In this document: positions 1-41,973 of the stretch, piece by piece | Position numbering within the stretch: position 1 is the stretch's first letter | Layout of the letters: each line of letters starts with the position of its first letter | DNA from: a virus | DNA length: 41,973 bases | Reading direction: 5' to 3' (one strand) | Virus record (IMG/VR): IMGVR_UViG_3300036846_000657 | Location: 1 to 41,973 of that record | Translations under genes and position numbers: made by a program | The notes under the pieces: model-generated | What the model was told of the DNA's origin: nothing | Database searches by the model: none | What the model saw: only the letters and a program-made list of their open reading frames with translations

Positions 1-39
1 CCCGAGCCGGGTGAGGGCGGACCCGAAGACATGGTGTGA
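1..39 (+). CDS. Portal protein, 3' end (partial; continues from the right end)
   Basis: The first 13 codons read PEPGEGGPEDMV and stop. They are identical to the C-terminus of the portal gene that ends at 41866. This is the same gene seen again through the circular overlap, not a second gene. Confidence 0.9.
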   Translation, partial: PEPGEGGPEDMV

Positions 40-146
40 TGGAGTAAGACGATGAGCGAGGGCTACACCCCGCCTGCCACGGTTGAAACTGAATCGCCGG
101 ATGCCGGCGACGACCTCGAAAACCCCGAAACCGAACGCGAGGAACA
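1..146. repeat. Left copy of terminal redundancy (circular overlap)
   Basis: Bases 1-146 match 41828-41973 except at one position (A at 122, C at 41949). The first 121 bases are identical. The overlap carries the end of the portal gene and the start of the scaffold gene in the same order, so the sequence closes into a circle of about 41,827 bp. This fits a circular or circularly permuted phage genome assembled with an overlap. It is too short and too arbitrarily placed within genes to be convincing as a physical terminal repeat. Confidence 0.93.
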
Positions 147-912
147 CGAGGACGAGGGCGACGATCCGCCTGAGCGAAAGCCGACCGATTGGGAGAAACA
201 GGCGCACGACAAGGCCGGTCAGGCGGCGAAAGAGCGCTCGAAACGCCGGGCGGCTGAACGCGCGCTGAGCGAGCTATCCGGCCGGTTCGAGGCGCTCGAA
301 CAGCGCATAGCCGGCGGCGGCCGGGATGATCTGGTGGATCTGATTTCCGGGCTCCGCGATGACGATGACGAGCCGATCACAGACATTCAGCAGATTAAGA
401 AGGCGCTGAAGACCTTCCTTGCGCGGGATGCGGCTGGCCAGGAACAGCAGCTCCGCCAGTCGCAGCAATCGCGCCGGGTCAACGATATCTCGAACAACAT
501 GGAAGCGTTCGAGACCGACTTCGCCGCCGATCATCCCGACTACATGCAGGCCGCCGCGCATCTGCGGCAGGCCCGGCAGGAGGAACTTGAAGACCTGGGC
601 TATTCCGGCAACGCCCTGATGAGCAAGCTCGCGAATGAGTTCTACGGGCTCGCCGAGGACGCCATGCGATCCGGCCGCGACCCGGCCGAGGTGGTCTATG
701 GGATGGCCAAGCGGCGCGGTTTCCAGGCCGGCAAGGAGTCCGCCAACGCCAAGCTTCAGAAGCTCCAGCGGGCCAACGGTTCGAGCCCGTCGCCGGGCGG
801 CGGCGCGTCGGCCGGGGCCGGGCGAAGCTGGGGGAGCGTGGCGAAGACGACCGGGAAAGAGTTCGACCGCGAATTCGCTGCGCTGCGCAAGCGCGAGCTT
901 GGCAAAAAGTAG
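52..912 (+). CDS. Putative capsid scaffolding protein
   Basis: 286 aa. It sits between the portal and the major capsid gene, where podoviruses encode the scaffold that shapes the procapsid and is then released. The N-terminal ~50 residues are very acidic and Pro/Glu rich. Residues ~50-100 and ~120-190 are charged, Gln/Arg/Glu-rich and likely helical or coiled-coil. The C-terminus is basic (ends RKRELGKK), as expected of a scaffold tail that docks on coat protein. It starts 12 bases after the portal stop with a GGAG-like RBS at 41-44. Codon 24 is Asn here and Thr in the right-hand copy. The function rests on position and composition, not on a recognised motif. Confidence 0.75.
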   Translation: MSEGYTPPATVETESPDAGDDLENPETEREEHEDEGDDPPERKPTDWEKQAHDKAGQAAKERSKRRAAERALSELSGRFEALEQRIAGGGRDDLVDLISGLRDDDDEPITDIQQIKKALKTFLARDAAGQEQQLRQSQQSRRVNDISNNMEAFETDFAADHPDYMQAAAHLRQARQEELEDLGYSGNALMSKLANEFYGLAEDAMRSGRDPAEVVYGMAKRRGFQAGKESANAKLQKLQRANGSSPSPGGGASAGAGRSWGSVAKTTGKEFDREFAALRKRELGKK

Positions 913-1085
913 CCGAGCCCCTAAGTTCAGCGGGTTCATGACGAGCATCCTGAACAGGTCCGCCGGGGCGAAGTCGCCTGCGCCTCAGTAAACCCCCCAC
1001 GGCGCGCTGTCGTGCTGGTCACAGGTTCCCGGCGGACCAATTCCTTTCTTGACAATCATCAGTAACACGCGCGTCGTTTTGACTT

Positions 1086-1198
1086 CGCGATTCGTCGCGT
1101 CTCGGCTGATCCACGGCACGGATCACGCGCTCCCTGAGCGCCCCGCCTAGCTCCACGGCACGGAGCGGACCCCCTGATCCTCTGATCGTGGACCGCTC
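1086..1198 (+). promoter_or_regulatory. Structured leader of the major capsid gene: five consecutive hairpins
   Basis: The 288 bases between the scaffold and capsid genes hold no convincing gene. The last 113 fold as a series of inverted repeats: 1086-1099 (CGCGA, loop TTCG, TCGCG), 1107-1125 (TGATCC/GGATCA, loop ACGGCAC), 1127-1141 (GCGCTC/GAGCGC), 1150-1166 (GCTCC/GGAGC, the same ACGGCAC loop) and 1163-1198 (GAGCGG-A-CC/GG-A-CCGCTC). The fourth and fifth share bases 1163-1166 and cannot form together. The fifth covers the ribosome-binding region and ends two bases before the capsid ATG. A TTGACA box lies at 1049-1054 without a good -10. A regulatory role is inferred. Confidence 0.6.
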
Positions 1199-1200
1199 AA

Positions 1201-2256
1201 ATGGCCGAAACTGCCTATGGCGTGAACGCACCTGAAGCCAAGAAGCTTTGGGCCGCCGCCCTCGCTCGCGAAGCCCTGAAAGCCACATGGATTCAGCGCT
1301 TCATCGGAGATTCCGCCGACTCCGTCTTGCAGACCTACACCGAAGCCAAAAAGGACGCGGGCGACCGGGTTCGGATCACGCTGCGTATGCAGTTGACCGG
1401 CGACGGTGTGTCAGGTGATGGCACGCTGGAGGGCAATGAAGAAGCCCTCGCGACCTACACCGACGACCTCTATATCGACCAACTTCGCCACGCGGTGAAG
1501 TCGGCCGGCAAGATGACCGAGCAACGTATCCCCTGGTCAATTCGTGAAGAGGCGATGCAGGGCTTGCGCGATTGGTGGGCGGGCCGCATGGACACGGCCT
1601 TTTTCACCCAAATGTGCGGCTACACTGTTCAGAACGACCCACGTTACTCGGGCCTGAACGCCGCCATCGCGCCCGACGCGGCGCACATTCTCCGTCCGAA
1701 CGCCAAGGCCAGCGATCAGCTACTCGCAGCCGGCGACGAGATGACCTTGCTCCAGATTGACGCAATGGTCGCCGCCGCCAAGCTGATGGTTCCGGTGATC
1801 CGGCCGATCAAGGTCAACGGCGATGACCGTTACGTCATGGTGGTTCACACGAACCAAGTGACGCAGCTCCGCACCGCGGCGGGGACCGGCCAATGGCTGG
1901 ATATCCAGAAGGCCGCGATGACCGGCGACGGGTCCAAGGACAACCCGATCATGACCGGCGCGCTGGGCATGTACAACGGCGTCGTTCTCCACGAGTCGAC
2001 GCGCATCACGCCTGGGGTGAACTCCGGGACCGGCGCGACCGTCGCCGGCTCGCGCCGCGCCGTGCTGATGGGCGCGCAGGCCGGGGCCATCGCCTTCGGC
2101 AAAGGTCAGTCGTTCGATAACTTCGACTGGAATGAGGAACTCTTCGACTACGGCAACAAGCTGGGCGTCGAAGCCGGCCTCATCCACGGCCTGAAGAAGC
2201 TCCGCTTTAACAACGCGGACTTCGGCACGCTCGTTCTCTCCACCTTTACCGTTTAG
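1201..2256 (+). CDS. Major capsid protein, N4-gp56-like family
   Basis: 351 aa forming the icosahedral shell. The N-terminal half (YTEAKKDAGDRV, LTGDGVSGDGTLEGNEE, IDQLRHAVKS) and the mid-section with paired Trp residues (GLRDWWAGRMD) match my knowledge of the N4-gp56-type major capsid family; length is normal for it. It follows the scaffold gene and precedes two capsid-associated genes in one plus-strand unit. The Shine-Dalgarno is weak (GTGGA at 1188-1192), surprising for the most abundant virion protein, and lies inside the leader stem at 1163-1198. No frame break is visible. Confidence 0.88.
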   Translation: MAETAYGVNAPEAKKLWAAALAREALKATWIQRFIGDSADSVLQTYTEAKKDAGDRVRITLRMQLTGDGVSGDGTLEGNEEALATYTDDLYIDQLRHAVKSAGKMTEQRIPWSIREEAMQGLRDWWAGRMDTAFFTQMCGYTVQNDPRYSGLNAAIAPDAAHILRPNAKASDQLLAAGDEMTLLQIDAMVAAAKLMVPVIRPIKVNGDDRYVMVVHTNQVTQLRTAAGTGQWLDIQKAAMTGDGSKDNPIMTGALGMYNGVVLHESTRITPGVNSGTGATVAGSRRAVLMGAQAGAIAFGKGQSFDNFDWNEELFDYGNKLGVEAGLIHGLKKLRFNNADFGTLVLSTFTV

Positions 2257-2265
2257 GAGGGCGAT

Positions 2266-2643
2266 ATGCCGACTGGCGGTCGCAAGACTCATCTTCAGGT
2301 CATCCACGAAATCTCGGCGCAATTTGGCTTCGGCCAGACGGCCGGCGTGATCGGCGTGCTTCCCGCGGGCGCGATCATGATGACCTCCCACTTGCTCGTG
2401 TCGCAGGTGTTCAACTCGACCACGAACACCTTCAGCCTGGGGACCACGCCCGGCGGCGCGCAGCTCCTGTCCGCTATCGACGTGAAGACGGCGGTGGCCA
2501 GGACCGACACCGCAGTTCCGGCGGCGAACATGGGGCCGCTGGCGGTCGATACGCCGATCTACGCGACGCTCGCCGCGACCGGCGCTGCGCCGACGCAGGG
2601 CGTCGCCACAGTCTGGCTCGACTATCTGCCCGGCCCCGGATAG
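2266..2643 (+). CDS. Capsid decoration-like or head protein, paralogue 1
   Basis: 125 aa, starting just after the capsid gene with a perfect AGGAGG at 2255-2260. It is rich in Thr, Ala and Gly and looks all-beta, ending VWLDYLPGPG. The next gene has a similar plan (Leu-Pro-Gly-like start of the core, a central Ala/Val/Asp stretch, ending VWLSFLPHPL), so the two look like diverged tandem copies. Position directly behind the major capsid gene suggests a capsid-surface or head-stabilising protein. That role is inferred; I do not recognise a named family. Confidence 0.6.
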   Translation: MPTGGRKTHLQVIHEISAQFGFGQTAGVIGVLPAGAIMMTSHLLVSQVFNSTTNTFSLGTTPGGAQLLSAIDVKTAVARTDTAVPAANMGPLAVDTPIYATLAATGAAPTQGVATVWLDYLPGPG

Positions 2644-2649
2644 CCGCTC

Positions 2650-3084
2650 ATGACGACGCCGGCCCGCAAGCCCAACTCGCAGGTTCTCGCCTACATCGGG
2701 CGCGAGATCGATTGGACCGACGCCGGCTTCACCACGCCCTGGTTGTTCGGCTGCATCCCCGGCGGTTCGACCCCCAACGCGGTTTCCGTGCTGATCACGG
2801 ACGGCTTCACCTGGACCCTGAGCAATACCGGCTATCAGGTGCAGATCGGGACCGCGGCCGACCTGACCCGCTGGGGGGTGCAGGGGTTTAGCGGAGCCGC
2901 CCCGGCGCGGGTGGATTCGGCGGTTAACGCCGACAAGGCGCGGCCGATGAGCAAGGACTCCGAAGCCTTCATCCAGATTGTGCCCGACGCGCCGCTCGCG
3001 CGGCCGACCAAGGGTCACGCCATCGTCTGGCTAAGCTTCCTGCCGCATCCGCTGACCCGCGATGCCTTTGCGCCGTGGGGGTGA
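2650..3084 (+). CDS. Capsid decoration-like or head protein, paralogue 2
   Basis: 144 aa, six bases after paralogue 1. It shares a beta-rich composition and the terminal VWLxxLP pattern with its neighbour. Both carry an alternation of Thr/Ser-rich strands then a segment with paired Ala-Val-Asp residues about 30 residues before the end. It lies between head genes and the adaptor gene, so a structural role at the capsid surface or vertex is likely. A function beyond 'virion structural' cannot be given from the sequence. Confidence 0.55.
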   Translation: MTTPARKPNSQVLAYIGREIDWTDAGFTTPWLFGCIPGGSTPNAVSVLITDGFTWTLSNTGYQVQIGTAADLTRWGVQGFSGAAPARVDSAVNADKARPMSKDSEAFIQIVPDAPLARPTKGHAIVWLSFLPHPLTRDAFAPWG

Positions 3085-3090
3085 GCCCAC

Positions 3091-3741
3091 ATGGCCACGC
3101 TAGGCGACCTCAAGACGCGGATCATCAGCGAGACGCTACGGGATGACCTCGCCGACGATCTGGCGGCGCAGTTCACGAACATCATCGCCAAGAGCATCGA
3201 GCAATATGCGTCGGAGGCGTGGTGGTTCAACGAGCGCCGGGCGCTGATCCCGACTGTCGCTGGCCAGAACTATGTGACGTGGCCGGCGGACTGCAACCGC
3301 CTGGACGGCCTCTTTCTGGAGATGAACAACGGCAACAGCCGGTGGCCGATCACGGCGCGGTCGATTGACGAGTTCGAGAGGCTTTCTCAGCCGGGCACGA
3401 CAGGTCAACCGACTGATTATCTTGTAACCACGGCCCCCGACTTCAGTTCCATCATAAAGCTGTTCCCGATCCCAAATGCGATCTGGAACCTCGCCGCAGA
3501 TTACATCGCCGACGTTACTCCCGGCCTGGTTCTCGATGGCGACTCCAATTTCTGGACGAACGCCGGTCAGGACTTGATCACAGCTCAGGCGAAAATCCGC
3601 CTGTATCGCGATTACCTGTCGGCGACCTCAACAGACCCGCGGCTGATGACCGCGACGCTTCAGGAAAAGGACGCCTACTCGAACCTTCGCGCGCAAAGCA
3701 CGCGGCGGCAGGCGACCGGAAGGCTGATGCCGTCATGGTAG
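3091..3741 (+). CDS. Head-tail adaptor (gp4/gp6-like tail accessory protein)
   Basis: 216 aa, predominantly helical. The start (MATLGDLKTRI), the central helix with YASEAWWFNERR, a short beta segment (NYVTWPADCNRLDGL), and the late helix AQAKIRLYRDYL followed by DAYSNLRAQS match the usual layout of podoviral adaptors that bind under the portal ring. Its place between head genes and tail-fibre genes agrees. It overlaps the next gene by seven bases (ATG at 3735, stop at 3739-3741), which suggests translational coupling. Confidence 0.72.
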   Translation: MATLGDLKTRIISETLRDDLADDLAAQFTNIIAKSIEQYASEAWWFNERRALIPTVAGQNYVTWPADCNRLDGLFLEMNNGNSRWPITARSIDEFERLSQPGTTGQPTDYLVTTAPDFSSIIKLFPIPNAIWNLAADYIADVTPGLVLDGDSNFWTNAGQDLITAQAKIRLYRDYLSATSTDPRLMTATLQEKDAYSNLRAQSTRRQATGRLMPSW

Positions 3742-4460
3742 CCTTGAGCCCCACAACCCTGTTGCTGGAGCCCGGTACGCCGGATTGGGCGCAACGGCTG
3801 GTGCTGCGGATTGACGAGCGGCTTCGCGGCGTCAGCAGCAGCGGCGGCGGAACCACGATCCTCAATGGTTCGGGGCCGCCGGCCGCCAGCCTGGGCGCGG
3901 ATGGCGACTATTACCTCGATACGACGGCGCACATTCTCTACGGGCCGAAGGGGACCGGGGTTGGTGCGACGGAAACCGGATTCGGCGCGTCAACCACGTC
4001 GTCGCAGAGCGTCGATAACAGCAACGCTTATTCAATCGGCCGCGACATTCAAATCAAAGTGCCGGGGCAGGTTACGGGCCTGCGGTTCTATCGCCCGTCG
4101 AGCGCGACCGCGACAAGCCGGAACCTGCGGCTGTGGTCGAGCGCCGGGGTGCAGCTCGGGCCGACGCTGGCGACCGCGGGCGAAACCGGCACAGGCTGGA
4201 TTCAGGTGCTTTTCCCGACGCCGGTTCAGATTGCGGCGGCGCAGACCGTGCGGCCGGCGTTCGATCTGGCGACGGGTCAGTATTTCGCAGTCGGTGCGCC
4301 CGGCGGGACGCCTGGAGCCGATTTGACGCCGGGATCGTACTATTACGTGGTCGGGGTGGGCCTGTATCCGAACACGGTGAACCCGTCCAATCAGTATTGG
4401 GCCGATCTGCTATTTCAACCGGCCGTAAATTGGCCAGTCGCGTTGAAGGGCGCTCCTTAG
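3735..4460 (+). CDS. Tail fibre or adhesin with DUF4082-like beta domain
   Basis: 241 aa. Residues ~1-35 are a helical attachment region. Residues ~40-75 hold a fibre-type motif (GPPAASLGADGDYYLDT, then LYGPKG) seen in many phage fibres. Residues ~95-235 look like a DUF4082-type sandwich (YSIGRDIQIKVPGQVTGLRFY, then NLRLWSSAGVQL and GWIQVLFPTPVQI), a fold tied to carbohydrate-active and surface proteins. It probably projects from the tail and touches the host surface. The start overlaps the adaptor stop. Receptor and exact placement are unknown. Confidence 0.65.
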   Translation: MVALSPTTLLLEPGTPDWAQRLVLRIDERLRGVSSSGGGTTILNGSGPPAASLGADGDYYLDTTAHILYGPKGTGVGATETGFGASTTSSQSVDNSNAYSIGRDIQIKVPGQVTGLRFYRPSSATATSRNLRLWSSAGVQLGPTLATAGETGTGWIQVLFPTPVQIAAAQTVRPAFDLATGQYFAVGAPGGTPGADLTPGSYYYVVGVGLYPNTVNPSNQYWADLLFQPAVNWPVALKGAP

Positions 4461-5108
4461 ATGCCCTCCAGCTACACAACCTCTGCGCGGTTTACACTTC
4501 AGGCGACCGGCGAGAATAACAATACCTGGGGCGTGATCCTCAATTCCGGCGTCTTCCAGCTCGTGGACGACAACATCAACGGCCGGCTGGCCTTCGCCTT
4601 GTCGGGCGCGAAGACCCTCTCGACCAACCTGGGCGCGACCGACGAAGGCCGGATGGCCTTCCTTGACGTGACCGGCGGGATCGGCGGGACGGTGACCATC
4701 CCCGCTGTCAGCAAGGGCTATTTCGCCCACAACGGCGCGACTGGCGACGTGGTGATTTCGGCCGGCGGCGCGCTGAGCGCGACCTTCGCCGCGAACGATG
4801 CCGGGCCGGTGTTTTCCGATGGGGCGAACGTCTATCCGCTGACCTGGGCCGGCAAGCCGGCGAAGAAGTTCGTCACGGACGGCGATCAGGCCGTCATGGA
4901 CTACGTGAACATCGCCATTTCAAGCGGCTCGGTGAACCTGCCGCCGGCCGCCGGCCAGACCGGCAAGGCGCTGATCGTGCGGAAGATCGGCACGCCGCCA
5001 ACCGATGCCTGGATGCCTGACCTGATCAAAACGGCGGACGTGCAGGGCCTTGACGCCACGCTCGCCACCACGACGGCGCAAGCCATCGCCTTCGCTGTGG
5101 CGCTGTAG
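4461..5108 (+). CDS. Putative tail fibre / virion surface protein
   Basis: 215 aa, starting immediately after the previous stop. The N-terminus (TTSARFTLQATGENNNTWG, then LNSGVFQLVDDNI) is a sequence I recall from many podo- and siphovirus tail-fibre-like proteins. It continues as a beta-rich, Gly/Ala/Thr-rich chain and ends in a helical ATTTAQAIAFAVAL segment. Receptor binding is inferred from the cluster of fibre genes at 3735-6569; no enzymatic motif is seen. Confidence 0.65.
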   Translation: MPSSYTTSARFTLQATGENNNTWGVILNSGVFQLVDDNINGRLAFALSGAKTLSTNLGATDEGRMAFLDVTGGIGGTVTIPAVSKGYFAHNGATGDVVISAGGALSATFAANDAGPVFSDGANVYPLTWAGKPAKKFVTDGDQAVMDYVNIAISSGSVNLPPAAGQTGKALIVRKIGTPPTDAWMPDLIKTADVQGLDATLATTTAQAIAFAVAL

Positions 5109-5120
5109 GGAGGGCTGGCG

Positions 5121-5534
5121 GTGGCGCTGTCTCCTAACTCGATCATCACCCCGCAACAGCCGCGCGCGACGCAGGCGACGGTCAGCCTGTCGAACGGCGG
5201 CACGCCGCAAGCGCCGACGAACGCGAGCCTCATTTGCACCGCCGGCCCGAACGGCGCGCGGCTGACGCGGCTATGGGCGATTGGCACGTCATCGCTCAAC
5301 AACACTCAAATACAACTCTACCGATCGTCTGATGCCGGCGTGAATAAGCGCATGACGTTGACGGCGTTGATGACCTCATACACCGCAGCCGGAAATACTT
5401 TGTTCCCGATTTCCGACTTCGGGTTCTCGGACGCTTACCCGTTACAGCTCGGGCCGGGTGAGCAGGTTTATGTAACGCTGCAAACCACGCAGGCAACGCA
5501 GACAAACTTCTTTGCAGAACTGGTGGATTATTGA
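5121..5534 (+). CDS. Small tail-associated protein, tandem paralogue 1
   Basis: 137 aa, GTG start with a GGAGG-type RBS at about 5109-5113. It aligns with the next gene along its whole length: SIITPQQPR, TAGPNGARLTRL, QIQLYRSSDAGVNKR and FGFSDAYPLQLGPGEQVYV all have counterparts there. It is beta-rich, without signal peptide or enzyme motif. Its place inside the fibre cluster suggests a virion or receptor-binding accessory protein. The function is unknown. Confidence 0.6.
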   Translation: MALSPNSIITPQQPRATQATVSLSNGGTPQAPTNASLICTAGPNGARLTRLWAIGTSSLNNTQIQLYRSSDAGVNKRMTLTALMTSYTAAGNTLFPISDFGFSDAYPLQLGPGEQVYVTLQTTQATQTNFFAELVDY

Positions 5535-5535
5535 C

Positions 5536-5946
5536 ATGGCCAGTCCATCCAATTCCATCATTACGACGCAGCAGCCGCGAGGCGGAAGCGCCGCGCTCGT
5601 CGGGCCGGCGAACACGAATTGGGTCACGCCGGTCAACACGGTGCTGGTGATGACTGCCGGGCCGAACGGCGCGCGGCTGACAAAGCTGCGCTGTCTGCAA
5701 ACCGGAACCGTGATCGCCTGCCAGATTCAGCTTTTCCGCTCGCTCGATGCCGGCGTGACGAAGCGGTTCGCGAATGATGCGCTGATGCCGGCGTTCACGG
5801 CCTTGGCAACCGCCAACCTGCCGGTGCTGGACTTCGGGTATTCGGATGCAAACCCGATGATCATGGCTCCGAATGAACAGCTCTATATGGCGGTTGGCGT
5901 GGCCACGGTTCAGATTAACGTCGAACTGGAGTGGGGCGATTACTGA
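5536..5946 (+). CDS. Small tail-associated protein, tandem paralogue 2
   Basis: 136 aa, read from ATG 5536 just after the previous stop; upstream extension would run into the neighbour. It shares SIITTQQPR, TAGPNGARLTKL, QIQLFRSLDAGVTKR and FGYSDANPMIMAPNEQLYM with paralogue 1. The two genes also share an identical 20-base stretch (5247-5266 and 5662-5681), so duplication or later gene conversion is likely. The stop overlaps the next ATG (TGATG at 5944-5948). The role is probably structural and is otherwise unknown. Confidence 0.6.
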   Translation: MASPSNSIITTQQPRGGSAALVGPANTNWVTPVNTVLVMTAGPNGARLTKLRCLQTGTVIACQIQLFRSLDAGVTKRFANDALMPAFTALATANLPVLDFGYSDANPMIMAPNEQLYMAVGVATVQINVELEWGDY

Positions 5947-6569
5947 TGCCGTCTTATGACAAGCTCAGGGGGTTTGTCGGTCAGTCGCTTAGCGGCGTGA
6001 AAAGCGCTAAGCGCAGCTTTCCTTGGGGCGCGTCAGTTGGCGGCGCTGCGAATGTGCCGGGCTCGCTAATCGTGCCGTTCGGCGGCGTGCTTGATGCCTA
6101 CCTGTTCGCGGCGGGCGGCGCTTCCTCCACGACCGTTGCGGGCGGCGGCGGCGAGGCCGTTTACATTCTCGGATTTCCAGTTCCGGCGCTCTCGACAATC
6201 TCTTACGTGCTGGGCGGAGCGCCGGCAGGCGACGGCGGCCAGACGACGCTCAGCGTCAACGGTCAGCTTATTGCGGTGGCCAACGGCGGCCTGAGCAACG
6301 TGAACGGCGGCTTGGGCGGCAAGGGCGGCTACCCCAATTCCCGCCCCGGCGGGGCCGCCGGCCAGCCCGGCGTCAACGGCGGTGCGGCTGGCAATGGCGG
6401 CGGCTCTGGCGGCTTCCGCGACCTGTTCGGGAACACCTCTTGGCCGCTGGCTGGCGGGAACGGCGGGAGCGCCAATGCGGGGCAAGTACCTGGGGGCGGC
6501 GGCGGCGCTAGTGGCGGGTCGTGGCCGGGCGGCGGCGGGGGCCTCTGGTTCGTGCTGCGCGAGGTCTGA
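5946..6569 (+). CDS. Glycine-rich tail adhesin-like protein
   Basis: 207 aa from ATG 5946. Residues 1-60 start with a short helix then beta strands. From residue ~55 on, and most densely at 113-200, the chain is built of glycine runs (GGLGGKGG, GGAAGNGGGSGG, PGGGGGASGG, PGGGGG). This resembles the polyglycine-type receptor-binding tips of some phage fibres. The C-terminus closes with WFVLREV. It lies between small fibre genes and the tail-hub gene. I infer a host-contact role; low complexity limits certainty. Confidence 0.6.
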   Translation: MPSYDKLRGFVGQSLSGVKSAKRSFPWGASVGGAANVPGSLIVPFGGVLDAYLFAAGGASSTTVAGGGGEAVYILGFPVPALSTISYVLGGAPAGDGGQTTLSVNGQLIAVANGGLSNVNGGLGGKGGYPNSRPGGAAGQPGVNGGAAGNGGGSGGFRDLFGNTSWPLAGGNGGSANAGQVPGGGGGASGGSWPGGGGGLWFVLREV

Positions 6570-6571
6570 CG

Positions 6572-8083
6572 ATGAGCAACCTCGCCTTCACCCCGCCGCA
6601 GGGCCTCAACGGCGACGACACGGTTTTCAACGCGCCGGGCGCATGGCGGAACAGCTCACTCATGCGCTTCTGGCAGGGCTCGTGGGAATCGAAGGGCGGA
6701 TGGGAACGGCTGATGCTCGACAACCTGGGCGGCGTCTGCCGCTCGGTGGTCGGCTGGACGACGTTCGGCGACCTTCAGACGATAGGCTTCGGGCTGCATA
6801 ACGGACTGAAGGTCTGGCAGGGCTCGTTGCTCTACGACATTACGCCGACGACCGGCTTCACCGCCGGGCAGACGGACGGGACCGGCGGGGCTGGCTACGG
6901 GACCGGGGCCTATGGGATCGGCACGTTTGGCACGCCCTCGCTGACGGACTATTTCCCGCTGACCTGGGCGCTCGCGCCGTGGGGCGGAAACCTGATCGCC
7001 TGCCCCCGCGGCCAGAGCATTTTCGAGTGGGACGCGAACACCGCGCATCCGGCGGCGCTGATCGCGGGAGCGCCGGCCAAGGTCACGCACATGGTTGTCG
7101 TCCCGCAGCGGCAGGTTATGGCGCTGGGTTGCAACGAAGAAACAAGCGGGACCTTCAATCCGCTGTGCATCCGCTGGAGCGACATTGAAAACGAAACCGT
7201 GTGGACTTCGCTTCCCTCGAACAATGCCGGCGAATGGGTTCTGGAAACCGGCGGCCGGATCGTCTGCGGCCGGGTGATCGGGAACTATGTGCTGGTCTGG
7301 ACGACGGATAGCCTGTTCCTCGGGAGCTTCATCGGCGACGTTGGCCAGACGTGGAAGTTCGAGCGGGTCGGCGGCAACTGCGGCGCAATCTCGGCCGGCG
7401 CTCCGGTGGTCCGCGGGCAGAACGTCATGTGGATCGGCCCTGACCTGAGCTTTTGGAGCTACAGCCTCGGCGGGACCACGCAGCTCGTGCCGTGCCCGAT
7501 CAGCAGCATGTTCCAAGACTTCATGGCGCTCGGGCAGAATGACAAGATCGTCGGCTCGACCGTCGCGCAGTTTGGCGAGATGACGTGGTTCTATCCCGAC
7601 ACTCGTGACGGCCTGGAATGCTCGCGCGCCCTGACGGTCGGGCCGGAAGGCTGGAGCCGCGACTTCCTCGCCCGCTCCGCCTACTGCGATACCGGGCCGC
7701 AAGCCTTCCCGATTGGCGTCTCTCCAACCGGCTCGGCCTACTGGCATGAGAAGGGCAACTCGAACGACGGTGCGCCGCTGGTGGGCTTCATCGAGTCCGC
7801 GGCCTTCTACCTGGGCGAAAGTGACGCCGGGGTGATGGTCAACGGCCTGTGGCCCGACTTCAAGAGTCAGCAGGGCATAGTCAAGCTTACGCTCTACGGC
7901 CGGCAGTATCCGCAGGGCGCGGAGCGGGCGTTTGGTCCCTGGTCGCTACAGCCAAGCCAGTTGAGGCGTTCGTTTCGGATGAGTACGCGGATCGCCCGCG
8001 TGCGGTTCGACTTCAACTCCGCGCCGGCTTTTGTGCGTGGAGGCAGGCCAGAGTTCGATATCTCAAGCATTGGGGGTCGCTGA
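6572..8083 (+). CDS. Tail hub / packaged-DNA stabilisation protein, P22 gp10-like
   Basis: 503 aa from ATG 6572, two bases after the previous stop (TGA-CG-ATG); a longer in-frame extension would overlap the glycine-rich gene. The N-terminus (FTPPQGLNGDDTVFNAPG, then SLMRFWQGSWESKGGWE) and repeating Trp/Gly strands (VWTSLPSNNAGEW, GNYVLVWTTDSLFLG, MWIGPDLSFWSYS) are the beta-propeller-like pattern of podoviral tail hub proteins. In P22 this protein plugs the portal-adaptor channel and retains the DNA. The length is close to the family norm. Confidence 0.75.
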   Translation: MSNLAFTPPQGLNGDDTVFNAPGAWRNSSLMRFWQGSWESKGGWERLMLDNLGGVCRSVVGWTTFGDLQTIGFGLHNGLKVWQGSLLYDITPTTGFTAGQTDGTGGAGYGTGAYGIGTFGTPSLTDYFPLTWALAPWGGNLIACPRGQSIFEWDANTAHPAALIAGAPAKVTHMVVVPQRQVMALGCNEETSGTFNPLCIRWSDIENETVWTSLPSNNAGEWVLETGGRIVCGRVIGNYVLVWTTDSLFLGSFIGDVGQTWKFERVGGNCGAISAGAPVVRGQNVMWIGPDLSFWSYSLGGTTQLVPCPISSMFQDFMALGQNDKIVGSTVAQFGEMTWFYPDTRDGLECSRALTVGPEGWSRDFLARSAYCDTGPQAFPIGVSPTGSAYWHEKGNSNDGAPLVGFIESAAFYLGESDAGVMVNGLWPDFKSQQGIVKLTLYGRQYPQGAERAFGPWSLQPSQLRRSFRMSTRIARVRFDFNSAPAFVRGGRPEFDISSIGGR

Positions 8084-8120
8084 TCATCGGCGTATGGTCT
8101 GCAAACCACAGGAGGTGCTG

Positions 8121-8264
8121 ATGCCGCTGCAAAAGGGACCGTCCCGCAAAGCATTCACACAAAATGTGCGGGCTGAGATCAACGCCGGGAAGCCGCCGAA
8201 GCAAGCCGTCGCTATCGCCTACTCTCAACAGCGACAGGGCAAATCCGGCGGTCGCAAGAAATAG
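8121..8264 (+). CDS. Small basic conserved phage protein
   Basis: 47 aa, start fixed by GGAGGT at 8111-8116. The sequence is basic (many Lys/Arg, end SGGRKK) with the core KPPKQAVAIAYSQQRQ, which I recall from small phage proteins of unknown function encoded near tail or packaging genes. It may bind nucleic acid given its charge; there is no direct evidence for a role. Confidence 0.6.
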   Translation: MPLQKGPSRKAFTQNVRAEINAGKPPKQAVAIAYSQQRQGKSGGRKK

Positions 8265-8270
8265 CCGCCG

Positions 8271-8717
8271 ATGAACGACCTACGCATAGACGCCTGGGAC
8301 GAAGCTGAAGACGCTGATACGTCCCCGCCGGTAAACGGGCACGTCGTGCCGGTTGACCCGGTGCATTCTCAATGGGCGCGGTTCCGCGATCAGTTCGCCG
8401 AAGCTATGCAAGACGGCTTCTGGACGGTCGAAGACCTAGAGGCGAAGATTCTTTCGCACCGCGCCTTCTTTTTCCCCGGCAAAAACTGTGCGTGCTGCGG
8501 CGAGATCGTGGAATATCCCGGCGGCGCGAAGGTGATGCAATTCACCTGGGCCGTGGGCGACATGAACGAGCTTGTCTCGATGGAGCCCGGAGTCGCCGCA
8601 ATCTGCCGAACGCTGGGCTGCAATGGAACCCTGATCGAGGGCCGCGCCGGCTGGCAGAAGGTGATGAAGCCGCTCGGCTACAAGCCGTTCTCGGTCACGC
8701 TTTACAGGCCGTTGTGA
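8271..8717 (+). CDS. GNAT-like / T7 gp13-like internal protein
   Basis: 148 aa. The C-terminal half has the pattern seen in phage GNAT-like proteins next to internal virion genes: KVMQFTWAVGDMNELVSM, then AICRTLGCNGTLIEGRAGW and LGYKPFSVTLYRPL. The GRAGW turn followed by 'GYK' is typical. An insertion near residue 68 carries CACCG. Position just before the internal virion proteins fits T7 gp13-like accessory proteins needed for virion maturation. Acetyltransferase activity is not established from the sequence. Confidence 0.5.
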   Translation: MNDLRIDAWDEAEDADTSPPVNGHVVPVDPVHSQWARFRDQFAEAMQDGFWTVEDLEAKILSHRAFFFPGKNCACCGEIVEYPGGAKVMQFTWAVGDMNELVSMEPGVAAICRTLGCNGTLIEGRAGWQKVMKPLGYKPFSVTLYRPL

Positions 8718-8718
8718 C

Positions 8719-9672
8719 ATGGGCTCGTCTTCCTCGAAAACCTCCAACCAGAGCCAACAGCAGCAGCAGAGCCAAAGCACGACAACCGGCTCGAACACTG
8801 GCAGCGCGACCACGACCGCGAACGTCCCCGAATGGCTGCAAACCCCGGCGCAGAACTTCGCCTCGAACATTGGCGCGCTTCAGGGAAACAGCTCGCAGTT
8901 CACGCCGACCGCCTCGGCCGGTCAGCAGCAGGCTTATGGATCGGCGGCGAATCTAGTCGATCCGCAATACGGCGTGGCGAAATCGACGCTGACCGGGCTC
9001 CCCGATGTTCAAGCACAATCCGTGCTGACTGGGCTCTCGAACTATTACAACCCGTTCGAGGATCAGATCGTCAATCCGGTGCTGAACGCCTACGACGCGC
9101 AAGCCGCGCAGACCACGGCGCAGCAGGCGGCGCAGGCGGCCAAAGGCCAGGCATTCCAGGGCTCGCGCTACGGCATTCAGGAGGCGCAGACCGCGCAGGA
9201 CTTGGCCCAAGGCCGGGCGTCCACGCAGGGCGGCTTGCTCAACCAAATGTATACCCAAGCCGCCAGCATGAGCGAGGCGGACGCGCAGCGCCGGCAGGCC
9301 GCCGCGGTGCAGAACCAGACCGCCGACCTTCAGAAGGCGCAGGAGTTAGCGTCGATCCGCACGGCCCAATCTGACCAAGCGCGCGCCAATGCCGGCGCTC
9401 AGCTCACGGCTGGCCAGGATCAATATGCGACCGACAACGCAACCCGGAATGCGCCGATCACGACGCAGGCGCAGCTTGAGGGGCTTTTGCAGGGGCTCGA
9501 CCCGTCCATGTACGCCGGATCGAGCGTCAACACCTCGGGCACGTCCACGGCCTCGAACACGAGTTCCGGCACGTCGTCGGGCACGGCGAGCGGAAAGACA
9601 AGCTCGAACCCCGGCTTGCTCGCGAACCTCGGACAAGCGGTGCAAATCGGCGGCGCGTTCCTCGCGCTTTAG
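8719..9672 (+). CDS. Internal virion / DNA-ejection protein, Gln/Ser/Thr-rich
   Basis: 317 aa, one base after the previous stop. Residues 1-35 are Ser/Gln/Thr low complexity (including a Q5 run). Residues ~110-215 are a long Ala/Gln helix (YYNPFEDQIVNPVL, then AFQGSRYGIQEAQTAQ), a pattern I know from podoviral internal or ejection proteins. Residues ~262-295 are again Ser/Thr/Gly-rich. The end GLLANLGQAVQIGGAFLAL could insert into a membrane. It likely leaves the capsid with the DNA to build the trans-envelope channel. The role is inferred from composition and order. Confidence 0.55.
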   Translation: MGSSSSKTSNQSQQQQQSQSTTTGSNTGSATTTANVPEWLQTPAQNFASNIGALQGNSSQFTPTASAGQQQAYGSAANLVDPQYGVAKSTLTGLPDVQAQSVLTGLSNYYNPFEDQIVNPVLNAYDAQAAQTTAQQAAQAAKGQAFQGSRYGIQEAQTAQDLAQGRASTQGGLLNQMYTQAASMSEADAQRRQAAAVQNQTADLQKAQELASIRTAQSDQARANAGAQLTAGQDQYATDNATRNAPITTQAQLEGLLQGLDPSMYAGSSVNTSGTSTASNTSSGTSSGTASGKTSSNPGLLANLGQAVQIGGAFLAL

Positions 9673-9682
9673 GAGCTAGGCG

Positions 9683-10075
9683 ATGTTCAATGGAATCCTC
9701 AACGGCCTGACTCCTCCCGGCGGCGGGCAGGGCCTCGGCGCGCAAGGCGTCTCGCCGATGCAGATGATGCAGAGCGGCGGGATGATGGGCGGCTCCGATC
9801 CGGCGTCGGCCGGGCCTTCCGGCATTCAGCCGGCGCAGATTCAAGCCAACGTGCCCGGCCTCCAGGCCCCGCCGCAGGGGCCGCCGCAGGGCCTCTTGGC
9901 CGGGATCGACCCGGCGAAGGTGCAAGCGCTCGGCGGGGCGATGGGCGGACAGATGGGGCAGAAGCCGCAGGCCGCGCAGCCGCCGCAGCTCCCGACGCCG
10001 CAGCTCCAGAACATTCAAGCTCCGCAGTTGGCCGGCGCAATGGACCCGTCGCAGTATCTCAGGCGGAGGGGATGA
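9683..10075 (+). CDS. Pro/Gln/Gly-rich hypothetical virion protein
   Basis: 130 aa with RBS AGGAG at 9671-9675. It is almost wholly low complexity: Met/Gly near the start (MQMMQSGGMMGG), then Pro/Gln repeats (APPQGPPQGLL, AQPPQLPTPQLQ). It ends SQYLRRRG. It sits between two internal virion genes with only a few bases on either side. A disordered structural or linker component is plausible, but no family is recognised. Confidence 0.5.
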   Translation: MFNGILNGLTPPGGGQGLGAQGVSPMQMMQSGGMMGGSDPASAGPSGIQPAQIQANVPGLQAPPQGPPQGLLAGIDPAKVQALGGAMGGQMGQKPQAAQPPQLPTPQLQNIQAPQLAGAMDPSQYLRRRG

Positions 10076-12172
10076 ATGGGCCTCCTGAACTTCAACTTCG
10101 GCCAGGACGTGTCGCCTGACGACGTGCAAGGCTTGCTCGGCGGCCTGCCGACCGGCTTCGGGCCGGATGAGACAATTGGGCGCGCGACGCCGACGACGCC
10201 GAACTTTGTCGCCCCGGAGTCGGCGCTCGCGCCGACGCTGACGGCGGCGGATCAGCAGGGCGGCAGCAGCGGCGGAAGCTTCCTCGACCGGCTCGGCAGC
10301 GGCGCGCACAGTCTCTTGGAGAAGGCGCGCGCCCCGGACTCGAAGGGTTACAGCTTCGGCGACAAGCTGATGATGGCCGGGGCCTATGCGCAGCGCGACC
10401 CCGGAACGGCGATGGCCTATCAGCAGGGCGTCGAGCAACGGAATTTGCGCGACACCGAAAAGACGAACGCGCAGGCGGTGCAACAAGCGCTGTTCGATTC
10501 CATGTCGAACGGCAAGCTCGACCGGGCGGCGTTCAATCAGCGCCTCGCCGCGCTGAAGACGCCGGTAGACCTCGGGCAGATCGGGCAGCTCGAAACCGCG
10601 CTCGGGCCGCATCGGGTGACGAAGGAACTGAACGACAACCTCTATGTCGGCGACGAAGACGATCCGACAAGCTTCAAGCTGGCGGTGCGCGGCGGGATGA
10701 AGCCGGTCACGCTGAGCGAGGGGCAGACCTATATCCGCGAAGTCCCGATTGATGAGGCCGGCGACGGGCAGGCTCCCGCGGCCGGCGGCCAGGAAGCCCC
10801 ACTGACCGGCGCGGCGCTCGGGCCGTCGCAGGCTCGGGCCGCGGGCGCGCGTGCGCCTGTCCAAGCGAGTCCGCAGGACGTTCACGCCTTGGCGACGATG
10901 CTTCTGACCGAAGCCGGCGGCGAGGGCGAGACCGGGATGCAGGCGGTGGGCAATGTCGCCCTCAACCGGCTGGCCAGCGGCTACGGCGGCGCGAAGACCC
11001 TGAGTGACGTGGTTCACGCCCCGCATCAGTTCGAGGGGATGACGAGTTCGCGGGCGAACGTCGATCCGAACAGCCCCGCCTATCAGAAGGCGTTGCAGGT
11101 CGCCCAAGGGCTGATTGGCGGTCAGTACGCGGACCAGACCAACGGCGCGACGCAGTTCCTCAACCCGGAGCTTCAGGCGCAGCTTGGTCGCAATCAGCCG
11201 GCCTGGGCGAGCGGCTACGGCCATCGCATCGGCGGCCATGTGTTCTATGGCGGCAAGCCCACGCAGCTCGCCACGGCAGGCCCCGGCGGGACCGACGCCG
11301 CTCCGCCGAAAAACGCGATGGATGCGGTTGCAGCCGCCGCGCCGCATCTGCAAGGCGGCGAGGGTGAGGACGCGATCCCGGCGGGTCTGCCGCCCCCGCG
11401 GCCCGGCTACCGCTATCAGGTGTTCCGCGGCGGCGATAAGCCGAAGGCGAACTGGACCGACCTGACGCCGGAAGAGGCCGCGCAGCATGGCGCGCTCAGC
11501 GGCCAGCGGAACACCACGACCGGCGAACTGAAGCTGAGCGGCAAGCCGTCCACGAAGCCGACCCCGGCGGCGGCTGCGCAGGCGCAGATTCCGGCGGCGC
11601 AGGAGGTGTTGCAGACAATCGCCGAAGCGCGCGCCGGGATTCACACGGTTCCGCTGACCGGCGGCAGGTTCAGCCTTGAGACCGGACTCGGCGCGAACCT
11701 GTTCGGCAGCGATAAGAAGGGGTACGTCGGCCAGTCGCCCGCCGCGCTGATGAAGACGAAAATCGACACGATCAAGGCGCGGCTGGGCTTCGATCAGTTG
11801 AACGAGATGCGCAAAATGTCGCCGACCGGCGGCGCGCTCGGTCAGGTCTCGGAACGCGAACTGCACTTCCTGCAAGGCGCGGTCGCCAGCCTGGACATGA
11901 ATGCTCTCGGGCCAAAGGAGCTTGACGAGAACCTTGGGAAGATTGCGGAACACTACAACACTTGGCTGACGACGCTGAAACAGGCCGCCGCGCAGGGGCA
12001 AACGCCGGGCGGCGGACAGGCAGGGGCTCCCGCGGCGCAGGGCACGCAGCCGGCCGCAGGCGGCGGGCCGCCGGCCTCGATGCTGAAGATCGGGCACGTC
12101 ACGCGCTTCAAGAATAAGCCGGGCGGCTGGACGCTCGACCCGAAAACCCTCCAACCCGTACAGGTGCAATAG
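10076..12172 (+). CDS. Internal virion protein with SleB-type cell-wall hydrolase domain
   Basis: 698 aa, starting directly after the previous stop. Residues ~269-393 form a SleB-like (Hydrolase_2) domain: LATMLLTEAGGEGETGMQAV, GNVALNR, QFEGM, then ATQFLNP and the closing GYGHRIGGHVFYGG. E279 is the likely catalytic acid by family pattern. The flanks are Ala/Pro/Gly-rich linkers and a C-terminal helical region (~510-640). The domain should cut peptidoglycan during DNA entry and possibly at lysis, because no separate endolysin gene is recognisable. It lies among the ejection-protein genes. Confidence 0.75.
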   Translation: MGLLNFNFGQDVSPDDVQGLLGGLPTGFGPDETIGRATPTTPNFVAPESALAPTLTAADQQGGSSGGSFLDRLGSGAHSLLEKARAPDSKGYSFGDKLMMAGAYAQRDPGTAMAYQQGVEQRNLRDTEKTNAQAVQQALFDSMSNGKLDRAAFNQRLAALKTPVDLGQIGQLETALGPHRVTKELNDNLYVGDEDDPTSFKLAVRGGMKPVTLSEGQTYIREVPIDEAGDGQAPAAGGQEAPLTGAALGPSQARAAGARAPVQASPQDVHALATMLLTEAGGEGETGMQAVGNVALNRLASGYGGAKTLSDVVHAPHQFEGMTSSRANVDPNSPAYQKALQVAQGLIGGQYADQTNGATQFLNPELQAQLGRNQPAWASGYGHRIGGHVFYGGKPTQLATAGPGGTDAAPPKNAMDAVAAAAPHLQGGEGEDAIPAGLPPPRPGYRYQVFRGGDKPKANWTDLTPEEAAQHGALSGQRNTTTGELKLSGKPSTKPTPAAAAQAQIPAAQEVLQTIAEARAGIHTVPLTGGRFSLETGLGANLFGSDKKGYVGQSPAALMKTKIDTIKARLGFDQLNEMRKMSPTGGALGQVSERELHFLQGAVASLDMNALGPKELDENLGKIAEHYNTWLTTLKQAAAQGQTPGGGQAGAPAAQGTQPAAGGGPPASMLKIGHVTRFKNKPGGWTLDPKTLQPVQVQ

Positions 12173-12175
12173 GTC

Positions 12176-13978
12176 ATGGCTGGCGAATGGGAGGTTGAAA
12201 GCACGTCGCCGATCAGCTCGCCGGCCCCCACGGACGGCGGCGATTGGCAGGTAGAGTCGGTGACGCCGACCGCGCCGACCGCGGCCAGCTTCAACGAACC
12301 CCTGCCGAACGCGCCGAAGGCCGCGCCGCCGGTCGCCCCGCCACAGAAGCGCAGCCTGTCGCAGGACATTTCCGGCGGGCTGGCCAGCCTCTACCGCGGG
12401 ACCGGCCTGGGCGATGAAGCCGCCGCGGGCGTCGACTCGCTCATCCATACCGGCGCGGACCTCCTGAGCGGCCGGCAGAAGCTCGACCCGAGCGACCTTC
12501 GCGGCTCGCTGCATCAGGTGCGCGGCGCGGAGTATCAGGACGCCTTGGCCCGGCAACGGCAGATGGAGGCCGACTTTGCGCAGGCGCACCCCGCCGGCCA
12601 CGGCCTCCTAACCGGGCTCGGGCAGGGGCTTACGACCGTCGCCTCGATGGGCGACAGCCTTGCGCCGCAGGCGGCGGGGCTGGCGGCTCCGGTGCTGCGA
12701 ACCGGGCTGAAGGCGATCCCCGGCGCGGTGGCGCGCGGCGTGACGACGGCGGGGGTCTCGGGCGCGGCGAGCGCGGCGGCCGACGCCGGCACGGTGGGCG
12801 AGCGCATCCAGCGCGCCGGCCAAGCCGCCAGGGACCCGCTGACGTTGGGCCTGGGCGCGCTGAGCGGCGGCCTGGGCACGCCGAAGGCTCCGAAGGTCAA
12901 GACGCCGACCGGCGAGGAATTGGCGGGGATTGTCCGCGACCGGGCGCAGGGCCTCTACAAATCGCTCGATCAGATGGGCGCGAACTTCCGGCCACAGGCG
13001 CTTCAGCAGCTCGGGCGGGATATCTTCGGCGCGGTCTCGCCGGCCAACCGGCCCGGCGGCGTGCATCCCGAGTTGAGCCCGAAAGCCTATGCGGTGTTGC
13101 ATGATCAGGTGATGCCGTTCCTGACGAGCGGCCAGCCGGTCGGGATCACGGCGCTCGATGAACTGCGTCAGGTGGTGCGCAACTCCACCACTGGCCAAGG
13201 CGCGCTCCCGAACGACAAGCGGCTCGGCTACGCCATGCTCGGCAAGATTGACGATTTCGTTCGCAATGCGAACCACTCCACAATCGCCATGCCGATCCCG
13301 ATGAACGCGCAGGGCGTGCCGTTGCCGTGGCAACCGGGGCAGTCGAACGCGGCGGCGCAGCAGGCGGCGACGATGCTCGATCAGGCGCGCAACCTATGGG
13401 GCCGCTCGGCGCAGATCGAAAACATCACGAACCGGGTGACGAGCGCCACGCAGCGGGCGGCGACCAAGGACTCGGGGAAGAATGTCGCGAACACGATTCG
13501 CCAGAAGCTTCAACCGCTGATCGACCCGACCCGGCCGAACCAGATGATGCGCGGCCTCGATCCCGAGGCGCAAGCGCAGCTTGAGAAGACGATTCAGCCG
13601 TCGTTTTGGGAGGATCGCTTGCGCGAGGTGGGGAAAATGTCGCCGACCCGCGGCGGCCTCCACAGCCTCGGCGCAATCGGGCTGGCGGTCTCGCACCCCG
13701 GCTCGATCCCGCTGATGGTGGGCGCGGAGGCGGCGCGCAAAGCCGGCGACAGCTACATTCATAAAAACGTGGACAAGCTTGTCGGCATGATCGCCAGGGG
13801 CGGCGGCGTCGGCGTGCTGGCCGGAAAGCAGCTCCAGGCGATGACGGCGAGCAATCCGCAGATCGCCGCCTACGTGAACGCGCTTCGGCAGACCGCGGCG
13901 CGCGGCGTCGGCATGTCGCAAGGTCAGAACATGGCGACCAATCCGCAGCCGGATTCCCCGCCGCTGGGCGGCTTCTGA
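12176..13978 (+). CDS. Large internal virion / ejection protein
   Basis: 600 aa. The N-terminus carries two Trp motifs (GEWEVES and GDWQVES, about 22 residues apart) common in large internal proteins of this phage type. Residues ~140-210 are a Gly/Ala-rich amphipathic stretch that could meet a membrane. Residues ~240-460 are long helices (IVRDRAQGLYKSLDQMG, ALDELRQVVRNSTTG). The C-terminus is again helical (IAAYVNALRQTAA). Being last in the late structural unit and following the SleB protein, it probably forms part of the ejectosome. No enzymatic motif is seen. Confidence 0.6.
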   Translation: MAGEWEVESTSPISSPAPTDGGDWQVESVTPTAPTAASFNEPLPNAPKAAPPVAPPQKRSLSQDISGGLASLYRGTGLGDEAAAGVDSLIHTGADLLSGRQKLDPSDLRGSLHQVRGAEYQDALARQRQMEADFAQAHPAGHGLLTGLGQGLTTVASMGDSLAPQAAGLAAPVLRTGLKAIPGAVARGVTTAGVSGAASAAADAGTVGERIQRAGQAARDPLTLGLGALSGGLGTPKAPKVKTPTGEELAGIVRDRAQGLYKSLDQMGANFRPQALQQLGRDIFGAVSPANRPGGVHPELSPKAYAVLHDQVMPFLTSGQPVGITALDELRQVVRNSTTGQGALPNDKRLGYAMLGKIDDFVRNANHSTIAMPIPMNAQGVPLPWQPGQSNAAAQQAATMLDQARNLWGRSAQIENITNRVTSATQRAATKDSGKNVANTIRQKLQPLIDPTRPNQMMRGLDPEAQAQLEKTIQPSFWEDRLREVGKMSPTRGGLHSLGAIGLAVSHPGSIPLMVGAEAARKAGDSYIHKNVDKLVGMIARGGGVGVLAGKQLQAMTASNPQIAAYVNALRQTAARGVGMSQGQNMATNPQPDSPPLGGF

Positions 13979-13988
13979 CGAGTTGGCC

Positions 13989-14002
13989 GCTACCCTAGTA
14001 GC
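13989..14002. other. 14-bp palindrome GCTACCCTAGTAGC
   Basis: An inverted repeat GCTAC-N4-GTAGC lies in the short gap between the last internal virion gene and the holin-like gene. A near twin (GCTACCGTGGTAGC) lies at 32296-32309 inside the serine recombinase gene. No T-run follows, so it is not a terminator. It could be a protein-binding site. Confidence 0.35.
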
Positions 14003-14014
14003 CTGGAGAACGCG

Positions 14015-14185
14015 ATGAGCCTCCTGATCTTCGCCATTGTCGTCCTGATCATCGTCGGCGTGATCTGCGCCATCGCCTATTACATTCCGTTCCCGCCGCC
14101 GCTGGCGTGGCTGCGCTGGGTGATCCCCTGTCTCGCGCTCTTGGTGGCGCTCATCGTCATCGTTCAGCGCATGGGCCTAGCCTAG
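14015..14185 (+). CDS. Small two-helix membrane protein, holin candidate
   Basis: 56 aa; GGAG at 14005-14008 precedes the ATG. Two hydrophobic helices (LLIFAIVVLIIVGVICAIAYY and WVIPCLALLVALIVIV) are joined by a Pro-rich turn (PFPPPLAW), and the tail is QRMGLA. It closes the late structural unit, where lysis genes often sit. Small two-TM proteins with this proline turn are common in phages and are often taken as holins. The lysis role is inferred from size, topology and place. Confidence 0.6.
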   Translation: MSLLIFAIVVLIIVGVICAIAYYIPFPPPLAWLRWVIPCLALLVALIVIVQRMGLA

Positions 14186-14229
14186 CCGCTATGGTTGCGC
14201 CATCCTCCCGGTAACGGGGAGGTTGTAAA

Positions 14230-14454
14230 ATGGAAATCGAGCTTTACGCCTGGGTGACGGAGGTTGACGGCAAGCCGTCGCTGATAGCTGCGCTGATAAG
14301 CGGGTTCCACACGCCGCTCATGTCGGTGCGCGAAGAGACCGCGCGCAAGATGGGCGCACTGGCCGTCAACCACTGTCAGGCGACCGGGCAGAAGGCGCAG
14401 CTCGTCCAGTTCAAGGCGGTTGACGTGATTGCGGCATGGCCAGCCGACGCCTGA
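14230..14454 (+). CDS. Small hypothetical protein
   Basis: 74 aa with RBS GGGGAGG at 14216-14222. It starts MEIELYAWVTEVDGK, probably a beta strand pair, followed by a helix (REETARKMGALAVNH) and another strand. No motif or known family. It is the last plus-strand gene before the integrase region and may be the end of the late unit or a separate small gene. Confidence 0.55.
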   Translation: MEIELYAWVTEVDGKPSLIAALISGFHTPLMSVREETARKMGALAVNHCQATGQKAQLVQFKAVDVIAAWPADA

Positions 14455-14460
14455 GGTTGA

Positions 14461-14700
14461 GTGGGGCGCTAGGTGGGGCGCTGAAAAATCGAAAACGCCA
14501 ACCGCTTGACAAGTTGAAAGAAAAAAAGCCCTAGACGTATCGTCGGGGAGAAGATATTTAGGGGTTGCAGCTTGGCTCCCCCGGTATCTCGTCGTCTCAA
14601 ATTCCTTAGCGATATTGACGGGTTAGCGTCTCAGGGCGTCAGATTGCGGATCGCCTGGTTTCACCGCAGCTCATGCGCAAAGTGGGGCGCGCGGTGGGGC
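14461..14700 (+). promoter_or_regulatory. Candidate attP region with paired integrase arm-type sites
   Basis: GTGGGGC occurs at 14461-14467, 14473-14479, 14682-14688 and 14694-14700. Both pairs have a 12-base offset, and together they flank about 200 bases of AT-richer DNA directly in front of the integrase ATG. Tyrosine integrases with an N-terminal arm-binding domain use such repeated outer sites around a core. The core may lie near 14560-14640, but I cannot fix it without the bacterial attB. A TTGACA at 14506-14511 could belong to an integrase promoter, but the -10 is poor. Confidence 0.5.
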
Positions 14701-14727
14701 CAAACCTTCGCTTTGGGAGCCCCTGAA

Positions 14728-15975
14728 ATGGCTTTGACGGACGCCGCCTGTCGCGCGGCAAAACCCACGCTCAGCAAGAATGGCAAGCCGACGAACAACC
14801 GGCTGAGCGCAGGAGGAAATCTATATCTCGTCGTCCGCCCGACCGGCGCGAAACAGTGGTTCTACATCTACAAGTTCGGGGCTTCCCGGCCTGAAATGGT
14901 GCTGGGGACGTACCCGGAAATGGGCCTTGCCGCGGCGCGGGCGGAGGTGGTCCGCTGGGCTGACGTGCTGGCCGCGGGGAAGAATCCGCTCGCGGAGCGC
15001 AAGGCCGCCGCCGCGCTGGCCGTCCCCGTCAATCCGAACCTGACCTTTGGCCAGTTCGCCGAGCAGGAGATCGACACGCTCTGCGGGGCTGGGGACCGCA
15101 CGCGCGCCCAATTCCTCGCGATGATGCAGAAGTTCGTCGGGCCGATGGCCAAGCTCCCGCCGGCCTCGATCACGAAATACCATGTGCGCGACGCCTTGGC
15201 CCCGTACTGGCACGCCCGGCCGCATACCGGGAAAAAGATGCGCCAGCACATTTTCCGCGTTCTCACGCGCGCAGCGGCCTTCGACATGATCCCTGAGCCT
15301 TGGCACAACCCGGCGGAGGTCGAGCTTGTGAAGGCCATGCTGAACAAGCAGAAGTTCGCGCCGCTGAAGCGCCGGCCGTCGCTCCCGTATGCCGAGATGA
15401 AGGCTTTCATGGTTGAGCTTCGGAAGGTTCACACGGTGTGGGGGTTCGCTGCGGAGTTCACGATCCTGACCCTTGCGCGGTCGAAGGAGTCCCGCGGGCT
15501 GATCGCCGGGGAGATCGATTTCGAGAAGAAGATTTGGACGTGCCCGGCGTCGCGGATGAAGATGAAAGAGCCGCACCGCGTGCCGCTCTGCGACGCGGCG
15601 ATTGCCCTCCTGAAGCGTCTCGGCGTCGATAAGATGCCGAAGGATCGCGCGGTGTTCCGCAACCCCTACACGCGCGCCGCGGTGAAGGGGGACGCGATCA
15701 CGGACGTTATCACTGAGATTGCCGGCCGGGATGAAGCCGGCGTGGCCAGGGCGACGCTTCACGGCTTCCGGCGGACGTTCCGCAATTGGGTCAAGCACGC
15801 GCCCGATTACCGGCGTGAGTTCGCGGAGCTATGCCTTGCGCACCGCATTGGCACGGACGTTGAGGGCCACTATTGGGACGACGACGCGCTAGACGAGCGC
15901 CGGCTGATCATGGACGCCTGGGGGAGTTATCTGGCGTCGAACGTGACGGACCTGGGGGGCCGCTTAGCGGCGTAG
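14728..15975 (+). CDS. int: Tyrosine integrase (P4-like, DUF4102 arm-binding domain)
   Basis: 415 aa from ATG 14728, with GGGAGC at 14715-14720; a longer frame upstream would translate the arm sites. Residues ~1-95 match the DUF4102 arm-binding domain (LYLVVRPTGAKQWFYIYKF, LGTYPEMGLAAAR). Residues ~105-200 are the core-binding domain. The catalytic set is complete: R251 (LARSKES), K280, H345 and R348 (HGFRRTF), H372 (LAHR) and Y382 (HYWDD). It integrates the genome at a host attB, often a tRNA end. Its 3' end overlaps the oppositely oriented excisionase-like gene by 68 bases. Confidence 0.92.
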   Translation: MALTDAACRAAKPTLSKNGKPTNNRLSAGGNLYLVVRPTGAKQWFYIYKFGASRPEMVLGTYPEMGLAAARAEVVRWADVLAAGKNPLAERKAAAALAVPVNPNLTFGQFAEQEIDTLCGAGDRTRAQFLAMMQKFVGPMAKLPPASITKYHVRDALAPYWHARPHTGKKMRQHIFRVLTRAAAFDMIPEPWHNPAEVELVKAMLNKQKFAPLKRRPSLPYAEMKAFMVELRKVHTVWGFAAEFTILTLARSKESRGLIAGEIDFEKKIWTCPASRMKMKEPHRVPLCDAAIALLKRLGVDKMPKDRAVFRNPYTRAAVKGDAITDVITEIAGRDEAGVARATLHGFRRTFRNWVKHAPDYRREFAELCLAHRIGTDVEGHYWDDDALDERRLIMDAWGSYLASNVTDLGGRLAA

Positions 15976-16150
15976 GGTCGGATAGCACGCGCTCAATTTC
16001 ATCGACCCGAACAAGCGTCCGGTTGCGGAATTTGATCGCGTGTATCTCCCCCGCTTTGACGGCCCGGTAGAAGGTCGCCTTGCTGATGCGCAGCTTCCGC
16101 AGGGCCTCGGGCACGGTCATCACAGTGTCAGCGGTAATGTCGTCATTCAT
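15908..16150 (-). CDS. Excisionase-like HTH protein
   Basis: 80 aa from ATG 16150, which overlaps the stop of the upstream gene (ATGA). The core TVPEALRKLRISKATFYRAV followed by IHAIKFRNRTLVRVDEIERVL is the MerR/HTH_17-like winged helix of excisionase-type proteins. It should bend attachment-site DNA and steer the integrase towards excision. It is the last gene of the minus-strand unit, and its final ~23 codons lie antisense to the integrase C-terminus, including the region after the catalytic tyrosine. Confidence 0.7.
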   Translation of the reverse strand: MNDDITADTVMTVPEALRKLRISKATFYRAVKAGEIHAIKFRNRTLVRVDEIERVLSDPTPLSGPPGPSRSTPDNSPRRP

Positions 16151-16410
16151 GGCTTCCAACTTGGGCGCTCGCGAATGCGCCGGCAAATCCGGTTGAGGTG
16201 ATCCGCCAGGGCGCGGGCCTCGGAGACCGTCAGCGGGATTTCCCGGCTGAGCGAGTTCACCTCGATAGCCAGGATCAAGCTCGCCTTCTGTTCCTTGACC
16301 GTGACCGTCGCCCTGGTCTGGCCATTCGGCGGGATCACGACTGTCATGGCGTAGCGGATGCGAGGTGCGCCGAAGGGGTCATCGGGCGGCGGCTCCGGGG
16401 GGTCGCTCAT
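16147..16410 (-). CDS. Hypothetical protein
   Basis: 87 aa. A Pro/Asp-rich N-terminus (PPEPPPDDPFG) is followed by beta strands (RYAMTVVIPP, TRATVTVKEQKASLILAIEV) and a C-terminal helix (SEARALADHLNRICRRI). ATGA overlaps join it to both neighbours, so it is translated as part of the chain. No family recognised. Confidence 0.6.
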   Translation of the reverse strand: MSDPPEPPPDDPFGAPRIRYAMTVVIPPNGQTRATVTVKEQKASLILAIEVNSLSREIPLTVSEARALADHLNRICRRIRERPSWKP

Positions 16411-16667
16411 GACGGTTCACGCAGATGCTCCGGGGCGATGGCCTTCAGCCAATCGAGGATCATCGGCAGCATCTCGTCTACCGGCTGACTCGACACGAGG
16501 CAGTTCGCCTCTTCCGGCTTGAGGTCGGGATCGCGGAACCGGACCATGACGAAGAAGTCCGCCGCGCGCCGCTTGGTCGCGTTCCCGTTCAGCACGTAAT
16601 CGACCACATGGCCGAGCTTCAGTTGCTCGTCAGCGGACAGGATCGGGGAGGCGTGGAGGTCCCTCAT
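16407..16667 (-). CDS. Hypothetical protein
   Basis: 86 aa from ATG 16667, chosen because it overlaps the upstream stop (ATGA) and has GGAGG eight to twelve bases before it. Mostly helical (LSADEQLKLGHVVDYVLNG, DEMLPMILDWLKAIAPEHL). No motif is recognised. It belongs to the coupled minus-strand chain. Confidence 0.6.
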   Translation of the reverse strand: MRDLHASPILSADEQLKLGHVVDYVLNGNATKRRAADFFVMVRFRDPDLKPEEANCLVSSQPVDEMLPMILDWLKAIAPEHLREPS

Positions 16668-17104
16668 AGCCCCGCCTCCAGAAGTTCGGCCATCGCCTCG
16701 CAGGCCAGGGCGCGGGCCGCTTCGCCGGTCAGGTTGAAGCCATCGGCCATGCTGCGCGCCCAATTGATGCTGATGCGCACCCGGTGGCGCGTGTCGAGCA
16801 AGCGGCGCTCGACCGCGGCCAAGCGCGCATCGAGCCGGCGGATCACGTCGCTCTCGTCGCTGACGAAATCGAATTGCAGCAGCGCCAGCAGATCATCCAT
16901 GCAGGCGCAGCCGGGGTAGCCTAGCGCGCAGCTCCCGCCGCTGCGGTGGCCATAGGGGCACATGACGTGCTGAGCGATGACTCTGAGGTGAGCGTTCTCG
17001 CGCTCAAGGGAATCGAGTCTGTCCGCCTGGGGTGCGGGGGGCGCGAGGTCGGCAGACAGACTCGATCCAGTTGAAGCGACAGTGCGGGGTACGTCGTCGC
17101 GCAT
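16664..17104 (-). CDS. Hypothetical protein with a Cys/His cluster
   Basis: 146 aa; GGAGG lies a few bases upstream of ATG 17104. Residues ~28-48 are a short coiled-coil (DSLERENAHLRVIAQH). C49, H53, C59, C66 and C68 (CPYGH, SCALGYPGCAC) could bind a metal or form a small knuckle. A second helix pair follows (DVIRRLDARLAAVERRLLD). Its stop overlaps the next ATG. The family is unknown. Confidence 0.55.
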   Translation of the reverse strand: MRDDVPRTVASTGSSLSADLAPPAPQADRLDSLERENAHLRVIAQHVMCPYGHRSGGSCALGYPGCACMDDLLALLQFDFVSDESDVIRRLDARLAAVERRLLDTRHRVRISINWARSMADGFNLTGEAARALACEAMAELLEAGL

Positions 17105-17160
17105 GGCGGCCTCCGGTGGTGATAGGGCATGGATGCATCCCCCCGGTTGGCCGGCATGTC

Positions 17161-18168
17161 TTATGCCTCCGCCTGATCGGCGTTGGCGGTTTCGAGCAAG
17201 CCGGCCCCCTTGGCGAGGGTCTTCCAGTTCTCGGCCATCTTCCGCGTGATCCCGAGTTCCTCGGCGACCGCGGCAGGCCCGACGCCATCGCGGTACAGCT
17301 CCAGAGCGCGGGCGCGCTTGGCCAGGAATTCTTCGACGGTGATCCGCAGGACGTTCGCGGACGCTTGCGCGCCGCGCCGGCCGGCGTCGGTCAGCTCGTC
17401 AGCCGTGGTGTAGAAGCTGACCTTGAGGATTGGTCGCCGGCTATCCAGGCTGACGACTTCGGCCTCGGGCTCAGGCTCAGGCGGTGGCTCCGCAGCGTGC
17501 GGGGCCTGGGCGTCGGGCATGTAGGGCACGTCATGGCCAGCCGAGCGCATGGTCGTGAACCACGACGTGAGGACCGTCTTAGGCTCTTTCGTGGCTTCCA
17601 TGATCGCCCGGATATGCCGGCCGTCCTGCGCCATCTTCATCGCCAGCCGGCGGCGGGCCATGTAGGCGTCAAGGTCGATCCCGCGGACGGCGGCGGCGCG
17701 GGCGATGGAGTGGAGCGCCTGTCCGCGGAGCCCGTCGAGTTCGAGGGCGAAGCTGACCGTGCCCTTGGGCTTCTTCGACGCCTTGAGGCTGGGGAACTTC
17801 ACGCCCGCGCTCTTGGCCGCCTTTTTCGCCGCTAGGACGCCTTTCACGTCGAGCCCGGTACGTTTGGCCGCTTCGGTCGGCGCAACGCCCTCTAGCATCA
17901 GTTGCACGGCCTTCACCTGGGGATCGTCGGTGGAGGGCCTGCCGCGGCGCGGGCCGGCGAGGGCGGCGACCGGATCGGGGGCGATCCGCTGGATAGGGTC
18001 GCCCATGCCGTGGGTCGGCGGGTTCGCGTAGGTGTGCGCGATGACCTGGGCGTGGCTGACGATGCTATCGCGCAGCGGCCCTTCGGGGATGCCGGCGAAC
18101 GCGGTGACAAGCTCGCTCGCGCCGTTCAGCAGCATGAAGCGGGCGAGGGCGACGGGATCAATGCTCAT
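17161..18168 (-). CDS. Putative DNA-binding protein with three 36-residue HTH-like repeats
   Basis: 335 aa from ATG 18168, which has GGAG eight bases upstream and overlaps the preceding stop (ATGA). Three segments of equal length align: residues 87-122, 176-211 and 288-323. Each starts with Ala, has Gly at position 8 (LEGVAPTEAA, QDGRHIRAI, RDGVGPAAVA) and ends AG. The first and third read as helix-turn-helix (PTEAAKRTGLDVKGVL, PAAVAEELGITRKMAENW). An acidic Pro/Glu linker (PPPEPEPEAE) lies at ~228-238. Binding to repeated DNA or regulation is inferred. I know no named family with this layout. Confidence 0.6.
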   Translation of the reverse strand: MSIDPVALARFMLLNGASELVTAFAGIPEGPLRDSIVSHAQVIAHTYANPPTHGMGDPIQRIAPDPVAALAGPRRGRPSTDDPQVKAVQLMLEGVAPTEAAKRTGLDVKGVLAAKKAAKSAGVKFPSLKASKKPKGTVSFALELDGLRGQALHSIARAAAVRGIDLDAYMARRRLAMKMAQDGRHIRAIMEATKEPKTVLTSWFTTMRSAGHDVPYMPDAQAPHAAEPPPEPEPEAEVVSLDSRRPILKVSFYTTADELTDAGRRGAQASANVLRITVEEFLAKRARALELYRDGVGPAAVAEELGITRKMAENWKTLAKGAGLLETANADQAEA

Positions 18169-18452
18169 AGCCAAGTCTCCAAAATGACGGGATCGTCTTC
18201 GGGGGCAGGCATGAGCTTGTGCAGACCTAGCGCCTCCATAATCGCGTGCAGTTTCGACAGCTCGCGCTCCATGATCGCGAACGGCTGCACCTCATCCTCT
18301 GGCAGGGTCAGGTGTAGCCGGGCGACATAGAAGTCAGGGAAATCGGTGGGGTGGTCGCAGACCACGAACATCGGCAGCCGGTCATGCAGCCCCGCCAGGA
18401 AGCGGGCCGTGTCAGCGATGGCCAGTTCGAGCGGACGTTGATGCGCGATCAT
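18165..18452 (-). CDS. Hypothetical protein
   Basis: 95 aa. A helix (LAIADTARFLAGLHDR) is followed by strands (PMFVVCDHPT, FYVARLHLTLP) and a helix with Met/Leu heptads (FAIMERELSKLHAIMEAL). It overlaps both neighbours by ATGA. No family recognised. Confidence 0.55.
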   Translation of the reverse strand: MIAHQRPLELAIADTARFLAGLHDRLPMFVVCDHPTDFPDFYVARLHLTLPEDEVQPFAIMERELSKLHAIMEALGLHKLMPAPEDDPVILETWL

Positions 18453-18718
18453 GGCCGCAGCTCCAGGCGTGGCGTCCCGTCGTTATTGCAGTCGGCGCAG
18501 AAGATCGGCACGCCTGGGCGGTTGTCCCATTCGAGGCAATAGATGAAGCGCGCCGGCTTGCCGGGTTCCTTCACGTCGATGCTTCCGCGGATACAGCCCA
18601 AGGTCCCGTCCGGGGTGGCGTCGTCTAGTTGGCTGTTCGCCTTGACGACGACGGAGCCCGCCGGCCACGCGCCTACGGCTTGGGCCTCGGTGAGGATCAT
18701 GCGGTGCGTTCTGGTCAT
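18449..18718 (-). CDS. Hypothetical protein
   Basis: 89 aa from ATG 18718, overlapping the upstream stop. Beta-rich (GSVVVKANSQL, FIYCLEWDN) with a C-terminal PIFCADCNND, two cysteines spaced CxxC that might bind zinc. It starts MTRTHRMILTEAQ; the next gene upstream starts MTREQM. Function unknown. Confidence 0.55.
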   Translation of the reverse strand: MTRTHRMILTEAQAVGAWPAGSVVVKANSQLDDATPDGTLGCIRGSIDVKEPGKPARFIYCLEWDNRPGVPIFCADCNNDGTPRLELRP

Positions 18719-18978
18719 GACAGCCTCCCGCGGGTGGGGCGCTCGACCCAATCGCTGGCGGAGTTTCGCTCCGTCTGGTCGGCCATCAGCCGCATCAGCT
18801 CCGCGGTCTCGACCTGGGGGAGGCCGGTGATCGTGATGCATTCGTGGGGCCGCGACGTGCCAACCAAAAGCACGATTGGGATTAGCTGTTCGACGCCCTT
18901 GTCATAGAGCCCCTGCAATGCGGCGTTCACCGCGTCTTGCACGTCTGAGCCGACAGCGATCATTTGTTCTCTGGTCAT
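18715..18978 (-). CDS. Hypothetical protein
   Basis: 87 aa from ATG 18978, chosen for the ATGA overlap with the regulator upstream; an in-frame start nine codons earlier lies inside that gene. It has an alpha/beta pattern: a helix (SDVQDAVNAALQGLYDKG), a strand (LIPIVLLVG), a loop, a strand (ECITITGLP) and a helix (AELMRLMADQ). No family recognised. Confidence 0.55.
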   Translation of the reverse strand: MTREQMIAVGSDVQDAVNAALQGLYDKGVEQLIPIVLLVGTSRPHECITITGLPQVETAELMRLMADQTERNSASDWVERPTRGRLS

Positions 18979-19310
18979 GACCGACGCACCCAAGGGCGCT
19001 CCCATCCAATGGCCGCCATCACGCTATTCATCGTGGCGTTCTGCGGACGTTTCGTGGAACCGTAGTACCAAGCCATCAGAGTATATCGCGAGACCCGATG
19101 GCCATTAGCTTCAGTCTCGCGCTCAATTCTTTCAAGTGTCCAGCCGCTTTCTTCAATGGCGAACTTCACAAAGTCTAATTCCGGGTCTTTGTCCTGCCAG
19201 GAATACTGAAGAAAACTTTGCGCCGGACTGAAGTTGGCGTGCGCCCGCGGAAGGGGCTTCGCCCATTTGGCGTTCGAGCGATAAGCCTCGGTGTTTGCGC
19301 CGGCCGTCAT
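18975..19310 (-). CDS. HTH DNA-binding protein, possible repressor
   Basis: 111 aa. Residues ~45-105 hold a Cro/XRE-like helix-turn-helix: LDFVKFAIEESGWTLERI, then YTLMAWYYGSTKRPQN and NSVMAAIG. Proteins with this 'WYxGxTKxPQN' core are common in phages. The N-terminal ~40 residues are basic and unlike the rest. It heads a coupled chain that runs to the excisionase, so it could control lysogeny genes, but no oligomerisation or cleavage domain of a CI repressor is seen. A GGATGCTC motif lies at 19341-19334, with a 10-codon reading frame that ends on this start codon. Confidence 0.55.
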   Translation of the reverse strand: MTAGANTEAYRSNAKWAKPLPRAHANFSPAQSFLQYSWQDKDPELDFVKFAIEESGWTLERIERETEANGHRVSRYTLMAWYYGSTKRPQNATMNSVMAAIGWERPWVRRS

Positions 19311-19354
19311 GACGCGCGCTCGCAGTAGTGATTGAGCATCCTCGGAGTCTCCGC

Positions 19355-20056
19355 TTATTCGGCTGGAACCAGCTTCACAGCCCTTTCAATCGCGCCTCTG
19401 AGGGCGGTAAGTGCTTCCGGCCCGTCTGCTACGGCGTAGTCCCGCAGGATTGGAAGCCCACTCTCAATCGACTCGATGACTTCGGCGCGCGTGGCCGGTC
19501 GGCCCTGCGCATACCATTCGGTTTTCTGCGGAGACCCGATGCGGAACAGCATTCCGCCCTCGGGCTGCGTTTCCGTCCGATAGCTTTGCGTCTGCCAGAG
19601 CAACGTGACGCCTGGGTTCCGGTCGATCATCAGACCGGGCGGCGGCGCGTGGGGCAGATCGTCCAGCGGCAGGCGCTTGGCCAGCGGACGGGAGAGAAAT
19701 GGACAGGCGACGACAGCGAACCGGGCGCAGGCCAGATGCGACGGCGGCTCCGCTGAGACCCGGTTCACCGCGCACATGGGGCCGATCACAAAGACCTTCA
19801 TCGCGCCGAGCTTGCGACCGCAAATCCAGCAAAGGCCCCTGAGATCGGCCTGACGAATGCGGGAGGGATCAACGGCCCGAAACTCGGGCTGACCTTTGAC
19901 CCACGGCACGAACCACGCAACCGGGAAGCCGCGTTCCTCAACCGGAAGTGCTGCAATTCCTGGTGGTGCTTCGGGGAAGCGAGACAAGGCCGTTGTTCCC
20001 TCCGCCTTCGGATAATCGTTCGCTTTGCGCGTTATGGTGGAGCTTGCCTTACGCAT
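19355..20056 (-). CDS. Conserved phage protein with Cys motif
   Basis: 233 aa from ATG 20056; upstream in-frame sequence overlaps the membrane protein gene and lacks coding character. C76/C79 (LCWICGRKLG), C95 (GPMCAVNRVSAEPPSH), C110 and C118 (ACPFL) suggest a structural zinc site. I recall this block from hypothetical proteins of proteobacterial phages; no activity is known to me. A C-terminal helix ends KLVPAE. It is followed by a 44-base gap and the HTH gene. Confidence 0.65.
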   Translation of the reverse strand: MRKASSTITRKANDYPKAEGTTALSRFPEAPPGIAALPVEERGFPVAWFVPWVKGQPEFRAVDPSRIRQADLRGLCWICGRKLGAMKVFVIGPMCAVNRVSAEPPSHLACARFAVVACPFLSRPLAKRLPLDDLPHAPPPGLMIDRNPGVTLLWQTQSYRTETQPEGGMLFRIGSPQKTEWYAQGRPATRAEVIESIESGLPILRDYAVADGPEALTALRGAIERAVKLVPAE

Positions 20057-20082
20057 CGCTACTTGTCCAATGTTACAATCTG

Positions 20083-20274
20083 CTACTTTAACGGTAGTAG
20101 ATCGTGGAGATGAGCGGAGCGGCTCCACCACTCGAACGCGCCGTAGATCATCGCCCAAAGGCCGGCGCTCCCGAAGATGGCGATGAACAGGCCGAGCGCC
20201 CGATTCGGCTTCGACTCGTCCGGTACGCCGGGGTCGAAGGAGGTGTAGTGAGGTTTGTGGCGAGAATAGAACAT
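20083..20274 (-). CDS. Small single-pass membrane protein
   Basis: 63 aa. A soluble N-terminus (FYSRHKPHYTSFDPG) is followed by one TM helix (ALGLFIAIFGSAGLWAMIYG) and an aromatic membrane-edge segment (AFEWWSR). The start overlaps the stop of the exported-protein gene (TGATG on the minus strand), so the two are co-translated. Function unknown; association with the exported proteins is inferred from coupling. Confidence 0.6.
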   Translation of the reverse strand: MFYSRHKPHYTSFDPGVPDESKPNRALGLFIAIFGSAGLWAMIYGAFEWWSRSAHLHDLLPLK

Positions 20275-21068
20275 CAGCCCCGCTCCCCTTTTTCTGGCGG
20301 GTTCGGGATCGGAGCCATCGAGCCCTTGTCTTCAATTGGCGCGGGATTGACCGGCGGCGGCGGGGGAGCCGGCGTCGTGGTCGGCGGCGGGGCAGGGGCC
20401 GGCGGTTGGGGCATGTAGACGCTGGCCATTTCCGGCGTGTAGCCGGGCTGGCCAGGGCACGGACGGCCGATCCGGTCATAGGCTTCCTTGACGCTCGCGC
20501 TCTCGCAGAGGATCGCCCGAGCGGCTTCGCGGTCGCCGATCAGTTGCCCGATTTCGCGGGCGTTGAGGCGGCGAACGCAGTCTTGGTCATGCCACGTCGT
20601 GCCGATGGTGACGCCGATCCCGACGCCCGAGCCGCCGAGCGAGGTGGAGCCCATGCAGGTTTCCGTGAGCGTCGTGGTCAGGGCCGGCGCGTAGACGGTC
20701 GGGACCGTCTTCACGGTCTGAGTCTTTGGCGTGGTGGTGTTGATCGTCACGCCTTGGCTGTTCTGCGCGGCGGCTGCGCCGTTGCTGGCGCTGGAGTTGC
20801 CGCCGGCCCCGCCTTCACCGCCTGCGCCGCCGGCCGCGTTGCCGCCTTGGGCGGAAGAGTTCGAGTTGGTCGAGGCGTTCGAGGTTGAGCCGGATGAAGC
20901 ATTCGACCCGATATTCGCGTTCGTGTTGTTGCCACTGTTCCCGCCGTTATTGGCGGCCGATGCGGAACCGGAGTTCGCGCCCGAGGTGGAGTCGCTCGTG
21001 GACTGAGCGAAGGCCGGCGAGGCGCACATAAGCGCCAGGACTGCGGCCCCGGTCATCAGCTTACGCAT
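20274..21068 (-). CDS. Exported Ser/Asn/Gly-rich protein with a four-Cys C-terminal domain
   Basis: 264 aa from ATG 21068, preceded by an AAGGGG-type RBS; the upstream in-frame extension has no secretory character. A signal peptide (residues 1-21, cut after PAFA) leads to ~85 residues of Ser/Asn/Gly/Ala low complexity. A folded part follows with C138, C164, C188 and C204 (TETCMG, DCVRRLNAREI, AILCES, GRPCPG), then a Pro-rich tail (~217-262). I recall the folded part from exported phage and prophage proteins of unknown function. It may act in the periplasm during lysis, or change the lysogen surface. Confidence 0.65.
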   Translation of the reverse strand: MRKLMTGAAVLALMCASPAFAQSTSDSTSGANSGSASAANNGGNSGNNTNANIGSNASSGSTSNASTNSNSSAQGGNAAGGAGGEGGAGGNSSASNGAAAAQNSQGVTINTTTPKTQTVKTVPTVYAPALTTTLTETCMGSTSLGGSGVGIGVTIGTTWHDQDCVRRLNAREIGQLIGDREAARAILCESASVKEAYDRIGRPCPGQPGYTPEMASVYMPQPPAPAPPPTTTPAPPPPPVNPAPIEDKGSMAPIPNPPEKGERG

Positions 21069-21144
21069 GGGATTAGCCCCTTGAAAAAGGTGGGCGGCCC
21101 GGAGACTGGAGGGGCCGAGCCGCCCGAGGTTCAGTCGGCGCGGA

Positions 21145-21492
21145 TCAGAAGTGGAAGGCGAAGGCTCCCGCCCCCGCGTTGCCGCTCTGCGACGCACCCG
21201 AGACGGCTCCGCCGAAGCCCACGCCCCCGCTGATGTTCGAGGACGAACCCTGCGACCCGGAGGTCGCGTTGGTCCCGGAGAAGAAAGGGAGCGCCAGCGC
21301 TTGGGCGTTGCCGTTCGAGGTGTTCACCGCGTTGGCTGTGCCGGCGTGGACGCCCGACCCGAGGGTGACGGAAGCGCTGTTCGAGGCGACCGAACTGGAG
21401 GCCGTCGAGGTGGCCACGGTGAGCGCCGAAGCCGGCAGCGCGGCAGCGCCGAGCGCCAGGGCCGCAGCAGCGGCCAGGAGAGATTTGATCAT
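21145..21492 (-). CDS. Small exported Ala/Ser/Gly-rich protein
   Basis: 115 aa from ATG 21492, with AAAGGAT 6-12 bases upstream. A clear signal peptide (MIKSLLAAAAALALG, cut after ASA at residue 23) is followed by low-complexity Ser/Ala/Asn/Gly with a phenylalanine-containing end (GAGAFAFHF). No cysteines follow the signal. It is the first gene of the minus-strand unit that also encodes the larger exported protein, suggesting joint function outside the cytoplasm. No family recognised. Confidence 0.6.
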   Translation of the reverse strand: MIKSLLAAAAALALGAAALPASALTVATSTASSSVASNSASVTLGSGVHAGTANAVNTSNGNAQALALPFFSGTNATSGSQGSSSNISGGVGFGGAVSGASQSGNAGAGAFAFHF

Positions 21493-21665
21493 CACGTATC
21501 CTTTGATGTGCAGGCGCAAAAAAGGGTGCGTCTTCAACCCCTTGAGGCAACAGCCCCGCTCAAAGGCTATGTCGAAACAGTTTTTCCGTCACAACCTATG
21601 TTGGCACCTTCTTGACGACCCGTCGAATCACGCGCTCGTCTTGTCGCGTTTTCGGAATACCTATC

Positions 21666-21680
21666 GTGACAAATTGTCAC
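21666..21680. promoter_or_regulatory. Candidate operator 1, GTGACAAATTGTCAC
   Basis: A perfect 7+1+7 palindrome in the divergent control region, between the exported-protein genes and the Cro-like gene. Its dyad symmetry and position suit a dimeric HTH repressor. A related site lies 101 bases to the right. Confidence 0.5.
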
Positions 21681-21766
21681 TTATCTTTTGACGCGCGCGA
21701 GACATTACGCGGGCCATAAATCGACGTTTTTCCAATTTGGGCGACACCTTGGCGCACAGAAGGTGC

Positions 21767-21781
21767 GTGACAGTTTGTCTA
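21767..21781. promoter_or_regulatory. Candidate operator 2, degenerate copy
   Basis: GTGACAGTTTGTCTA keeps the left half-site of operator 1 and most of the right half-site (TTGTC). Its right half overlaps a possible -35 box for the Cro-like gene, so binding here would block rightward transcription. Weak by itself; supported by the perfect copy. Confidence 0.35.
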
Positions 21782-21916
21782 GTAATGGCAGGCATTCAAC
21801 ATATCGTTACGTCTACAATTAGTGTGAATCTGTTTGCAGACGACGTTTTCGCAGATACCGTCAAGGGCTCTGCGGGCTGGCGTACTTATGCGACGGCTTG
21901 AGGACACGTAAACCAC

Positions 21917-22147
21917 ATGCGAAGTCACTCGGAGATCATCAGGGATGCTGGCGGTGCTGCGCAGTTGGCGCGCAAACTCGGCATGGCAGACAGGCAAACG
22001 ACTGTGCGCCAGTGGCTAACGCGGGATTCAATAGCGCCTAAGTATTGGGCGGAGTTCGCGCGGCTGGAAATCGCCACCACGCATGAACTCGCCGCCGCAG
22101 CCGCCGCGTCAGAGCTGAAGCGCAAGCATCGCGCAGACGTGGCTTAG
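21917..22147 (+). CDS. Cro-like HTH regulator
   Basis: 76 aa. The sequence SEIIRDAGGAAQLARKLGM, then TTVRQWLTRDSIAPKYWAEF is the compact helix-turn-helix of Cro/YdaS-type phage regulators ('carph-isopro'-like, with I-A-P after the recognition helix). The C-terminus is Ala/Lys-rich. It opens the plus-strand early unit, opposite the minus-strand unit, the classical place for Cro. It presumably acts on the palindromes at 21666-21781. No strong RBS is seen in front of ATG 21917. Confidence 0.65.
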   Translation: MRSHSEIIRDAGGAAQLARKLGMADRQTTVRQWLTRDSIAPKYWAEFARLEIATTHELAAAAAASELKRKHRADVA

Positions 22148-22148
22148 A

Positions 22149-22634
22149 ATGGCTGGCGGCGTAATACTTGGGATCGATCCCGGCCTGAAGGGCGCGCTCG
22201 CGTTTCTTACACAAGGCACGGTTGAGACCTTCGCCATGCCGATTCATAAACTGGCCAAAGGGTCAAGCCTGGATGAGCTTGCATTGGCCCGGATGATAGA
22301 TTCTCGCGCCCGCGATATCGAGTTCGCCTTCATCGAGCGCCAGTGGGCGCGGCCGACAGACGGCGGGCCGCAGGCGTTCAAGGTGGGGATGGGATACGGC
22401 GGCCTGCGCATGGTGCTGGCGGCGAGCTTCATCCCCTATCAGCTCGTGTCGCCGCAGGCGTGGAAGCGCTTCATGCAGATCACGGCGGACAAGGACTCCG
22501 CCCGCGAGATGGCCAGCCGGCTTCTGCCGGCCTGCGCCGAGCAATGGCGGCTGAAAGCCTGGGAAGGCCGCGCAGAGGCCGCGCTGATCGCCCTCTACGG
22601 CGCGAAGCATCCAATCCAGGCCGAGGCGGCGTGA
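22149..22634 (+). CDS. RuvC-like Holliday junction resolvase
   Basis: 161 aa. It has the RNase H-fold pattern of RuvC: D10 in ILGIDPGLKGALAF, E63 in FAFIERQ, a conserved middle (AFKVGMGYGGLRMVLAA), SPQAWKRFM, and acidic residues in a final helix (AWEGRAEAALIALYG, E139/E143). The family cuts four-way or branched DNA, and phage versions clear recombination and replication junctions before packaging. The fourth acidic position is less clear than in bacterial RuvC. It follows the Cro-like gene by one base. Confidence 0.75.
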   Translation: MAGGVILGIDPGLKGALAFLTQGTVETFAMPIHKLAKGSSLDELALARMIDSRARDIEFAFIERQWARPTDGGPQAFKVGMGYGGLRMVLAASFIPYQLVSPQAWKRFMQITADKDSAREMASRLLPACAEQWRLKAWEGRAEAALIALYGAKHPIQAEAA

Positions 22635-22635
22635 G

Positions 22636-22938
22636 ATGCGCCCGAAAGGCCCGGACGGTCTGCCTCTGAAGGCGGCTCATTTCCGGGTCAATATGGTCCC
22701 GTACCATGAAGCTGGGCTGTTCGCGCTCGACACCGATCCGCGCGCCCCGGCGCTCTCGGTAAAGCGCAAGCTCCAGCTTATCGACAGGGCGGTTGATCAC
22801 GTTATCGACGGCGACAAGCCGCCGGGCTGGATATGGAAGAAAGACGACACGCGGCCGGATGAGCATTTCTTCCCCGACCTGTGGCGGCTCGCGACTAGAG
22901 CTTGCGAGCGTGTCAAGAAAAACGGCGGACAAAGCTGA
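22636..22938 (+). CDS. Hypothetical early protein
   Basis: 100 aa, two bases after the resolvase stop. Alternating charged and hydrophobic helices (VKRKLQLIDRAVDHVID, DLWRLATRACERVKK) with Trp-rich PPGWIWKKDD between. No family recognised. The stop overlaps the ATG of the membrane peptide (TGATG). Confidence 0.55.
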   Translation: MRPKGPDGLPLKAAHFRVNMVPYHEAGLFALDTDPRAPALSVKRKLQLIDRAVDHVIDGDKPPGWIWKKDDTRPDEHFFPDLWRLATRACERVKKNGGQS

Positions 22939-23012
22939 TGGCCTGGTTCGCTTTTTCCGGCGTTTGTATTCTGATCGTCTTGTTCGTTTTCCTCATGCCG
23001 AGGAACAAGTGA
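22938..23012 (+). CDS. 24-residue single-TM membrane peptide
   Basis: ATG 22938 overlaps the upstream stop and its own stop overlaps the next ATG at 23012 (both TGATG). The product, starting MAWFAFSGVCILIVLF and ending MPRNK, is one hydrophobic helix with a basic tail. Start and stop coupling on both sides argues for a real gene despite the size. Function unknown. Confidence 0.5.
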   Translation: MAWFAFSGVCILIVLFVFLMPRNK

Positions 23013-23278
23013 TGGGAATGCTCGAAAAGAAGCTGAACCCGCCAAGCGCCTACTCTGTGAAGCGCGATCATCCCGAAATGTGGGGCGACCTTGTGGACCG
23101 GATCGCCGGCGCAATCATCCCGGCGGACCTAGATCAGATTGAGACGTGGATGGAGTTTCGGCCGCTAGAACTGCCGGGCGGCTGGGCCGGCGAGCTACGC
23201 GAACTAATCGAAAAGCGCCGCGAAGAGTTGGCCGAAGAAGATATCGGAAAGATACTTTTAGACCGCTACGACTTTTAG
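23012..23278 (+). CDS. Hypothetical early protein
   Basis: 88 aa from ATG 23012 by overlap with the membrane peptide; a longer reading in the same frame would overlap two genes. Helical and acidic (DLVDRIAGAIIPADLDQIETW, split by short loops; LRELIEKRREELAEEDIGKILL). No motif or family recognised. It is followed by 59 bases that include AAAGGA in front of the SSB-like gene. Confidence 0.55.
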   Translation: MGMLEKKLNPPSAYSVKRDHPEMWGDLVDRIAGAIIPADLDQIETWMEFRPLELPGGWAGELRELIEKRREELAEEDIGKILLDRYDF

Positions 23279-23337
23279 CCGAGTGGTCGCGGGTGAGCGG
23301 CGTCCCGTTGTAGCCGCATTATAAAAGGACTGCGACA

Positions 23338-24018
23338 ATGGCGTTAAACCTTCCGTCGTCATCCGACCTTGGCCATCGAATGCCTATCGTCAAGTATGAC
23401 GCCCGCGCCGGCCGAATCCAGCGCGTGGACCGTTCTGACGATAGCGGCCGATGGGAAAGCAACCCGGTCGAGATTACGAACGTGTTTCAGGCGGTTATTG
23501 ATATCGAGAACATCGAAACCGGCTGGCTCCATTTCCCGACAGGCGCAGCCCCGTCGATTCAGACGGTGCGATGGGACAAGCCGCTTCCTGACCGGCCTAC
23601 CGAGAAACACCGCACAGGCTATCGAGTCGTGATGGTGCTGGGGAAACAGGCCGGCGGCGGCGTGCGCGAGATGGCGGCCAACGCCGCGGTGGCCATCAAG
23701 GGCATGGACTTGTTGCATGACGCCTATCTGGCGCAGCGCGGGGCGCACCCCGGCGAACTGCCGGTGATCAAGCTGGAGAACACGATCCCGGTCACGACTG
23801 GCGGCCAGAAGGACGGCCAGAAGGTCAGCAGCACGAATTATCAGCCGGTCTGGAGCATCGTCGGGTGGCGACCGCGCCCGCCCGAACTGCCGGCCGATGG
23901 CGTTCATACGCCGCAGGAGACGGCGCAGCAGCCCGCCCCGCCGCCGCCTCCCGAGCCTCCGCCACCTCCGCCGCCTCCGCCGCCCGCGGCGCTCGCGTCG
24001 GTCGAGGACGACTTCTGA
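23338..24018 (+). CDS. SSB-like single-stranded DNA-binding protein
   Basis: 226 aa; RBS AAAGGA. The N-terminal ~180 residues are beta-rich with aromatic positions (ITNVFQAVIDIENI, GWLHFPTG, YRVVMVLGKQ, NYQPVWSIVGW). A Pro-rich linker follows (~195-217), ending in the acidic tip SVEDDF. A beta-barrel plus disordered linker plus acidic C-terminus ending in Phe is the plan of T7 gp2.5-type SSBs. It directly precedes the primase-helicase. I recall similar phage proteins of unassigned function, so this is a well-supported inference, not proof. Confidence 0.65.
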   Translation: MALNLPSSSDLGHRMPIVKYDARAGRIQRVDRSDDSGRWESNPVEITNVFQAVIDIENIETGWLHFPTGAAPSIQTVRWDKPLPDRPTEKHRTGYRVVMVLGKQAGGGVREMAANAAVAIKGMDLLHDAYLAQRGAHPGELPVIKLENTIPVTTGGQKDGQKVSSTNYQPVWSIVGWRPRPPELPADGVHTPQETAQQPAPPPPPEPPPPPPPPPPAALASVEDDF

Positions 24019-24067
24019 ACAGGGACGGCCAATAGGAGGTATTTCCTAGAAGGTTAGTAGGTATGTC

Positions 24068-26461
24068 ATGGGCGGCTTGCATGAGTGGGCGGCGTTCTAC
24101 CGCGGCCTCGGGCTCAACGTCGTGCCAGGGCGAGCCGGTGAGAAGCGGCCCGTCGTGGAATGGAAGGACGCGCAAAACGCCCTGATCCCGGCGGCGCAGT
24201 TCGAGGGTTGGTTCGGCCCCGGCGGCGAGTATCGGGAGACCGACGCCATCGGCTTCCTGACCGGGGCGTGTTCGCGCCTGGGCCTGCCGCCGGATCAGAC
24301 CGAGGGGCTGTTCCTGATCGATCTGGACGTGGGCGGGGGGAAGGATGGCGTCGCGGCCTGGAATGATTTTGTCGAGAACGAGCTGAACGGGATCGAGCCC
24401 GAGACGTGGACGGCGATCAGCGGCGGGGGCGGGGTGCATAAATTCTTCCTCGCCCCGCCCGGCTGGGTCCCGCCGACCTTCAAGGCCCCGCCCATTGGCG
24501 TCGATATCCGCGGCCAGGGCGGCTATGCGGTCGCCGCGCCGTCCATGCACGCCAGCGGCAAGCGATACCGCTGGGTCGAGGGACAGGAGCCGTCGTCAAT
24601 CCCTATCGCCATCGCGCCGCCCGAGGTCTGCGCCTGGGTGAACGAGCTGCGCGAGAAACACGCGCGCCACGCCGGGAACGGGATCGAGCGCGTCCCGGTC
24701 GAGGAAGTGCGCAACAAGTTCGGGTCCCTGGTGGACGGGCGCGAAGACCTGATGACCCGCATGTGCTGGGGCGCGGGCCTGGAGCTGAAGCGCGAGCTTC
24801 CCGAGCTTGTGGACCCGACAGGCCATCCGAAGGTGACGCAGATGCGCGAGGAAGTGTGGGGCCGGTATCTGCGCGAGGTCGGGACCCGGATTCCCGGCGT
24901 TGGGCAGGAAGCCGGCCTTGAGCGCGAGGGGCGGGGGCGCGCGGCGTTCGAGACGCATTGGGACAACGCCTTGCGCCAGTGGGGCGACAAGCTGGCCAGG
25001 GAGGCGGAACAGCCGAAACCTGACCCGCGCCCAAAAGATGAGGCCGCCGCGGACACCTATGATCCGTGGGGGCAAGCTCTACCGCCTGGTTTTCCGATCA
25101 ACCGGCTTCCGGCCGACCTGTCGAACTTTGTCGAGGGCGAGTCGACAAACATCGGTTGCGATCCCGCCGGGCTCGCGATGGCCGCCTTAAGTGTCTACGG
25201 CAGCGCGTTGGATTTGCGATTCAAATTGCGGATGACCCGCCACGCCGAGTGGCATGTTCCGCCGCGGATATGGGCGCTTCTGGTTGGCCCGTCAGGCGCG
25301 AAGAAGACGCCGATCATCACAGCGGCGGTCGGGCCGCTGGCCGCGGTCGAGCATCGCCACATGGAGGCGCACGCCCGCGACTATGCCCGCTACAAAGAGG
25401 CGACCGCAGCGGGCGACAAGGATCAGCCGAAGCCGCCGCCGGCTACCCGGTTCATCATCCGCGACACCACGCCCGAGGCCGCCGCCGCGATCCTGTCGCA
25501 TCAGGACTGCGGAATCCTGACGGTGCAGGATGAGGCCGGCGGCTTCCTGGGGAGCTTCGACCGCTACCAGACCAGCGACAACGCAGGCCGCGCCTTCTGG
25601 CTGAAGGCATACGACGGCGGGGCGTTCTCGATAGACCGGAAGACCGAGGGCGCGACGATCATCAACAACCTCTGCGCCGGCTTCCTGGGCGGGATACAGC
25701 CGCAGCGCTTCGCCGAGCTGCAAGACCTGTCCACGGACGGCATATTGCAGCGCTTCAATCCGACCATGCTCAAGCCTGGGCGGTTCCGCGGCGACCTAAA
25801 CGACGCGCTCGCGCTGCGCAGCTACAGCGACGCGATTTCATATGTCTCCGAGCTGAAGCCCTACACGCTGAAGATGACCGACGACGCCTTAGCGTTCAGC
25901 GAGAACTTTCACCGAGAACTGTTTGACTTTGAACAGCAAACCTCGATGGGCGAAGATACCGGGTTCGGGACGTGGTTGGCCAAGCTACCGGGCACGCATG
26001 GGAGCCTTGCGCTGATCCTACAGATCGCCGCGAACCGTCGCGACGTGGGGCCGGAAGTCGGGTTGCAGGCGGTCGAGGACGCCGCTGCGATCATCGCCGA
26101 GTTCCTGATCCCACACGCCAGCATCTTCTATCGCGAGGTGGTGGGGGCCGGCGCAGCGGCGCAGACGCGCGCGGCGGCGAGCCACGTCCTGACCAGCGGG
26201 CGCGACCGCTTCACCTATTCCGACCTGAGATGGAACGCCGGCCTGAAAGAGGTCGCGAACACGCAGCAGATGGCCAACGTCCTAACTCCCCTGGTGGCCG
26301 GCGGCTGGCTGGGCGAGGACGTGGACGACAGGGGCGGGCGCGTGTGGGTGCTGCGCGAAGGCGTGCGCGAGCTGTTCGCCGGTCGGCGCGAGATCGAGCT
26401 ACAGCGCAAGGTCAGCGCCGGCCGGCGCTTCAAACCCAAGGACTCCCACGATGGCGATTAG
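24068..26461 (+). CDS. Bifunctional primase-helicase (prim-pol N-domain, DUF3987-like helicase)
   Basis: 797 aa. Residues ~1-185 are an archaeo-eukaryotic-type prim-pol domain: LFLIDLDVGGGKDG (D85, D87), GGGGVHKFF (H124), GVDIRGQGGYAVAAPS (D146). Residues ~350-680 match DUF3987-type ATPases with Walker A at 407-414 (GPSGAKKT) and Walker B-like TVQDEAGGF (D488, E489). It should prime and unwind DNA at phage origins. Start: no good RBS lies close to ATG 24068; AGGAGG at 24034-24039 is 28 bases upstream and inside a small stem (TAGGA/TCCTA, 24033-24048), which may tune expression. Confidence 0.8.
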   Translation: MGGLHEWAAFYRGLGLNVVPGRAGEKRPVVEWKDAQNALIPAAQFEGWFGPGGEYRETDAIGFLTGACSRLGLPPDQTEGLFLIDLDVGGGKDGVAAWNDFVENELNGIEPETWTAISGGGGVHKFFLAPPGWVPPTFKAPPIGVDIRGQGGYAVAAPSMHASGKRYRWVEGQEPSSIPIAIAPPEVCAWVNELREKHARHAGNGIERVPVEEVRNKFGSLVDGREDLMTRMCWGAGLELKRELPELVDPTGHPKVTQMREEVWGRYLREVGTRIPGVGQEAGLEREGRGRAAFETHWDNALRQWGDKLAREAEQPKPDPRPKDEAAADTYDPWGQALPPGFPINRLPADLSNFVEGESTNIGCDPAGLAMAALSVYGSALDLRFKLRMTRHAEWHVPPRIWALLVGPSGAKKTPIITAAVGPLAAVEHRHMEAHARDYARYKEATAAGDKDQPKPPPATRFIIRDTTPEAAAAILSHQDCGILTVQDEAGGFLGSFDRYQTSDNAGRAFWLKAYDGGAFSIDRKTEGATIINNLCAGFLGGIQPQRFAELQDLSTDGILQRFNPTMLKPGRFRGDLNDALALRSYSDAISYVSELKPYTLKMTDDALAFSENFHRELFDFEQQTSMGEDTGFGTWLAKLPGTHGSLALILQIAANRRDVGPEVGLQAVEDAAAIIAEFLIPHASIFYREVVGAGAAAQTRAAASHVLTSGRDRFTYSDLRWNAGLKEVANTQQMANVLTPLVAGGWLGEDVDDRGGRVWVLREGVRELFAGRREIELQRKVSAGRRFKPKDSHDGD

Positions 26462-27056
26462 CCCGGAAGACGCCGCGACCCTGACCGGGTTTTTCGAGGC
26501 CGCCGACGCGGTGCGATCCGACATGCACGCGAAGTGGGGAACGGGCCGGCTGGAGGCGCTTTGCGGCGCGGCGCAGCCGGCGGTGCTGGCGCGGTTCCGG
26601 CGGCAGCAGGCGACCTTCCGGGCGGCCCTGGAGGCGGCATGGACGGCGGACTTCCTGACGCGCGACGCGCTCGCCCTGGTGGAGCAAAAGACCGGCTCTA
26701 TGCAGCGCGCCTGGACGACGCTCGATAGCGTCGCCGAAGAGGCTGGCCACAGGCCGATTGCGCCGTGGGTGTGGGAGTGCGTGCTTGAAGACGGCTCAAT
26801 CTGCGCCCTGGTGCAGAGCGACGCGGAGGCCGGAAAGGTGATCGCCGAGGGGCGACACGTCCACGTCTACACGGTCAAGGAAATCGCGACCGTGCTGCAA
26901 GCTTTGCCGCAGGCGCTCAAGCTCGCCAAGGTGACGTTTCCCGGCGCGAAGCTGCAAATGCCCGACCCCTACCGACGCAGCAAGGACCCGATACCGTGGG
27001 ACGATCCAATCCCGTTCGGTGACGCTGCGGTGAGCGAGGACGAAGCCCCGTTCTAA
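26451..27056 (+). CDS. Primase-helicase neighbour with SSB-type acidic C-terminal tip
   Basis: 201 aa, overlapping the primase-helicase end by 11 bases. The N-terminal half is helical (DAATLTGFFEAADAVR, FRRQQATFRAALEAAW). The middle is alpha/beta (WVWECVLEDGSICALV, VYTVKEIATVLQALP). The C-terminus is disordered and ends SEDEAPF, close to the DDDIPF tip through which bacterial SSB recruits partners. It may load or partner the helicase or SSB. No family recognised, so the role is inferred. Confidence 0.6.
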   Translation: MAISPEDAATLTGFFEAADAVRSDMHAKWGTGRLEALCGAAQPAVLARFRRQQATFRAALEAAWTADFLTRDALALVEQKTGSMQRAWTTLDSVAEEAGHRPIAPWVWECVLEDGSICALVQSDAEAGKVIAEGRHVHVYTVKEIATVLQALPQALKLAKVTFPGAKLQMPDPYRRSKDPIPWDDPIPFGDAAVSEDEAPF

Positions 27057-27135
27057 GCTTCGCCATGTGTAACGAAATGCTTGCGCTAGGTGCGTAACAG
27101 GTTTTCCGTGGCGTCTCCGCATGTGGAGTCTCACG

Positions 27136-27348
27136 ATGGCCAGCAATCAGATTCCCGACAACAAAAAGCGTGATGCAGTTATCGCCGACCCGTCGAGTTC
27201 AACCGGGTCGCCGAAGCGTGCAGACACTTTGAACGGGTCGCCGCGCACAAAAAGTCTCGGTTCCAAACCTGCGAACTTCAGCGAACACACGACTTCCGAC
27301 GCCTACAACAGCGCTCCGCCGCCGAACAATCCCTACAAGGGGAGCTAG
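27136..27348 (+). CDS. Small basic, Ser/Pro/Asn-rich hypothetical protein
   Basis: 70 aa from ATG 27136 with GGAG at 27125-27128. Disordered composition (SSSTGSPKRAD, PPPNNPYKGS) and no motif. It directly precedes the terminase small subunit, whose GTG follows the TAG stop without a gap. It could be a packaging accessory or only a leader for terminase translation. Confidence 0.5.
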   Translation: MASNQIPDNKKRDAVIADPSSSTGSPKRADTLNGSPRTKSLGSKPANFSEHTTSDAYNSAPPPNNPYKGS

Positions 27349-27819
27349 GTGGAAGACCGCCCGACCGCAGGCGGTGAGCTGATCGACTTTTTTAGCGCCG
27401 TGATCGAGCGGCGTGGGTCGAAATACACCACGGCGCTCGCGTCAGAAATCGTGACAACTTATCTCCTGTCCACAAAGTCTCTTCAGACACTTTGTGACGA
27501 AAAGGGCCATTGGCCGCACTACATCACAATCTTCAAGTGGCGCTTGTTGCACGCCGAGTTCGGTCAGGCGATGGAGCTTGCGCGCCAGATGCGCGGGGAT
27601 GCGCTGCTAGATCAGTGCATCGAGATCGCAGACGACACCTCGAACGACATAGTAGGCGGCGAGCCAAACCCGGTCGCGGTCGGTCGCTCAAAGGTTCGCA
27701 TCGAGACGCGAGTGAAGTGGGTGCAACTCGTCTGCCCGGAGAAGTACGGCCAACGCTCCGAAGGCTACCGGCCGCCGGGTTATCTGCCGCAAGAGGAAGC
27801 AATTAGACTTCTAAAGTGA
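27349..27819 (+). CDS. terS: Terminase small subunit
   Basis: 156 aa, GTG start with AGGGGAG just upstream. The N-terminal half has an HTH-like region (TTYLLSTKSLQTLCDEKGHW, then ITIFKWRLLHAEFGQAMELA) typical of terS-like DNA recognition. The middle helix (MRGDALLDQCIEIADDTSND) and the strand VRIETRVKWVQLVCPEKYG match TerS-like proteins of podoviruses. It binds the pac site and regulates the large subunit encoded five bases later. An 8-bp inverted repeat within the gene (27471-27496) is a possible pac element. Confidence 0.75.
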   Translation: MEDRPTAGGELIDFFSAVIERRGSKYTTALASEIVTTYLLSTKSLQTLCDEKGHWPHYITIFKWRLLHAEFGQAMELARQMRGDALLDQCIEIADDTSNDIVGGEPNPVAVGRSKVRIETRVKWVQLVCPEKYGQRSEGYRPPGYLPQEEAIRLLK

Positions 27820-27823
27820 AGCC

Positions 27824-29413
27824 ATGCCCTACGCAGCCGGGCGGACATACTATCCGCCTGAAAAGGTGCAGCAACGCCAGACGTGGAAAGACAGCTTCGA
27901 GTCTTTCGCCGCTGATTGCCTGATCGTCAAAACCAAGGCCGGCGCACTAGAGCATCTGAAGCTGAATTCGGCGCAGCAGTTCATTCATCAGAAACTTGAG
28001 GAACAGCTCAAGCGGACTGGAAAGGTTCGCGCGTTGATCCTGAAGGCGCGTCAGCAGGGCGTGAGTACATATGTGGGGGCCAGGTTCTATCATCGCACGC
28101 AGTTTTTTCAGGGAACCAGCGTCTTCATCCTGACGCAGGAGCAAGCGGCGACAGATACACTGTTCTCGATGGTCGATCGGTTCCACCGATACATGACGCC
28201 GGAATTCCGCCTGCCGACAGGGGCCTCGAACGCGAAAGAGCTGACCTTTCCCGCGGCGGATAGCGGCTACAGCGTCGGCACGGCAGGGACGCGCGCGGTC
28301 GGCCGGTCGAAGACGATCCAATGTTTTCACGGAAGCGAGGTCGGGTTCTGGCCGAGCGCGCCAGAGCATTTCGCCGGTATCGTCCAGGCGTTGCCAGACC
28401 TTCCGGGCACGGAAGCAATCTTAGAGTCCACAGCCAACGGTATTGGCGGCGAGTTCCACGAAAGGTGGCAGCAGAGCGAGCGCGGGGAAGGCGACTGGAT
28501 ACCGATTTTTGTTCCCTGGTATTGGTCGGACGAATATGAGCGCGAGCCGCCGCCCGATTTCGTGCTGACGGACGAAGAGTTGCAGCTTGCGTCCTACTAC
28601 AGCCTGACGCCGCGGAAGCTGGCGTGGCGACGCTATAAGCTCAGCGAGCTGAAGGACCCGGCGCTGTTCGCGCAGGAATACCCGGCGACCGCGGCCGAAG
28701 CCTTCCAAGCGACTGGCCATGACTCGTTCATTCTGAGCCGGCATGTGATGGCGGCGCGCAAGGCGAGCTGCGAGGCGGTGGGCTCGCTCGTGATGGGCGT
28801 GGACCCCGCCCGGTTCGGAGACGACTCGTTCGCCATCGCTCACAGGCGCGGGCGCGTGGTCTCGTCAGTCAAGCGCCGGTATCGGCTGAACACGGTCGAA
28901 GGCGCGAATTGGGTCAAGTCGGAGATCGACCAGCATCAGCCGCGCGCGGTGTTCATCGACGTTGGCAACATGGGCGCAGGCGTCATCGACATACTGCGCG
29001 ACTTCGGCCCGCCCTACAGTGACGTTGTGGTCTCGGTGAACTTCGGCGGTGCGCCGCAGGATCAGCAGAGAACCGACGCGAGCGGCCAGCTTGTCCCCGG
29101 CCCGAAGAATAGACGCGCTGAAATGTGGATGCGCTCGAAAGACTGGCTTGAGGATGAGGGCGGCGCAGACATACCCGACGACGACGCTTTGCACGCCGAC
29201 GCTGTAGCGCCCGGATACCGCTACGACATGCGCCAATACCTCTTGCTCGAAAGCAAAGAAGACATTCGCAAGCGCGGGCTGCGCTCGCCTGACGGATGGG
29301 ACGCCGTAGCCCTGACCTTCGCTGCGCCGGTTAGCGCGCTGGCCAACGCCGCGGACAGTGACCGGGAGTGGCGAGGCCGCAAGCGCGGCGGAACCACGCC
29401 TTGGGGTCGATAG
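27824..29413 (+). CDS. terL: Terminase large subunit
   Basis: 529 aa. ATPase: deviant Walker A KARQQGVST (residues 74-82), Walker B-like IQCFHGSEVGF (E172) and coupling motif ESTAN (201-205). Nuclease (RNase H-like): D327 in MGVDPARFGDD, D379 in AVFIDVGNMGAG, and a late acidic site in GWDAVALTFA. It pumps DNA into the procapsid through the portal and cuts the concatemer. The length is normal. It follows TerS directly, but both are far from the portal gene and on the early plus-strand unit, an unusual separation of packaging and head genes. Confidence 0.9.
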   Translation: MPYAAGRTYYPPEKVQQRQTWKDSFESFAADCLIVKTKAGALEHLKLNSAQQFIHQKLEEQLKRTGKVRALILKARQQGVSTYVGARFYHRTQFFQGTSVFILTQEQAATDTLFSMVDRFHRYMTPEFRLPTGASNAKELTFPAADSGYSVGTAGTRAVGRSKTIQCFHGSEVGFWPSAPEHFAGIVQALPDLPGTEAILESTANGIGGEFHERWQQSERGEGDWIPIFVPWYWSDEYEREPPPDFVLTDEELQLASYYSLTPRKLAWRRYKLSELKDPALFAQEYPATAAEAFQATGHDSFILSRHVMAARKASCEAVGSLVMGVDPARFGDDSFAIAHRRGRVVSSVKRRYRLNTVEGANWVKSEIDQHQPRAVFIDVGNMGAGVIDILRDFGPPYSDVVVSVNFGGAPQDQQRTDASGQLVPGPKNRRAEMWMRSKDWLEDEGGADIPDDDALHADAVAPGYRYDMRQYLLLESKEDIRKRGLRSPDGWDAVALTFAAPVSALANAADSDREWRGRKRGGTTPWGR

Positions 29414-29478
29414 GATCGCGCCGGCTTTCAGCCGTCCAGGCCGGCGGGTTCATGAGGGACGGTGAAGGAGTCCGAACC

Positions 29479-30039
29479 ATGCAAGGCAAAAGCCAACTGG
29501 CCATCATCACTGACGTTGGACCCGGCGGGCCTGACAACTCGCTTCCGGGTGCGCCCGGCGCTCCCGACAACAGCCTTCCGAGCATCCCCGGCCCGGTCGA
29601 TCCCGGTTACGGCTACCCCCTGCCGCCTGTGATCGACAACGGCCTTCCGCCGATCCCCGGCGTCTGGCCGCCCTCGCGCCCTACGTATCCGGTCGGCCCG
29701 GAACACCTCCCGACCGTGCCGGGCGTGTGGCCAAACCCGCCGAACCTGGGCGACCGTCCCGACAACTCGCTTCCGCCGGTCCCGGCTTATCCGTCGCATC
29801 CGATCTATCGGCCGCCGGTCGCTCCCGACAACTCGCTTCCGATCCCTCCCGGCAGCGTGTGGCCGCCGCTCCCGCCGTCCGTGACGGGCGTGCTTCTGGC
29901 GCTCGTGTGGATCGTGGGCGTGGGCTACCGCTGGGTGACGATTGACGCCAGCGCGACGCTTCCGGTCCCGACGCCCCCGATTGCGCCCGGCGGATCGCCG
30001 ACGCAGCCCATCGCGCCGACGCCGAGCCCAAAAGCCTAG
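29479..30039 (+). CDS. Proline-rich protein with PDNSLP repeats and a TM-like segment
   Basis: 186 aa from ATG 29479, fixed by AAGGAG at 29465-29470. PDNSLP occurs at residues 18-23, 29-34, 94-99 and 116-121, with IDNGLP as a degenerate copy at 52-57; Pro-Trp motifs (GVWPP, GVWPN, SVWPP) alternate with them. Near the end is one hydrophobic stretch (GVLLALVWIVGVGYRW, ~137-152) and a Pro-rich tail. I recall such repeat proteins from alphaproteobacterial phages without known role. A late or virion-associated function is possible. It is the last gene before the terminator. Confidence 0.6.
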   Translation: MQGKSQLAIITDVGPGGPDNSLPGAPGAPDNSLPSIPGPVDPGYGYPLPPVIDNGLPPIPGVWPPSRPTYPVGPEHLPTVPGVWPNPPNLGDRPDNSLPPVPAYPSHPIYRPPVAPDNSLPIPPGSVWPPLPPSVTGVLLALVWIVGVGYRWVTIDASATLPVPTPPIAPGGSPTQPIAPTPSPKA

Positions 30040-30090
30040 GCCGGAAACGTCGCGCTAGGGGGCTGTGGCGTCATTCCGGCTAGGGTAGTA

Positions 30091-30129
30091 GCCGCCTGGG
30101 TCCGCAAAGGGCCTGGGCGGCTTTCTTTT
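30091..30129 (+). terminator. Rho-independent terminator of the early/packaging unit
   Basis: A ten-pair stem (30091-30100 with 30112-30121, GCCGCC/GGCGGC plus four further pairs, two of them G-U), an ~11-base loop and then TTTCTTTT at 30122-30129. It sits 52 bases after the last plus-strand stop and faces the oncoming minus-strand unit. Confidence 0.85.
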
Positions 30130-30197
30130 GGGGGGTTGAGGGGGTCGCCGCGGTGGGGGGCTTGTCGGGGGGCTAGAAGCGCAGGACCGCGGCGACC
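30130..30197. other. Four G-tracts interlocked with a perfect 12-bp inverted repeat
   Basis: On the plus strand G-runs of 6, 5, 6 and 6 lie at 30130-30135, 30140-30144, 30155-30160 and 30167-30172, with gaps of 4, 10 and 6 bases: a textbook G-quadruplex pattern. The 12-base arm GGTCGCCGCGGT (30143-30154) is repeated inverted at 30186-30197. The left arm fills the second loop and takes two Gs of the second tract, so hairpin and quadruplex exclude each other. It lies between converging units. Confidence 0.6.
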
Positions 30198-30237
30198 GAG
30201 CCGGGAAGGAATGAACCGGCCCGCTTAAGATGCGCGC

Positions 30238-30309
30238 TCAGGTGAGCGCCAGCAAGACCGCTGCGGCGAAGCAAGCGAACGTGAACAGCAGCAGAGCCCA
30301 AGGGTTCAC
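30238..30309 (-). CDS. 23-residue membrane peptide
   Basis: GTG 30309 overlaps the stop of the upstream gene (GTGA), as other starts in this unit do. The product, MNPWALLLFTFACF then AAAVLLALT, is a single hydrophobic helix. It is the last gene of the minus-strand unit. Size and GTG start make it uncertain. Confidence 0.4.
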   Translation of the reverse strand: MNPWALLLFTFACFAAAVLLALT

Positions 30310-30467
30310 GGTTCCCGCCGGGCCTTTTGGATGCGCTTCCACTCCGCCCGATAGGCGCGAGACTCCGCCCGATCCTCGCGCCATTCCTGAATGATGTTTT
30401 TCCCGTTCGAGCCGGGCAGAAGAAAATAGGCCGCGATCAGCAACGGCAGGGGGATTGCTAGGATCAT
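30306..30467 (-). CDS. Small membrane-anchored protein
   Basis: 53 aa from ATG 30467, overlapping the upstream stop (ATGA). An N-terminal hydrophobic anchor (ILAIPLPLLIAAYFLL) is followed by a charged helix (WREDRAESRAYRAEWKRIQ). This topology resembles small inner-membrane lysis accessory proteins, but nothing shows the function. Confidence 0.5.
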   Translation of the reverse strand: MILAIPLPLLIAAYFLLPGSNGKNIIQEWREDRAESRAYRAEWKRIQKARREP

Positions 30468-31390
30468 GCCTTCACCTTGTAATGCTTGCCGGTAAAGCCT
30501 CCGGTCAGTTCGCCGCGAATATGCGGGCTCCACCAATAAATGCCCGTCTTTCTTACCTTGAAGTGACCGCGGACGACGTGCGCGTGTTGCGCGGATCGCG
30601 GGCCGCTGGCGCGGCGCTCGCGCGCCTCTCCAGGCGTCAGCCGGATCGTCAGCTCGTGGTAATCCATGAGCGCCGGCTTGCCGGCCTTGCGCCGCGCCTT
30701 GGCCAGGGCAGGCGCGACAGGCCGCGGGATCGAGCGCGCGCCGTTGCGGGCGTTGAGCATGGCCAGGGCGGCTAACCAGAACCAGATTTCGCCCTGCCAA
30801 TCGTTATTGATCCCGGCCTTGAACGTCTCCAGCAAGTCGGGCTGTTCGGTCGAGACTTCCTCAAGGAAGGCGCGGAAGTAACGCGAGATGATAGGCTCAG
30901 CCGTGAACGGCTCATCTAAGCCGGGGCCTGTGTCGCCCTTGTCGCGGTAGGTGTGCGGCAGGTTGGCGTTCACGTAGAGCGCGCCGGAACTCATGTTCAC
31001 AGGCGATTGCATGAACTGGCGCGACGTGTCCGCCGGGCTGAAGCTCCAGATCAGCGACGCATAGAATTCGCCCGGATCGTCGCCGGCCTGTTCGCACAGC
31101 ACGCCGACGCGGACGGGCTGATAGAGCCCTTCCGTGACCGGCAGGCGGCAGAAGGCGGCGCGGTCGGCCTGGGCTATCTCAATCCAGACCGTGGGGAACG
31201 GCAGGCGGCAGAACGGCAGGGCGGCGCGCACTTCCTTCCGCGGCATGTCGCCGAGAACGTCGCCGAGGCTGCGATCTAGAACGAACTTCTGCGCCTTGCT
31301 CAGGATCGCCGCGAACTCGCGCCAGTTCTGCGCCCCCCATGCGTCGGAGAACTCGCGCTGGCCATGCTCAAGCATGAGATCAGCGAGCAT
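30464..31390 (-). CDS. Conserved phage protein of unknown function
   Basis: 308 aa from ATG 31390, which overlaps the upstream stop (TGATG). Alpha/beta with LPFPTVWIEIAQADRAAFC near residue 65-85. A C-terminal basic block (HAHVVRGHFKVRKTG, IYWWSPHIRG, GKHYKVK) is one I recall from hypothetical proteins of many alphaproteobacterial phages. That block, with basic and aromatic residues, might bind nucleic acid. There is no enzyme motif. It lies between two membrane-protein genes. Confidence 0.65.
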   Translation of the reverse strand: MLADLMLEHGQREFSDAWGAQNWREFAAILSKAQKFVLDRSLGDVLGDMPRKEVRAALPFCRLPFPTVWIEIAQADRAAFCRLPVTEGLYQPVRVGVLCEQAGDDPGEFYASLIWSFSPADTSRQFMQSPVNMSSGALYVNANLPHTYRDKGDTGPGLDEPFTAEPIISRYFRAFLEEVSTEQPDLLETFKAGINNDWQGEIWFWLAALAMLNARNGARSIPRPVAPALAKARRKAGKPALMDYHELTIRLTPGEARERRASGPRSAQHAHVVRGHFKVRKTGIYWWSPHIRGELTGGFTGKHYKVKA

Positions 31391-31677
31391 CAGAGCGCCG
31401 CCCATGCGCGAGCTTCGCGCATTTCGGTGTAATGCCTCCAGCAAGTCTTGAGCGCCTCAAAAGCGAACATGCCGCCGACAGCAAAGGCCCCGGCGATCCA
31501 CTGGCCGCGCCGGTTGCCGTGTTCCTCCCAAAGCCCGTAGAGGCCGCCGAAGACCATTGCGCCGCTGATCAGCAGCCATAGGCCGGCGATCAGATGCACC
31601 CAAAAGCGCCACAGTAACCAGACCGTGGCCAGGGCGACGATGACGCCGAGCGTGAAGAGAAAGCCTGAGATGAGCAT
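31390..31677 (-). CDS. Three-helix small membrane protein
   Basis: 95 aa from ATG 31677, sharing one base with the recombinase stop (TAATG). Three hydrophobic helices: LISGFLFTLGVIVALATVWLL, cut by one residue from a second AGLWLLISGAMVFGGLYG and a third WIAGAFAVGGMFAFEALK. The C-terminus is charged (MREARAW). Size and topology would allow a class I holin, but position among early-type genes speaks against that. Function unknown. Confidence 0.55.
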   Translation of the reverse strand: MLISGFLFTLGVIVALATVWLLWRFWVHLIAGLWLLISGAMVFGGLYGLWEEHGNRRGQWIAGAFAVGGMFAFEALKTCWRHYTEMREARAWAAL

Positions 31678-32366
31678 TAAGCCGCCCTCTTGCCCGGCTT
31701 GGTGGCTGCGCAGTAGCGCTTCACGGTTGCTTCGCTGATATCGAAGTGTCGCGCGGTCTCGGCAATCGAGCGGTCGCCGAGCTTGCGCCATGCGACGACG
31801 GACTCCGCATCCGCAGCCGGCGGACGGCCGAGCGAGTCCTTGCCGCGGTGCGTCTTCCCGGTCGCCTCCAGGCTGGCGCGCGCGGCGGCGAGCCCGGCCT
31901 TGCTGCGATCCATGATCCGGCGGCGTTCCATGTCGGCAACCTGCGCCAGGACGGCAATGATCAGCTCCCCGACGCCGCGCCCGATCAGCCCGAGCCCCTT
32001 AATGTCGATCAGCACGCCGGCCAGCAGCAGCTTTCGGACGGTGGCTTGCACGTCGATAGCGTCACGGCCAAGCCGGTCCACCGCGGCGACATAGAGCGTG
32101 TCGCCCTCGCGAGCCTGGGCGAGCAGCTCGCCGAAGCCGGGCCGCTGCGCCATCAGCGACGCGCCGCTGACTCCCTCATCGATGAACTCGCGATCAAACG
32201 GGCCGCCGGCCAGTTCGGCGCGCTGCGCCTCGATGCTCTGGTCTGTGGTCGAAACGCGGAAATAGGCGAGGCGCAGAGGCCGGTTCGGCGTCGGCGCTAC
32301 CGTGGTAGCCGGCAGGGGGGCGGAGGGCGCTCCAGCCCCCGGATTCGGGTCTCGGCGACGGGTCAT
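31677..32366 (-). CDS. Serine recombinase (resolvase/invertase family)
   Basis: 229 aa, ATG 32366 overlapping the upstream stop. After a ~30-residue Pro/Ala-rich lead comes the catalytic domain: S39 in AYFRVSTTDQS, the EAQ motif, DRLGRDAIDVQ with the conserved Arg, and the long E helix (ADMERRRIMDRSKAG). A C-terminal HTH follows (SIAETARHFDISEATVKRY). The family inverts or resolves DNA between short sites. A second recombinase beside the tyrosine integrase is unusual; dimer resolution or a DNA switch are possible, and no paired crossover sites are evident. Confidence 0.85.
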   Translation of the reverse strand: MTRRRDPNPGAGAPSAPLPATTVAPTPNRPLRLAYFRVSTTDQSIEAQRAELAGGPFDREFIDEGVSGASLMAQRPGFGELLAQAREGDTLYVAAVDRLGRDAIDVQATVRKLLLAGVLIDIKGLGLIGRGVGELIIAVLAQVADMERRRIMDRSKAGLAAARASLEATGKTHRGKDSLGRPPAADAESVVAWRKLGDRSIAETARHFDISEATVKRYCAATKPGKRAA

Positions 32367-32836
32367 AGCGGGCGATGCTCCGGGTGCGTCCAGAAGAGGT
32401 CGAGAACGTGGGCGTAAAGCTCTGCGCCGCCCCCATCGGTTTGGACGTAGCCGGCAGAGGCCGGCTTGTGCGGCGGCGTGCCGCCGGTCAGGACTCGGCC
32501 CTCGAACAGCTCGCCATAGCGGGCCGGTTGGTTCGAGCCCTTGTGGAGCAGCCGCCAGCCGTTCACCTCCACAGCCGGCGGGGGCGCGATGCAGCGCGGG
32601 GCGAAGCCGTCGCGCAGCTCGCCCGTTTCGTGGTCAAGGTGCGCCGTCAGGCCCGCCATATCGTGCGCAAAGTCGGGATCGCGGAACGCCTCCAGGCGGT
32701 CGAGGTCGAGCCGCGCGTCGCATAGCTCGATATCCATTGCGAAGTTAATCGGCGCGCGGGTCGCGCCTGCGTCGGCCCATAGCGTCGCCGCGCGATGCGC
32801 GATCCGGCGGACCTGATGCACGTCATAGCGGCTCAC
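32363..32836 (-). CDS. Hypothetical protein
   Basis: 157 aa; GTG 32836 overlaps the upstream TGA (GTGA), which decides the start. It opens with SRYDVHQVRRIAHRAATLW and includes acidic helices (LDRLEAFRDPDFAHDMAGL) and a strand-rich end (GYVQTDGGGAELYAHVLDL). No family recognised. The stop overlaps the serine recombinase start. Confidence 0.5.
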   Translation of the reverse strand: MSRYDVHQVRRIAHRAATLWADAGATRAPINFAMDIELCDARLDLDRLEAFRDPDFAHDMAGLTAHLDHETGELRDGFAPRCIAPPPAVEVNGWRLLHKGSNQPARYGELFEGRVLTGGTPPHKPASAGYVQTDGGGAELYAHVLDLFWTHPEHRPL

Positions 32837-33099
32837 AGGTCGCGCCCCATGTAATCGAGGTTGAACCACTGGCCGTGGTCGGTCAGCGACTCGACGCGCA
32901 TCGGGCCGCTGATGTGGTCATATTGAAGCTTGGTCTCATTCCAGCGGATGACCGGCGCGGGGCCGTCTTCCGGGCCGCAGAGGCGGGCGAGCATGTTCGT
33001 CGCCAGCTTGGCGCGCTCGTGGCCTAGCGCGTGGTCATACGGGCCGGTTTTCTTGCCTTCCGGGCGGGGCGGGTCGAGTTCGATCCAGACGCGGTTCAT
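32833..33099 (-). CDS. Hypothetical protein
   Basis: 88 aa from ATG 33099, three bases behind a GGATGCTC leader (33110-33103) whose GGAT serves as RBS; the ATG inside the leader would add three residues. It starts MNRVWIELDPPRPEGKKTG and ends QWFNLDYMGRDL. No family recognised. Confidence 0.55.
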   Translation of the reverse strand: MNRVWIELDPPRPEGKKTGPYDHALGHERAKLATNMLARLCGPEDGPAPVIRWNETKLQYDHISGPMRVESLTDHGQWFNLDYMGRDL

Positions 33100-33127
33100 G
33101 TTGAGCATCCCTAGTTGATTGGTGGAG

Positions 33128-33352
33128 TTAGCGGCCGGCGCGGCGCGCGGCCTGGGCGCAGGCTTCGGCGGTACGCTGCGCGCCGGCCAGGGTGCGGAAG
33201 CGTCCGCCGATGTTGGCGAAGTGTGCGCCCTGGACGGAGTAGAGCGAGAACGTTCGGCCCGAGTCGTTCAAGGCGACCTGATAGGGCGTGCCGTCCAAGC
33301 GCCATCGGGAATTGATCCCGACGCGCGCCCATTGGAAAGCCGCCGGGCTCAC
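33128..33352 (-). CDS. Hypothetical protein
   Basis: 74 aa; GTG 33352 overlaps the upstream stop (GTGA). Beta strands (YQVALNDSGRTFSLYSV) are followed by a basic helix (LAGAQRTAEACAQAARRAG). No family recognised. Confidence 0.5.
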   Translation of the reverse strand: MSPAAFQWARVGINSRWRLDGTPYQVALNDSGRTFSLYSVQGAHFANIGGRFRTLAGAQRTAEACAQAARRAGR

Positions 33353-33633
33353 GCCTCGAACCCTTCGCGCCAGCGGTCGTCGGTCGAGGCCAGGACGAAC
33401 ACGCAATCCCCGTTGGCCAGCCCGCCGCGCGCCCACAGGCCCGCATAGGCCGCGCCCTGTTCGGGAACCCAACCGAGCTTGCGCACGAGCGCCGCCGCGG
33501 CCTGGGTGTGGTTCTCTTCCGGCGGTTGGCTGTGGTCCCATTTGTGGACGTGCGAGCCGGCGGCGCAGGACGCCTTCACGCGCCCGTCGTGGTTGTTGGT
33601 CGGCGGCAGGAATTTGGTCAGGATCGCTTGCAT
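33349..33633 (-). CDS. Hypothetical protein
   Basis: 94 aa from ATG 33633. His/Lys-rich middle (GSHVHKWDHSQPPEENH), then a helix (AAAALVRKLGW) and a strand (GDCVFVLAST). No clear RBS; it may be coupled to the small gene 14 bases upstream. No family recognised. Confidence 0.5.
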   Translation of the reverse strand: MQAILTKFLPPTNNHDGRVKASCAAGSHVHKWDHSQPPEENHTQAAAALVRKLGWVPEQGAAYAGLWARGGLANGDCVFVLASTDDRWREGFEA

Positions 33634-33647
33634 GGGTCAGGTTCCGG

Positions 33648-33782
33648 TTAGGCCAGGATTTCGGCGAGTTCGAGGGCTTCGATCAGGCGACGCGCCCAAT
33701 CCGCGGCTTCGGCGTGCTTGCCGCACGCCTTGAAGGCGATGGCCTTTGCGAGACAGCGGGCGGCTTCGGTGCGGTCGATCAT
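33648..33782 (-). CDS. 44-residue helical protein
   Basis: ATG 33782 lies two bases behind a GGATGCTC leader (33792-33785). The product (IDRTEAARCLAKAIAFK, then CGKHAEAADWARRLIEALEL) looks like one helical hairpin of TPR-like character. A frame in the same place on the minus strand that is longer lacks such a leader. The leader match makes this a credible small gene; function unknown. Confidence 0.55.
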   Translation of the reverse strand: MIDRTEAARCLAKAIAFKACGKHAEAADWARRLIEALELAEILA

Positions 33783-33838
33783 CTGAGCATCCTCCGCGCC
33801 GCGTCGTGCGGCGCAACGTCTGTATAGCCAAGCCCTGC

Positions 33839-33873
33839 GCCTAGCGCAACAGCTTTAGGCTTGTGCGCTAGGC
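33839..33873. repeat. 10-bp perfect inverted repeat upstream of the minus-strand small genes
   Basis: GCCTAGCGCA (33839-33848) and TGCGCTAGGC (33864-33873) surround a 15-base loop, in the 116-base gap between minus-strand genes. On the minus strand the second arm reads TTGCGCTAGGCGCA and is followed by TATACA 17 bases after TTGCGC, a weak promoter-like pair. A related TTGCGCTAGGTGCG lies at 27081-27094 before the terminase unit. Confidence 0.4.
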
Positions 33874-33898
33874 TGGAGGTGTGGCGGGTTGTCGCAGC

Positions 33899-34153
33899 CT
33901 AGCCGCGGTCGCGAGCGATCATGTCGGCGGCCCAAGCCTCGAACGCCTCGCGTTCATCGGGCCGCGGGCGGATGATGCGCACGGCGCGGCCCGTATGCAC
34001 GAACAGCGACTCGCGATCCGTCGCGGGTTCGACTTCCGCGCGCCACGCCTGCCAAAACGTCCACAGGTCGGCGAACTCGCGGAAGGTCGCAACGTAGGTG
34101 TGAAGGCCCGAGCCGCGCGGGTCGGACAGCGCCAGGGCGAAGGGAAGGGACAT
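33899..34153 (-). CDS. Hypothetical protein
   Basis: 84 aa; ATG 34153 follows a GGATGCTC leader (34165-34158) by four bases. Alpha/beta with many aromatics (TYVATFREFADLWTFWQAW) and strand AVRIIRPRP, then helix REAFEAWAADMIA. No family recognised. Confidence 0.55.
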   Translation of the reverse strand: MSLPFALALSDPRGSGLHTYVATFREFADLWTFWQAWRAEVEPATDRESLFVHTGRAVRIIRPRPDEREAFEAWAADMIARDRG

Positions 34154-34183
34154 GGCTGAGCATCCTTTGAGGGGTTGAGGGGG

Positions 34184-34399
34184 TTAAGCTTCGCAGGACC
34201 AATGAACGCCGCGGACTCCGTAGGTGCGGCGGATCGCGTCTTCACTGTAGCCGCGCGACGACACGTAGGAGTCGCAGCATGGCCCGAGGCCGTGGCCTGT
34301 GTCCTGATTAGCGAACTGCCGGCCCATGAACGACTCGCCGCAGCAGCAGCAGGCCAGCCGGCGGCGCGGCTTGGCCGCGTCAGGGTGCGGCGCGCTCAT
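34184..34399 (-). CDS. Hypothetical protein with Cys pairs (zinc-ribbon-like)
   Basis: 71 aa; ATG 34399 overlaps the upstream stop (ATGA). Four consecutive cysteines C17-C20 (LACCCCGESF) and C41-C42 (GPCCDSY) could form a CxxC...CC metal site, in a small protein with basic N-terminus. It ends GVHWSCEA. No family recognised. Confidence 0.55.
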   Translation of the reverse strand: MSAPHPDAAKPRRRLACCCCGESFMGRQFANQDTGHGLGPCCDSYVSSRGYSEDAIRRTYGVRGVHWSCEA

Positions 34400-34635
34400 T
34401 GGCCAGCCGGGGAGGCGACGCCGCACGCGGTCAGGAAGGCTTTGCGCGCGTCGCTACCGGGCGCGAGTTCGAGCGCGTGCGCCAGGGCGGTTGCGGCCAG
34501 TTCAGCGCCGCAGCGCACCGCGGCGCGGGCCTTGGCGTGCGGTTCGCTGTGGTGGCGGAAATCGTCATCCGCGGCGAAAGCGGCGGTTTCGATAGCGTCG
34601 CGGATCGCCCGCGCAATGGTCGCTTGATTGGTCAC
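34396..34635 (-). CDS. Hypothetical helical protein
   Basis: 79 aa; GTG 34635 is chosen because a GGATGCTC leader (34647-34640) lies four bases upstream, the same spacing as at two neighbouring genes. Almost wholly helical and Ala-rich (ATIARAIRDAIETAAFAADD, AATALAHALELA). No family recognised. Confidence 0.5.
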   Translation of the reverse strand: MTNQATIARAIRDAIETAAFAADDDFRHHSEPHAKARAAVRCGAELAATALAHALELAPGSDARKAFLTACGVASPAGQ

Positions 34636-34658
34636 GGTTGAGCATCCTTTGAGGGTCG

Positions 34659-34713
34659 AACGGTAAAGGGGAGGGAACGCGGCCCGCAAGCCGCGCCCCT
34701 TGCCTTTGCCGTT
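34659..34713. terminator. Long intergenic hairpin after the DUF932 gene
   Basis: AACGG-T-AAAGG (34659-34669) pairs with CCTTT-G-CCGTT (34703-34713), and CGCGGC/GCCGCG (34678-34683 with 34690-34695) closes the top. The stem begins at the DUF932 stop codon on the minus strand. No T-run follows, so it may be an attenuator, RNA-processing or stability element rather than a strong terminator. Confidence 0.45.
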
Positions 34714-35605
34714 AGGCCGCGGCCTTCAGGTCCGCCATGCCCTGCGCCAGGGTCCACAGGGCGCGATTCAGTTTCGAGGTCTCATCGATGCTGCGAACTT
34801 CGCCCGTCGAGCGATGCGAGACGCGGCGCGTAGCGGGCGAAACGTGGCGGTAGTGGTCGCCTCCGCGCAGCAGATGCTCTTGGGTGACGTTGAACGTAGT
34901 CCACAGGTCGCGCGAGCGATCCGCGGCCCGGCGCGGGGTCAAGAGCGTGTCCGCCTGGACGGGGGCCGGCGCGTCGCCATCCCACCGCAGTTGAGCGGCG
35001 GCGCGGGCGAACACTTGCGCTTCCTCGGGCCGCAGCTCGATTTCGCCCATCTCCTGCGCGCCGCTGATCATGCGGGGGAATTGCTCGATGACACGATACG
35101 CGCCTTCGATCACTTGCTCAGGGCCGGCGCGGTTGTGGCGGATACGCACGTAGTCGAACAGCTCGCCAGCGATCAGGCCGTTCGCGCAGACGATGCGGAA
35201 CGCGCCCGCGCCCATCTGCCAAGATGCGGTCCCGTCGTGGGCGTTCGTGATGACGATTTCCGGCATGATCGAGTCCCCGCCGCGCACGAGCGCGCCTTGG
35301 CCAGTCTCGCCGCGATAGCGCAGCCGCAGCATGTGTTTCGTGAAGTCGCGCTTGCCCTCGATGCGCGAGCCGCCCTGACGCACCTCGAACACGCCGAAGC
35401 CATTGGCCACGAGCCCGTCAAGCACGGCCCGCGTGTCGAGGAATTCGTAGCGGGCGGAGCGGCTTTCGTGCGCTTCCGTGGCGAACACGGCCGGCGCGCG
35501 GGCCGCGATCATGTCGAGGTCGAGCGCCTCGCCGCGTTGCGCGGTGAGGATCGTGGAGCCCGAGCCGAAACGGACTTGGCGGAAGGTTTGAGCGGAACCG
35601 AACAT
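34712..35605 (-). CDS. DUF932-family protein
   Basis: 297 aa; ATG 35605 follows a GGATGCTC leader (35617-35610) by four bases. The family signature is clear: an alpha/beta core with ALDLDMIAARAP, HMLRLRYRGE, EIVITNAHDGTASW and FRIVCANGLIAGELFDYVRI. DUF932 proteins occur on phages and plasmids; their biochemical role is not settled, though proposals involve DNA recombination or anti-defence. It is the largest gene of this minus-strand unit and has its own hairpin-rich upstream region. Confidence 0.8.
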   Translation of the reverse strand: MFGSAQTFRQVRFGSGSTILTAQRGEALDLDMIAARAPAVFATEAHESRSARYEFLDTRAVLDGLVANGFGVFEVRQGGSRIEGKRDFTKHMLRLRYRGETGQGALVRGGDSIMPEIVITNAHDGTASWQMGAGAFRIVCANGLIAGELFDYVRIRHNRAGPEQVIEGAYRVIEQFPRMISGAQEMGEIELRPEEAQVFARAAAQLRWDGDAPAPVQADTLLTPRRAADRSRDLWTTFNVTQEHLLRGGDHYRHVSPATRRVSHRSTGEVRSIDETSKLNRALWTLAQGMADLKAAA

Positions 35606-35626
35606 TTTTGAGCATCCTGTCAGTTT

Positions 35627-35719
35627 GGCGGCTTCACTAGGCCGCCGGGTGGCGTTCAGCAGTAGCGCTGAACTGTTTGGAGTTATGAGCTAGGGCAGAC
35701 GAGTCGTCAATGCCCTAGC
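35627..35719. promoter_or_regulatory. Three consecutive hairpins upstream of the DUF932 gene
   Basis: The 125-base gap carries GGCGGC/GCCGCC (35627-35646), GTTCAGC/GCTGAAC (35654-35673) and a long one, GCTAGGGCA/TGCCCTAGC (35689-35697 with 35711-35719), with an inner GACGA/TCGTC stem. Read on the plus strand the last is followed by CTTTTTGTT and could terminate antisense transcription. On the minus strand all three would fold in the DUF932 leader RNA. Confidence 0.5.
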
Positions 35720-35730
35720 GAAGCTTTTTG

Positions 35731-36378
35731 TTAGGCGTCGCTTTCGCGAACGCAGGGCCAAGCGGACTTGAAGCCTTCCGCCGTGGTCACGATCACGAGG
35801 CAGGGGCCGCACACGCAATCCATGCGCTTGAGCAGCTCGGGCAGATCGCCCGCGGCGAAGCTGGCCACGGCCATCGAGCCGTCATAGCCGTGCGAGCCCG
35901 ACTCGTTCCCGAGCGCTTCGGAGCCGCTGAAGAATTCCAGCTTGATCGCGGGCTTGACCGTGACGACAGCCGGCGCGGGTTCGGCCGGCTGCGGCGCTTT
36001 CGTCATCTCGACCCCGGCGCGGGCGAACGCTTCGGCGCGCTGCGCCTTGCGCATTGCCCGGTAAGCGCAGGCCGCAGCGGCGCGCAGCTCGCCGCGCTGC
36101 GCCTCGGGAACCAACGCGCCGACCTTGCCGGCCTCATCCATGCGCCGCAGCGACGACTCGACTTCATCGCCGACGCATTCCGAGACGATGACGCGGAACG
36201 CGCGGCCATCGGCATGGATCGTGCCCCATGCTTCCCAATACAGCCGCGCCGGGCCGTGCGCCGAGCGACCGCGGAGGCGATCCCAAACGATGACGACGCC
36301 ATCATGATCGGCGCGCAGCGCGGCGTCTGCGGCTTCGGTAACGCGGTTTTCAGAGGCGAGGCGTTCGGCGGTGTTCAT
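35731..36378 (-). CDS. Hypothetical protein, first gene of the minus-strand unit
   Basis: 215 aa from ATG 36378 (MNTAERLASENR) with GGGAAA upstream. An alpha/beta N-half (GVVIVWDRLRGRSAHG, RLYWEAWGTIHADGRAFRV split by short loops), a helical middle (AACAYRAMRKAQRAEAF), a Pro/Ala linker and a C-terminal part with MDCVCGPCLVIVTTAEG holding a CVCGPC cluster. No family recognised. It heads the unit and is therefore probably expressed early. Confidence 0.55.
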   Translation of the reverse strand: MNTAERLASENRVTEAADAALRADHDGVVIVWDRLRGRSAHGPARLYWEAWGTIHADGRAFRVIVSECVGDEVESSLRRMDEAGKVGALVPEAQRGELRAAAACAYRAMRKAQRAEAFARAGVEMTKAPQPAEPAPAVVTVKPAIKLEFFSGSEALGNESGSHGYDGSMAVASFAAGDLPELLKRMDCVCGPCLVIVTTAEGFKSAWPCVRESDA

Positions 36379-36523
36379 GTCGTTTCCCTGTGTTCGTGTG
36401 GTGCGAAACCCTTTTGCCTTTTGAGCCACCATCGAGTCAAGCCTGTCGCTGGCCATTGCTGCGCGCAGAGGGTGCGGCAGGCGGTCGCAGCCGGTCCAGG
36501 CGGACGGCGCGTGGCGTTCGGTG

Positions 36524-36566
36524 GCGCGTCGGGCGCGTCGGTCGCCAGGGCGCGTCGAGCGCGTCG
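36524..36566. repeat. Four copies of GCGCGTCG in two pairs
   Basis: GCGCGTCG starts at 36524, 36533, 36550 and 36559: two pairs, each with a 9-base offset, 26 bases apart. It lies in the gene-free region. Low complexity of GC-rich DNA may explain it, but the regular pairing is notable. Confidence 0.45.
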
Positions 36567-36622
36567 GGAGCGACTCAGACGCTCGTTAGGGATTGCGTGC
36601 GCTCGGGCGACCCGCTGCGGCC

Positions 36623-36683
36623 CGGCAGGCTGCGCCAGGGCACGGCAGGGCAGGGCGGAGCGGCGGCAGGCTGCGCCAGGGCA
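36623..36683. repeat. 20-base direct repeat
   Basis: CGGCAGGCTGCGCCAGGGCA occurs at 36623-36642 and again at 36664-36683, an exact copy with a 41-base offset. The spacer is made of related GGCAGGGCA units. Non-coding. Confidence 0.7.
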
Positions 36684-36888
36684 GGGCGCGCGTTGCGGCC
36701 TAGCTCACAAGCTAGAGTGTCGCGCCTGCCGGCTCAGAACCGGGGCTCAAAGCCCGCTGCGGCCTAGGTTGTGCGCCCCGCGCTCAAGGATCGCCTTGTG
36801 AGCCTATCCCCCTGCGCCCTCTGCCCTGCGCCACAGAGCGCAGCGACGCAGCGCAGCGGAGGCGAGGCGGGGCCGCGCCCCCTCGGGC

Positions 36889-36950
36889 CGGGAGACCGAC
36901 GTTAGGCGAACGGCGCTCATCGACCCGCGTTCGCCTACCCCCGGTCCCCG
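36889..36950. ncRNA. Long stem-loop, candidate structured RNA
   Basis: Outer stem: 36889-36898 pairs with 36942-36950 (nine pairs, one bulged A). After a 4x4 internal loop, the inner stem TAGGCGAACG (36903-36912) pairs perfectly with CGTTCGCCTA (36928-36937), leaving a 15-base loop. The whole is in the gene-free region and could fold on either strand. Whether it is transcribed, or acts as DNA (origin hairpin), is open. Confidence 0.45.
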
Positions 36951-37120
36951 ACCTGTGTTCGCGAAGGAGTCCCGTCGAGCTGAAACAGTATCTAACGTCC
37001 CTACGCGCTCTGTAGCCGGAAAACGGTCCAGGCCCGAGAACCCGCCCCCGTCTGTTCGTGGGTCCCATCTGCGCGAGCCGATACAGGCGGCCAACTACTT
37101 TTTCACGTCCGCGTGTGCGT

Positions 37121-37216
37121 CCGACATGGCCCGACATGATCCGGCCTGGTCTGACATGGCCCGACATGATCCGACTAGAGTAGAAACCGACATGATCCGA
37201 CATGATCTGACATGAA
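37121..37216. repeat. Iteron array: nine 10-bp units, consensus CCGACATGAT
   Basis: Units start at 37121, 37131, 37141, 37151, 37161, 37171, then after a 6-base insert at 37187, 37197 and 37207. Units 3 and 6 are degenerate; the others are CCGACATGRY or CTGACATGRY. A period of 10 puts every unit on the same face of the helix, as for cooperative protein binding. AT-rich DNA follows at once. Best reading: replication-initiator or regulator binding array. Confidence 0.75.
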
Positions 37217-37299
37217 CTTACTCATTTCCCCAGATTTGCCAAAAACGATATGACGTGCTATTAGGCCGAGGGCCAAAACGGCGTAGCCTTTTTTGGCTC

Positions 37300-37353
37300 C
37301 ACGAGTCACTAATAGCGAACATATCTTGTGACGCTTGTTTTAACAGACTCGTG
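37300..37353. repeat. 8-bp inverted repeat beside the iterons
   Basis: CACGAGTC (37300-37307) and GACTCGTG (37346-37353) enclose 38 AT-rich bases. It lies directly behind a GCCAAAA/TTTTGGC hairpin (37272-37297). It could be part of the origin or an operator for the rightward unit. Confidence 0.4.
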
Positions 37354-37480
37354 AACACTTTCTGTCACGCCGCTGAATTCTTCCCGCCAATCGCCGAATG
37401 CTTGACGAGCGCCACCGACCGGCGTTCTCGTGTTCGGGTCCGCTCCACGGACGCTCCTTGGTTGTCAAAGGGCGCAGTCA

Positions 37481-37975
37481 ATGGCCACGACGAAAAGCTC
37501 CGCTTCGCCAGCGTCGGCGGCTGCGCCCGATGACGGCGGCCTTGGGCCGCTGAACCCCGAACAGGTCGCCGCAGTCGGCCGACTGACCCGCGATTTGCCG
37601 CCAGGGCGCGTGCTGGTCGGAAGCGAGCTGAGCGGCCTCGGGATGGATGCCCTGGAGGGCTATCAGCACGGCGAAGGCCGGCGCTACGATACCCAAGGCC
37701 ATCAGTGGGACTTCCGGCGCGAGGCCGTGAACGACCAATGGCAGATGACGATTTACGTCAGCTATTTCGGGATTCCGCTCGCCGAGGGCGGCGTTCCGCT
37801 GGATCGCGTCGCCGGCAAAGAGGGCGAAGATCAGATGCTCGCCCTGGTCGAGGCTTTGGCCCGACAGGCGACCATTCGGCACAATCAGGCGGTGGCGCAG
37901 CAACAGGCGATGCGCGCCGAGGCCGACGCGGCGGTTGCGCCGCTGACCGAGGCCGAACCCGATGCAGGAAGCTAA
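37481..37975 (+). CDS. Hypothetical protein, first gene of the late plus-strand unit
   Basis: 164 aa from ATG 37481 (MATTKSSASPASA); the RBS is weak (AAGGG at 37468-37472). Disordered N-terminus, then PGRVLVGSELSGLGMDALEG, strands (WQMTIYVSYFGIPLAEGG) and a C-terminal helix rich in Ala/Gln (RHNQAVAQQQAMRAEADAA). No family recognised. It overlaps the next gene by 14 bases. Confidence 0.55.
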   Translation: MATTKSSASPASAAAPDDGGLGPLNPEQVAAVGRLTRDLPPGRVLVGSELSGLGMDALEGYQHGEGRRYDTQGHQWDFRREAVNDQWQMTIYVSYFGIPLAEGGVPLDRVAGKEGEDQMLALVEALARQATIRHNQAVAQQQAMRAEADAAVAPLTEAEPDAGS

Positions 37976-38183
37976 AGCCTATCGGCTGGCCTGCGATATC
38001 CTTGACGGGCTCCGCGCCCGCGGCCTGCCGGCGGTGTTCGCGGATTCGATTGGCGACATGATCGTCGTCCGGTTCTCCGGGCCGCGCACGCAGACGATCC
38101 ACGCCGACGCCGACACCGCGACGCTCGATAGCATCGCCGAGGCGTTCGAGCGCACCCCGCCGCCCACGGAGCCGGTCGGATGA
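37962..38183 (+). CDS. Hypothetical protein
   Basis: 73 aa. Small alpha/beta protein: helix (AYRLACDILDGLRARGL), strands (AVFADSIGDMIVVRFSG), helix (TLDSIAEAFERT). It starts inside the previous gene and its stop overlaps the next ATG. No family recognised. Confidence 0.6.
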   Translation: MQEAKAYRLACDILDGLRARGLPAVFADSIGDMIVVRFSGPRTQTIHADADTATLDSIAEAFERTPPPTEPVG

Positions 38184-38389
38184 GGCTCGAACTCTACGAC
38201 ATGCTCTGCGCCCTGGTCGCCCGGCTTGAGGCGGCCGGCGTGAAGTGCTGCGGCAGCTTCGCCTATTCCGAGTTCGGCGTGGTGGTCGATTTCTGGCGCG
38301 ATGACGGCCGGGTCGGGTCCGTGCCGGTCCCCCTGCCGTTGGCGGTGATGCCGTCCGTGTTCGTGCGCCGGATCGAGGCCGCGCGATGA
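38180..38389 (+). CDS. Hypothetical protein
   Basis: 69 aa, ATGA overlaps on both sides. It has a plan like its upstream neighbour: helix (LYDMLCALVARLEAAG), strands (CGSFAYSEFGVVVDFWRDDG), end LPLAVMPSVFVRRIEAA. The two may be distant relatives. Function unknown. Confidence 0.6.
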   Translation: MRLELYDMLCALVARLEAAGVKCCGSFAYSEFGVVVDFWRDDGRVGSVPVPLPLAVMPSVFVRRIEAAR

Positions 38390-38826
38390 CGAGAACGACC
38401 TACCGGGGACCGCCGAAAACGATCTGGCTGTATCAGGTCCCGCCGCTCGATCTGTTCGACGGCGTGATGACGATTGAAGAGATGGCCACACGCGCTGACG
38501 TGGGGCTGTTTAGCGAGCGCAACTATAAGCCGTTCGGCGGCGCGCTCAGCCCGCTTGAGCTTTACCTTGTGGTCTCGCGGGAGGCGCGCGAGCGCTGGGG
38601 CGACGATGAGGTAGCGGCCGGGCCGTTCGTCATGCCGCTCCCGCTGGGTGAACCCAATCTCGGCTTCCTCTTGCTGTGGAAGCATTCGCACGCCGGCACG
38701 ACCTACATCGCCTCGCCGATCCGGCTCCATCATCTGGAAAATCATGGATGCTGGTTCACGATGGAATGTCGTCATGGTCAGGCCGTGTCCTGCGACGATG
38801 ACGCCTCAGTGGTCGCGATCCGATGA
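38386..38826 (+). CDS. Hypothetical protein
   Basis: 146 aa, part of the ATGA chain. Notable stretches: LYQVPPLDLFDGVMTIEEMA, LGFLLLWKHSHAGTTYIASP and HGCWFTMECRHGQAVSC with cysteine and histidine residues in the last 35 positions. No family recognised. Confidence 0.55.
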   Translation: MTRTTYRGPPKTIWLYQVPPLDLFDGVMTIEEMATRADVGLFSERNYKPFGGALSPLELYLVVSREARERWGDDEVAAGPFVMPLPLGEPNLGFLLLWKHSHAGTTYIASPIRLHHLENHGCWFTMECRHGQAVSCDDDASVVAIR

Positions 38827-39179
38827 CCCTGAATTTCATTCCGACCGATGACGACATTTGCCGCAACAACCACGGCGGCAACGCGAACAGCGAGGCGGCG
38901 AACGCCAGGACCCGGAAGCATCGCGACCGGGCGCGCATGTACGCTTTCGTCCACGAACGCGGGCTGCGCGGCGCGACCTGTGACGAGGTGATCGACGCGC
39001 TTGGGATGCTTCAGCAGACCGCCTATCCGCGGTTCTCCGAACTGAAGCGTGACGGCGACCTGATCGACACTGGCCAGCACAGGAAAACCCGAGTCGGCCA
39101 GTGCAAGGCGTCGGTCTGGATCACGCGCGGCGTGGCCGAGGCGCAGGCCGCCAGGGCGAAGCAAGGCCGGCTGCTATGA
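38823..39179 (+). CDS. Winged-helix-like protein
   Basis: 118 aa. After an Asn/Ala-rich lead comes RARMYAFVHERGLRGATC, DEVIDALGMLQQTAYPRFSE, LKRDGDLIDTGQHRKTRVGQ and ASVWI: three helices followed by a beta wing, the plan of winged-helix DNA-binding proteins. It might regulate the late unit it lies in. ATGA overlaps on both sides. Confidence 0.6.
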   Translation: MTLNFIPTDDDICRNNHGGNANSEAANARTRKHRDRARMYAFVHERGLRGATCDEVIDALGMLQQTAYPRFSELKRDGDLIDTGQHRKTRVGQCKASVWITRGVAEAQAARAKQGRLL

Positions 39180-39379
39180 CCTTCGCCAGCGAGCTTCAGC
39201 GCGGGTTCGATCAGCCGGTGCGCCGCAACCACGTCAACCGCTGGGGCGAGGCCACCTTGCGCAGCGCCGAGCGGCTTCAGCTTCATCGCCGCGACATGCC
39301 GCGCGAAGTCGAGATGACCTTGGACGACCTGTTTTTCGAGATCGGCCGGCTCTGCCGGGACGCGGAGATCAAGCGATGA
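39176..39379 (+). CDS. Hypothetical protein
   Basis: 67 aa from ATG 39176, overlapping the previous stop. Basic N-half (RRNHVNRWGEATLRSAERLQL) and acidic C-half (EMTLDDLFFEIGRLCRDAE). No family recognised. Confidence 0.55.
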   Translation: MTFASELQRGFDQPVRRNHVNRWGEATLRSAERLQLHRRDMPREVEMTLDDLFFEIGRLCRDAEIKR

Positions 39380-39591
39380 CCGATGGCCCGACCCTGATGC
39401 ACGTCGCGCAGCAGCTCGCCGACCGCGGCTTGCCGGTCGAGCGGCTGATCCTCAACCGTCACGAATGGGTCGAGGCGACCTTCCGCCGGTTCGGCGTGGA
39501 GGTGACGCTTGCGCTCCCCGCCGAGCGCGTCAGCGCCGATGAGATCGCCCGGCTCTACAGCGCCGCCTCGAACGCCGAGGAAGTCGAATGA
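39376..39591 (+). CDS. Hypothetical protein
   Basis: 71 aa, ATGA overlaps on both sides. Helix (TLMHVAQQLADRGL), strands (VERLILNRHEWVEATF, VEVTLALPAE), helix (SADEIARLYSAAS). No family recognised. Confidence 0.55.
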   Translation: MTDGPTLMHVAQQLADRGLPVERLILNRHEWVEATFRRFGVEVTLALPAERVSADEIARLYSAASNAEEVE

Positions 39592-39782
39592 AGCAGATGC
39601 GCGACCCGGCGAAATGGGCCGCCGGCCGGCAGCGGGCTTACGAGCGCCAGCGCCGCGCATGGCGTCGCGATCATCCGCTGAAGTCGGTCGCCGCCATCGC
39701 CGCCGAAGAGATGACCGCCGAGGAACTGCGTCGCCAAAGCGCCGTCACGTTTGAAAAGCTGGCGCGGGAGAACTCATCGTGA
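39588..39782 (+). CDS. Small basic helical protein before the portal gene
   Basis: 64 aa. Strongly basic start (MKQMRDPAKWAAGRQRAYER, RQRRAWRRD) then helices (VAAIAAEEMTAEELRRQSAV). Its stop overlaps the portal GTG (GTGA). It may bind nucleic acid or the packaging machinery; no evidence beyond charge and place. Confidence 0.55.
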   Translation: MKQMRDPAKWAAGRQRAYERQRRAWRRDHPLKSVAAIAAEEMTAEELRRQSAVTFEKLARENSS

Positions 39783-41866
39783 GCGAACCCCGCGGCCCGC
39801 AATTCGACGCGCAGAAAACCCCCGCTGAGCAACAGGCCGAAAGCGACTCCGCCCTCCTGACCAAGTTCGCCGCCTGGGACAAGCTGCTAGAGGCGAAGTG
39901 GTCAACCTGGGTTGAGGAAGCCAAGCAATCCTATGATTTCGTCGCCGGCCATCAGTGGGACCCGGCAGACAAGGCCACTCTCGAAGAAAATAACAAGCTC
40001 CCGGTAGTGTTCAACATCACGGCTCCGACCCTGGACGCAGTAGCGGGCGCGGAAATACAGAACCGGCAACAGGTTATGTATTACCCCCGCGAGGTTGGTG
40101 ATCAGGGCGTCTCTGATGTACTGACGCAGGGCGCCGATTACATCAACGATGAGTGCAACGGCGACCAAGAAGACTCCGAAGCCTTCTATGATTGCCTGGT
40201 ATGCGGGATCGGCTGGACCGGCTCGCAACCCGAGATCGACGGCTCCGACGTGGCGCTGATCAAGGAACGGGTAGACCCGCTCCAGATCAAGGCCGACGCC
40301 TCCAGCCGCAAGCCGAATTTCGAGGACAAACGCTACCTCAAGCGCGAAATCCCCATGAGCCGGGAGGCGTTCGAGGAATACGCCGCCGAGCTTGGCCAGC
40401 CCGACGCCTCGCCCGAGGGCATGAACGCCGCCGACGATGAAGGGAAGCGGCTGACAATCGTGAATCCGCAGACCCGCTACACGAGCGGGATGCTGGGGAA
40501 CGGCGCTGGCACGGAAGAGGTGATCGTCTGCGAGTGGCAATGGTTCGAGCGCGAGCCGATCTATCTCGCGCCGCTCCCGAGCCCGGAAGACCCGAACGTC
40601 ATCAAAATCGGCAAGCTGCGGCCGGAAGAATTCGCGCAGGCGAAGGCGCTGAATCCGCAGATTCCGTCAACGCGCAGCTACGAAAAGGTCTTTTACCGCG
40701 CCCTGGTCGCCAACGATCAGATTCTGTTCACCGAACAGATGCCGGAAGGGTGCTTCCGCTATCACGCGATCACTGGCAAGCGCGACCGTAACAAAGGAAC
40801 GTGGTTCGGGCTCGTGCGGCCGATGCTCGACCCGCAGAAGTTCACGAATAAGCTCTACAGTGAGATTCTGCACATCGTCAGGACGAACGCCAACGGCGGC
40901 CTGACGATGGAAGAGGATGCGGTCGCCGATATTCGCAAGTTCGAGCAGACCTACGCCGCCGCCGACAAAATCACTTGGGTCAAGCCCGGCAGCCTGAGCA
41001 ATGCTCAAGGCCCGAAGATGCAGCCCAAGACGCCGACGCCGATCAACCCGGCGCTTTTCCAGATGATGGAATTCGCGCGGGACATGGTGAAGGCTTGCAC
41101 AGGCGTCAATGAAGAGATTCTCGGCATTGCCGGGCGCGAACAGCCCGGAGTCTTGGAAGCGCAGCGAAAACAGGCCGCCTACGGCATTCTGAGCGCATTT
41201 TTTGACGCCAAACGGCGCTATCAGCGCGATCAAGGCCGCTGTTTACTCGCCCAAATGCGAATTTTCCTCCCCGACGACAAGCTCGTGCGGATCGTGGACA
41301 AGGGAACGGCGCAATACGTCACGCTGGCGATGACGATGGATGCGCAGCAGTACGATATCGTCGTGGACGACGCGCCGGCCGGGCCGAACCAGAAGGCCAA
41401 GGTGGTGCAAGTTCTCCTGCCGCTCCTGCCCGAGCTTTTCCAGGCTCAGGTGATCGGGCCGGAAGAGATCGCCATGATCATCCCCTATCTCGACCTCCCG
41501 GCCGCGGTCGCGACCAAGCTCAGCGCCGCGATCCAAAAGAAGGCCGACGCCGCGTCGCAGCCGAACCCGGCGCAGCAGCTCGAACAGGCGCAGGGGCAGG
41601 CCGAGCTTCAGAACACGCAGGCCGACACGCAGGCGAAGTCCGCCAAGGCGACGAAGGACATGGCCACGGCGCAGAACGAGGGCGCGCGGGTCAACGTCGA
41701 AGCCTTCAAGGCCGCCTCCGACGTGGCCGCAGCTCGCGCCAGCAGCGGCCAGCCGCCGCACTGGCAGAAAGCCCCGGCGGCGGTGTGGAAGCCTGCCGGA
41801 TCAGAAGCCGAGGGGGCGGCCGAACCGCCCGAGCCGGGTGAGGGCGGACCCGAAGACATGGTGTGA
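39779..41866 (+). CDS. Portal protein, P22-like
   Basis: 695 aa, GTG start coupled to the previous stop. Characteristic stretches: SYDFVAGHQWDPADK, NNKLPVVFNITAPTLDAVAG, EIQNRQQVMYYPR, CDDD-free DCLVCGIGWTG, RSYEKVFYRALVAND and GVNEEILGIAGREQPG, all in the order of P22-like portals. Residues ~590-660 are a Gln/Ala-rich helix (the barrel or crown region). The C-terminus is disordered and acidic. It forms the dodecameric ring through which the terminase pumps DNA. It runs through the right end into 1-39. Confidence 0.88.
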   Translation: MSEPRGPQFDAQKTPAEQQAESDSALLTKFAAWDKLLEAKWSTWVEEAKQSYDFVAGHQWDPADKATLEENNKLPVVFNITAPTLDAVAGAEIQNRQQVMYYPREVGDQGVSDVLTQGADYINDECNGDQEDSEAFYDCLVCGIGWTGSQPEIDGSDVALIKERVDPLQIKADASSRKPNFEDKRYLKREIPMSREAFEEYAAELGQPDASPEGMNAADDEGKRLTIVNPQTRYTSGMLGNGAGTEEVIVCEWQWFEREPIYLAPLPSPEDPNVIKIGKLRPEEFAQAKALNPQIPSTRSYEKVFYRALVANDQILFTEQMPEGCFRYHAITGKRDRNKGTWFGLVRPMLDPQKFTNKLYSEILHIVRTNANGGLTMEEDAVADIRKFEQTYAAADKITWVKPGSLSNAQGPKMQPKTPTPINPALFQMMEFARDMVKACTGVNEEILGIAGREQPGVLEAQRKQAAYGILSAFFDAKRRYQRDQGRCLLAQMRIFLPDDKLVRIVDKGTAQYVTLAMTMDAQQYDIVVDDAPAGPNQKAKVVQVLLPLLPELFQAQVIGPEEIAMIIPYLDLPAAVATKLSAAIQKKADAASQPNPAQQLEQAQGQAELQNTQADTQAKSAKATKDMATAQNEGARVNVEAFKAASDVAAARASSGQPPHWQKAPAAVWKPAGSEAEGAAEPPEPGEGGPEDMV

Positions 41867-41973
41867 TGGAGTAAGACGATGAGCGAGGGCTACACCCCGC
41901 CTGCCACGGTTGAAACTGAATCGCCGGATGCCGGCGACGACCTCGAAACCCCCGAAACCGAACGCGAGGAACA
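41828..41973. repeat. Right copy of terminal redundancy (circular overlap)
   Basis: Same 146 bases as 1-146 with C instead of A at 41949 (left position 122). The mismatch follows 121 identical bases and precedes 24 more, so the overlap is genuine sequence, not an exact assembly duplicate throughout. Confidence 0.93.
41879..41973 (+). CDS. Putative scaffolding protein, 5' end (partial; continues at 52)
   Basis: The first 31 codons of the scaffold gene, cut by the window end. Codon 24 reads ACC (Thr) here and AAC (Asn) in the left copy; otherwise identical. Confidence 0.75.
   Translation, partial: MSEGYTPPATVETESPDAGDDLETPETEREE

Follow-up and report, generated by a model that had tools for sequence, protein, structure and literature searches.

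Conserved, covarying hairpins in the leader of a phage major capsid gene: a probable translational operator

The 288 nt that separate a scaffold-like gene from the major capsid gene in a virus record of 41,973 bases (the whole stretch of DNA analysed, hereafter the window) house five hairpin stems, which raises the question of how this leader affects the gene behind it. Few phage proteins are made in larger amounts than the major capsid protein, whose ratio to the scaffold needs control. The initial annotation had described the five stems, and a direct reading of the sequence confirmed every one of them (Table 1). The window also encodes a P22-type portal (39779-41866) and a terminase (27349-29413). 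The scaffold-like protein had no match in family searches; its gene has a homologue in all 8 relative genomes compared. Taken alone, the sequence of the leader says little: the fold of positions 1060-1215 has a z-score of -1.96, which is modest evidence from a single sequence, the folding z-scores are alike on both strands and the window contains ACGGCAC, the loop of two of the hairpins, 7 times, close to the 7.6 expected and so without over-representation. Comparison with related phages reveals a conserved, covarying, structured leader associated with the capsid gene. We give a probability of roughly 0.6 to the reading that its approximately 100 nt between positions 1102 and 1200 are a conserved translational operator, in which a ligand-held hairpin competes with the sequestration of the Shine-Dalgarno region. 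The leader has the makings of an operator, since its structured RNA is conserved and lies where ribosomes bind the gene presumed to be regulated; that a protein binds it and acts on translation is what we infer from this. Since the ribosome-binding site can be hidden, the leader probably sets the amount of shell protein that is made.

Table 1 Features of the capsid leader and its flanking genes, in window coordinates
Feature	Position	Strand	Remark
Scaffold-like gene	52..912	+	Inferred from its place between portal and capsid; candidate partner
TTGACA box	1049..1054	+	May be the -35 of a promoter for the capsid operon; lacks a convincing -10
H1 hairpin CGCGA-UUCG-UCGCG	1086..1099	+	Near the presumed transcript 5' end; read from sequence
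UCGGC	1102..1106	+	UCG-NN kept just 5' of HA
HA hairpin UGAUCC-(ACGGCAC)-GGAUCA	1107..1125	+	Loop consensus NCGNNA(A/C); covariation, model R1
M hairpin GCGCUC-CCU-GAGCGC	1127..1141	+	Variable stem between HA and HB
HB hairpin GCUCC-(ACGGCAC)-GGAGC	1150..1166	+	5' arm CUCC is anti-Shine-Dalgarno
CUCCACG (HB 5' arm and loop)	1151..1157	+	Able to pair with CGUGGA 1187-1192; excludes HB
Fifth stem GAGCGGACC/GGACCGCUC	1163..1198 (arms 1163-1171/1190-1198)	+	Buries the Shine-Dalgarno region
CGUGGA	1187..1192	+	Shine-Dalgarno region of the capsid gene
Major capsid protein gene	1201..2256	+	PF13252, PHROG 334; presumed regulated gene

The comparison covered the leaders of 80 viral contigs and of a single bacterial bin, all of which code for capsid relatives (55-89% identical). 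Many of these relatives share the same layout, made up of HA, a variable hairpin M, HB, the Shine-Dalgarno region and the start codon. Under a fixed hairpin rule (CG at loop positions 2-3, A two or three bases on, a stem of at least 4), HA-type and HB-type hairpins occur together in 32 of 68 distinct leaders, as against 1.1% of shuffled leaders and a background of 1.0% elsewhere in the same contigs. The occurrence of the same ACGGCAC loop on two different stems, to which the initial annotation had drawn attention, is part of this conserved feature, which about 1% of leaders would have by chance. The loops found were ACGGCAC, ACGGGAC, ACGUCAC, ACGAUAC, ACGACAC, ACGGAC, CCGGUAA(C), GCGUCAA and GCGGUAA, a range that leaves CG and the following A as the constant letters. 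A UCG lies a few bases 5' of the HA stem and, in many relatives, also before HB, which suggests that the module was duplicated. The M stem varies in sequence among relatives while its hairpin is maintained, and hairpins of differing sequence may also be read at the position of H1 in several close relatives. The second UGAUCC at 1175-1180, proposed as a further pairing partner, is present in the window and was not seen in the leaders of relatives.

Searches for known RNA families were negative: with Rfam 15, no family reached its gathering threshold in the window, where relaxed settings gave only insignificant leader matches, none matched at the leaders of nine relatives, and the covariance model of the TwoAYGGAY RNA (RF01731) had no match in the window or its relatives. 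Among 21 more distant leaders, 3 contain a fitting hairpin, 0.9 being expected. In the leader of Rhizobium phage RHph_Y1_10 (L083, capsid 48% identical), a 9-bp stem carries a loop, GCGUCA, that fits the HA rule and lies about 103 nt before the capsid gene; being in culture, this phage would allow a test of the element. HNH endonuclease genes directly precede the capsid gene in the same phage (L083, 798-1373) and in Paracoccus phage KLEP18-1 (L084, 633-1211).

The stems themselves have changed in a coordinated manner. In an alignment of 18 HA hairpins (A3), 92.6% of the cells are paired and 23 are double-change cells, compared with 6.6 after shuffling (0 of 500 shuffles reached the observed value), and pairing falls to 22-45% when the arms are slid by one to three columns. 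The compensated variation that had been suspected from the two stems of the window is seen in HA. When changes were counted on a tree of capsid proteins with 40 rows, HA pair 4 underwent at least 14 (13 and 14 on its two sides) and pair 3 at least 12 (11 and 10); both sides change nearly equally often, and the changes of these HA pairs are numerous and coordinated. Pairing of HA and HB was lost when arms were exchanged between loci, a test that is inflated by the choice of HA and HB rows partly for their ability to pair, as the A3 counts are to a lesser extent. The initial annotation had named a lack of conserved pairing in related phages as a refutation of its claim; such pairing is present, and the claim was not refuted on this count.

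A covariance model (R1), made from the window plus 12 close relatives, was used to search 401,554 bases. Its eight matches with E<0.005 (L037, L038, L043, L058, L059, L081, L032 and L069, with capsids 63-73% identical) are all capsid leaders on the sense strand, and the weaker ones, to E 1.4, likewise fall on capsid leaders. One copy of the element, at the capsid gene, was found in the window and in the other whole genomes fetched, except in phage G010. Searched over 274 bacterial genomes, R1 had no match, even in the genome that holds L081, so that this negative result carries no information. The HA consensus pattern, scanned over all viral contigs, returned four of them: L038, the capsid leaders L126 and L128 from a group of phages with just 42% capsid identity, and a contig of unrelated context explicable by chance. 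A match on a Sulfitobacter plasmid was rejected, as it is at chance level and away from phage genes. Recurrence, covariation and the location of the R1 matches together uphold the earlier proposal of a conserved cis-acting RNA element of the capsid gene.

Mutually exclusive pairings at the ribosome-binding site had also been proposed, with the fifth stem as the one that hides it. The pairings do reach this site, but the swap test supports a different partner. The 5' arm of HB reads CUCC or similar (CCGCC in another clade) and is complementary to the Shine-Dalgarno region. For 22 dereplicated leaders, the HB 5' arm and loop were paired with the 24 nt immediately 5' of the start codon; the duplex energy was -13.5 kcal/mol for native combinations and -11.3 kcal/mol for swaps between phages (p=5e-5), whereas the 1163-1198 stem gave p=0.19, which is not significant. 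Sliding the segment along the leader produced the best signal at HB (z=-4.9); other positions show weaker signals (z to -2.6), so composition contributes to the result of the swap test. Complementary examples include GGCUCCA/UGGAGCC in L065 and L069, GGCCUCCA/UGGAGGCC in L063 and GAAUGUC/GACAUUC in L032. Most close relatives have GCGG/CCGC at the ends of the 1163-1198 stem, and in the window HB is compatible with most of this stem, which likewise hides the Shine-Dalgarno region. These sequence comparisons support the pairing of the HB 5' arm and loop with the Shine-Dalgarno region, and not mainly the 1163-1198 stem, as the alternative preserved by evolution. In folding predictions of the free RNA, HB has a mean probability of 0.12, because longer-range pairing wins; a hairpin that is conserved and yet outcompeted in prediction would correspond to the pattern of a ligand-held hairpin. 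Constrained folding that favoured HB raised the predicted accessibility of the Shine-Dalgarno region in 8 of 38 cases and lowered it in 8 of 38, with no consistent direction.

The following mechanism may be proposed. The leader would carry two copies of one binding module, HA and HB, spaced by the variable hairpin, and each module would consist of UCG-NN followed by a hairpin of 5-6 bp with a loop of 7-8 nt, NCGNNA(A/C). In the free RNA, CUCCACG of HB would close the capsid gene by pairing with the Shine-Dalgarno region. A protein that holds HA and HB as hairpins would leave the Shine-Dalgarno region freed or differently occluded, and the changed occlusion would alter capsid output, for instance relative to the scaffold. 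A more far-reaching version, in which these leaders form a new RNA family of tailed DNA phages, a virion protein binds the two UCG-hairpin modules, the second module competes with the anti-Shine-Dalgarno pairing and the state of head assembly sets capsid synthesis, is offered tentatively and is rather doubtful as a whole.

The location of the element allows other explanations. A TTGAC box lies 5' of HA in 30 of 37 leaders, mostly at a distance of 42-73 nt, which would suit an element of transcription or stability near the 5' end of a late transcript (put- or boxB-like antitermination, 5' protection or an RNase site), the Shine-Dalgarno pairing being secondary. The same could be said of a second copy found in one subclade (L123:10582-10640(-), from phage G010, and L125:6369-6458), where a protein of 504 aa, encoded in the structural block, has in front of its gene a TTGACATCCGTAAACGAACC box, an HA hairpin and, overlapping the Shine-Dalgarno region, a short hairpin like HB (CCUGC-GCGCGACA-GCAGG). 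The two second copies are identical in sequence, and the 504-aa protein resembles the virion protein encoded at 6521-8083 of the window by its place and its R1 match. Nevertheless, seven of the 37 leaders (L049, L058, L061 and L063-L066) are devoid of the box, and in these HA comes after the scaffold gene ends, which suggests that the element keeps to the capsid start and not to a promoter. The maintained complementarity between HB and the Shine-Dalgarno region also speaks against a role in transcription or stability, which we regard as unlikely. A consensus promoter scan found no promoter. Paracoccus phage KLEP18-1 has a good sigma-70 match (TTGACA-17-CATAAT) about 140 nt upstream of its capsid gene. 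The second copy does qualify the attribution of the element to the capsid gene: it is present at capsid leaders as proposed, but its specificity for capsid is not strict, one subclade having a copy in front of a different virion gene. It is highly improbable that the element acts as DNA (a single-strand hairpin promoter, an origin or a recombination site). Inverted repeats can also serve in DNA and, as seen above, the z-scores do not distinguish the strands; yet G-U exceeds A-C 10:1 at the inner stem pairs, which favours RNA of the sense strand, the orientation and position are fixed relative to the capsid start codon, the complementarity concerns the Shine-Dalgarno region and none of the listed ORFs reaches the size needed for a giant virion RNA polymerase.

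If the leader is a translational operator, candidates for its ligand can be sought in the gene content of the phages. The genes present in at least 7 of 8 other element-bearing genomes all belong to the head/tail/packaging block, several of them without known function, and no obvious small regulator is found among those common to 7 or 8 of the 8. A binder that is encoded by the phage and common to all would be among these shared genes, and otherwise it would be a host factor; a virion protein or a host factor is the likeliest ligand. Positions 8271-8717 of the window encode a conserved 148-aa protein of unknown function with cysteine pairs (PHROG 7642), which each of the 8 relative genomes in the comparison also has. 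The operator reading can be sharpened to an autogenous one, the kind at which the initial annotation had hinted: the capsid or scaffold protein itself would bind both hairpins and repress or license capsid translation, as in the coat operator of RNA phages. The composition of the shared block, the place of the element between scaffold and capsid and its second copy before a virion gene agree with this possibility. However, neither the capsid nor the scaffold protein displayed an RNA-binding feature, several of the shared proteins of unknown function could equally bind and a host factor accounts for the same data, so that we hold autogenous control to be possible, on balance doubtful. CsrA-family proteins, of host or phage, offer a more specific and quite improbable candidate for binding the loops. 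In more distant carriers of this capsid family, Bcep22-like and related phages, the capsid gene is immediately preceded by a CsrA-like gene scored with PF02599 (among cultured phages, Burkholderia DC1, Klebsiella ZX1, Pseudomonas Itty13 and Erwinia Pavtok), and L066 has two C(ACGGAC)G hexaloops that fit the ANGGAN pattern of CsrA sites. Yet PF02599 matched nothing in the window or its near relatives, a phage-CsrA profile was negative on the window and the loci, GGA is absent from the ACGGCAC loop of the window and present in a minority of relatives, and the HA/HB element is missing from the capsid leaders of the CsrA-encoding phages.

We retain the CsrA-like genes as a lead and not as the explanation. 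They are found between scaffold and capsid in L090, L091, L092, L097 and L096, and the capsid leaders of several phages that carry them contain a motif, GCGCAWGACGUGC, that can pair with the segment before the Shine-Dalgarno region and is possibly another capsid-leader RNA. In phage JC1 the CsrA-like gene has been termed a moron gene (PMC9144972), and knock-down of the csrA homologue of phage PTXU04 resulted in smaller plaques (PMC11879866).

A compact, strongly conserved leader with candidate binding sites makes the control of capsid synthesis a directly testable question, and it may yield a new RNA-protein operator pair. Searches of the open-licence literature yielded no description of this leader, nor of control at the RNA level in this capsid gene family. 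Comparable systems can be found elsewhere. T4 gp32 and RegA repress translation (reviewed in PMC3014915); the likeness lies in phage translation being controlled through mRNA leaders, the sequences being unrelated and the target genes different. With CsrA/RsmA sites the leader shares tandem hairpins near the Shine-Dalgarno region and a C-G closing pair, as well as the ANGGAN fit of the L066 loops, whereas most of its loops are without GGA and its genomes without a detected CsrA gene. The TwoAYGGAY RNA motif is made up of two hairpins with A-Y-G-G-A-Y loops. By its name and description it resembles the present leader in having two hairpins, and the L066 loops fit; here, however, the loops mostly read NCGNNA(A/C), have 7-8 nt and escape its covariance model. 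The coat operators of RNA phages (MS2/R17, PP7) are short hairpins with a sequence-specific loop near a ribosome-binding site. By analogy, the leader described here, also with short loop-specific hairpins near a phage ribosome-binding site, would be subject to the same kind of translational control by a structural protein. Unlike those operators, it belongs to tailed DNA phages, has two hairpin copies with another loop and lies before the capsid gene itself, and its putative ligand would act on a hairpin whose own 5' arm serves as the anti-Shine-Dalgarno in the alternative pairing.
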